From positions 1,817,223-1,881,222 of the forward strand of contig JAQGEQ010000186.1 of NCBI GenBank assembly GCA_034620365.1: a stretch of 64,000 nt of DNA. Direction: 5' to 3'. Within the stretch, counting starts at the first letter, position 1. Each line of letters starts with the position of its first letter. This document shows, piece after piece, positions 1-64,000 of this stretch. Source of the DNA: Pegea sp. RAD2-039 (lineage: Eukaryota > Chordata > Thaliacea > Salpida > Salpidae). The notes beneath the pieces are model-generated. The model saw only the letters and a program-made list of their open reading frames with translations, ran no database searches and had not been told where the DNA came from. A program made the translations under genes and the position numbers.

Positions 1-2616
1 CATTTGTAATAACATTATAAACTATTTATCTTGATCTCCAATAACTTCTTATAAACTGTTATACGAACTTGTCTCATCAAATATTTAGAAGATAAGAAGC
101 TTTGATAATAAACTTGTTGATAATTTCTTAAGTTTTACAAACAAAACATTTCATAATACCAAAATACTACATTTCAGGAGAGCTTAGATTCTGTGTACAG
201 GTCACAAGTAGAGATTAAGAGAAACCTAATGGCATAGAAACGTCATTAAATATTAAAGAAGTTTTGAAAAAATATTTTTTAAGTAAATAAACGAGAAAGA
301 AATGTGGGAATGAACGGTACAAATCTTGAACACAATCAGTTACAAACTGTTAATAGAAATTGAATTATGTGAGAAATTTGTTGATAGTCACGCTATAATA
401 AAAAAATAAACACAATTTTGATATAAACAAAAAAAAAGTTTTCCTTTTTTAGGTTTCTCTGTTTTCAAAGAACAATCATTTCAAACTTGTTGAAAAATTA
501 ACAGAATGTTTGGAAATAAGTTAATATAATCGTAAAGATTTTGTAATTTTATATTAATCTTTTTATGATTTATCGTGATGTAGTTTTTATACATTCTTTC
601 AAATAATTCAGAAAATAGATCCCTACTAATAAATTCTTACTGATTGATCATAATTGATCTCAACTAAATAAGATTAATGATGACGATAAAATTTGTTTAG
701 TTTAACCTTCTTTCATGAAAATAACTTAAAATTTTAGCTTATATTTTAAAATTTATAATCTTAAATGGTTTTTGTTCTAATCTGAAGCAAATATTTGTTG
801 ATATTTACATTTATTGGCAAAAATTTATTAAATAAAAGTTTATCTGAAGTATTTACAGATGTAATTTTTTCTTATCATTTAATTAAATCAGAAATCCATC
901 AGTGTTGAAATTTAAAAACAAATTTTAATTTTGTTCAAACATTTCGGTTATATTGTAAGATTTATTATTTACTGAGGTGTTCACATATATTGTATTTTTG
1001 CTTTGAGGTCTAACCTGTACAAACTACATGGTTAATTGGTAATTTCGTCTCTTTTTATGTATTCTTCATACAAATCAAAAACTAATCCTTTCATTTAGCA
1101 ACCACAAATTAATTTTTCGCAGAAATATCAACTTTCTCCTATGGTTATTAAGGTACTTAAAGTTTATGTTTGAAACGAAAGTTGTGAATAAATCTATAAG
1201 CAGTACTTTAATAATAAAATATATTTATTTTTATTAGAAAATTCAATGATAAAAAATGATTTATATTCCTTTAGCATTCTAAATTGGTTTCATTTATGCT
1301 GTTTTGTTTCTAAACAATTTCAGATAATTTATTTATGAGATCTGTTTAAAGATTATTGATTATGTTAGTTTGATGACGTGTTAAGATTGCCAAGGGCTAC
1401 ATTACAAACGATAAATTCTTGATTGGGAACTTATAGACGTTACACCAGGCACGATTACCACATTTTCACATATATGCTTGTTTTGTCAACATTTCATAAT
1501 AAATAAACCATAAAAAATAGCAGTTCATTATTCAGATAAGCTTAAAATATATTTGTGAATGGAAATTAATGATATTTTTGTATAAAAAAATATTTAAAAT
1601 TTGTTTTAACTGTTGTTTAAGTTAAACATATTGTAGTTTAAACCACTATAAAAACACTATAAAAGTAGGTTTTTTTAATTTTGAAGTTTTTTAAAAGAAT
1701 CAAAGATATAATCTTATTCTAATGGGTATTATATAAACTGAAAAAAGCAATTTTAATCAAAACTGATTTTATTTACAAAAGTAATTGTTTTTTGATAATA
1801 ATTGTAGGATATATTAATTACATTACAAAATAATTAAAAAAATATTGATTACTTTTAAATCTTTTTTGATTTATAAATGTCCAAAGATTTGACAGTATTT
1901 TTTTGTACAAAATCAAGAAAAACAATAGTTAAGTTTTAGAAGTGAGATAAATAAATTGTTTATAAATTTTACATTTTTAGATAACCAAATTCAAACAATT
2001 GGAATTCAAAAATATTTAAAATATATTATATACAACTGTGGCTACAAAATATAATCAACTTGTTATTTTAAATAGATGTGAAAATGGATTATTCTTAAAG
2101 TATTATAAAGGTTATTCAAAAAATGTTTAAAAAGTCTTTAGTATTAAAGCTTTCCTAGATGATTTTAGAACTATAATTGTAATAACATAAGATTTTTTTA
2201 AGGTTTCTATCTAACTTATTTTATAGATCCGGAAAACGGATTTTGTTTAAATCACGATAACACTGTTTTTGCTTTCTTTTTTAGCAAATAATATAAATCA
2301 AATATTTTAAAGTTTATATCTAGTAGAAGCTATTTGTTGAAAGCTCTTTTAGGTATTCTAAAGTTTGATGATTATGTTTCGTATTTTGTAATTTATCTTA
2401 AAAGTTCATATATTACAATTATTTAATAGAAAAATATTCAATCACCTTACATCACGATAAAACTTCAATATCACAAGACATTTAAGTTTTTTTGGGCCAA
2501 TTAAACTTTTCGACCAATGAAAACTTCAGGCCAATTAAAACAAGGTATAGAAATTGTCATACAGATAAACAGTGTGCTTAGATGTTGAGAATGGTAAAGA
2601 GATACTGAACTGCTAG
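1..2616. other. AT-rich non-coding stretch
   Basis: No exon, RNA gene or recognisable repeat family was seen. The sequence is AT-rich with many A and T runs, and all reading frames close quickly. Confidence 0.6.
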
Positions 2617-2637
2617 ATGCAAACCATATGGTTTGAC

Positions 2638-4032
2638 TTTTTATTTATTTATTTCAATAATTGCGAAGGAGGGTACCTGAAACGAGATCTTGGATGCAAG
2701 CGATATTTTGTAAATTACTCAAACACCGACACCTCTATCATACAGTCTATCACAACGCAAAACACAAAAAAGATTACGGTCAACCAGAAAAGAATCAGGA
2801 TAAAACGGTTTCAACCAAGTTTCAGTAATAAAAACAAATGTGAAATCTTGGGAATGCAAAAGAGCTTTCAATTGAAAAATTTTGTTAATAATCGAACTTG
2901 CGTTGAAGAACATACCTAATGTGATAGAAGAATTGTCTTTTTGATGCTTGTGAGATTTGATGATGGGCTTCTGTAAATTGATATCTTGGATATTAACAAT
3001 TGTGTCCGGAGAGAGTTTGAAAAAAGAAGATGTGGGTCCAGTGATTATTTGCCACTTCCTTTTTTTTAAAAAGCCTTGACAACTCTCAAGGCCCATGGTG
3101 GACCTCGAACTTTGTATTTGAAATCAGTTGGTTGTTCCTTCTTATTTCGGTTATACGCCTCTTTTAGAAGACGCTTATTTTCTAAGCGATGATCTTCACA
3201 CATATCATGCGCTACTTTAATGCGCTCGAATTTTTTCTCAAGTCTTAGCTTATACAGCTTGGCAAGAAACTTGTGTTTGGTCCAATTTTCCTGAAAGGAC
3301 ACTTTCAACGGTCTTGGATGATCTGAGCTTTTTGCTCCAAGTCTAGTCATTGATACCTTTGGAACGTCCACGAAATCAAGGCTTTGAGAGCACATTTGAT
3401 TAAAAAACTTAGTGTCATCATCTTTATCAGTCTCAGAGATATTAAAGATGATGACATTGTTTTCTCTGTCCTCACGGTCTAAAGTGAGTTTTTTGTGCGT
3501 GTCGGTGACCTTCTTGGCAAGAAACTGCAGCATGTTAGCATTTTTGTCAGAACCGGGATCACCGACCACCGAGGCCCATGTGACTTGTTTCTTTGTAGAG
3601 GCATTCAGTTCGTCCATTAATTTGGACAAACTAGATACTTTCTCATCAAACTTGGCAACATCTTTGGAAATTTCCGATTTAAGGTTTACTAATTCAGTAG
3701 ATACAGATTTACTGATGTCTGATAATAGGTTTTCATCAGAATTGGTTGAGGGAGCTGTTGTGTCCATGGTTCTACATTTAATGCAAAACCATTTAAATCC
3801 CATTTGCTTCATCTCGTTTTTATCAAACATATCATAAATTTTCTTGCTCACTCACTACAGGTGAGCTAAAGCAGGAGAGACATTTAAAGCATTCAATTAC
3901 CGGATCTTCACCAGATCAAATTTTATTGCAGGATTGGCAATTGCAATCTTGCTTTGATGAAGTCGGTTTTTCAGGATTTTTCTTTACAGTAGACCGTAAG
4001 AAGGTCTTGCCACTTTTATGTGGATCCACCAT
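2638..4032 (-). mobile_element. Broken LINE (non-LTR retrotransposon): ORF1 plus start of endonuclease, then 3' tail
   Basis: Read on the minus strand, an ATG at 4032 opens an ORF1 with a Cys-rich start (CNCQSC, then CFKC, then WFCIKC) of the PHD-like type seen in CR1/L2-group ORF1 proteins. Next come a coiled Lys/Glu-rich stretch and the segment RENNVIIFNI, typical of the ORF1 RRM region. The ORF is interrupted by a TGA near 3920 and a frameshift near 3852; the longest open piece is 3066-3851. Overlapping it, 2719-3096 encodes the beginning of an apurinic-type endonuclease (NASSIINK, then FITETWL, then RCDRLYDRG). It meets a stop, and the element then runs into an AT-rich tail of TAAATA repeats at about 2640. 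No reverse transcriptase is present. It is a dead, incomplete copy; the clade assignment is tentative. Confidence 0.85.
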
Positions 4033-6025
4033 AGTTTGCAAAAAAGATTTTTACTGTCACCAATCACAATATATATATAATATACAAATCACTTCCTAAT
4101 AATAACTATATCACAACTTATAAGAACTTATTCAATTAGAATATAACCTATAACCTGAAACTTATTCAAATAGAATGATCATTTTATAGATTAATATTAA
4201 TATTTTGTGTTAGTAAAATTTTTAGGTTTCAGTATGACATAGAAAAACGTCTGCTTTTAAAGATACCAAAATGTTTGAGATTACAATTCAAAAAAATATA
4301 CTCAAAAGCATCCAAGTTGTTCTGATGTTCTTCGACTAGTTTTATAAGAGCATTTTGATTTATTTATTTATTTATTCAACAAATGACAGTAGATTACAAA
4401 TTATACAGCTCTTATAGCGAACAAAAACAATGTGAGCAAAGAGATACTGAAAAGATTTTAATTATCACGGTTTATAATAATTTATACAGAAAGAATAAAA
4501 ACACTGCAAAGACATTTGTAATATAAGTTATGAACAAAAAAGTAACAAAATAAGTGAAGAAAATGAAGAAACAGTCAGCATTGTAAATCACTTGTTAAGG
4601 AAATTACGTAAATCATATTTTTAAAAAAACTTTTTAAAGATGTGATGTATTTTGATACAGTGATAGAGTCGGGATGAATATACCAAAACGCAGTTACTCT
4701 TTAAAAAAAGCTATTACTCCACTAAGTGTTATAAAAGTGGCTAGGTAGATTAATTTTGAATTACAAACCTCTGACAAGTTATAAAGAATCGTATTCCTTA
4801 AAAAAGTGATTTAAGTTAAAATAACAGAAATCATTAATAATTTTAAATATGGAGAAAAGGCATCAATATTGCAAGTATTTTAATCTAAGCTTACAGAAAC
4901 AGACTTTGTATGAGGAAAGGGCATTCAACATTTAAGAAAATGATTCTTGAACTGATTCAAGCGGATTCTTATGAGATGAGGACTCTATACAGAAGAGTTT
5001 GTTTCCACTTGGGACGGATATATGCAGTGAAGAGTTTTAGTGATGTCTAAATATTTCTAATCTGGAAATAATTTGGTATGAAGTAACTAAATTAATTCTA
5101 AACAAATATTTTATGTGGTGAGCCCCTTTTAAATAGTAAGAAATTAAAATGCTAACTTTTTAAAGACAAAAATTTTTACAACTATCCTCCTATCAATCAC
5201 TTCACTGTCGTCTCTACTAAGTAAGTAAAATAATTGAGTTTAACAAGCAAACAAATGAACATTTTAAGTCTACAAAAGCAACAGTTGTATATTTCTAAAA
5301 TATTAATTTAAAGTTAATTATCTTATATCTCATTCATTCTTGAGCTTAAAGGCAATTCTATCTTTGGGATGAGTTAGGGGAAGGAAGCATTCATAGTTGA
5401 CACATTTACTTTTAGTTGGAAACAAAATTTTAAGTTTTTTAGTTTAACTTTTTTGACCAACCTCAAATAGATAAATAATATAAAAGTCAACCATTCTTGC
5501 TTATATTAGTAACAATTATTTGGAGTTAAACCTTAAATTCTACTTTATTAACTATTACATTTGAGTACTTTTTATAACCTTGTTTAAAATTAATGTGATG
5601 AAATTACTAAAAATCTTTTACTCTAAGTGATCAACTATCATCATCACCCTTTTCATAGATCTCATACCTCAAGTGTTTGAGGTTTGAATCTAATTGCAAT
5701 TTACAGTCTATCTGTTACAGAAGCTGTCAGTTCTTTCAAAGTATTTTATAGATATTATTATTATGAGCAACATTTTATGACAAGAAGTTTATTGAAATGT
5801 TGGCTGGCTGGTTGATTGCCTGGATGAAATATTTTTATTGAAATTGTTCCGAAACTAAACAGCTACAACAGAAATCAACATACAGTAGTAGTGAGTGAGT
5901 GGGTTTCATGTTTGAACCTAATAGATTATACAATTGGAAAAAGAAGTATTGAGAATAACAACTAATAGAGATCAACAACCGCATCATCAATATATTTGCT
6001 AATTCCTCACACTTGTCATATCTTT
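4033..6025. other. Non-coding stretch with a second possible LINE tail
   Basis: No exon was found. On the minus strand, 4358-4392 reads as a TTGTTGAATAAATAAATAAA-type tail resembling the 3' end of CR1/L2-type elements, but nothing coding precedes it. AATAAA on the minus strand at 5834-5839 is a reasonable poly(A) signal for TCERG1, whose stop codon lies just to the right. Confidence 0.45.
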
Positions 6026-9000
6026 CTACTTCAGTCCTCGACGAGATGGTTCGGAAGCAGTAGGAGGAGGTGGAGGACCTCTTCGACTCAAATCTTGAAT
6101 GAAATTTTTAATCACTTCATCTCGTTGAGTCTTGATACACGAGAGGATCAGATATCGTTTATCATTTTCCAACAAAGATTTGATCTTTCGGAGGTGATGA
6201 GAATTAGCATCAAGCTCCGCTTGCGTCCTAAGGATCAACAACAGTTAGATGTAGCTCTCTAAGATCAAAGACATACTTATGAGTGATGAACTTGGATTCT
6301 TTCAGCAACTCTCTCAAGTCTCCTTTTGCGGTCACAAACCGACTCTTCTGATATTCCTCATACTCGTGTTCACGTTTCTACAATCAGTAATTAGTCGCAG
6401 GTTACAGGTGAGGATGTTGTGCGACTTACGCGGTCGCTAGATGAGAATTTAGCAAATCTGGGGTCATGTTTGATCAACTTCTTTGCTTCCTTCCACTTGG
6501 TGGTCAGCTTGATGCCAGCGGTTTCTTCGAGAAGCTTCTTGAAGGTCACTTTTCGTTTTTTATTCAAAGCATCGATATGAGCGGAGAAATGTCTGAAAAT
6601 AATCGGGTTGAAACAAATGGGACAGTTTGGGTGGTACTAGGACAACCTTTCCTTCTCATCTCGGGACAATAGTTTGGCCAAGTCCCACCGATTGTCCTTC
6701 TTCAGCTGTCGTTTTGTATCTGACCATGTCTGATCTGGATTCCTGACCTGAAAGGATACAGATGAGGACCAAGTTGTGGCTGGTATCTTTTTGGTTACCA
6801 TGTCAACCAGTAGCGCTTTGAAATGTTGTTCAGCTTCATCAAGTCGATGTTTGTAACGTTCAGAATCAATCTTGCGACTTCGTTCAGCTTTCTGAAGTTC
6901 CACTTCACGTTGTCGAGCTCTCAAACTCTCTTCCGTTCTTCGCTGCTTCTCCAACTCTTCACTACCGACAGCTGCCTGCTACAAGATAAAGATCAAACAA
7001 AGACACAGATGAAGATTAAACAAAGACACAGATGAAGATCAAACAAAGACACAGATGAAGATCAAACAAGGACACAGAGATGAAGATTAAACAAAGACAC
7101 AGATGAAGATCAAACAAAGACACAGATGAAGATCAAACAAAGACACAGATGAAGATTAAACAAGGACACAGATGAAGACACAGTTGAAGATTAAACAAGG
7201 ATTAGATGTAGAACTTACAGATTTAGTTTTAGAGCGGCAAAATTCATTCCACCAATTTTCTCGCTGGTATGATTCAACAGCGGAATATCGCGTATCTGAC
7301 GTCAGCTTGTCACGTGCACGTTGCCATCGCGAACATTTATCAACATGTTTCTCCTCCATCAACAAGAAAAAGTCGCGCTTGATCTGTTGATCATGTAATT
7401 ATTACGAAAATTAACTATCGACCAATCACAGACCTTCTCAGCTTTGTCACGTGATTCATCATCGCGTCTTTTTCGAGTTTCTTTGACGAATTCATTGAAA
7501 AGAGTTTCACGTTCCTTCATCTTCTCAATTGCTTTGAATCTTTTATCTTTGGAGTTTTTAGAAGCAAACTCGCTGAAGCCCATTCTGCCAAAAACACGTG
7601 ACTTGTCAGTGACGTCATCGACGCTATTTATCGCAAGCTCACTTGGCAGAGTAGTTGACTTCAGCAACAAGAGCTTTAAAGTCCTCACGACATTTGAGTA
7701 GATGAGCTTTCTTCTCTTTACGCTCTACTTCTGCTCGAGTCTTTACATACTGATCGAAGACCTTTGAAAAAGATGAAGATGAAGTCTGCATCAGTATCAA
7801 CTCCTTTTTCAACCTGTTTGCGCTCCTTTGGATTGAGCAACTTGTAGCGTTCATCGAACACAATTTTGTGCAACTCTTTCTCCCAGGTGGAAAACGCAGA
7901 AACTTTCCGTTCGAGTAACATATCTTGAAAACTAGCCATACGTGTCTCAAGTGATATTTGTGGCTTATCCTCATCTTCATCTTCTGCGGACTCTTTTACT
8001 TCCTCAGAGTCTTTTGGATCAGCTTCTTCTTTTTCATCAGTTCTGTAATTTGTAAAATGTTTTGAAGCGGTTTTCAAATTGAGGAATATTTCAATTACTT
8101 CAATTTCTTCTTTAACGGTTCTTCAGTTTCTTTTGAAGTTGTTTCATCTTCAAAACAAATTGAATAAATAATTAGGCTTCGATTTGATAGATGACAAACC
8201 TTCTTTCAATTTGCGTTTATGAGGAGGATCAGAGATCACTTTATCAACATCATTTCTCTCTTTTAACTCCTCAGGTCGTTCCCACATTGATAATGAAGTT
8301 GTTGGGTTATAAAAGAAAACTTTTCCGTCGCCTGTCCATACAACACACCTACAAAAATCAAGTTAACAAGCTGAATATCTGTTCCTGATAATTTTGCTTG
8401 TTATTTTCAAGCAAAAGAAGCTAGAAGCAGGAGAGACATTGTAAAATATTCAACAAAAAATAGATTTAAAATGAAACTGTTGAAAGTTTAAAGATTTCTT
8501 ACTATCATAATTACAATTTTCAAAGTAGTGTTGTAAATATTGACAAATAATTTGCTAAAAATTGTTGTTTAAAACATTGAACGTGGTTAGAATCAAAATG
8601 TAAAATCCAAATGAAATCCATTGATATAAGTACCCGCTCAGAAAACAACCGGTAACATAGTTTTAGAAACTATTTCATATATCATGTAGCGTCACAAGTA
8701 GTTTGGTGTTATGCAAAATACAACGTAACACTACCTGTTAGTATTGAACGAGTCAATATATAAGTGAAAACTCTCCATAAATTGGCATCATTTTATTGTT
8801 TGTTTGTCTGTCATCGTATAGAAGAGTAATGAAAGATTATACAAGTATAATTTCCTCAAGTTATTTGCAAGATTTCAAACTGTTTGTAATTAAACCAACA
8901 AACCACTATTTGTAGAAGTGTATAATAAGGTAAATAGAAATAAGATTAAAAGTTAATCAACTTAAAATAGTATTAATAATTAAAGCTGAAAAAACTTATT

Positions 9001-11292
9001 CAGTATTTTGTAAATAATAAAAAAGTTGTGTGAGATGAACAACTATTAAGTCCATCAATTACCAAGGAGTTCCTGGTACTGGAAACCTAGCCACAGGTAG
9101 CTGTCTTTGCTTGCCTTTATCATCTGATTGATCTTTCATATCAAGACCTTCAAGTTTCTTCTTGTCAATGTCACTAGACATATTCTATCAAAGTAAATAT
9201 CAAATATTAAAAAAAACAGAAAATTACAAATAAAAGAAGACTGTTGTACTTATCACCATCTAAGTGAGGGAAATATTGCAAAAAATATTATGATTGTCAA
9301 TCCCTATAAAGCTCATTAGTTGCAAATAGATATTTATGAAAGAAGCAAATTTGTGTTGAAGTAAAAGAGAAATTAATTTGATGTGAAATACATACTTCTC
9401 TGCCTTATGTTGGTTTTACTTTCTTCCACAATATTACACACCAGAAACAGGAGGTTAACTTTGAAACAGTAAGTTGTACGCTTGTAAAATCTATTCCAAC
9501 TAACATTAAACTTAAGAATATTTTCATTTCAGTGAATTATTTGAATTTGTTCTTAAAATATTTTCTTGGGAGTTTTAGTTTAAAGTTGAAATAAAACTTG
9601 AGTTAAAGTAATTAGATCTTACCATTGCATCAGCTGAGTTCTGCATTTCTTTCATCATCTGTTGGTTATGCAAATCTATAAATAGATTATTATAAAATGA
9701 AATCATGAAAAACTCTACAACAAGCAAGCCAGTAGTCGAACATACAAATATACTGACTTCTACTGGTGGAATTTTAACATAAAAACTTTTGTTTAAATCG
9801 CTTGAGCTTAATTTATAAACAATTTAAAAAGATTTATATAAAATAGTTCAATTACTGAACCAACCAACCTATTCTTGAATAAGCAGGTTTTATCCAACTT
9901 GTTTCCATTGTATGAATGTTATAATAATACGATCTACCATCATTAGTTTTATGTTCTTTCCAGCTATCAATTCCTGCCATTGGATGCCCAGGTGGTAGCA
10001 TTGTTCCAGATGCCAACATCACTCCAGGATTTTGAACAAATCCTTAAAAATTTGAGAAATAATTTCCAGGGTTCATAAAAAATATCTTAAAATATAATAA
10101 CAGTAATTTACCAGGTAGCATATTATGTCGAACTGGTAACCTTGCTAGCATTGGTGGACCATGAAACACTGCCACAGAAATCATTAAATAGTTAATATTT
10201 TGGTCTTTTAAAATCAAAAGTTATTTAATCACAAATACTTATTTCAACTGGATATCAAACTGTATTTACTTGGTCTATGCATAGGTGGCATATTAGGTCT
10301 GATAAGCTCATTTTTAGGAGAGGATTGAAGAGAAGTAGGAGGCTTAGTATCATCAGTAGCTAGTATATCTGTAGTAGTAGTCGTTGAAGTATTTGATGTT
10401 GCGCTGGTTTCATTTAAGTTTTCAGCATTATTGTTGGTGTCTGGAACTTCTTCTATCAAAAAATTTAAGTTTTTATTAGGTTAGTTTTGAAAAGTTTTAA
10501 AAATATTCTTTTTGTTGTTTAAACCTTTTTCTGGGAGGTCTTTTGGTGAATTCTGTTGTTCCATTGATGAAAGCAAATAAGCCTAAAATAGTAACAAAAT
10601 TATTCAAATGTTAAAGTACAAATAAATTATCTATAGAAAGTAGAAATCAAAGTCATGTGTACCTCACTTTGTTTAATTATTTGAACATTTTCACCAGTAG
10701 GTAGCTTCCAAGATGACTGCCTAGTTTTACCATGATAATAATATATCCGGCCATCTTGGGCAGAAGTTTCTACCCAATACTCTTTATTTGGATCTAAAAC
10801 CTTTGATTGGTTTGTAGGAGCGTAATTGTCTATCATTGAGCTGTGAGGAGGCATATTCATGCCTGGTTGCAAACCAAACATACCAGGCTACAAAATAAAG
10901 AGATATTAAAAATTAAAATTAAATTTTTATAAAGAAAATTTATAAAGTATGACAACATAAATAAAATCTACAAAACAGATATTTAATATCAAAATTAATT
11001 CTAAATCATTTTAATTAAAATCGTAAATATTTAGTTCAAATAATAAAATATAATTTACATTCATCGGTCTGTTTCCATCATTGGGTCTTATTCCTGAACT
11101 TTGATTTATTTGTGGTCCAAAACGTTGATCAAAATTACCATTAAACGGTGGACGTATATGAGGGTTTACTGGCATATGATTAGGCCCTGGTGGCATAAAA
11201 TTGTTGGGTCCATGTCCCCTGTATGGGACACGATATGGCCTGGGCATCATGTTGTTCATTGATCTAGGGTGGAAATTAGACTGACCAGACAT
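6026..11292 (-). CDS. TCERG1: Transcription elongation regulator 1 (TCERG1/CA150): WW and FF domain protein
   Basis: This nuclear scaffold links RNA polymerase II's phosphorylated tail to splicing factors. Nineteen coding exons join in frame to 904 residues: 11059-11292, 10663-10887, 10525-10582, 10270-10452, 10112-10168, 9869-10042, 9623-9675, 9063-9184, 8200-8348, 8099-8147, 7814-8042, 7643-7761, 7434-7584, 7219-7383, 6799-6978, 6647-6747, 6430-6592, 6277-6377 and 6026-6227. Three WW domains lie near residues 115-140, 280-305 and 369-400 ([12 protein letters not shown]), after a Pro/Met/Asn-rich start. Six FF domains fill roughly residues 465-890 (for example [17 protein letters not shown]). 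The C-terminus, [13 protein letters not shown], is nearly identical to the vertebrate end. It is shorter than the human protein (about 1,100 residues) and lacks the Gln/Ala repeat. The largest intron, 8349-9062, holds nothing recognisable. The start is the first ATG of the N-terminal exon; 5' UTR exons were not identified. Confidence 0.97.
6993..7200. repeat. 23-bp minisatellite in a TCERG1 intron
   Basis: About eight to nine tandem copies of a 23-bp unit built around acaaagacacagatgaag occupy most of the intron between the exons at 6799-6978 and 7219-7383. Copies differ by single bases (agatca or agatta, aaag or aagg) and one carries a small insertion. It lies wholly inside the intron. Confidence 0.9.
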
Positions 11293-14173
11293 TATAAGAA
11301 GTATTTATGAAATAATAAACTCTTTAAATCTGAAAAATTGATTTTAAATGAAATAAAAATCAAAAAATGAATTCAATTTACAAACTTTTAATTTGCTTGC
11401 AAATAAAAATCAACTATTATTATAGAAAAAACAAAATCTCAACCACATGATATAAACTTTAAAAATGTTTTAAACTACTTATATAAACACGAATAATACT
11501 ATAATCTGGTTTTTTAATATTTTATGTAAATAAAAATCAAATCAATTGAATAACAAAATTGGATAAAATAAGTACTAAATGTATTCAAATTAGTAATAAT
11601 TTCAAATAATATAATGGCGAAATTATACCAATTAAATTTTACTAATAATGTTATTAATATTTAATAAATATTAAATAACAACTAGCAATTTAGTTTATAT
11701 AAATCAAGCTATAATACTTTAGTTTAAAAAAAAGTAAATTAACTATAAGCTTTTCAATAATTTTAAAATGAAATAACTATAAACATGCAATAAAATAAAA
11801 TAGCAATAAAATATTAATAACTAAAATAGCAATTTATGAAATTTTTACTATTATTTTATTTATTTTTACAATGAGATTAAAAAGCTTTTATTTTCATTTA
11901 TTTTTACTCAAAAACAAAAGCTCTGAAATTAAAATAATTTAACCTGCTGATAAGAAAAAATTTAAGTTTTAAAACTATTATTTAGATTAAATTTGGAAAT
12001 TCAAATGTAATTTAGTTTTACACAGAATAAGAAAAAAGAAAAAAAAAACTTTGACATAATTTAAAATAACTAACATTAAACTAAACTGGATAAAATCAAC
12101 TAAACTGGATATATATAACTATGATAAGTTGTTTTAATTAATTATACATAATATAGTGATCTATATTTAAATAAAAAATAACTTACAATTTGTATCTAAC
12201 AAAGTAGTAGTATCTAAAAATTAAACTTTATGCAGACAACCAGAGTAAATAACAAATTTTTATCACGATTAAATTGTTGATTAGTACAACTAGACGAGCT
12301 TACTGACGAATTTTCTAAAATACCAAAATGCTCAGCGGTATAAATTACGCTAAATATAATTTTTAAGTGAGCTAATTATATTAATTAAATGTGTTTACAT
12401 AAAAAGATAGATTACTATCAAGTTAACTTTTACCAAATATTAATTTCATAAGTGATGACTGTTAAATATTTAAGCAACGCTATTTACATCGATGAAATTG
12501 AACTAAAATTGAACTTTCGAGATCAAATTAGTAAGTATCTTTTGTATAAACAATTACTTGGTTTCCTAATCTACTAATTACACCACAACGTTTTTAAAAA
12601 TGTATTATAATTGGAACAGTTAGGAATCTAAGAAGGATTTTAGCATTTAAATTAAAATTATGATGACTTCTAAGACCTATGCTTTTTCAGCTAACTTTTA
12701 ATTTGGCTGATAATATAATAAAACATATAATATTTTCTATTTTTGTATCTATATTATTCTTTCCTATGTTGAGCTTGTATAAGATATTTTAGTAAAGATG
12801 ATGCAGAGAAGATTGAGATGCAGAGAACTAAGAAATTTTGTTTTGAGCTAAAAATAAAATTTAATTATCTTAAATAGTAGTACGAGGTCGAAGATATTTA
12901 AATATTTTATATAACGCACATAGAGAAGGTATTTTAAAGAGAAGAGGGCTAATAATGCTGCTTTGGGACACCTCACTAAAGACCTCCAAGAAGACTTGAA
13001 ATAGAGTTATTGATTATGACTTGTTATTGTATTATACCATTTATCTAAGAGAAGTGTAAATTTGATGTGAAAACGACAATTTTAAAATATTTTTTTCGAT
13101 ATCGAAGATATCACAATTATTTTGAACGTCTTTCAGACCCTAACACAAAAAGTCTTACCAATAAAAAGCTGAGTTCAAAAATCATGAGTATACATCGAAT
13201 GCTGAAAAATGCTTAGGTGAACGAAAAAGGTAGTTTTTTTTATACCTCAATCATTTAAAATAAAAAATACAAGTATCTGATCTTTTTTTTTACTTTAGCA
13301 CAAACAATTCAAACAAAAATCGCTTTAACGGTCATTGGTGGTTATTTTTACTTACAAACGTCAAATGGTTTTCACAAACACAATCTTTAATATAGTTAGC
13401 GGCAACAATAATAAACAAATTTAATCAATTTCATATCAAATATTTATAAAATCTTTTTAAAGTTTTTATAATGATGGTGAAATACCTGAAGTCAACAAAT
13501 TCCGTTTACTTTTGTGGCTTCATAAGGGATGTTAGAGTTGAGACATACTTCCTGATATTGATGTTATTTTGAAAGTGCGTTAATTTATTTTGATTTTTCA
13601 TTAACGTATTCTTAGCTTCTTCAGCCGATGATCTATTTTAGTCTTCGTAAATTTCTACTTGAAATTTCTCATTGTAAAGTGTACTAAAAAACTTAGCTTA
13701 GTTTGTAAATGAATTAATAAACTTATTTAACTATTTATTATATCATTTATTTTGTATGAGTCTATACGATGCTTTCAACCAGATTTTTAAGTAGAGTCTT
13801 CTAATAGAATGAAAATTCATAATTGACCGTTGGTCGAAGGCTATGCACAATTTAGTTGAGTTGAATTAAATGCTTGTTGAGACAATCTTTAACTTCAGCC
13901 AATAAAACAGCTTGATGCTAATAAATCCATTTATTGATGTAAATAATACTTTTTATATATTTTAGCATACTTCAATGTCTGAATTGTGCTTTTATAAAAA
14001 TTCTTAATCTTTCTAATCTATGTTCTCGTTATGTAATTTATTTTCAAATTAAATTACAATCCAATTTAAGTATGGCCCGCTAATATTTTTCAACTTAAAT
14101 AAATTAAAATTTTGAGTTAAAAAAAATCAGGTTAGTTAACATTACTAAGTTTCAGAAAATAAAATAAATAAAA
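11293..14173. other. AT-rich intergenic stretch upstream of TCERG1
   Basis: Probably contains the TCERG1 promoter and 5' UTR on the minus side; a less AT-rich patch at about 12230-12350 is a candidate. No coding exon, RNA gene or repeat family was recognised. Confidence 0.5.
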
Positions 14174-15106
14174 ATGAAACTAAAAATAATTCTGATTCTT
14201 CTACTTATTAGTTGCATTGCAGAAACACAAGAAATCCGTCCAAAGAAATATAAAGTAAGTTTTAAAAAGTCTGTTGTCTTTTTTTTTTGTAAAACTTTTT
14301 CTACTTTTTTGTGTTTTAACGAATATAGCTTTAACCCTTGCTTTTCACAAAAACAAACAATTTATCGGTATCTTTTGAAGGGACTTTGTAAAAGCATCTT
14401 TGGCTAAAAAATTTTTATCGTTTCTTGATTTTGTTATCTATAAATAAACAAAATTTTAATGCAGTCTTTATCATTTTCATTTGGATTGTTTTGTTCTTAG
14501 TTGTGTTTACATATCAGACTTTTTTTAGCTTCACTTGGTACTTTAGTTTAAAATTAAGTTGGCTAAATATATATTCTAAATGAAAACAGCTTTTATGATT
14601 GTTATTCGTAATATGCTTCTGCTATTTTGTAGAAAATACATTTTCAAATTATTCTTTTATTATTTTTTAGGTTTTGTTGGCAAATCATTTTGTTATCAGC
14701 AGTAACTTTTGTTTTTATAGAAAAAATATAAAAATTGTCAATTTTGAAATTTTTTGGAAAAATTATAAAATGTTCAATAGACTTAGATGATCAATTTATC
14801 AATAGATGATCTTAAAATAAATTAGTGTTAATAAATTAAAAAAAAATGGTTAATCAGCTTATTACAGCAAATAGTATTAAAATAGTACAAAAATCCTGCC
14901 TTTGCTTTAAACTATTAATAAGATGGATGTATAATATAAACTTCATGTGATTAATGTGAAGTATTAATGATGTTTTTCAGAGTAAAGTTAACTACAACAA
15001 CCTTATAAGGCTTTTATGGGAGTATCTCGAGATAAGTTTTGGACAAGCAATTGCTCATACTTTGATTAAAGATTTAGAAGCAGTTCATCACAGAAATCTT
15101 ACATGA
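14174..15106 (+). CDS. Small secreted protein, 68 residues, two exons, family unknown
   Basis: Exon 14174-14254 encodes MKLKIILILLLISCIAETQE and a few more residues ending in Pro-Lys-Lys-Tyr-Lys; GTAAGT follows. Exon 14981-15106 follows a TTTTTCAG acceptor and continues in phase 0 to TGA. The first 17 or so residues form a clear signal peptide, so the product should be secreted. The mature part has no cysteine, a dibasic Lys-Lys that could be a processing site, and a helix-like body (NNLIRLLWEYLEI). AATAAA follows 37 bases after the stop. I recognise no family. A peptide hormone, neuropeptide-like or host-defence peptide are possible, but nothing in the sequence decides between them. Consensus splice sites, phase match, signal peptide and poly(A) signal together make it a credible gene, although it is too short and split to stand out as an ORF. 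Confidence 0.7.
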
Positions 15107-15143
15107 ATAACTAACACGTTTTGTAGTTATGTATTTTGTAAAT

Positions 15144-15149
15144 AATAAA
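15144..15149 (+). terminator. Poly(A) signal AATAAA of the small secreted protein gene
   Basis: Canonical hexamer 37 bases after the TGA of the 68-residue secreted protein. Confidence 0.7.
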
Positions 15150-16280
15150 ATTCACCAGTTAAAACAGTTTAGTTGTGTTATTTACAGTAATTGTTTACAA
15201 ATAAAATTTGAATTTTTGTTTTATGCAATTTATTTTGTGTAAAACAAAATTAGCAATAATATCCAGACCATATTTTAGAATATATAGACAAAATAAACTC
15301 ATTTTTCATTTTGCTAACGAAGTTCAATTATTTTATCTTTACTTATCACTTTCCTAATAAATAAAGTAACGTTTAAACGCATATTTTCAAGATTACAGCA
15401 AAATTCAAAAAATGAGGATTTAACACCTAATATGCTAAACCAGATTTGCAGCAAAAGACGATGAAAATACTCTCTCCAACATTTTCTAACTTTTAAGCAT
15501 ATACTTTAGTAATAAAATATTCATAAAGTTAATAAATTATAAATACTTGCAGATAAGTATTTTTCAAAATTTTAATAAAATATTTGAATATAGCGACACG
15601 TTTCATGATTGTATCATTTATCATTTTGAAATAGTAGTAATAAATATTGTAATAAAATAAGTTTTTCATGTAAGTGGCAAGTATTTGTTGATAAAGCTAA
15701 TAATATTAGTAGGATATAAAAGTTAATATTTTTTTATTCATAGGACTTTTTAAAAATAGAGAATCCTAGGATGAGTCAGTTAAAGGTTAATAGTAACTTA
15801 TGCAAACTAAATTCTCTACAATTATACTCTGACTTAAGTAAATTGTCGGTAGTAAAATTTAACCTGAAGTCTTACATTAAAATGACTTTCTATGAGCTTC
15901 TCCAACAAACAAATTTGCTGTTTTTTTAACGATTGAAATCTAAAATTTTGATTAAAATTAGTATGTGAAAAAGATAATTAATATGGGTAAGAAAATGGTC
16001 TGCGAGGTTTTAATGTAGGACATTTTATTCATTGACCATTAGCTGAGTTATAGGTCGTATTGTGAACTTGTTACGATTTACACAAATAACAAAAGTTGAT
16101 TATTATTAAGTATACCAATTAATTGCAGATTAATCACTTGTTTGTGATTAAAGTGATATGTTAAAACAACGTTTTGAAATAATTGCTATAAGTAGTTACT
16201 AATATATATCTACAAAAATTATCAATTTATTGTTAGAATGTTTTATTATTTACAGATTTATTATTGCCCTTTAAACCATT
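15150..16280. other. Intergenic stretch
   Basis: AT-rich; no exon, repeat or RNA gene recognised. It must hold the promoter of the GATD3-like gene, but no TATA box is convincing in this base composition. Confidence 0.5.
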
Positions 16281-18217
16281 ATGTTGTCTCATATAGGATT
16301 AATTGGTAATTTAGTTAAACCTTCATTTGTGAATCGTTTGTTTCATCAACAATCAAATCTTATGGCTCCTAAAGTTGCTGTTGTAAGCATTTAATTCTTT
16401 CTCTAATTGCTAAAATATTGATGAAATTAGAATTTCATTTTACTTATTTTTTGAATTCATAGATCTTATCTGGATGTGGAGTGTATGATGGCAGTGAGGT
16501 TCATGAGACTTCTGCGTGAGTTGATTTGAATATATTTATATCATTCAATTTTATTTAAAAAAGTTCTCAAGTAAGTTAAAGCAAATGCCTTTAAATTAAT
16601 TTAAAACTAATAGTTAAAAAACTACTTGTAGGTTTTTATTTTGTTGAAATAACTTATTTTTAATTAAATTATATTATTTAATTATTTTGATTTGATTTTT
16701 CCTCTCTATAAGCTTAAATGGTTTTAAAATTTACTTGCAAATATATAGCTTTAGCTGATATATTATTAAATTTTGAATTTTATTAATCAGTTTAAGTTTT
16801 GTAGAATTTTATTTCATAAATATATTTTGATCTCTCAGTTTTTCACCAAGAAATAAATCGTAAATCACATTTTTTAGAATGATGCATAAATATTTATTTA
16901 GTTTTTTTTTTCTACTCATATCAAAATTATTTGATACCTTTTACTTATTTTAATCATTTTTTTATTTGACTTTTATTAATTTATCAATTAAATTTCAATT
17001 TTTCCTTCATTTTTACTTAAGCATAATTTTGAAACATTATAATTATAATGATAATTATTTTATAAATTTTAGATGTTTAGTTCACCTTAGCCGGGCAGGA
17101 GCTTCAGTATCTATGTTTGCTCCGGACATACCTCAGATGCATGTGATTAATCACTGTAAAGGTGAAGAAATGGAACCTTCTAGAAATGTGTTGGTTGAAT
17201 CTGCTAGAATAGCCAGAGGAAATATTAGTTCTTTATCTCTGTGAGTTCTTTAATGTTACATTTCAAATTGATTCAAAAAATGTTTTTATCTAAAAAGTAA
17301 ATCAAATCTTTCAAAATATTTTCATTACTGAATCATCTTTTCGAAAATTTCAATTTTATCACTTATAGTTTGTTAAATTTAGATATAAATTTTTGTGTTT
17401 TTAGGCTTGATCCAACTGATTATGATGCTTTAATTTTTCCTGGTGGTTTTGGAGCAGCAAAAAATCTTTCTAGTTGGGCAGTAGATAACATCAATTGCAC
17501 TATAAACCCTGAAGTGGAAAGAGTCGTCAACAGTTTTCAAGCTTCTTGTAAACCTATAGGGTACTTGATTGTTCAAATTATTTGAATAATTGAAACTTTG
17601 ATAATTTTATTATAAAGTGAACGTTTATATTAGATGTAATTTGAATTTAATTTCACTTTTCTTGCAAAGATTGGCATGTATTTCGCCGGTTATTGCAGCT
17701 AAATGTATTCCTGGTGTAGAGGTTACTGTAGGTAAGTCGATTAGTGAGAATGGTAAATGGCCTTACGCAGGAACGACAGAAGCTATTGAACAATGTGGAG
17801 CTAAACATATTGAAAAAGATGTTACTATATCCTTTTTACATTGACACATGTGTTTCTAAACCATTCAGTATTTGGTTTTATTATTTGATTTTTATATTTG
17901 TTATTATCAATTTTAAATTATTCAAATTAGTACTTTTATAAAATTATAGTTTTGTTGAATTTATTGTTTTAATTTTGGACCTAGTATTTTTAAACAGTTA
18001 TTTCCAGATAGTAAATATTGAACTATTTTTAGTCATATTCTCACTAAATATTGATATTTTGTTTCAAGTTGTATTTTCTTAACTCATTTTTCACGAAGTT
18101 CATGTTGATGTCAACAAAAAAGTGGTAACAACACCAGCTTTCATGTGTGAGACCAGTGTCCATCTCATATTTGATGGTATTGGTCAAATGGTCACTAATG
18201 TTCTTAAGCTTATTTAA
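16281..18217 (+). CDS. GATD3: GATD3/ES1-like protein (DJ-1/PfpI, class I glutamine amidotransferase-like), probably mitochondrial
   Basis: Six exons (16281-16382, 16463-16515, 17073-17240, 17405-17560, 17670-17826, 18095-18217) join to 252 residues. The body matches the ES1/GATD3 and bacterial ElbB family throughout: [42 protein letters not shown], a nucleophile-type Cys163 in GLACISP, and [11 protein letters not shown] near the end. ElbB-type proteins have been assigned glyoxalase/deglycase-like activity; the animal proteins are mitochondrial with an unsettled role. The first 27 or so residues are a basic, hydrophobic extension free of acidic residues, fitting a mitochondrial presequence. 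An internal Met28 would give the bacterial-length protein. The last intron is of the rare AT-AC, U12-dependent type and is listed separately. Length agrees with the family. Confidence 0.96.
17827..18094 (+). other. U12-type (minor spliceosome) AT-AC intron in GATD3
   Basis: The intron begins ATATCCTTTT, an exact match to the U12 5' splice-site consensus, and ends TTTTTCAC. Just upstream of the end is TTCTTAAC, the U12 branch-site motif, with its last base 11 bases before the exon: the short spacing typical of this class. Removing it joins Asp-Val-Thr to Glu-Val-His in phase 0 and restores the family sequence; no GT-AG alternative does so. Confidence 0.93.
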
Positions 18218-18270
18218 AATGATTTATCAATTTAGTATTTCGTCAAAATTTATCAAAGTCTATGTTACTA

Positions 18271-18276
18271 AATAAA
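18271..18276 (+). terminator. Poly(A) signal AATAAA of GATD3
   Basis: Hexamer 53 bases after the GATD3 TAA. Confidence 0.65.
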
Positions 18277-19719
18277 ATATCTTCTTATATTACTCGTGTT
18301 TCTGACTCTTCAAATATATTGGAGTCAAGCTATTTGTAGATCGATTGTATCAAATGTTTAATGTAATTTCTGTAATTACTACAATACATGTTACCATTTG
18401 TTGGTAAGACTCACAAAGAAGCTAAATCAACCCAGTTGGTTTTCCATCAAATTTTCGCACTGAACACTAGATTTAAACTACTTCTACAATTACCAAATCA
18501 TTTTCCTTTCTACAAAATAATTTCGAATAGATAGAACAATATTCAAATCTTACAGTTACACTCAACTTCTGACTTTAAATAATATTTTATATTCTAGATC
18601 GTTTGAAAATTTTAATATCAAGTTTATAATAATATAAATGATATTACTTGCTAATGTCGAGTTCTTGATACGTAGATTTATGTGATGATCTCAAATAAAT
18701 TAGTTGTAGGATCCTCACCAGAGTTTTGACTTTAAAGTTTTTTTGCTAGTTTAAAATGTTAAAGATTTGATGTAGAATTAAAATGAGAACTTTATAAGGA
18801 AATTATCAAATTTAAATAGAAGAATTACAAATTGCTTAAAAAGTTAGTTCTCAAATAATGAAGTTATTTATTGACAAATTTTTATTAAATGTTTGTTTAT
18901 CAGCCTTTTTGTTGGTTAGTTGAACAAGATTCGCTCCAAACTTTGACGATCCAAATTAAAAATGCCAAATCTTTGATGTTTCTTCTGATGTAGAATCAGC
19001 TTTTGAAAGTCGATAGCGTATAAAAGTTTACCACTAAAGGTGATGCAGAGTTTAATCAAAAAGTCAAATATAAATCCACCCAAAAGTCGACTTAAATGTT
19101 TCAACATTACATTATTTAATTTACATGATATTCTTACTAAAATAAATTTATATTTACAATTGTTAAAGCTGAATTCTACCTCCTTTTAAATATAAGGTTT
19201 TTGTCTTCAAATGTGATGAAAACTATTTGTGTATAATTGAATTTAATAATTAAGCGAGGCGTCTACCAGGGTACAACAAACACAACTTTATTTAGTGAGT
19301 AAATAACTTCCGTACTACATAACTACTCAAACTATTATTAGTCTCCGCCATTTCTAAACAAAATCATCAACCATCGAAAAGAATTAAAGAAAAGAATTGA
19401 AATTGACAAGTAATGAACCCTAAATACAAGTAGAAATCATTTTGTTTATCTAAAAGTTTGAAATCGAATGATAAAGTTTCGAAGTAAAATAAATATCTCA
19501 TCGTATGAATGATTAGAAGATCTAATCACATAAAATATTTGATAAATATATGAGTTGATTTTAAAAATTGAATATATTACAATGCTATAAACAAATAAAA
19601 ACTAATATAAAAAATAAAAACTTTAGAGTAGAACTTGATTAGCTTGCAACATTTACTATATACACAACTGATGCAAAGTTGAATTTCAAGTTAAATAGTT
19701 TCTATTTGTTTTGACCAAT
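18277..19719. other. Intergenic stretch between convergent GATD3 and DPYS
   Basis: No supported gene. Short ORFs here lack splice-site or family support. It should contain the DPYS 3' UTR on the minus strand. Confidence 0.5.
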
Positions 19720-23527
<3,808 letters not shown>

Positions 23528-25100
23528 GTCATTAAAGCAAAATTTTTATAGGACTTAATTCTAGCTAAAAAGTATACATAAAAATTATCTAAAGCTGAAA
23601 GATAACTGAAATGATATTTGTAATAAGCTATGAAAAGAAAATATCGATAAAGAAGTTATCTTGTTCATTTAGCAAACTTAAAAATACAAAACATAATGTC
23701 AATATGCTTTACTGAATAACTTGACTTTTATATAAACTTATTTGATATAGAAAGAACTAATTTGAAACTAAGTAAATGTAATAACACTAATAAAACGATA
23801 ATTCCTGTTTGAGTTTGGCGCAAAACATTCTTCATCAACTTTGAAGTCTGCTTTCAGCGTCACCAACAACAATCGTGAAAAAAAGTGCGAAGATGGCCGG
23901 ATTGATGTTTTAATTTATTGCAAAATTGGTAATTGAATTAATAAAAAAACATGTGCAAAAATAATAAGCTTTCTTTCAATTATATCTTAAATAATTGGAT
24001 GTGAGCTTTTTTATATTTTGTTTCTTCGTGAATAACTGATCGTCAGAAGAATTATTGGTCAAAATCGAAATATTTTGAAATATATGATTTAGTTACAAAG
24101 AGAACGTTTGTAACTGGCAGGATCTTTTAAAAATCAATTTTTTCCAAAAGCTGCTGTTTATAGATCAGAGTATAAAACTAGATTAAGCTGAAGACAGAAT
24201 GTTTAAAAGTAAGCAGTCTAGCTTATCCTCACGACAAAATAAGTTTTATAAAATGTGTTATCAACAGGACTAAATGACCAACTAGAAAAATGAATTTCAG
24301 CGTAGAGATTTTCTACTCTATATCATTTAAAGTAAGATGGTAGTGTATAATTTGGTAGAAAATCGGGAAAGAACCTTGGACAAGTTATTTTGGGTGAGAT
24401 AAGTTGACAGTCATACTTCTCTATGAGTAATGTCCGCTGAGTGATTCCTACTCTACAGATACACTGCTCCCTAACACAACTTTGTGACATGCAAGTCAAC
24501 AGGTTTGTAAGTTTTCTGTTCGAGTTTACTCCTTGTTTGAAGCAACCACAAAGCAGTGATACTATTTATCCAGAGTTGGGGAAGACACTTTTGGAGGTAG
24601 CGAAGTTATACCCTCCCTACAAAGTGGCAATCAAGCTCACACATTTAATGTTCATTTTAAAATAGTAGTATAAATGAAATGACAAATTTCAACAGCTGCT
24701 AAGTTTTATTTTTCGAACTAAGGATTTACTTTCATCGATCAAAATGAACAACAAAGGCTGGTGGGGATAAAAAAAACCAAAAAGCTATTCTAGTAAAAAC
24801 TCAACTTGTAAACTTAATTTAAATATGTAGCACAAGAGTTTTTAACTGTAAAAAAACTGGTAATTAACCAGAAACATTATATCCAGAGATTGAGATAGGT
24901 AGTATCTATCAGAACTATTTAATATCTGTAAAAAAATCAGTAAATTCATTAAATATCGAATAATCTATGGAACCATGATAACCACTAATCGACCTTAACT
25001 TGTAGGGGTAATGAACTCGTAACAATGCGGCCAACAACCTTAAAAACGAAAATTCGTTTGAAAACAACTATGGACTAGTTGGAGAATACAGCGTGAAGAA
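23528..25100. other. Intergenic stretch with a GC-richer island near 24380-24640
   Basis: Mostly AT-rich. The island includes a 74-codon plus-strand ORF (24441-24665) with no recognisable similarity and no flanking gene structure. It may be an old repeat copy. A minus-strand AATAAA at 24705-24710 fits as the boule poly(A) signal. Confidence 0.45.
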
Positions 25101-26954
25101 CTATTGACTTTTATCGGGAGTTATAGGCGGACTAGACAAATCGTTCTCAGACGACATTATAGTATGATGTGCGTCAGTCATCTCGGGTGGTACAAGAATA
25201 TTTCCATAAGGGGCAAGCGCTGAAGAATCAAAATATTGAGCTGGTTGCGGTAGTCCATATCTGACAGCATTTGCAGTTTGCGCGTACATCGATGGATTAA
25301 TGAACTGCGGTTGCTGTAATTGAGTCACATATGAACCACTTGCCGAGCCGGGCAAGATCATACGAAATGACTGAAATGTTTTGATTAGATTAAGTGGTTA
25401 GAAATTAATGATAAGATTGTTTACTTGTGGTGGCATCGGTGGTCTTGAAATCAAAACACCAGGGTTATGAGCTTGTGCGATGTTAGCACTTGTGCCTGCT
25501 ACAGATATACCTTGTGGTGATGACATCGGTAAAAGGTTGACTTGATCAACATTAGAATGACCAGTAGTTGAAGCAACTAACTGACCACATGAACCAGCCC
25601 CTATCTGTAATTAACAAGTATTTAGAAAGAGTAAGTCATTTAAGAAATCTTCATCTAAATACTGACTGGTGCTTGATTCACTGGCATTTGAACAGCATTG
25701 TAAGGTTGGTTGCCGTATGAAGCAAAAATTGAACCAGGAGCAGCATAGTGAGTGGCTGGTACAGGTTGGTAAGCGGCCACATTTCCATTGTAAGTCATCA
25801 TAGTACCCTGGATAGAAAAAGATGTTTAGTAACCAAATGAGAGGTAACATCAAATACCTGAGCAGCAGCGGCAGGTTGTAACTGGATAGACTGTGGGTTT
25901 TGTGTTTGGGTGAAATACGTAATTCCCGAGTGATTATAAGAAGCATAACCAGCAGGATGAAGTATCCAGTTTGCAGAATTTGAAGAAGTAGGTGCTTCTA
26001 GAAAGATTAAGTTGAAGAATTTGTAAATAATGTTTATTTGAATTTTGTAATTGGGAAATTATCAACCTTTTGCAAAAGGAGGTTGTTGCTTTCGAACTGC
26101 TGGTCCAATATTCAACTTCTTTCCTTGCATGTACATATTCTCATGCTGTAATTTTCATTCAACGTGTTAATTGGTCAGATTTAATTGGTTTCTTTTTACT
26201 AAATATTTGTAAACTTATAAAACTAATCGGTTGAAAATTGATAAATAAATTGGTATAGACCTCATCACGGACTTTCTGTGCGTCCTCCGTTGATTCAAAC
26301 GTTACAAAACCATAGCTGAAAATATACAATCAAATAACTTGATGTAAAAAATGAATTTAAATAAATAAAATAGCTTTAACTGCTAGCTAAGATTACAAAA
26401 AGCTTCTGCTTTACGCTGGATACACTAAAAAGCCTGCTGTATTCAAACTTTCAACAACTTTAAATTGCCTCAACAAACCAACTGACATTTACACGATAGT
26501 TCTATCCTGTCTGTGAATTTAATCTCTTTAAATGGGTCAAGGTAGCTAACTCACCCTTTCGATATGTCTGCTCTATCTCTAATTACTTTAGTATCCTTAA
26601 CTGCACCAAAATTAGAAAAGAACTTATGAAGATCATCCTCTTTGGTCTGAAAATAAGCTCATAAGCTGATTAAATAAATTTGAATACAAATCTCAACATA
26701 ACTTCACTTAGGTTTAAAATCTTATAGTATAAATAGAAACGTTTACTTAAGAATTTGTTACTATATACTGACTTTAAAATCGATGCCACCAACAAAAACT
26801 CGATTAGGAATTTGAGTAGCAAAAGAATCGAAAACGATGGGACTCTGTCCAAATGAAGGCTCTATTGAACTCTGCAAAATATTAAGCATTAAGACAGCTA
26901 ACTTCTAATCAAGTTTTTTCTAAAATTATCAACAATTCCAAAAGTACTAACCAT
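25101..26954 (-). CDS. BOLL: Boule (DAZ-family RNA-binding protein)
   Basis: Boule is a germ-cell translational regulator needed for meiosis in most animals. Nine coding exons join to 352 residues: 26952-26954 (the ATG alone), 26773-26871, 26555-26646, 26261-26315, 26067-26145, 25858-25997, 25667-25807, 25425-25604, 25101-25370. One RRM spans about residues 22-110, with RNP2 VFVGGI and RNP1 KGYGFVTF, followed by the family signature KLNIGPAVRKQQ. After it, AGYASYNHSGITYF corresponds to the DAZ-motif region (one copy, as in boule, not the multiple copies of DAZ). The rest is Gln/Pro/Ala/Ser-rich and low in complexity. The start codon is alone in its exon; the following exon opens in phase 0. 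A 371-bp gap separates the start from the cytochrome c stop on the same strand, so the boule promoter or 5' exon must lie there or overlap cytochrome c. Confidence 0.95.
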
Positions 26955-27325
26955 ATTCAGTAGTCTTTAGTATATTTTCAATTAGTCTTCAATTAAAAAC
27001 ACAAAACGAAAAAAATTTCGAACTTAAAATGAAAATTTTTGAAAACAAATTGCTGAAAATAAATTTCTTGATAAATCTGCTATTTTTGAATTTAATTTTT
27101 TACTTCTGAATAAATACAGACAAAATACATAAAGAGTACTAAAATTAATTTAGTTTTTACAACACACTTATTACCAACAAAAATTCATTATACTTAAAAA
27201 TTAAAACCAAGTAATAATTGACAAATTGCTTAGTGATGGCAGTGTATAAATAACTTGTTGAAAAAGCTGATACAAAATGAACAAATTAACAACCACATAT
27301 CACAAGTGTTAGCAATTAATCTTTC

Positions 27326-27670
27326 TTATTCACTTGAAGCCTTTTTTAAATAAGCGATAAGATCTGCTCTTTCTTGAGCTTTTTTCAGGCCAGCAAATAT
27401 CATTTTGGTACCAGGAATATACTTTTTAGGATTAGTTAGATAAACATCTAAAGTATCTTCATTCCAAATTACACCTTTATCTTTATTAGCAGTGGTGTAC
27501 TCATAATTTGGCACACTGCCGGTTTTTCTGCCAAATAACCCATAAAGTCTAGGGCCAACTTTGTCTTTACCATCTTTAGAACACGTATGACATGTAGCAC
27601 ATTTTCCTTTAAATATTTTTGCCCCTTTATCTAAATCGGGTTCAGAAACCTTTTCTTTTTTCTTTCCCAT
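27326..27670 (-). CDS. CYCS: Cytochrome c, intronless
   Basis: A 114-residue mitochondrial intermembrane-space electron carrier between complexes III and IV, also an apoptosis trigger in many animals. The haem site CATCH, the axial Met in [24 protein letters not shown] and the C-terminal [11 protein letters not shown] are all present. It is about ten residues longer than vertebrate cytochrome c because of a Lys/Glu-rich N-terminus ([14 protein letters not shown]). Just after the haem site it has an extra cysteine (CHTC) where CHTV is usual. The only in-frame upstream ATG candidate is the one chosen. It is a single uninterrupted exon in a region where nearly all other genes are split. Confidence 0.97.
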
Positions 27671-30530
27671 TTTTGGGAGTTACAATTTAAAATCAAAACT
27701 TGATTATCATGTACAAATAAAAAATTTATTTCTGGAGCTATCAACCAGGTTTTATTTAACCTCAAAATTGGACAAATCTACTTATACTTTCAACAAATGA
27801 TTTATAATTAACATCAAACTAGAAACAAAAAATCAATCCTAGTTACGCTCAAGTTTACATACGAATTTTTATAAAAATTAAAAAAGCTGTTAAAATAGAA
27901 GAATAAATTAAGCTTATTTTCAATTAAATTAATAGTGAAATATAAAACACAAGTAAAATGTAAAATAAAAAACATTACCAGTAAACTCGCAAATAAATCT
28001 AAAATAAATCAGAATATAAAAAAAATCAAACATACAAAAGCTATTTTTATAAAAGTAAAGAAAACTAAGTAACAAACAGGTAACCCTACCATATATTTGA
28101 TGGATTAAGCAGTTGGTCAAGGGTTATGTCTGAAAACTGTAGATAGGTTGTAAGCTCTAACCGAAAAATATTTAATAGTTAAACATGTTTAGAGGATTAA
28201 ATATAATCTGATAGTTGCAAACATGTTTTAATGTTTCAATTAAGTATACCAAATTCAAAACCAATAAATTAAGGTAAACGCATCTAACAGATATGAATAT
28301 CCAAACTATCAAGTACAACAAACTGATAATTTTATAAAATAATTAGTTAAAAATACGCTATTTAAAAATAACGATTAAAAAAACTATAAGCCAATTAAAA
28401 AATAATAAAGTCTTGACATTAAAAGTTTAATTACACTTATAGCGTCAGTTTGATGTTACCAGAAATACTTTGTAAAATAAACAGAAAATTAGCAACAAAA
28501 TTTACTACAAATGAAGCACAAGAAAAAATTGTGACGAAATCATTTTTACTTATAAATCGGTAATATTATTTATAAAATTTAAACTAAATTAACATTGAAT
28601 TTAAGTACCAACCAATTGTATTTCATCAATTTCAACTTTAAATGACCTGGAAAAAGGGCGAAAGAAAAGAGATAGATTGAACAGTTAGACCGAAAGGGTG
28701 TCATCTTCTAATATAAAACTAACTAATGACTTTAACGTTGCATTATGGGAAATAATTTTTTTCAAATTTTTAGACATTAATTTTTATGTTTATTTATACT
28801 ACTTTAATAATCTTTTTTATAACAACAACTCTTATTTTAAATATAAACTTATTATCAATATGAAAAATTATTATTTTATTTTTTTAAAACTAAAGAAAAT
28901 TCACTTTATATTTTCCCTATTTTTCTTAAAAATAGTAAGAAGATAAGAAAATAGTTCCTTATGAAATATCGCAAGATTATGGTTGAACATTTGCATGACC
29001 ATTTATCAACACATAAAATAAAAATTAAATGTGCAAAACCATCAAAATAGTTTTTTGAAGCATGAACACCATCATCTAGCTTTGTGTTTTTTGACAGGGG
29101 AATTGAATAAATTCCAGGCACCATGAATAACGAGGCACAATATTTCCTGAAATAAACTATTTAAAAAAAACTAACAATTCTTGAGGAACTTAGATATACA
29201 CAGTTTGAAATGAGTATGTTCATAACTTATGAATAGAATTATTAACTTATTAACAAAAGTTTCTCTTGGCTTATAGCTATTGACAAAAAAATTGTCCTAG
29301 GTCAAGGTAACAAATCGATACTTTTTAATTAAATATTTTGCTCTCTAGAAGAGACTCCAATAAGCATCACTAACATCACATCTCCTAAGGATTTTTACAA
29401 ATTCTCCCCAAACTATCGCTAATTTTACCACAGGCTTTATTACAACGCATAGTTATTCATTTTAAAAAAATGTCAAAATTACGTGAAACATTAGTATGGA
29501 TAATATTAAGATTAACTCAAACGATTAGAGTAAACATATATAGAGTAGTTAGAAAATCATGGCTATTTTAATTATTAATAGCTTAATTCTTGAGAAAAAT
29601 GTTAAACGAATTATAAGTGAACAAATATTTTAAGACAGCAAAGTTTGGTTCAATTATTTTTATATCAGGATAAAATTCTTGAGCTTTTTCTTGCTTTGAA
29701 ATAAGAAACGCAGCGTTGAAAGAAAACTTTACTGCTTATCTTAATTTTTTTCAAATTAGGAATTTTTATAACATTAAAACTTAGTCACAATACGTAGGCT
29801 TACTATAGCTTTTCTTAGTAGCTTCTTAAAAGAAATATAAACACATGAATATGCAATTTTTTAACTTATAGACAGCTTTATCCCAAATCACAGTGCCATT
29901 TAATTTTTTTTCTTCAGTATCATTATTTTACATGTAACGTTTTGTTCTAAAACAAAAAAAAAATGTTGTAAGATAGTAATGAAAACTTTTTAGGTAAATC
30001 ACCTAACTAGCTCTGTTAACTTATTGTAACGTGTTAATATTGAAAACATTGTAAAATAATTCTATACAAATTTTGTAAGGATGAAAGACTTTTTCCTAAT
30101 AAGCTTGTTACTATATCAAATTTTTATTGTTTGTATTTTTATAGTTGCTTCAAATAAACACATTTTTTCCATCTCTACATTAACCTTGCTTACAATAACT
30201 TAAGTTAACTTATTGTTATATCTTTAATTTTTTTATGTCATTTAGAGTTTGAAATTATATTGGTTATTAAAGTAATATTTGAATTATGATTAATATTTAT
30301 TTACTCATATTCTAATCAAATGCTTTAAAAAGAAACTTGCCTTGAATAGTAAAAATACATTGATTTATTATTTTTTAAATAAACTATTGTACTAACAAAT
30401 TACTTTTTGTTATTATTTTTTAACTTTTGTCTTACTAATGTTTTATTAAGTTTATCAATTTATTTTATTTTTCTCTTATTATTTGACTTTATTCTTATTT
30501 CTGATAAATTTATGTAATATCTATAATAAT
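27671..30530. other. AT-rich intergenic stretch
   Basis: No supported gene. Short ORFs at 27929-28120, 28698-28946 and 28906-29124 are Phe/Tyr/Asn/Lys-rich, as expected from AT-rich random DNA. Confidence 0.5.
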
Positions 30531-30580
30531 TCAGGTACCCTCCTTCGCATTTATTGTAATAAATAAAAATAAATAATAAT
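30531..30580 (+). mobile_element. LINE 3' tail fragment, copy 2
   Basis: CAGGTACCCTCCTTCGCAT followed by a TAAATA-type tail is the same 3' end as that of the LINE at 2638-4032, in the opposite orientation. Only the last 50 or so bases are present, as in an extremely 5'-truncated insertion. It lies about 170 bases upstream of the EDEM2 start codon. Confidence 0.7.
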
Positions 30581-30753
30581 TTATGTAATATTTAAATATT
30601 TGTGACTTAATTATTTTATTTATTCACCCCATATCACTTATAAACTTTATAGTCAATCACTAAACTGATTACTTTTTCTTTCTTAGAATTTCAATATGAT
30701 TTATATCATTTTTATTTGTTAATAATGTTTTATGTGACTCTTGATTATTTATA

Positions 30754-33700
30754 ATGAATCTCTATTGTAAATATAGTTTGTTTTGCTTTATTTTATTGGC
30801 ACAACAAAATGTTTCTGAAAAGTATGACAAAAGTGATTTAGACTACTATAAGTAAGTTTTTGATATTTCTTTATTTTGTAGAAGATTTTAAAACATTTAA
30901 AATTATTTACTGCTAGTGATATTTAAAACCAATATGTATATATAACTTCTCTGTTGAAGTAGGCCATTATTATGATTGAGAAAGCTTTTTATTCTATAGA
31001 TATTAATGTTATACAAATTTTTATCAGAAACAAAGTGATTTCAATGTTTTATCATGCTTATGATGGATATTTAAATCATGCTTACCCATATGATGAGCTT
31101 CAACCACTTACATGTAATGGTGTTGATACTTGGGGTAGTTATTCTTTAACTTTAATTGACTCACTGGATACATTATTGGTAAGAATAAAATTTAGCTCAG
31201 TTTTCAACTTATTCATAATCTATAGTTTTTAAGTCAACTATAGTTTAATTTTTGTTGTAGGTAATGAAAAATTATACAGAATTTAACAGAGTAGTAGAAA
31301 TTTTGCAAAAGCATATTAAATTTAATGAAGATATAAATGTTTCTGTGTTTGAGAGCAATATAAGAGGTGATATAATCCATTTTTCTTCTTAAGTTTCTAT
31401 AAACTATTTATATAATTAAATTTAACATTTTGTTGTTATAAAACTCTAACAACTTAGTGCAGTTCAGCATTTGATTATTCTTATTAGTATTATGACTAAA
31501 TTGTCTTATCTTAGTTATTTAGACTACCCAGCAGCAAATATAACTTATTTGTCTTAAAATAAGCTGAAATATAATAAATAGTTTCAAGTTCATTTACACA
31601 AATTTATATTACTTCTTATTAGTTTTAGGTGGATTATTATCTGCACATTTGTTATCTAATAAAGCAGGAGTTTTGTTGAACCCTGAGTGGCCTTGTTCAG
31701 GCCCTTTATTGGATATGGCAATCGCAATCGCAGATAAACTCTTACCTGGTGAATATTGAAATGATAAAATAATTCTAATTATCAAATTATTTATTTTTTA
31801 AATCTTATCAATAACTCTCTCTATCTGTTATTGAAATAGTTATACTTGCAGTATAGTAAATGTATTTATCAGTTTTATCAAAAATAGTTGATCAAAAATA
31901 GTCCTGGCAACGAGATGAACTAGTAATTAAGTCATAGTTGTTACCTATTGAACATGGAAAGTATCTTCTCAACTCATGGTGAATAGCGCCACAGCATTGT
32001 GGTCGCTTCAGCAAGCGTCCAGGCTGTAGGAGTAAACCCAGACAGAAAATCTACAACTAGTTGACCTCAATGTCCCTGGTCACTGAGCCTTGTCATCAAG
32101 TATAAGATGTAAACGGTGGGAATGGTACAATAGAATTGCGTTCATGAGGGTATGTGAGTTGGCATCTAATAGATTTATAGCGATGGTGGCAGCAGGTAAC
32201 GTCTGAAAGCCACACTTACGATTCGACTTCTAAGTGTGAGTAGGAGACGACAGCAGCACCTGGCAGTAAAAGATTATCAAAAATAGATAGAATGAAATGT
32301 TATTGAGTCTTCGACAAAACAAAAATATTTATTATTCTACTTTTTATGTTTTTATTTCAAGTTTCAATTTACAGCTTTCAATACACCAACTGGTATGCCC
32401 TTCGGTACAGTGAATCTTGCTAAAGGAGTTAATGCCGATGAGACACCAATCACCTGTACTGCTTGTGTAGCAACCTACATCCTTGAATTTGGTACTTTGT
32501 CTCGACTAACTGGTGATAGAAGATACGAAGAAGTAGCTTTGAAAGCCATTAAAGCTCTTGATAGCTTTAAATCTTCTATTGGATTGGTAGTTATTTCCTG
32601 AAGTTGTATTTAAACACAAGTTGAAAGATTTTGTTGGTTTGTAGGTTAGTGATCATATAAACACTTCCAATGGTAAATGGGTTGGCTCGAATTTTGGGAT
32701 TGGAGCTGGAATTGATTCTTATTTCGAATATTTATTTAAAGGATCCGTTTTACTTGAAGATCCACAACTTTTGTCACTTTTCAAAGGTTTTAAATTCAAT
32801 TTTTTATCAAAGATATAACAACTTCATATTTCAAATTACTATCATCTAACTTTCATAAAAAATTTCATCTTTTTTGTAGAGTATTATTCAGCAATTAATA
32901 AATACAACAAACAAGGAGACTGGTATATGTGGGTGAATATGGATAAGGGCTTTGTTACTTTACCTATACAACAATCACTAGAAACATTTTGGCCTGGCTT
33001 GCAAGTAAGTTCTCTTCATTCATCGAATGATTAAAGTGTTCTGAGTTAGTTAAAAGCATGAAGCTTTTATCTGTTTACTTTATAGACATTGTATGGTGAT
33101 GTTGAACCCGCATACCGAACATTACTCAATTATTATGAAGTTTGGAATAAGTATGGAGCTTTGCCTGAATTCTATAATATACAAAAAGCTGAACCTGTTG
33201 ATCATAGAGAGGGCTATCCTCTTAGACCTGGTTAGTTTGAAAATGATGAAAGTTTTAATCTTTTTGTGTCTTCAAAACTAAATTTAAACTTTTAAAAATA
33301 ATTTGTGCTGAAAACCGGTTTTATCTTCAAAATTTTTATTTTTGTTCAAATGATTTCAACAGAACTTATTGAAAGTACTTTGTATATGTATCGAGCAACT
33401 AAAGATCCAATTCTTCTTAATTTTGGCAAATCGATGATTGAAATGATTGAAAAAGTTGCAAAAACTCCATGTGGATATGCTACAGTAAGCAAATACCCTA
33501 CAAATTCCTCCAGTGAAGCAAATGATTGCATCTCATTAAAAGAATGATCAAAAAGAGAAGATTAAACAATATATTTCGATTTCCCATCATTTTCTAGATT
33601 TGTAGTAAAGATTGATGTGCATCTTACTTCAAATAGGTCTCTTTCATTTTTTAAATGTTTTTTTGTAATTTTCAGATAAAAAATGTTCTTAACCATCAAC

Positions 33701-34492
33701 TTGATAATCGAATGGAAAGTTTCTATCTTTCTGAAACATTGAAGTATTTATATCTTCTGTTTGATGAAGATCACTTTCTAAACAACCCTCAACCATATAT
33801 ACACACTTTTCCATCAAATAACCAGCAATGTGTAATGGGAACAGGTGAATTTCTCTCATTTTTTTGTAAATTATTTCATGAAATTTATTTTCAATTTTCT
33901 ATTAACTTTATTTTAAAATAGAAATGATTTTGATGAATATATTTTTACAAAAAAATTTTTATACAATTTTAACAGTTTCTATTTTGAGATTTTAAATTAC
34001 TAAAATTAATTTTTTTCATAAATTTATAAAAATTATTTCACTTGAAAAATATCTAATTTATAAATTACTAAATATAATTGTGAAAAATTAAACTTTTTAT
34101 TCAAAATTCGCATCATTATCTTTACTAAAAACATTTTTTAGATATTTTGTATCCTAGCTTTCTTTCAATTAAGTCACCCAACTATTTTGATGCGACTGAA
34201 AAATTCTAATCTTTATCTTAATTGATACAATTTTATTAAATCTTCATTAGGATATATTTTCAACACTGAAGCACATCCAATAGACTTTGCTGCTTTAAAA
34301 TGTTGTCAAAAAAGACGATCAACAAAAGATAAAGATCTTCAAACTCTTCTTAATCTAGCTGATCAACTACAATCTTCTTCTGAAAAAAACTTTGTTCCTG
34401 AAAAATCTGGAAACTGGTCTGAGATGAATTGTAAATCTCAACCTTACTACTCAAAACTGTTGAAGCTTGGTCAGATTTATTCCGATGATTAA
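30754..34492 (+). CDS. EDEM2: EDEM2-like ER degradation-enhancing alpha-mannosidase (GH47)
   Basis: Trims mannose from misfolded glycoproteins in the ER lumen and starts glycan-dependent ER-associated degradation. Eleven exons join to 545 residues: 30754-30851, 31028-31178, 31261-31366, 31623-31748, 32375-32586, 32645-32786, 32880-33004, 33086-33230, 33363-33484, 33676-33844, 34251-34492. An N-terminal hydrophobic stretch (residues about 7-17) serves as signal peptide. GH47 motifs run in order: [91 protein letters not shown] and the calcium-site NTEAHPID. Similarity is strongest to EDEM2 ([18 protein letters not shown]) and continues to its C-terminal end ([13 protein letters not shown]). It has no ER-retention tetrapeptide, as in EDEM2. 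One intron carries an inserted element (31876-32286). Confidence 0.96.
31876..32286. mobile_element. GC-richer insertion with 12-bp target-site duplication in an EDEM2 intron
   Basis: About 375-390 bases, clearly less AT-rich than the surrounding intron, are bounded by identical TATCAAAAATAG copies at 31876-31887 and 32275-32286. A further copy of most of this word lies at 31891-31901. No ORF, terminal inverted repeat or poly(A) tail was found, which fits a SINE or other non-autonomous element. A 20-base core (32067-32086, minus) recurs with 18 of 20 matches at 48487-48506 inside a PNUTS intron. Confidence 0.65.
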
Positions 34493-35766
34493 AAACTAGA
34501 AAATTATTATTTAACAAAAAAATGTTAGATGCTCATTGAAAATTCTTTTTTCTTGATGCATTTATTATTGCAGGAATAAAACAAGCATTGTGTTTCTAAC
34601 TTCATAAAACTAAAAATTGTCAAATGGCCTTTCTTGTAATTTATGTTTTTTATTTTTTCTTTTGAATTACAAATAACTTTTAAACCTGTTTTTCTGTCAG
34701 ATATTTAAAATATGTTTTGTTATGAAACCTGTTCAGTTTAAATCCCAAAAACAATTGCTTGCTAAAATATTTTGCACAGACTAGAATTATTAATTTCATA
34801 ATTTTTTTAGTGAAATATGTAAAAAAGAAACTTTTCATAAAATTGTTGCAATATGCTTTTTTAAATTGATACGTTTAGTAAGAAATAAACCAGAATTATT
34901 TTACTTTAGGTATTTTTTAACTGATTCAATTCTCATTTCTGTTTGCTAGAAAGAGGTTTGTGTTTTAAGATGTCATCTTACAGCGCTTTAATGTTAAAAT
35001 AGCTTGTAATAAAACCACAATTTATTCAAATCCTACGTAAAAAACAATTTAATAAAAAAAAACGTATTTATTTAGCTACATTATTAAACTTATCCTAAAT
35101 TAAAAATTATCTTATTAAGATCCACCGACCTCAATCAATGTTTCATCTTACAACCAAATCCGATGTAATTATAGAATCGCTTACAGTAGAAGCAAAGCAA
35201 AATCTTTTTTCAAGACTAAATAACAAAAAATCATTTTTAGGTTGATGATTATGAAGTAGCTTTTACTGTTGTTGGAAATTTACTTTTTAAATATCAAGTC
35301 CAAATTTTTAAAAAATGTTTACAAAAAATAGCTTGCTGTTTTTTAATAACAAAATAATAATTTTAAAAACAAATCCGATGTAATTATAAAATAAAATAAT
35401 AATTTTAGAATAATAATGTTTTAGTATATTAAAAGCCATTTTGATCATGTGTGACCTATCTACAAAATAAGTTTTTGTTTTTAAATGCAAAAATTTGTCA
35501 TCAACTTTACAACGTATAAAGCTTAAAAAAAGGTTGAGGTTGTGAATAAAATTATATGACTTAATTTGGATTTTTAGTCTCTCAGTTATTGTAAAAATAA
35601 CATTTCTTAAAATTTTTTTATTAGTTGTAGATGTACTTTTGTAAAATACATTATTATATATTTTTGTTTTATTTATGCATATTTGTATATAAGATTGATA
35701 ATAAATTAATTAAAAAGATTGTTTATTTTTAGCATTTAAACTTAATAGTATCAGTAAAGACTTGAA
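34493..35766. other. Intergenic stretch, EDEM2 to NDUFB3
   Basis: AT-rich, no exon seen. AATAAA at 34575-34580 is the likely EDEM2 poly(A) signal, 83 bases past the stop. Confidence 0.55.
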
Positions 35767-36930
35767 ATGGGAGCTGGAGGTGCTTCAGAATGGACAAATC
35801 TTCCTAAAGATTTAAAACCACACTGGAGGTATCTTTGAAATTAAATTTTTTAACTTTATAAGACTCTATACAACATGAATAACATTTTATATATTTTTTA
35901 AACGTTTCCATAATAACATTATAAAAATATTATCTGTAATTTCTTATATTTAATTTTTTTAAAGTTATTTGGTTTAATAAATCTGTAAATTGCCAATTAA
36001 TTCTTAAATGTTTTATTAAGTCTGTTTGTTACTATAATTTGTCATGTTCAAAAATTATTCTTGAAATATTTGTTCTTATCTTTATGAAGGTCTTAAAATG
36101 ATCAAGGTGATAATAATAATAATATAAATAAAATTATTTCTTAAAATGATAAATAGTATGATCAGTTTTTTAGTTCTTTGTTCAAAATTAAGTGAAACTT
36201 TATTTTTTTATTTTATTTTATATTCTATTTTAGTAATGATTTCATAAATTATTATCACTAGCATTTTATTAGAAAAAAATAAGTTTAAGTACAAAGAATT
36301 TTAAAACTTTTTTAGTAGATAATTATATTATTAAAAACATTTTTTTACAAATGGAATAATTAATTATAAAAACTATTTTATCGGATTTAATTTTCAAACA
36401 TTCTTTGCTACTATTACATTTAATCCAATTAGTTTGTATATTATCAAATTTAACCTTTTTATTATTCTAGTTTTTAATTGTAATATTTGTTAAGATATGA
36501 TTTGGAGAGAAGCATTTCTTTTTAATCTTTTTATTAATTCTTTTTTTTTAATTGAATTTTATTTAACTTCTTTATTTTTTATGATTTTTTAAATTTAAAA
36601 CAATTTAACTTCGCTGCATTTCATTCACAAAAAAGTTCTCAACAGTTCTTGGAAAATAGAAGGAACTCCTTTAGAGGAGGTCGAGAAGAGACTCGCTGCA
36701 AAAGGTCTTCGTGATCCTTGGTTAAGAAATGAAGTCTGGAAGTTCCAGCCAGCTTTTTCAACCTTCAAAGTAATTTATTAATTTTTTTTTTAAATCAATT
36801 TTCATTAAATGCTCCAAACATCTTTCAACAGAGATTTCGGACTGGATTAACCTCTGGATTCGTGATTTTTCTTGGTTTATATGCCGTTGAAAGAGTTTAC
36901 TTTCCTGAAAGACTTCATCCTCATCATTAA
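35767..36930 (+). CDS. NDUFB3: NADH dehydrogenase 1 beta subcomplex subunit 3 (complex I B12)
   Basis: An accessory subunit of respiratory complex I in the inner mitochondrial membrane. Three exons (35767-35828, 36646-36769, 36832-36930) give 94 residues, close to the usual 95-100. The family core [20 protein letters not shown] followed by [10 protein letters not shown] is diagnostic. A single membrane helix ([12 protein letters not shown]) precedes a short basic, His-rich C-terminus. The first intron (36-kb position) is unusually long for this region, at 817 bases. The poly(A) signal AATAAA is at 37051-37056. Confidence 0.96.
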
Positions 36931-38409
36931 TTATTAACAACTGTTTTCTTTTTTCAAAAAAGCTTTCAGATGTCGTTTATTCAATACAAATCAACTCAAA
37001 TTCTGTTTGTGTGGTTTTAAAACTAAAGTTGAAAACTTAAAGTTTTTTTAAATAAATTTTCATCAATAAAATAAAACTTTTATAAACAATTTGCTTACTT
37101 AAGACAAAATTTTAAAGTTGAAAATAAGTTAGCTTTTTTATTTATAAAAAGTTGTGAAATTTGCTTATAAAATTTACGATAAGTTTTTAGCTTCAGTAAA
37201 TTGTGTTGCAAACATCGAGTCTTAGGTTACAAAAAAAACTTTGAAATTATTCTTTCAAAAAGTCACCACTCAATTTATGTGTAAAACTTAAAAGGTGGGA
37301 AAGTTTTGTTGCGTTAACATGTTGATCCGTGCAATATGTTAGTGGAAGCAACCTCTTACTTAATGAGCAATCTGATCTTATTGCTGAGTGAAGTATAGAC
37401 CACAACTTCTAAGGTAGTGTTCGGATTTCTAGAAAAAAAGAAAATAAGGTGAATTTCAATTAAATTAAAGATATAAACTTGGTCCCTAGGGATTATTTCT
37501 TGCATTTTTTTTTATAGATTTATAAAAGAAATTTTACTTGAGTATAATAAACAGCCGTAAAATAAAAGAAGTTTTATTTGTTTCTCTTTTTGTTGTTGTA
37601 ATTTTTCTTGGTGTCGTTATTCATTGTTTCAAATTAAATTTTTGTAAGATATTTGATAAAATTCAACAATTAGTTTTAAAATTTTTGTAAAGATGAACAA
37701 AACCAGCTGTTTGATAAGTTTTTTGAGGTTGTGTTAGTAATTTGATTGTAGACCTTTTCTACAGTAGAATCATTTTTTTTGTTATAGCAAAATTTAAAAT
37801 CATAAAGCTGTATTTAGTCGAATCTAGAATTTTTTATAACACCAATAAAACTGTTTTTTTATATATTTGTGTATCTATTAGTCATTTATATAAAAAAATT
37901 TTGACTAATTTTTACAAGAGTTGTAGAAATTTTTTAGAAATGATTATTGGAAAAGTATCTTTCATTATTTTCTAAAGGTAACCTTATCACTTGGCGTACA
38001 AAAAACTCATTATAGATATTATAGAAACGTTTAGCCATTTATAACAGTAATTATTTTCAATTACTACCATTTGATTAAAGAAAAAGTAATAAAATAAGGT
38101 TAGAAAATACTATTTAGCTAATTTACATAATTAATTTATATTTTGATTAATTAGGTGCATGACAAAATATGACCACAAAGGTGTATTGTCAAGTTTTAAT
38201 TATTTTGTTTGTTACCGCAATGTTTTATAATCAATGTTAGATATTTTTTATCAATTTTCTAGCAAATTTGTTTATTAACTGGCAAATTAAACTAAATTTT
38301 GAACATTCATTATTTATTTGTGATTTAATTGATGTCTTTTTATCTTCACTTTCATTATTTAAAGATTAAATCAAACTATTTTTTATGCTTGATGATAGGT
38401 ATTTAAGTA
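36931..38409. other. Intergenic stretch, NDUFB3 to MEI1-like gene
   Basis: AT-rich except for a GC-richer patch at about 37290-37440 without coding potential, possibly an old repeat. The 77-codon ORF at 37742-37975 has random AT-rich composition. Confidence 0.5.
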
Positions 38410-41400
38410 ATGTGTGACTTTCACGGTATTAATTGGATCATTCCAACAGAAAAGTATGGTCAGCAATGCTTCGTATGCATACTAAAACTTCTCGAAAATC
38501 CAAGTTAGTGTTTGAAGTAATAATTTGCTAAGTTTGTATTGACCTATTTGCTTATTAGATTATAATAGTTTTAATTAATGTATTTAAACTTCAAATTATT
38601 TTTGTTACTTCTCTTAATAGTAAAAAGCTTAATTTAATTAATTATCAATAACACTTTATTTACTCAAAACATCGTTAGTTGTGTTTTAACAATTTGATTA
38701 TTCCTTTTATTTGTCTGCAATAGACATTAAAAAAGTTTACTTTTAACTAAATAAAGATTATTATTTTGATTTACGTTGAAAAACGTGTCATCGTAATTAT
38801 TATTTTGCGTGATTTAATCAGAAAATTGGATATTTATTTATTTAGATGAGTCGTTTACTTGTCGAAGAAATACTATGGAGATGCTGCTGGAGATGTTTGC
38901 TGAACAAATAGATGAAGTCAACAAAGTAGTTAATGATGAAGATGCTTTGTGTCATTCAGTAAAAATCCTCATTTTTTTGATATTTCAACTAGATGATAAA
39001 TCTCTTGTATGTCATCTCTCTAAAGGTTTGCTTAAATTAGTGCTAAAGTTTAGATATGATAAATTTTGAGTGTAAAAAAAAGCATTTGCGTTTTTTCATT
39101 TTTCATTATAATAAACAACTAATCATAACTAAATAATTTATGAACTCAGAAATATTTTCAGTATTTGCTACTTTAGCTACTAAATACGTTTGAATAAATC
39201 TCTGATTTTTCGATGACAAACTAGTTAAGCACAAAAGATAATAATTACTTCTGATTTTTATCTAGTCTTAAATGTTCTGCTTATATAAATATATTTTCTT
39301 AAACACATCAAACTAACATCTAACTTTAATTTGTTTTCATTTTAAATTGTCTCTTTATTAAATCAACAAACGTACATTTCCTATGAAAGTTCTTTTATAC
39401 AACTGTTTTATGTTCAGGAGTTATAAACTTGGCTGAAACTTATAGTTACAAGATACTGGAATGTTTAATGGAAGAAGTTATGAAATTATGCTTTGAAGCT
39501 TCTAATTATAAAAGTTGTTTGGTTTTGTTTGAGTTGTTATCTCAAGTACTTAATGAAACAACTCCAGCATTTTTCAATATCATTCAAGGTGGGTTTATTC
39601 TAAATACATTAAACTTTTTAAATCATACAATTTTTGTCATGAGATTTCATTGAGCTATAAATTTAAGTTTTTTATTTGTAGCTTAATTTTTGAAATAATT
39701 GAGTTACAAATGTGAAGTTGTTGTATATGATGAGGTACTAACACTTATACTTTGATTAGTTCAAAAATTTCAAGAAAAAAGTTCATGAAAATAACTAGAA
39801 ATTATTTGGCTTTAAAGTGTAACCAGTTTTTGAGTTTGATTCAATTGATGAATATTCAAAATGAGTTTTTATTTTTTTAGATGATTTAATTACTTTCATT
39901 ATTGACGGTTTGAAATTTCCTGAAACGCAAACAAGACTTGTAGTACTCAAAATTGTCAATCTTCTGATGAATTTCAGTTTATATTACAACAATCAACTCT
40001 CATCCCACTTTAAAGATGTTTATTCAAACGTTTATAGCATCATTTCACTATCAGACTCTCCACAAGTATCTTTCTGATCAAAGTTACCTCAAAATTTGTA
40101 AATTTATTTCCATCAGATCCTTTTGCAATGTCTTTCCTTGTTAAAAGTCGCTGCATCTTCAACTAACTTCATCAGTTGGATCTTAATGTCTGAAACTGAA
40201 GAAGACATCGGATTTGGTGATCTTATCACATCCTAAACATCATCTCATAATCATCTTGATCAGATCGTAAAATCAAAGACTTCTTCATCGTCCTCAAGAA
40301 GATCTTCCACATCAACGACTCCAATTTAATCATGTGCAGCATCCAGTTGATCTCGCATCTCGCCAATCATCCTGATCTTGTTCCTCATCTACTTCAAACC
40401 AATTTAATTGAATTTGTTTACGACAAGTTACGAGCGACTATTGATGTCGATTTGATGACGTAAGTGATTAAGCTCACTGATTGGTTGTTGATTTTGATGA
40501 CGTCAGAGAGGTGTATGATCTGCTGATGAAGATGACGAAGGAAGATCTGTTCTTTTCCGATTGCTATGCCATGCTAGGTTAGATGAGAAATGATTTTTTG
40601 TCTTCTACATCATTTATATTTAAGGAATGACTTCATTGTGTAAGAGTCTTGATAAGTTACTCGAAGACAAACAACACGACGCCGTTGTTAAAGGGTAACC
40701 ATGACGATAACGATGATGACGTCATCAGTTTCATTTCTATTTTTTTCAGATTGAAAATTTTGAGGAATATCTTGAAAAGGTGAGCTCGCCACCTAGTGAC
40801 TGGAATAAACTTTTACAAATCTTCAGACATCAACCAATCGCCAGCAGCTTGAGTATATTTGATCAACTTCATCAAACCATTGATGACGTCATCACAAGTG
40901 GAGTTTCATCGCTCGTGTTAGAAGGTGTCGACGCAGCTGCCGAGTTTATTCAGTGAGTTAGTCACGTGATGAGTTGTTAGTCACGTGATGAGTTGTTAGT
41001 CACGTGAGGTGACGTCCTTATAATTACAGCATCCAGCACGTTCCTTTTCCGCTTCCGGAAGTTGAACTTCTTCTGCTCACTGAGCACATCAACTCGTGTG
41101 TACTCGACCATGTCGAACAGGTGTGACGTCATACCAATCAACAACGCGTAACTACTTTTAACTTACAGCTGAAGAAACACGCGAACGATCGTAATGACGT
41201 CATCGACGCTCTACTTATCCATCTGCTTCGATTCTTTGACAACAGCTTCAAGTAGGAACCCTTCCACCCTCTTTATCCTCGAATCCGTCTTCAGTTTGTT
41301 TACAGAATCCTCGGAAGATTCCAAGCTGCTGATTGGATTGTTGGAGGGATTGGGACACACTTGGCTCCCTCTGATCATCAATCAAGGTCCCTCATCCCAA

Positions 41401-43728
41401 CTCCTTCAACATCTACTTGTGTGTCTCACTCCTAAGATCTCATTATCGACCCCTGCATCACGACATCTTTGGATGCAAGCGAGTAAATATAGGGTTGATG
41501 ACATCACTCATTACGTCATCATCACTGTTTGTTGCTAGGCAGCAGTGAGTTTTTGACGATGGTTGTCATGTCAATTAGCAACTGCAGCAACAGGTGGTAA
41601 TGACGTCATCAACGCGATTCTTATTAGTTGCTGATTGGCAGATATCTGATTGATGAGTTTCTTTTTGAACTTCTTTCTGTCTTCTTTGAGATTTATGAGA
41701 TCAAGATCAGTGATAAAGATCAGAAAGATCTTATACAAGGATTACAATCTTTTAATGAAGGTCTTTGATCTTTAATCATTTTATCATCTTGTAATATTTC
41801 ACCACTAGGTGGAGCACTATCGGAACTCTATTTACATCTCAACACAGCGCCCTCTAGTGCTTCAACTCAACACGCTGCTGTCATCAGCTTATTGGCTCTC
41901 TCCGCATTGCGCCGTCAGCTGTTAGTCTCTTTAAAGCTCCACAAACTCTTAAACTGATCTTTTGTAGTTTCACTGATCAAGAGAAGTTGAAGAAGATCTT
42001 AAGAGACTTCATCTTCCAAGATTTGACTTGTTTGCCAATCTATCTTCTTCAATTACTTCTTCTTCTCTACTCCGTCAGTTTCTCATCTTCAAATTCGAAG
42101 ATTTAACTTTTGATCTTTTTGTTTAGATTTGTTGTGAAGATCAACTGGATGCTGAGATCCCTACCTCTATCATTGATTTCTTATTCCATGAAGATAAACT
42201 CTTCCAATTGCAACATCCTGCAATCTTCTCAATGATCTTGATGTGCTCTTCAATTCAACCAAGGATCAAGAAGCAAGGAGTTGGTTCATTATGAAGAGAT
42301 CAGCTGATTTCTATCAGATCTTCCTCAGATCCTTATTTGGATGTCTTCAAATAATCCCGAAGATCTTGAAACTCTCATGGGACTGACTCTCCTAAGAAGA
42401 GATCTTCTTCATCTTCTATTTGTAGGTGATCTTTAAATCCAAAACATCTGTTTCCTAGAAACTTTTTCAGCAAGTGATCTCTGCATCTGAGGACTCTGCT
42501 CTTCTTCACAAACTGATTTTAATTCTCGGTAAAGGAGTAGAAGAGTGTATCCAATATGATGAAGATCGGAATCTCTACATTTCTACAATCTTTCAAAATC
42601 TTCCCGATCTCACTGATCACTTACTGGATGATTTTAAAGGTTGATATTTGACCACTAGATGGCGTTATCATCTAATTCTTCATCTTCATCAGAGGACTCG
42701 TCAGGATCAACATCTAAAGATGCTCTCGATCTTCTTTATCACGTCATCTCTACAGACATCGAAGGAATTGAAGTTTATCAAATACGTCTTCTCAAACAAG
42801 GTGACGTCATCATCAGGTTGTGACGTCATCGTCTGTAAGCAATCTTCGCAGTTTTTGAAGTGATTTGTGAATTGAGTAGCGATGACGTAGTTGCTGGTGA
42901 CGTCATCAGCTCGACGTTAAAGTTGATTGGATTGATCTTAGAAAAGATTCAAATCCAGGAATCAGGTCTTCAACTTGATCTTCATCTTTCAAAGTTTTAT
43001 TCTTCCAAATTTTTTAGATTCTTTTTTCACTGCTGAAAAAGTCGCAAAATTTTTCGGATTTCTTCAAAATCTTCTTCAAATTGAGAAGATGAAGAACAAT
43101 CCCGTTGTTTGTAGCAATCTTTATGATCTTTTCTCCATCCTCATCCGATCTTCCTTCGGATCGGTAATAATCATCTTTTATCTGTTAATTGATGAAGATC
43201 GAATCTTTTACAGAATTCAGAAAAGCAAATTGAGGTTGATCTTCATCTTTTACTTGACTCTATTTCATGCAATGTGTCTTCCGACTCTCTTCAAGGTAAC
43301 ATCTTCATCACGAAGACTCAACACAAACACTTTCTCTTCCAAGCATCTATCTTCCACTTATGGTCTTCTATATTTGATGCCAACCTCCAAATCGATCCCA
43401 TCAAACTGAAATTTGATGAAGAAGATCACCAATTAACCAATCATCAATTGATCCTTATCTGGACTTGCTCCATCAACTCTCTTCTAAAAGTATCTTCAAC
43501 ATCCTCCCAAACTCTTCTTCATCTTCCTCTTTTCAGGCAACCTCACATCTTCAGCAAGCTTCTATCAGATGTTTGTTATCTTTTCTCAAATTTGCTGCAT
43601 CTAATCTTCCAAAGATCAGTTTTAGTTTCTTCATCAATTCACCTTGGTTGAAATTCATTTTATCTTCACCTCAGTTCATGTCATCCGACGAGGTAGAGAT
43701 GTTCAAAGAGCTACAAATCACTCCTTGA
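38410..43728 (+). CDS. MEI1: ARM/HEAT-repeat protein resembling meiosis inhibitor 1 (MEI1)
   Basis: MEI1 is needed for meiotic double-strand break formation in mammals. Twenty-five exons join in frame to 1,069 residues (mammalian MEI1 about 1,250): 38410-38503, 38846-39025, 39418-39588, 39881-40065, 40117-40216, 40264-40459, 40507-40577, 40625-40694, 40750-40779, 40827-40952, 41030-41120, 41169-41251, 41295-41482, 41539-41561, 41628-41760, 41809-41920, 41968-42073, 42127-42279, 42329-42421, 42471-42639, 42693-42800, 42852-42965, 43018-43163, 43214-43489, 43537-43728. The whole product is helical, Leu-rich repeats without catalytic motifs. From recalled family sequence, the N-terminal pattern W(I/L)(I/L)P..C...L.LL..P lines up with MEI1, as does the later ELYLHLNTAPSSASTQHAAV segment, but identity is low. 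Any other ARM-repeat protein is the alternative. Exons 14 (23 bases) and 9 (30 bases) are the least certain. From exon 4 on, most introns are 43-66 bases. Confidence 0.72.
40498..42905. promoter_or_regulatory. Cluster of nine TGACGTCA palindromes inside the MEI1-like gene
   Basis: Perfect TGACGTCA (the CRE/ATF core) occurs at 40498, 40717, 40884, 41124, 41195, 41601, 42802, 42821 and 42898, in introns and in exons alike. CACGTG-containing words recur at about 40962-41008. This is a sequence observation; whether any copy binds a factor is unknown. Confidence 0.6.
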
Positions 43729-43751
43729 TCTTTTGTGTTCAAAGATTTTCC

Positions 43752-43757
43752 AATAAA
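43752..43757 (+). terminator. Poly(A) signal AATAAA of the MEI1-like gene
   Basis: Hexamer 24 bases after the TGA at 43726-43728. Confidence 0.7.
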
Positions 43758-44586
43758 TTTGTTCTTATCAAAAGTTCTTATCATTTCAGTTTCAGAGAAT
43801 TTCACGATTTTAATTTTTATTAATTTTTTTTTCAATCCTAAAAATAGCTTTTTGAGTTTGTAGCAAACTTTTAATGTGAACTTTTATGAACATTTCCAGA
43901 TAATTTATCGATTTTAAAAAGTTTGTGTCCAACCGAAAATTATTGATTTTAGATTAAGTTACATAAGACTAATTAATAAAACTAAATCAGAATTGGAGAA
44001 ACAAAACTCGATGTTGGCTTTTCTTATAATTGAAATAGAAGCTTTTAATAGAAGCGTTTGATAAAAGTTGAAATTATTTTAAGATAAATGGTTATTTTCA
44101 GAAACCTTTAAATGCCGTTTCTATTTTCAATATTCTGAATTGACTTTTGAAGTTTAGTTAGTTTTTTGAATATTAGAAGATTAATTTCAATTTGTTTAAA
44201 GTTTGAAAAAATATTTATTGATTCCTAAAAAACTTTAAAACGGAAATCAATGTCGAATACGAATTAATGAAATTAAATCAGTTTATTGGACCTCGTGGCC
44301 GGGCAAATTTAGATAATTAACAGGATAATCAATGAATCATCAAAAATAGTTTTATCTGACTATAGAGCAAATCACGAGCAAAAATACTTTTGTAAGAGTG
44401 AACAACAAACTGATGAACACAGATCTTCGTCGAGATTAAGAGTGTGCATAAGTGGATCCACATCATAAGATCGAAGATTTTTTTCACTAACTGAGATGCG
44501 ACACTCAAATAAATTTGCATAATTCGAAGAGACACAGATGTGTCCAACTTCATTCTTTGAAAACAAAAATTTTTCAACTAAACTCT
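43758..44586. other. Intergenic stretch between convergent MEI1-like gene and PPP1R10
   Basis: No exon supported. On the minus strand AATAAA at 44282-44287 is the likely poly(A) signal of PPP1R10. Confidence 0.55.
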
Positions 44587-47500
44587 CTAACGAAGGAATT
44601 CACTTCCATTTCTACCACGAAAAGGAGGACGAACTAAAAAAAGGGCAATTAGAAAAGTTAAAAGAGATTCAGAGCTACAAACTCACCATAAGGATCTCTG
44701 TAAGGACGTCTTATTCTCCAATTAGTTGGTCGAAACGGTCTGAATTGATTGATAGGACCTCTCATCTGTCTGATTCCATTACGAGGAGGTCTTATCATAT
44801 ATCTTGGCATCCTAGGATTAAATCTGGTTCTGGGGGGCATCATATAAGGGCGGTGCATAGGGCGAATCTGAGGCATCCAAGAATTATCTGGATGTGGGTT
44901 AATATTGATGTGATCTTCAGCATCCATCTCTTCAACAGGAGTCTCGGATTCTTCTATAATTCGATTGATTTAAATTCAGTTAGATAGATGTGAGATAAAC
45001 TAACCAAAATGTTGATCATCAACAGACTCTTCTAAGTTCACTGTTTGTGATTCTTCTGCAACTTCCACCGATGCTACAGCTGCTGCTGTAACTACTGCTG
45101 CTGTTGCTGCCTGTTTTGATTTGAAAACATTTTTGGTTGAGTAATATGTTGGAAAGATTAGTGTGATTGTGGTAGTTAATAAATAGATTTATTCAAACAT
45201 TAAATATTCAGTTGATGTGTTTTGTTTCAAATCATCAAAACATTTAAGCTAATTTTTTATCAAATTTATCAAATATTAAAGCAACTAGAAAGTGAAATAA
45301 ATAAACTATTCAAAGTTAATTGCTATAAAGCTTGCTGTATCAAATTTCAATATTTAATTCATATTTCATTTAATTGAAACAAGTAAAAAAGTTTCAGATA
45401 GAAAATCACATTTATTAGTTTGTGCATGATACATGAGTGAAGACTGTGACCAATATAGGAAAAGCCAACAAAGATTGCAACATACATCAATTAATGGAAT
45501 CACAACAGGCTCCATATATTTAACAGCTTCTTCATCAGCTTCTTGGGGGGAATCTGGAATCATATCTCGAGTGAGAAAGATACTTTGAAGAACTTTTAGC
45601 TCTCTAGCTTCCTGGATTTGTCTTTCAATGCTGAAAATGTTTAAAATTCTGATTTAAATTCTTATCAGTTAGAAATTATTTATTTAGATAAAAACTAAAA
45701 GATATTATGAATTAAAAAATAAAGAAGAAAGTTTATTGATGTTTCAAAATATAATTTAAAAAATGTCAACTGAATAAAAAGTGATGATAAATTCAGTTTA
45801 CCTCCTAATCCCAGGATTTACTAGAGGAAGATGAGGAAGATCAATCAAAGCTGGAGGCCTCCAGACTTTGACATCCATCATGTCATCAAAATTGGATCTT
45901 TCCATCATCCGATCACGGTTCATGGCATCTTTGAAGGATTGGGAATTGACATTTACTGAAAATATAAAAACTGATTTGAAAATGTTGTTGCAGTTTAACA
46001 ACTAATTTAGTTAAAAGACATTAAACTATAAAATATATAAAACTGACGGTCAGAATCTGAAAAACAATTGAAAATATTGTTGTGAAAATTGGTTAGAATT
46101 ATTGTTTAATTGTTTAATGTGAACAAATATTTAAAAAAAAAATGAAAAAAAATTTCTAAAATTTCAGTTTGTTGAAGTTAGTTGATGAGAAAAATAAACA
46201 AAAAAATTTTAGAATGTAGAAAAATAGAATTGAGGAATTGTAAAAAAAAAGGATTCACCAAAGTTGATCTATTATATAAATAAACAAGTTTAAAAGAGAT
46301 TTTCAAAAGTAACTAAAAAAAATCAGTTTCCACCGATATTTGAAATAGCTCGACAGTTAGGAGAAAATAAATCGACGTTCCGGTTCAGTGAACACACTTA
46401 AGGTTTTGATAAATCAACTCAATTTGAGGGAACAAATTAGTTTAAAAAACCTTTGATTTATCAAATAGATGCATTTAGTAAATACTAATTAAGAATTTAT
46501 TTTTGCTATTTTTTATCTACAAACTTTTATATAATTTTCAAATATAACAAAATTAGCAGATGAAGCCAGGAGCTTCTAATTATCAGTCAGTCAACACGGG
46601 CTACCAAAGTGTAACTGGGAACAATTTCCTATTGAGCGATGAGGTTTGAGTTGTTTAGAAACGACTTATATTACCATCGAGTAACTATTAGAAATTAGAG
46701 CCTCGTTAGAGACTACACTAATTTATTATTTGTTCAACTAATCCCTTCTGTTTTCTATTATTTTCACAGATTGAAGTTTTTCTTAACTAATTTTTAACTT
46801 TAAGTCTAAATTCTTTCAATGTCTGCGTATTAAGCATCATATTTTTAACTTGCTAATCAACCTGACAAATTTGTACTGTTAGAGTTATAGATTGATATCA
46901 GATTTATTTGTCATCACCACAACATCACCTGAATTAATTAACAAAACTTTATGGGAAGGTCCAAAACTAAACAAAAAGTCAGTTGATGTTGGTTAAGTGC
47001 TAACTAACCTGTTGAAAGATAAATAAGGTAATTAAAAAGTTCAAATGGTTTTTGTAGATGTTGTTAGAAACTAACAAAACCACTTTCTAAATTGAACTTT
47101 AAATCAAATGATAAAACCAAAGAAGTAAACTCCATTTGATCTTTCGATTTAGTTATTTCAGGAACAATTTGAGATATTTTTGAAGATCAATGAGAAATTA
47201 TCTGGTTAAATAAAAAGTGGGAAAAATGTTGAATAAAAAAAATAGCGGAGTAGAAATAGATTAGGGAATTTGAAATTCGTCTAATAACTGATAATTATGG
47301 ATATAAAACTAAATTGGAAGCTTATAAGACTTGATTACCAGATGAAATGTAGCAGTTTTATTAAATGATTTTAAGGTTAAAATCACAACTGGCTTTTGAA
47401 TAAGCTCTAACAAAAGTAAATTTCATACAACAGAAATTGAAGAAATTAAAAATGAGATAATTATTATTTAGAAACTTTTAAATTTTTAAAATTGTTAAAT

Positions 47501-49465
47501 TTCTTCAAAAGATTTTGTTCAAATTGCGGTAATGGTTTCCAAAGAACCTAAAAAATAAAAGTTAAAGTCAACAACCAACCACAGAAATTAATAATTAAAA
47601 TCAAACTTGAAACAGAAATAATTAAAAGATTCAACTTACTTGTAGTTGTTTGAAGCAATTAATCCAAGATGAAATTTTCATCGGAATTAGTTTCAATCCA
47701 GACATCAACGAAATTACAACAAATATTCGTTATAGAAAATGTTGTAATGATTTGACCGTCAGTTTTATAAGTAAATTGAAAACATTTGTGGATGAGGTAC
47801 AAATATTACCACCTCTTTCGCCCTCTTCACATTCAAAATATCGGATCGAAGTCAATTGTTCTTCACACTTCCAACGAACCGTCTTCTTCGGGTTCCCATT
47901 TTTATCCAGTTTTGGTGATCTAGGTTTAGTTATATCTACTAAATCATCAGGTTCCACGTCATCTGGGGCGTCAAAGTCACCGGCTGTTACGAGAATAAAT
48001 AATTTAAAATGAGCTAGTAGCAGGTGGGTGAAATGCCTGACCTTCTCCAGTAGGAACTTTTTCTACTTCTTGAACTGTGGCTGGAGCAATATCACTTTTA
48101 CTTTTAACAACTGGTTTTTTCGAGATTGGTTTAATCTTCTTTCGGACTCCAGCATTACATAAAGCTTTACTGAATGCATCACCATTCTCCAAAGATATAA
48201 CAGCGGCTAGTAGAGATGATGTTAACAAGTTGTAACAACGATTATTACACTTACGTTTAGCAACTTTGAGTTTGGGTTCGCTTTTACGATTCGATTTCAT
48301 TTCAATTTCATCTACTAGACTAGATGATTCTTTTCTACTTTTTTTCTTTACTTTTAAATCCGTTTTTTTACGACGATTCGAAGTGACACCTGTAATTAAA
48401 ACATTTGAAATTCATTTATCTGTTGGGCTGAGATTTATGAGGCAAGGCATGATGGGCCTGAACAACCTCCAGTCTAGATCAAATGTTCAGTGACCTGGGA
48501 CAGTGACATCGAGTTCTCAACATATTTGCTTCAACCGAAACAACCACATGGTCATCAGTAGCAATAGTTGGCAAAGCTTCTTTCCGCGCTCGATAGGCGG
48601 CGCTATATAAGGCGGCATGACGATGTCGAATTGGAACCGAGATCGCGATAAATTAGCAGCTAATCAACTTATTCTATTGATATTTTAGTAAATAATTGCA
48701 ATCACCTGCAGCTTTTACAATTTCCATCCATTTTGCCACTAGAGTGCTAGCAAGAACTTTCACTTCTGAAAATTAAAAGATATTTCAAACAACAAATCTC
48801 ATGAGTAAGCAACAAGTACCTTGGTGATCAACACCAGAAAAGTGTTTCACGATACGACCAGTGTTGGTGGCTCTAAGATGTTCGATACGAAGAGGTAGTA
48901 CATGAAGCATCTAAGTACAAATATTCAATCAATTAAAATGAAGTTACTTCAAGCCGACAAATACCTACTTTCAAAACTTCTAACACAAGATCCATATTCT
49001 GTGAGTTTTTAGCTGCTGATAACCAAACGTTCATTCTATTCCAACCGCCTTCGGCTAAAAAGCGCTCTAAGATATTCAGACTTGAAGTAGCTTTGAGTAT
49101 GTTCAGAAAAATACAACGTTGCGTCATTGTACTAAACATTTCCATACACCTAATAAGCATGAGAAACATTTCAGTGGACTTTAGTAGCTTGTAAATGACT
49201 TCATATTCAACCAAGTTGTTTTTAAACAAATATTGAAAAAGTAGATTTGATATTACTAACAGATTCTTACTTGGTTAATTCTAACAGTGCTTCTTCATTT
49301 TTAAGGCCGCCATCAGAATTCAAGAGTGGTATCAAGGATTTATAAACATTGTCAACATCTAAAACAACACGAGTAAATCAACCAAATTTGTATGTTTGTT
49401 TTCAACAACTTACCTTTACCCTCAAAATTGTTGAGGACTTCTTCAAAATTAACAGCCACATCCAT
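44587..49465 (-). CDS. PPP1R10: PNUTS, protein phosphatase 1 nuclear targeting subunit
   Basis: PNUTS holds PP1 on chromatin in the PTW/PP1 complex and acts in transcription termination. Thirteen exons join to 553 residues: 49414-49465, 49271-49358, 48969-49149, 48820-48910, 48706-48765, 48255-48389, 48042-48206, 47813-47983, 45802-45955, 45486-45630, 45005-45110, 44687-44953, 44587-44633. A TFIIS N-terminal-type domain covers about residues 45-158 (LAEGGWNRMNVWLSAAK). The PP1-docking RVxF motif is TVRW at 292-295, in the PNUTS setting NPKKTVRWKCEEQL, followed by YFECEEGERVNVNSQSF. The C-terminus is Arg/Pro/Met-rich (RPPRNGIRQMRGPINQFRP), like the RGG-type tail of PNUTS. The CCCH zinc finger of vertebrate PNUTS is absent and the protein is much shorter than the 940-residue human one; the last exon is only 15 codons. 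A 1.86-kb intron (45956-47812) separates the docking motif from what follows. Confidence 0.92.
46560..46643 (+). other. Orphan coding-like exon antisense inside a PPP1R10 intron
   Basis: After an acceptor-like TTAGCAG, an ATG opens 28 codons (MKPGASNYQSVNTGYQSVTG and eight more) ending at a possible donor GAG|GTTTGA. Read straight on, the ORF stops one codon later. Composition and codon choice look more protein-like than the flanking AT-rich DNA. I could not find a following exon, so this may be a first exon of an unseen gene, a short ORF or chance. Confidence 0.25.
48415..48665. mobile_element. Possible SINE-like insertion in a PPP1R10 intron
   Basis: Within the intron 48390-48705, about 250 bases are markedly less AT-rich than the flanks and contain TCAGTGACCTGGGACAGTGA (48487-48506), matching 18 of 20 bases of the core inside the EDEM2-intron insertion on its opposite strand. 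No target duplication or ORF was found, so the boundaries are approximate. Confidence 0.4.
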
Positions 49466-49971
49466 CTATAAATAACCTAAATCTGTAAATTCAAAACTTT
49501 TTAAAAAATAAATCAATTCATAAGTTCCCTAATCAATAAACAATGAGCATCGAATGCTACTGAAATTAGAAACACTCTATTTTAGTCCTACCCTTAAGTT
49601 ATAACTCAGACTACAAACATTACGCCCTAATAAGCCCATATCACCTGGACTTTAATTAGAGCTAATTTTTTTTATCATACAGCACAATTAGTACTTGGAA
49701 CCAGCTGCCATTGTCATGTCAGAATCACTCATACTGTAAAGCAGAAGTTGATTCGCTATAATATTACCAACACTGCCAATTCTAAACTGTTAATTTTATT
49801 CTCTTATTTATATTATTAACATTCTATATAATTGTTCATTAAAAACGTAAAGAAACTGCTGAAATGCCATGTGTTACATATATTTTTTCTATAATTTATA
49901 TAATAATCATCATTATAAATAATAGCATAAACAATATTATTTGTGAGAATGTGTGTAAGCAAGTGGTGCTC

Positions 49972-50020
49972 TTTTCAGGCACCCTTTTTTGCATTTATTG
50001 TAATAAGTAAAATAAGTTAT
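49972..50020 (+). mobile_element. LINE 3' tail fragment, copy 3
   Basis: TTTTCAGGCACCCTTTTTTGC followed by an AT-rich TAATAAGTAAAATAA tail is a diverged copy of the same 3' end as at 2638 and 30531. Nothing upstream belongs to the element. Confidence 0.6.
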
Positions 50021-50305
50021 TTAATTAAAACTTTCTAAATATGATTAATAAAGTAAAAAAGTCATGAATATTTTTTCAATTCTTTCTTTGTGTAGAACAC
50101 TACTGTGAGATTTTGTAGTTTCCAACTTTTTCTCATCTATAAAGATGCTGTTAAGAGCAACAGATGAACGTTTTTGAGGTTTAAAAAACTAAAAAGATTA
50201 AAGCTTTATCTGCATAATGGATTAAACACTTTTTTGCGAAACAACTTTATATCTATTTATATAAGTTTTTTATTGCTATAAGAGAATATTATAAGGTCAC
50301 AACAG

Positions 50306-50354
50306 CTTAGTATTATCATGCTTAGTATTATCATGCTTAGTATTATCATGCTTA
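50306..50354. repeat. 15-bp tandem repeat, about 3.3 copies
   Basis: CTTAGTATTATCATG repeats three times without a mismatch, followed by CTTA. Confidence 0.95.
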
Positions 50355-53189
50355 TGAAGTTTGCTTGTCTATCTTCACAAGTTCATGTAATTCAAGTTAA
50401 AGAGTCCACTGTTTCAAAAATATTTACTACGTTTTGTTAGTAATTAATTCCCTTTAAAAGTATCAAGGACAGTTATTGTCATGATTATTGAAAAGTTTGA
50501 TAACTTTGCAGTTGAATAATTCAATATTAGAAAACATGTAATTGCCCAACTCAAAGTTAACTTTGGCTTTATTTGTAAATATAACTTACTCAACATAAAA
50601 ACCATATTTAGCTATAAAAATAATCAGTAGATCTAACAAGATAATGAACTTTCTTAAAAACATTTCACTGAATGTTCTAAAAACAATTTTTTTGGAAAAC
50701 AATTAAAGGAATTCACTGCAAATAAGATGGCAAAAATTAAAATATTATAACAAGCATGACAGTAGAAATGAAAACATCAAACCAAGGACCAATAAAATCA
50801 AAACACCATCTTAGAATATCAAAGACTAAAAAACAAACTAACAAATGACTTATCTTAGTTCAACATACAAAAATAGAAATGAAATCTTGATAAATATATA
50901 TATTCTTGCAAAGACAAAGTAAAAAATTTTCAAAAGAGAAATGTTTATTTTTCAAAATAGATAGTGATTATAAAACAAAGAAAACCTACACAGAAAATAT
51001 TAGGGAAATATACAAAAATAATTACAAGAAATTTATAATTAAATAATATAAGTCTTACAAACTTTTACATCTAAGTATTTCAAATAGTATAAATTTATAA
51101 AGACCATAGAAACTCAAGTATAAAATTAATCATATAACTTCAAGAAGCAAATATATAAAACATAAAAACAAAAAGTTGTAACCTGAAACCACAATGAATT
51201 TTTTTTTACATTTGAAACTCAAAAAATCTATATCTCTACATAAATTTCTACCAAAAGCTTTTAAGCAACTTTTTTTAAATGAACAAAATGATTTAAAATA
51301 AAAATGTTCAAAATATGATTAAGCATTTCTGCATGACCTAAAGTTTATGACTATATAAAAAGGTTTAGCCAATGAATGATTAATATAGGTTAGTAATAAA
51401 GTATGAATACAGATTAAACTAACTATAAAAATACTAAAGAAGTTAGAAAGAGACAGATAATTTTAAGTATTTATATAGACTTCAATAAAACTTATAAAAG
51501 ACTTTTTTATAAACAGAATTGACTAAATCAAAAGTTTACAAAAATAATTATAATGTAGAGAACTTTTCTAAAATTAAAAACAAAAGTGATTTCAGAATAT
51601 CAATTCTTCATCTCACACATTATTTATCTTACTATCTACTTGGATAATGATATAGATTAAAATTTCATAAATAAAATTAAGAAACTTAATAATTTACAAA
51701 TAAAAACATAATATTTCTACAAGCAGTTTCAGTCTTTCAATTATTGAGAATGACAATTATTCTAATTACAAAATGACATATTAAAAAATTATAATTTATT
51801 TATGCTTAATTGTAGAATATTATTCTAAACAATCAAATAAGTAAAGCTTTTACAATTAAGTTACTTTAATAGTATATATAAAGACGATGATAATCAGAAA
51901 CAAAAATTATTCAAGAAATTATAATTGAAGATTTATATGTAATTATTAAAGAAAAAATAACAATTTAAAAAATATTTTGAATAAATATAATTCTAACTCT
52001 AATATAAATTATCAGTTATTTTTATAAGATAGTACTGAGCAGAAAAAACACAAATCGGTAGTACCAATAAATTTATAAATCCCAAAGTAAAGTCACCCTC
52101 AAATGTACTGCAAAATTATAAACACTTAAAACAGAAATTCGATATTGAAAATTAAAACAGCATCTACATTATACAGATCATAAAAAGCTACAAAAAAAAG
52201 ACTATAAAACAATTGCAATATGAAAAAAATACAAAAGAAAGAGGCTACTCAGGCAGACATTTTATAATATAACGTAGACAGCTATAAAAATATAGAACAT
52301 TTTTGATTGGATTAAAGTCACGTGACTATAAAGTCACACAGTTTTAATAAAATTGAGTTTTCTAATATTTTTTAACAAATAGGTTTTAATTAGTACATAT
52401 AATTTTGTAATTAAGCCTAAAAGCTTAAAAAACAATGATTAGATAAATAATGTTTGCATAGGGAATTAATTGGAATATATTGCATTTATGAAAGTAAATT
52501 AACTTCTTTTATTAGAAAAAGTTAAATTTATGGCATTTTATTAATCATATCATTTTAGTATTCTTACTTTCGATTGTAGTAGAATAGGTTAATTGATACT
52601 TAAGTAAAGTTCGGGGCTGCTTTAATTTTTAAATTTTTTGAAGAAAACATTATTACAGCTGTAAAAATGACTGAGTCGATAAAAAAGATGACTACCTTTT
52701 TTCGCATATGAAAATGTTATTGAAAAAAATGCTTATGAAAGCAAGACTACAGCCTAAATTAAGTTATCAAAAATACTTACTCTTATTATTTCGGATTTGA
52801 ATACTAGTGCTTATTTTACTAGTGCTTTTTTACTAATTTTCTTAATTTACCAATCTTAATTTGCCGAATGTATTTTTCATTCTAAACATATGGCAATTAC
52901 TGAATGGCTCATACAACTCATTATCTATCTAGAAGGTATTTAGATCTCCTTGTTTCTGAAAGTAAGAATTATTTTACTAATAGTTTCAAATTAAATATTA
53001 TAATTATATCAATATAAATCTAAGCAATGCCATAAAATGTGATTCTAAGTTTACATAATTGAAACTAATAAATTAATTAGTAATTTAGATATTTTTATTT
53101 CTATTTAAAAGATATATATAATTGTATGTTTTTTAAAGCTAATATAAAAATTTTTCTTTTGTAAAAGATTTACTTATAATTTTATCAGG

Positions 53190-53860
53190 TTGAGTGTTGC
53201 TACAACCTGACACCGTAGAGTATGTATATCACCAAAGACTCCATTACCTTGTGCGATGTCTGGAAATACATTCGAAGCCAATTTTAAAAAGTCTCTTCCA
53301 CTACCGAATATTACCTTAGTCCTTTTAAAACATTGATATAAAAGCAACAAGACTCTGTTTTCCTGAAAAGTGGCTGCATAGCTACATCACTCGCTCCTCA
53401 TTTCACTATGGATTGGCACCCCCAAATAGAATTGCAATAAATTCTAGTAACTCACCTTTGACTTCATGTCCTTTTCAGTATGGTTACTTGATTGTAGGCC
53501 TGTTTTAAGTCATCAATAGACATCTAGCCAGCTCATTTACCCTATATTAATGATATAGCAAAATAACTTTCTGTAATCTTTTCACCATTCCCCCATTTTA
53601 ATCACTAAACTCCATGTGACTCATCTTAACTCTACTTACCTTCGTTGATTTATTATTCTCGAATATACACTCGGTCTTCCCTTTGTATTGCCTGAGTTGA
53701 GTAGCTACCGGTCTCCAACCAGGTCTAGGGTTACCAAGCAACAAGGATGTGCAAACATTAGCCTTTTGCCTCTTCACAAACATTTAGCATCTTCTAAATC
53801 AAACACTGCTTTGCTTTTTATAAGAAATCGCTTCCCAGCAGCAACTTTTATTTTTATCAT
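53190..53860. other. GC-richer island of unknown nature
   Basis: In a long AT-rich desert, these bases have near-balanced composition and a 61-codon minus-strand ORF (53598-53783) of normal amino-acid mix (LLLGNPRPGWRPVATQLRQY). No splice structure or known family was recognised. A decayed transposable element is the most likely explanation. Confidence 0.4.
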
Positions 53861-56641
53861 CTTTATTTTTATAGATAAAAATTGATAATAAGGAACTGAT
53901 CATTAGTTGACAATGAACAAAATACATAAAATGATACCGGAGATGCCAACTCTAAGAAATAATTTTGATTATATAATGGCCAATAATAATAGTAATACTT
54001 TGTCAGGAATAACTATCATTGAAGTTATTGGTGTAAAGAATAAATAAAAAATGAAGGTATCGAATCTTTCATACAAATAAAACACCTTATCTAAAACTGA
54101 TCACTTTGTAACTATGGCGAGTTAACTTCTAATCTTTCGCTTGAAATACTGACATCTAAGGCAGAGTTCCATCTTAAATATCTTAGCTTAACGAAAAAGC
54201 TAAATTTATTTTTAAAAAGTTAAGATTAGCATAAACCTTCTTCAAAACTGTAAAAAAAGTTGTAAATAACTTTGGTGTATATACAGCTAAATATTTTCTA
54301 AAAAAACCTTTTTCAAATAGCTCTCTTTTGAGGTCTTAACTTTAAATTAGTTAATTAGATTTAAAAATAACAATTCTAAGATAATTTTTAAAAATGTGTT
54401 ATTTGTAATCTACATAGTTCCAAATTCAATAAATCATCTTTTTGTCAGATATTCCATCCAATATTTAAGTACCGATAATGTTAGTGTCTTAGAAAAATTC
54501 TTTAAGCAAATCATTTCTATTAATTATTGATTGCCTAAAAATTTGATTTTCATCTTGCATATTATTGTAAATTATTGCAAATATGGTGTATCATATCACG
54601 AACATTATTTTTATAAATATTTTTGGAATAATTTGATAAATATATGTAAATTACAGCAAGCTCCAAGCGTATTTTGTTATCTTTGATAATTACAAGGCAA
54701 TCATATGTAAACTTTTTAGATGCAAAGCTATTTTCAAGTTATTGCAAAGCTAAAAATTATTAATAGTGCCTAGTTAAAACCTTTTACAAATTAATTTTTG
54801 TTTTTTATCATACAAATGATTTTTAATCAGTGTTACAATGATTTAATTGAAACAAGAAAAGTATTGTGTTGCATTATAAATACTAAATGTTACAATATAA
54901 CTGCAATGTTTCTATTTGTTTTTCTTAGATGTTAGAGAGTTTCAATAAAACCTGTATACAAGTATGATAACTAAGTTCAACAAAAATATTTACTCTTGAA
55001 GTTTTTATTTACATTGTAAAAGTTGTAGAAAGAATTTGAAATTGGTTGTTCCTTGGTCAACATTGAATTGTTGCTTTGTACTAAATAAGATTTTAAATAA
55101 CAACAATTATATTTCTCGTAAATATTCAAGAACGTTTTTTTAAACTCTAGAATAAAATTTTTACAAAAAATGAACTTGACAAAAATTCCAGGTATTTCTT
55201 ATCAATTTAGTCCAAACATTTCCTGAATAGTCCTTTTTAGTAAAAACTCTATTTTCCTATCTTGAATTATAAGGCTAACAATTATTAAAGTGGATATCTA
55301 GCTTTACAAACATTTAAACAACATTTCCACATTTAAAAATCATAATTTTATGATTTATTTTCTTCGCATATTTGATAAGTATTTGATGTGAAAAACTTTC
55401 TGGTAAAGTACGATATCCCATTGTTTAAATTAAAAAAATCGTTTGTTTATTATAAAGTTGATGTGTATTTGATAATGGTAAATTTATTTATCACAAGAGT
55501 ACTTGAGACTATTTTCTGTATCGATACTTTTAATTATAAGTATTTATTTTTATAGTTTATTTAAACTGTTATAAATAGATAAAAGATAACCATTTAGTTT
55601 AGTAATAAATAACTTAGTTTGTTATTACAAATTTTATCACACCTTTTTAAAGGTTTATTAAACTAACTTATTTAATGACTAATGTTTTTCTGAAATTGTT
55701 TATTTTTTCATCTCATATAATTTGATAACTAATTTAAATATTAACAAAAGTTAAGGAATAAATTTATTAGATAACTTACTGATATTCTCAAGATTTTATA
55801 ATGTTTAATTTCGTTATTATGTAAAGAAGTAGATCTTATTGAATATTTCTATATATTCTTAAATTTTATCAAAAAATGTAAAAACTTTCTCGTTGTAAAA
55901 ATTATATTCAAGTAAATGTTATATTAGTTGAAGCATGTAGTAGAATTGATAAAACTATGAAGTATGAATTAAGTAATCAATTTATGATATGAAAATTATG
56001 AAACTCATCTCATTGCTTTGTATTTAAAGTCTCTTTATGAAAATGTTCTAAAAGCTTCATGACCAACTAATTTGATATTTTTCATGACTTTTTTATATTT
56101 ATTAAAGATTGAAATTTATCTAAAGACAAATAAACCCAATAAAATAATATTTGATTTTTGAAAATTTAAGTTTGTTGTAATCTAGTTTATATAATTCTTA
56201 GTAAAATAAAAATGCTTATAAATGTGCCTGTAAATTTGATTGCGTAAAAACACAATATTTTAAATATTTTGCCTTTAATTTGCTATTTATGATGATTTAC
56301 ATAAACTTAAGTTTTTATATCGATAATTTTTTATCATTTTTAATAACCAAATAGCAATCTTAATTTTAGTTAGATATTTATATTTGAAATATATTTAAAG
56401 ACATTATATTTCTTATATTTTTTCCATGTGTTAAGTTAATAAATAACATCTGAGTGTTAGATCTAATGCTGTACTGTTGTAAAAACAAACTAATAAAATC
56501 TAAATATTTCATTTGATTCTATAAATGAAAAAAATTCAGATACAATAGAAAATATTTATAATTTTTGTACTGTTTTTTAGATATTTTTAATAGTTATTTA
56601 GAGAAAATTAATTATGATTTAATATTTACATATACATTGAA

Positions 56642-59600
56642 ATGATATTTCGGTTATTTCTCATTTTCACCTCAATCTATCAATCATATGCTAATTCATG
56701 TATACCAATACGACATTCATCTTGTCAAGATTTAGGTTTGTTGATTTTCTTGTTCTTCCTTTTTAACGAATACATGAATTTATGAATTTTTTTATCAATA
56801 AAATAATATTATTATTTTTGATATGAAATAGATGAAATTATTCTATATGTTAAATAGGTTACAATCAAACAATTTTTCCTAACTTTTTTGGGCATCCTAA
56901 CCTCAACGAAGCAAAAGATGGTTTTCTAGGAGTGGAACATATCATAAGTGTAAAAAATTGCTTTTCTTTCACCTTCATACTAATTCATATCGAAATTTAA
57001 AAGTCTTATCTATAAAGTTTGTTTCATTTAAATTGGATGTTGTTGATTTTCTTTTCACTTACAGTTAAATTGTGCACAATATTCAAGAAGGTTTTTTTGT
57101 CATGTCTATTTTCCAATGTGTTCAGTCAAAGAATCCTACTTCCCTCCATGTAGGGAGCTTTGTGAGGAAGTAAGATCAAGCTGCATAGATCGTTTACAGA
57201 GGTACAAAAAAACTTGTTGAAACTATTTTGTTAACTTCTAGAAAATCTTTTCTCTTTTCACGTGACTATCAACAGTATGTCACGTGACACCACTTATCAT
57301 ATTTAATAAAAAAAATATTTCGTATTTCAGTTTCAGCTCTAATTGGCCTGACTCTTTACGTTGTGATCAGTTCCCTCTGACAACTGCTGATGAAGAGCCG
57401 TTATGTTTTGGACCACCTGTAGAGAAGAAATGTAGTGACAACTCACACTTTACATGTCCTGCAACGATGAAAGTCCCCGACCAATATAAAAATCGTAAAT
57501 CTTTTCTACAAGTTCATTTCATGTTAAATATTCAAATGATATTTCAGATTATGTTTTTATGGGAGAAGGAAATTGTGCTGCCCCGTGTGATAAGAATACT
57601 TTTTTGTTTTGGAGCGAGTAAGTTAAAAACCTTTATTTCTATTTCTTTATTTTTTTTATTTATTTTTTTTATTTATTTTTTTTTTCTTTATTTTTTTATT
57701 TGGTTTTTAGTGATCAGCGCAAAACAGCGAGTATCTGGATTGGTTGTTTGTCCTTCTTATGTGCTATTTCCACTCTCTTCACAGTCTTCACTTATTTTAT
57801 AGACATGAAACGTTTTCATTACCCAGAACGACCAATTGTCTTTCTGTCAGGTTTTTCTTTTTTTTCTTTTACATCAGATTTCGAATCAATTCCACATTTT
57901 TCAATTCTCCTCGCAGCTGTCAGCGTTTTTATTTTCAAAACAAAATCATTAATTTTTTGTGCATTTGAAATAAACTTTTTGGTTTTAACAAGAAGTAATT
58001 CGCGATGTTAATGAAGATGTCATAATTTCATATTTTCAGTTTGTTACCTTGGAGTATCAGTCGCTTACATCTGTGGTTTTTTTCTCTCTGATTCTGTAGC
58101 ATGCCAACAATTTCATACTGAGTACTGTACAACCGCTCAACCTCTACAACTCTGTCCAAAGGTTTGAAACAATTAACTACAAATTGATTTCTTTTATGTT
58201 ATAATACTTTCAAAGGTTGTGACTCAAGGGGCAAGAGAGGCAGGATGTACCATCTTGTTTATGTTGATTTACTTTTTCAGTATGGCTGGCTCTATTTGGT
58301 GAGTTTCAAAAAGTTCGATTTTTTTTTATTAATTATTTAAAAGTTGTTTCAAGAAACTTTTCTTTTTTTGATGTTTTAATCATAAATATTTTGATTTAAA
58401 TAATTAAAATGTAAGACTTTAATTCAGATACATTTTATTAATAAATTCTTAACAGATGTTCACTTTCTTACATTTAAAAAAAAATCTTTCTGGTGATTAA
58501 GGATTCTTTAGATTTTTACATCTGTTCAAATTCAATTTTTCTACTTTTCAAAAGTTTTTTTTTTTGAAGATCAGCTTTGCAGCTTATTTCTTTCAAAATT
58601 TTCAACAATTTTTAATTTGATAATTTTCAAAATATTTAAAAAAGTTTCTTTCCATTTTTACTTTTAAAACTTCAAATAATTATCTTGCAACATCCATTAG
58701 TCTGATCCTTTGATCTTTCAAATGACACCATCGATAAAATATTTTCTTTATTATGGCCAATTGAATATTCTTTTATTTAAATATTTCTTTTATAAATCTA
58801 ATTGTTACTTTCTATTTTCACTTGTGCTTAAAAAGCTTTTACATTTCTCTTTGTGTTGGATTAGCAACAATAAAATAAAAAAAGTCTTTTTATATTGTCT
58901 GCCATCCTTATATCTTCACTGTATCTTATTATATATTTATTTGTATATATTTATATTCTATGTCAACTTCTTTTTAGGTGGATCGTTCTTTCATTTACCT
59001 GGTTTCTAGCTGCTGGTTTGAAATGGGGTCATGAAGCAATTGAAAAGAAAAGTTCATATTTTCATGGCGTGGCTTGGAGCTTACCAGCTATTCAAACTAT
59101 AATTGTTCTAATTACATCAAAAATTGAGGGTGATGTCTTGAGCGGAGTGAGTTGTTTGTCTATTTGTTTGTCAAATATCTAATTTGTAATAAAATATTTC
59201 TGTCAAAGGTTTGTTTTGTGGGAGTTTATAACACTACTGATCTACTCAACTTTCTACTTGTCCCTTTATCTATTTATCTTTTAATTGGAACAATTTTTTT
59301 AATAGCTGGTTTCTATGCGATGTACACTATTAGGTGACTTTGATTTAAATGAACAAAAACTTCACAATAATCCACTTTAATCAACTATTTGTTATTTTCA
59401 ACCAGGAATCAAGTTCGTAATGATGCTGGAACTCATAAGGTGCAAAAACTTGAACGTTTAATGGTTAAAATCGGAGTTTTTAGTGTTCTCTACACTGTCC
59501 CAGCTACTGTCATGGTTGCTTGTTACTTCTACGAACTTTTTAATCGCGAATCGTGGCAGAGAGGTTGGCTCTACAACAACTGCAAGTAAGTTTACATCCT

Positions 59601-60031
59601 TCTCATCTATTCCATCACTATCTATTTCAACCACAGATATCATTCAATTCCTTGTCCTTGTAGTCACCAGATAGATGGTGGTAACCATCCAAACTTTATT
59701 GTGTTTGTTCTCAAGTATTCAACAATGTTGATAGTTGGTTAGTTAATCTCACTAATGATGGCTCACTTATCATCAATCTTTTCTAGGTATTACATCTGGC
59801 TTTTGGATTTGGTCAGCCAAAACTGTTGAATCATGGACTAATTTTAAAAACCATTTGTTCTGTACAACCCACAGGTCACGTGATCATACTAATGTCGGTG
59901 CTCATTACCATCGAGCGACTCCTAGCGGATCTGACAGCTCACGTCAAGCTGCTGCTGCTGCTGGAATGTTGGGATATGAAGGACATCAACAGATGCCTCT
60001 GTATATCTCCACTTCCGGTCGAGGCCTTTAA
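56642..60031 (+). CDS. fzd: Frizzled Wnt receptor
   Basis: A seven-pass membrane receptor for Wnt ligands acting through Dishevelled. Thirteen exons join to 573 residues: 56642-56735, 56858-56949, 57065-57201, 57331-57494, 57548-57617, 57711-57850, 58040-58161, 58216-58298, 58978-59146, 59209-59333, 59406-59585, 59637-59737, 59787-60031. A signal peptide (residues 1-18) precedes the cysteine-rich Wnt-binding domain ([13 protein letters not shown], then [10 protein letters not shown], then [14 protein letters not shown], then [11 protein letters not shown]). Seven helices follow, with [32 protein letters not shown] and [20 protein letters not shown]. The cytoplasmic Dishevelled-binding motif KTVESW (KTxxxW) lies after the seventh helix. 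The tail is short, with an Ala run and no PDZ-type ending. The [10 protein letters not shown] region and WSAKT resemble FZD4, while VESW resembles FZD5/8, so I leave the subfamily open. CACGTGAC words occur in the intron at about 57260 and in the last exon. Confidence 0.97.
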
Positions 60032-61696
60032 ATCCGAAATTCTTCTGTTTTTATTTCAATAATTTCAAACCCTCTAGCTTCCTTCTCATATTTATTTTCT
60101 TTTCTCATCTAATTTCTATCATTTTCATCAGCAAGCTCATTTTCTTCTCGTATTTTCAGTAATCTTCAAGATTAAGAATCATCTTCAACCAATCTTATTT
60201 ATTTTTAAATTTATTTCTCCTTCTAACACTTGAACACAGAAAATTTCAGTTTTTTTCTAACAACTTTTTGAAAGTAACAAATCTTTGCAACCAATCAGCA
60301 AGTTACTTTATTACGATTTTCCTCATTTTCAATTATGCTCGTTCCATTTCAATCAATTTGTGTCTGGTATGATAACCTTGAAGTTTTCTAGAGATCAAAT
60401 TACTCAAAGAAATTATTTTGGTCATTAAAAGTAATTCATTTCGAAATCTAACTCCTCTTCGGTTAAAAGACTTTAATTTCCTTTTATCAACTGATCATTT
60501 GAAGAGTTACTGATAAAAGCAACTTCAGTTTGTATATTTTTGTTTGTAGTATTTTAAGTATCTACATTTTTGTATTTTGTGTCCAAATGTTTATAACAGC
60601 AGGCATTTTTTCACAACTTTTCTAATCATCATCATCAGAAAACAAAATTAACTTTTGATATCTTGCGATATATAAGATGTTTTGTAAGACTTCAAAACGA
60701 GCTTTCTAGTTGTTGCTTAATCTGAATAAAAGCTTGAAATCAGTTGCTTTGAAAATCTCAGTCGAAAAATCTGTTATTTTCTTCCGATGTATTAGTGTGG
60801 GCTGTTGCGGGTAGGTTCCCACTCAAGTAACTTTCATCATTTTTGTTAGAAATATTTTCTAGAAAACTTTCTTAACATCTTATGTTTGTCTAAACTTCTG
60901 TAACCATCTAAGATTTTAAAGATTTTTTTAGTTGTACTATAAATAAACTCAAATGAAAGATGAACTTTTGTTTGTTGTTCAATTCTAAAATCTGCCCGAT
61001 TTACAAATGATGAAAAACTTTTCTAAATTTGTTTAAATTACTTCGTTAATAATATCAAATTTAGTGATTATTAAACCTTCATTTATCTAAACTATATCTT
61101 AAGTTAACAAATCTTTGAAATTTTTCAAAAATAATCAAACTTATATAAAATTTTGTTTTAAAGTTAATAGCAAAATCTCAGAAAAACTGAAATATTAATT
61201 AGATTTTTATTATTATCGACTTATAGTTAGTATTTTAACACTTAAATATTTTTGTAAAAACATCACTTAGTCTTCATGAAAATTCAAAGATTTACTTTGT
61301 TTTCTTTATGTATGACAGAATAGTGTATATAAGTATTTTCGGAAACTACTTTAACTGAATAATTATAGAAAAAAAAAAGAAAATAATTTGTATATATAAC
61401 GAAAAGCTGCCTTTTAGATAAACGATGAGTACATTTTTCAACAATCGGGCTAGTAATAACGCTAAAAATTGAAGGTATCTAGAATAAATGATGGAAATTA
61501 GAAAATAAAGGTATGGGTAGAAATTTAAAACCAAGCATACTCTAAAGAAAACGCATCACTAAAAAGCTGCGTTGATAAAAAGAGTTTTAGTGAGATTAAA
61601 GAAAGTCAAAAATGTTCATAACACACAAAAAATGATACAACATTAAATGTGGAAAACCATTTCAATCAGCAAGCGATCACAACTTTTTTAATAACC
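60032..61696. other. Intergenic stretch, frizzled to Arg-rich repeat gene
   Basis: AT-rich, no exon recognised. The nearest AATAAA after frizzled is at 60942-60947, implying a long 3' UTR if it is used. Confidence 0.5.
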
Positions 61697-61834
61697 GGAA
61701 TTCCCACCTTCATTAGGAGTTTCTTATCAACCCACTAACATGTGTGGGAGTTAATCAAAAACAGGAAAAGTAAGAGAATAAAAGGGCACCTCCAACAAGC
61801 TGTTACAACTACAGTGATAAGTGAAGAGGTCAAG
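61697..61834 (+). promoter_or_regulatory. Core promoter of the Arg-rich secreted repeat gene: TATA-like box and kappaB-like site
   Basis: AATAAAAGG at 61777-61785 sits 50 bases before the ATG, the spacing of a TATA box with a short 5' UTR of about 25 bases. GGAATTCCC at 61697-61705, about 72 bases further upstream, matches nine of ten positions of the palindromic kappaB/Rel site. GTGATAAG at 61815-61822 is GATA-like. These are motif matches only; binding is unproven, and GATA-like words are common in AT-rich DNA. Confidence 0.45.
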
Positions 61835-64000
61835 ATGAGACGACTCATCTTTTTGACTATTGTAGTTTTAGCAGCAACTGTATCAACAGAAGAAGCTTCA
61901 AACGATAACTTACAGTAAGTGGTAGTTTTCTTTTATAAGTCAACTTTATTTTTAGGAGAAATAAATATAGGAATAGATTATTGATAAAGCTATATTTCTA
62001 AAGTATGATCTATATATAAAATAAAATATATATAATTAAAGATAACTAGTATTATTTATCAATTAGAAAAATCAAATAATTTCCACAAAAAGTAATATTG
62101 TTAATCAAAAGTTTATTGTATATTTATAGAAAAGACATCGAAGTATTTCATCCTGATGATCAAAAAACGGGTAAGCAACCTAACAAAGTATTAGAAAACA
62201 AGAACAAAAAACACAACACTATGTAAAAAAAACACTTTATCAACAAAATTAATAAAAAAATACCCCAAGATTAATTGCTCAAATGTTATTGCAGAAAGAG
62301 ATTCAATAAAAGGCGGTGCAAAAGGAATCTTCACCCAACAACAAACTCAAACAATCAGATGGAATAAACCTATCAAACAAAATCACCGAAGAAAAGTAAA
62401 AACTACAATTAAACAAGAAAGCCAAAAGCGCATCAGACGTGCCGTCCGAGTCAGAAGAATCAGACGTGGTATCCGATTCAGAAGAATCAGACGTCGTTTC
62501 CGAGTTAGAAGAATCAGACGTCGTTTCCGAGTTAGAAGAATCAGACGTGGTATCCGATTCAGAAGAATCAGACGTGGTTGCATTGTGAGAAGAATCAGAC
62601 GTGGTATCCGATTCAGAAGAATCAGACGTCACATCCGATTCAGAAGAATCAGACGTCGTATCCGATTCAGAAGAATCAGACGTGTTATCCAATTCAGAAG
62701 AATCAGACGTCGTATCCGATTCAGAAGAATCAGACGTGTTATCCAATTCAGAAGAATCAGACGTCGTATCCGATTCAGAAGAATCAGACGTGTTATCCAA
62801 TTCAGAAGAATCAGACGTCGTATCCGAGTTAGACGAATCAGACGTGGTATCCGATTCAGAAGAATCAGACGTGGTTGCATTGTGAGAAGAATCAGACGTG
62901 GTATCCGATTCAGAAGAATCAGACGTGTTATCCGATTCAGAAGAATCAGACGTCGTATCCGATTCAGAAGAATCAGACGTGTTATCCAATTCAGAAGAAT
63001 CAGACGTCGTATCCGATTCAGAAGAATCAGACGTGGTTGCATTGTGAGAAGAATCAGACGTGGTATCCGATTCAGAAGAATCAGACGTGTTATCCAATTC
63101 AGAAGAATCAGACGTCGTATCCGATTCAGAAGAATCAGACGTGTTATCCAATTCAGAAGAATCAGACGTCGTATCCGATTCAGAAGAATCAGACGTGTTA
63201 TCCAATTCAGAAGAATCAGACGTCGTATCCGAGTTAGACGAATCAGACGTGGTATCCGATTCAGAAGAATCAGACGTGGTTGCATTGTGAGAAGAATCAG
63301 ACGTGGTATCCGATTCAGAAGAATCAGACGTCGTATCCGATTCAGAAGAATCAGACGTGTTATCCGATTCAGAAGAATCAGACGTGGTTGCATTGTGAGA
63401 AGAATCAGACGTGGTATCCGATTCAGAAGAATCAGACGTGTTATCCAATTCAGAAGAATCAGACGTCGTATCCGATTCAGAAGAATCAGACGTGTTATCC
63501 AATTCAGAAGAATCAGACGTCGTATCCGATTCAGAAGAACCAGACGTGTTATCCAATTCAGAAGAATCAGACGTCGTATCCGAGTTAGACGAATCAGACG
63601 TGGTATCCGATTCAGAAGAATCAGACGTGGTTGCATTGTGAGAAGAATAAGACGTGGTATCCGATTCAGAAGAATCAGACGTGTTATCCGATTCAGAAGA
63701 ATCAGACGTCGTATCCGATTCAGAAGAATCAGACGTGTTATCCGATTCAGAAGAATCAGACGTGGTTGCATTGTGAGAAGAATCAGACGTGGTATCCGAT
63801 TCAGAAGAATCAGACGTGGTATCCGATTCAGAAGAATCAGACGTCGTTTCCGAGTTAGAAGAATCAGACGTGGTATCCGATTCAGAAGAATCAGACGTGG
63901 TTGCATTGTGAGAAGAATCAGACGTGGTATCCGATTCAGAAGAATCAGACGTGTTATCCGATTCAGAAGAATCAGACGTCGTATCCGATTCAGAAGAATC
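61835..64000 (+). CDS. Secreted arginine-rich nonapeptide-repeat protein (partial, runs off the window end)
   Basis: Exons 61835-61914, 62130-62170 and 62295-64000 join with GT-AG introns (GTAAGT and GTAAGC donors) in matching phases. The first exon encodes a signal peptide (MRRLIFLTIVVLAATVSTEE). About 50 unique Gln/Lys-rich residues follow, then a dibasic KR and a tandem array of the unit R-R-I-R-R-x-I-R-F. At least 609 residues fall in the window without a stop. The product would be extremely basic, with hydrophobic residues at fixed places 3, 7 and 9 of each unit. Eight units carry a cysteine (x-I-R-F replaced by G-C-I-V). Variants keep residue class: Ile/Phe/Cys/Val at position 7, Phe/Val at 9, AGA to CGA and ATC to ATA silent changes, and a first unit recoded as K-R-I-R-R-A-V-R-V. 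Stops break the other two plus-strand frames. The antisense frame in the same register is also open but has no gene structure. Family unknown; an antimicrobial or structural extracellular protein is possible. Confidence 0.72.
62426..64000 (+). repeat. 27-bp coding tandem array, over 57 copies, with higher-order structure
   Basis: From 62453 to the window end is 1,548 bases, 57.3 units of exactly 27 bases with no indel; a diverged unit precedes it from 62426. Units differ almost only in codons 6 to 9. Blocks begin with the cysteine unit (codons GGT TGC ATT GTG), spaced 11, 6, 9, 4, 9, 5 and 5 units apart. Two of the nine-unit blocks (units 22-30 and 35-43) are nearly identical, showing recent block duplication. 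Confidence 0.97.

Follow-up and report, generated by a model that had tools for sequence, protein, structure and literature searches.

Organization of the locus

The window analyzed here is a stretch of 64,000 nucleotides of the Pegea sp. RAD2-039 genome. Frizzled receptor exons lie on its plus strand at positions 57622-60031, upstream of the repeat gene described below, and sequences for a GH47 mannosidase, a protein with FF and WW domains, an amidohydrolase and a cytochrome c are also found in the window. The gene with FF and WW domains, in which the FF domain was matched, is presumably TCERG1-like. The following features were recognized downstream of the Frizzled exons:

61777..61784, plus strand: TATA-like box AATAAAAG, read from the sequence
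34 nt downstream of the TATA-like box (start to start), plus strand: ACAGT initiator-like motif, read from the sequence
61835..61914, plus strand: exon 1 (80 nt) with the ATG, the signal peptide MRRLIFLTIVVLAATVST and the beginning of an acidic piece (splice model, donor score)
61915..62129, plus strand: intron 1, 215 nt, phase 2, GT-AG (in-frame exon join)
62130..62170, plus strand: exon 2 (41 nt), acidic piece KDIEVFHPDDQKT (in-frame exon join, donor score)
62171..62294, plus strand: intron 2, 124 nt, phase 1, GT-AG (in-frame exon join)
62295..62425, plus strand: unique part of exon 3, in which the acidic piece ends and a basic linker follows (translation, coding score, charge)
62426..64000, plus strand: array of 27-nt units coding for RRIRR-x-I-R-F nonapeptides, up to the contig end (TRF, translation, unit count)
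62303..64000, minus strand: rival antisense open frame of ESDTTSDSS repeats with a tail of about 40 codons and a stop at 62303 (ORF, coding scores)

The TATA-like box and the initiator-like motif are putative core-promoter elements. The three exons (61835-61914, 62130-62170 and 62295 onward) are joined in frame across GT-AG introns, exactly as given in the preliminary description of this DNA, and the protein predicted from the ATG at 61835 begins with MRRLIFLTIVVLAATVST followed by EEASND. When GT dinucleotides were ranked with consensus weights, the donors of exons 1 and 2 were the two best in 61835-62430: that of exon 1 (ACA/GTAAGT) was second best in this interval and ranked 86th among the 3076 plus-strand GTs of the window, and that of exon 2 (CGG/GTAAGC) ranked 6th. 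The signal peptide, which had also been claimed, was called with a crude home-made rule and is supported by this rule together with the splice-model search presented below. Ahead of the array, exon 3 contributes 43 whole codons, mostly basic.

The array consists of 58 units plus 9 nt, among which 12 distinct unit sequences occur and the 27-nt register is never broken (TRF score of 2296, period 27, 58.1 copies). The first unit is degenerate (KRIRRAVRV), and the other 57 carry RRIRR (RRTRR in one of them) followed by a variable four-residue end. These regular units are RRIRRGIRF (15), RRIRRRIRF (12), RRIRRVIQF (9), RRIRRGCIV (8) and five other types (13). More than 57 nonapeptide repeats had first been reported, an observation that is confirmed, and the third exon is indeed open through the whole array, with the RRIRR frame unbroken to the contig end. 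The array terminates with the contig itself (C8, 1,881,222 bases), and not merely with the window, which places the C-terminus and the stop codon outside the visible sequence. A product more than half arginine had been announced, and this holds for the array (55.4% Arg) but not for the whole visible protein (48.8%). The sole Lys of the array sits in the first unit, past which there are 291 Arg and no Lys, Asp or Glu. Blocks of units have been copied, the longest comprising nine units (from the 10th and 25th units), and these duplicated blocks mark recent array growth. When the consensus unit is divided into three 9-nt pieces, 12 identities are seen among them, more than in shuffles (P 0.017), which hints weakly at an older repeat of 9 nt.

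Strand and reading frame of the array

Three frames are open for at least 180 codons, namely the plus-strand RRIRR frame (602 aa) and the minus-strand ESDTTSDSS (565 aa) and NRIPRLILL (456 aa) frames. As all three run through all or nearly all of the array, openness by itself says little about which is used. The RRIRR frame meets no stop between 62195 and the contig end, and the plus frames +1 and +2 contain 9 and 6 stops, respectively, inside the array.

Gene models with a signal peptide and at most two introns were searched for in the 926 nt upstream of the array, with strict or loose donors. Strict donors gave one model that reached the array and loose donors gave three; every one of them enters it in the RRIRR frame, and the two remaining plus frames are reached by none. 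Dinucleotide shuffles of the same 926 nt gave no model in 20,000 trials with strict donors and none in 3,000 with loose donors. In a control made of real sequence, 2,420 overlapping 926-nt stretches from the rest of the window, on both strands and in three frames, models were found in 14 of 7,260 stretch-frame tests (about 0.2%). The six control examples that were inspected come from two places, one of which is the start of the GH47 gene, indicating that genuine secretory exons make up part of what this control finds.

Coding scores were derived from a codon model of 1,121 codons in 13 stretches, of which seven had a Pfam match and six were picked by eye (two of the latter lacking a Pfam match); these reference exons, like the donor weights and the signal-peptide rule, were hand-chosen with the real sequence in view. 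The codon-plus-residue score of the unique coding sequence was 18.9 nats for the plus-strand reading and at most 5.9 for the other five frames, each of which contains between 4 and 8 stops. For exon 3 ahead of the array the score was +9.3, versus -0.8 for the antisense tail in the ESDTTSDSS frame. The synonymous score did not favor the plus reading in the unique coding sequence (0.4, versus 4.7 for the best other frame, one with 8 stops). Within the array, where units are not independent, it was +38 for the plus frame, -76 for the ESDTTSDSS frame and +65 for the minus-strand NRIPRLILL frame. The codon-plus-residue score of the array was higher for the ESDTTSDSS frame (93) than for the plus frame (20), as expected where one of the readings is half arginine.

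Variation among the units was less informative than had been supposed. Silent changes and class-conserving variation had been put forward in favor of the plus frame, but the array substitutions failed to discriminate between the strands: A4C leaves both readings unchanged, C9A leaves only the plus reading unchanged, and G16C, the commonest change (found in 19 of 58 units), replaces Gly by Arg on plus while remaining silent on minus. As the units are copies of each other, these represent few independent changes. The recoding of the first unit, also cited for the plus frame, is weak evidence (P 0.056 for conservative recoding on plus and 0.106 on minus). The case for the plus-strand RRIRR frame rests mainly on the upstream structure, and the splice-model search, the exon joins and the donor ranks all support the strand originally proposed. 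We consider it likely that a plus-strand secreted product includes the array.

The predicted protein

In the predicted protein, the signal peptide is followed by an acidic piece (net charge -6), a basic linker (+10) and the visible array (+291). As in a multipeptide antimicrobial precursor, a signal peptide (by the crude rule) thus precedes a pro-piece, here residues 19-45 with their net charge of -6. The furin consensus is R-x-R-R, which R-I-R-R fits. This motif occurs 57 times in the array, once in the degenerate first unit and in 56 of the 57 regular ones, and as a predicted site it bounds nearly every repeated unit with a convertase-type basic sequence. Predicted cuts at R-I-R-R yield mainly GIRFRRIRR (15), RIRFRRIRR (10), VIQFRRIRR (9) and GCIVRRIRR (8), the first of these nonapeptides having a net charge of +5.

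The regularly placed hydrophobic residues that had suggested an amphipathic order are not clearly beyond chance. The helix moment of a single unit is high, yet it is reached by 7% of shuffled units and cancels over 18 residues; the moment at 120 degrees, corresponding to a threefold order, gives P 0.14 when compared with every permutation of the unit. AF2, run on 171 residues without relatives, predicted no secondary structure (mean pLDDT 38.9), a result that a disordered chain would be expected to give but that is uninformative by itself.

Searches for relatives

No protein homologue was detected at E 0.001 among about 5.8 billion proteins, either with residues 1-255 of the spliced protein, for which 7,992 candidates were scored, or with residues 20-110 of the exon-3 frame (416 candidates), in searches that need shared five-residue words and a similar length and whose low-complexity scoring may hide relatives. 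The single PDB match (E 0.46) was judged to be due to chance. In Pfam, nothing exceeded the curated cut-offs, the best E-values being 0.21 for the spliced N-terminus, 0.064 for the exon-3 frame and 0.85 for the minus frame. A Conotoxin match on the N-terminus (13.0 bits, cut-off 25.1) was likewise judged to be chance. Among the matches listed in the literature search, no protein resembled the RRIRR repeat gene. The earlier remark that no family with this repeat was known is supported within the searches run (about 5.8 billion proteins, PDB and Pfam).

The genome was also searched. The DNA from the promoter to the linker matched only itself, without a paralogue; the N-terminal protein matched three places, every one at this locus; the 29 matches of the unit pattern all fell inside this array; and the matches of the array DNA, at least eight, were all at this array. 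With the array protein (E up to 10), 22 matches were obtained, of which 10 belonged to this array (five plus, five minus) and 12 lay elsewhere, with 9-20% identity; those inspected are other arrays with a nine-residue period. Four units from these arrays were no closer to the RRIRR unit than shuffles (P 0.14 to 0.73), and the arrays were not retained as relatives.

Comparison with known systems

The designed LF11 lactoferricin antibacterial peptide FWQRRIRRWRR is described, in excerpts of two articles, as having an RRIRR core (PMC6347193, PMC9816411). It resembles the array unit in this core, in its aromatic and aliphatic flanks and in its high charge; as far as these excerpts go, it differs in being designed, in containing Trp, in being amidated (PMC6347193) and in not coming from a natural repeat. 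Against the host-defence reading, the peptide alone is listed as weak, with an MIC above 20 (PMC9816411). The G2 peptide MPRRRRIRRRQK, which according to the excerpt binds 3-O-sulphated heparan sulphate, has an RRRRIRRR core like the array and, unlike the array product, is a phage-display peptide rather than a protein (PMC6272628). These two peptides show that RRIRR chemistry can work, without implying that it is used by this gene.

The architecture can be compared with that of the multipeptide precursors of bees and ants (Hymenoptera), apidaecin and Camponotus hymenoptaecin, which the available part of one article describes as having a signal and a pro-sequence, direct repeats and RR or RxxR processing sites, the repeated units being thought to multiply the response (PMC3415428). 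The array gene shares with them, so far as that text describes them, the signal, the pro-piece and the direct repeats with basic sites, and differs in its nine-residue units, in having no proline-rich peptide and in its number of units (at least 57, compared with six hymenoptaecin domains). No EAEP-type spacer separates the units, and the visible array lacks both Glu and Pro.

Arminins have an Arg-rich cationic end, and we know of no tandem array in them. An excerpt of PMC10945409 describes the majority of Hydra AMPs as precursors that carry a signal peptide and in which positive and negative residues are split with a strong bias, a layout shared by the array gene. The likeness to arminins is by description only, and nine arminin paralogues are given there for H. 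vulgaris AEP, whereas none was found for the array gene. A FMRFamide-like neuropeptide precursor, considered since IRF precedes RR, was rejected: F is followed by R in the array, and Gly for amidation is absent.

A candidate precursor of secreted cationic peptides and its alternatives

That the locus holds a real, odd, orphan gene candidate with a plus-strand secreted open frame is well supported. The product is probably a multi-unit cationic peptide precursor, by a mechanism that we infer as follows. Once the signal is removed, the acidic piece and the basic linker would remain, followed by a disordered chain of Arg, Ile and Phe. This chain may then be cut at R-I-R-R by proprotein convertases, which would free cationic nonapeptides such as GIRFRRIRR or, alternatively, the uncut chain could act on microbial surfaces with their negative charge. 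A gain of units by duplication would increase the amount of peptide made from each transcript, in the manner of multipeptide antimicrobial precursors. A host-defence or polyanion-binding role, already proposed in the preliminary description, is plausible; it gains from two features not mentioned there, the acidic-then-basic order of the pieces and the R-I-R-R sites. We tentatively favor a lineage-restricted, three-exon, plus-strand gene for a secreted host-defence polycation, while regarding this reading, with its whole mechanism included, as rather less than probable. Its most specific form, a pre-pro-polyprotein of tens of near-identical nonapeptides (GIRFRRIRR, RIRFRRIRR, VIQFRRIRR, GCIVRRIRR) cut at R-I-R-R, antimicrobial and grown as a minisatellite in one animal lineage, is doubtful. 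Against the favored reading, the -6 of the acidic piece is insufficient to neutralize the +291 of the array, spacers of the apidaecin or hymenoptaecin type are absent, and the searches run yielded neither a homologue nor a paralogue.

The main and strong rival is passive, mutational expansion, in which the secreted gene on the plus strand is retained and the array is mainly a 27-nt minisatellite grown in a tolerant disordered region, the exact unit having no function. It is possible, if somewhat unlikely. The higher-order duplicated blocks of up to nine units are in line with it, as are the failure of the searches run to find a paralogue or homologue and the presence of other 27-nt arrays on contigs C8, C74, C115 and C230, a sample biased to period 27 by the nine-residue-period query from which it came; the C115 array lies about 120 nt past a frame matching neurobeachin DUF4704 (1.5e-30). 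However, past its first unit the array contains neither Lys nor Asp/Glu beside 291 Arg, in an AT-rich window and although AGA to AAA is a single transition. Homogenization after recent growth could produce the same composition.

The remaining alternatives concern the use of the chain or the strand. An uncut Arg-rich chain could serve as a structural or adhesive secretion, condensing with sulphated or phosphorylated partners in mucus, glue, an egg coat or silk; the visible array's net charge of +291 and lack of acid residues, the predicted disorder (of little weight by itself) and the heparan sulphate binding of MPRRRRIRRRQK described in the excerpt of PMC6272628 agree with this, but survival of the chain through the secretory pathway with 57 R-I-R-R sites is doubtful, and we regard this role as improbable. 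Ser/Asp repeats are common in nature, and an antisense gene starting beyond the contig end could encode a Ser/Thr/Asp-rich, mucin- or phosphoprotein-like ESDTTSDSS repeat with NAT and NTS sequons. Its 565 open codons across the array and the tail, the silence of G16C on minus and its higher codon-plus-residue score in the array are set against the need for TCG (1% of Ser) and ACG (6% of Thr) in each consensus unit, reflected in its negative synonymous score, and the poor score of its tail; moreover, the signal peptide and both introns on the plus strand would then be accidental, a coincidence that is rare by the shuffles and the real-sequence control. This antisense product seems very unlikely. 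Least credible of all is an untranslated array, lying in an intron or in an untranslated part after a short secreted peptide: a GT at 62396 does precede the array and the C-terminus lies beyond the contig end, but this donor scores -2.76 (rank 715 of 3076), and the plus frame stays open across it from 62195.

If expressed, the favored secreted precursor would be an animal protein of extreme arginine content, without a relative in the collections searched, in which minisatellite growth within a coding exon produced a multi-dose cationic peptide precursor. Defined peptides follow from it that are open to membrane, heparin and nucleic-acid binding assays, and it raises the question of how more than 290 arginines pass through the secretory pathway and past the cell's own convertases.

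Other tandem arrays and features

The C115 array (L056:1169-2233) has 39 copies of 27 nt shortly past the neurobeachin DUF4704 frame, and by eye another frame passes from neurobeachin-like sequence into DDVTESEKV repeats; its sequence suggests a coding minisatellite within a conserved gene. On C8, MMQQPQGTV-like repeats are found at about 808 kb (L046:1399-2519, 41.5 copies of 27 nt) and about 790 kb (L054), open for 396 and 191 aa, respectively. The C230 array (L055:638-3196) contains 95 copies of a 27-nt unit up to the contig end, with several open frames, e.g., FDTNELMKL. In the genome, TTAGGG arrays gave 77 overlapping matches on three contigs; most arthropods have TTAGG and nematodes TTAGGC instead. 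A search for COX1 gave no match.

For the cytochrome c of the window, a 99% identical unnamed protein occurs in jgi and ena sources, whereas the other 119 matches listed have 76% identity or less. Within the window, a 23-nt tandem array of 8.4 copies (6984-7178) lies between open frames of the TCERG1-like gene on the minus strand. A 261-aa minus-strand frame (3066-3851), without a Pfam match, is reminiscent of a LINE retrotransposon's first frame. On the plus strand, an ATG within 13801-14326 opens a frame with the signal-peptide-like start MKLKIILILLLISCIAETQEIRPKK, which is perhaps that of another secreted gene.
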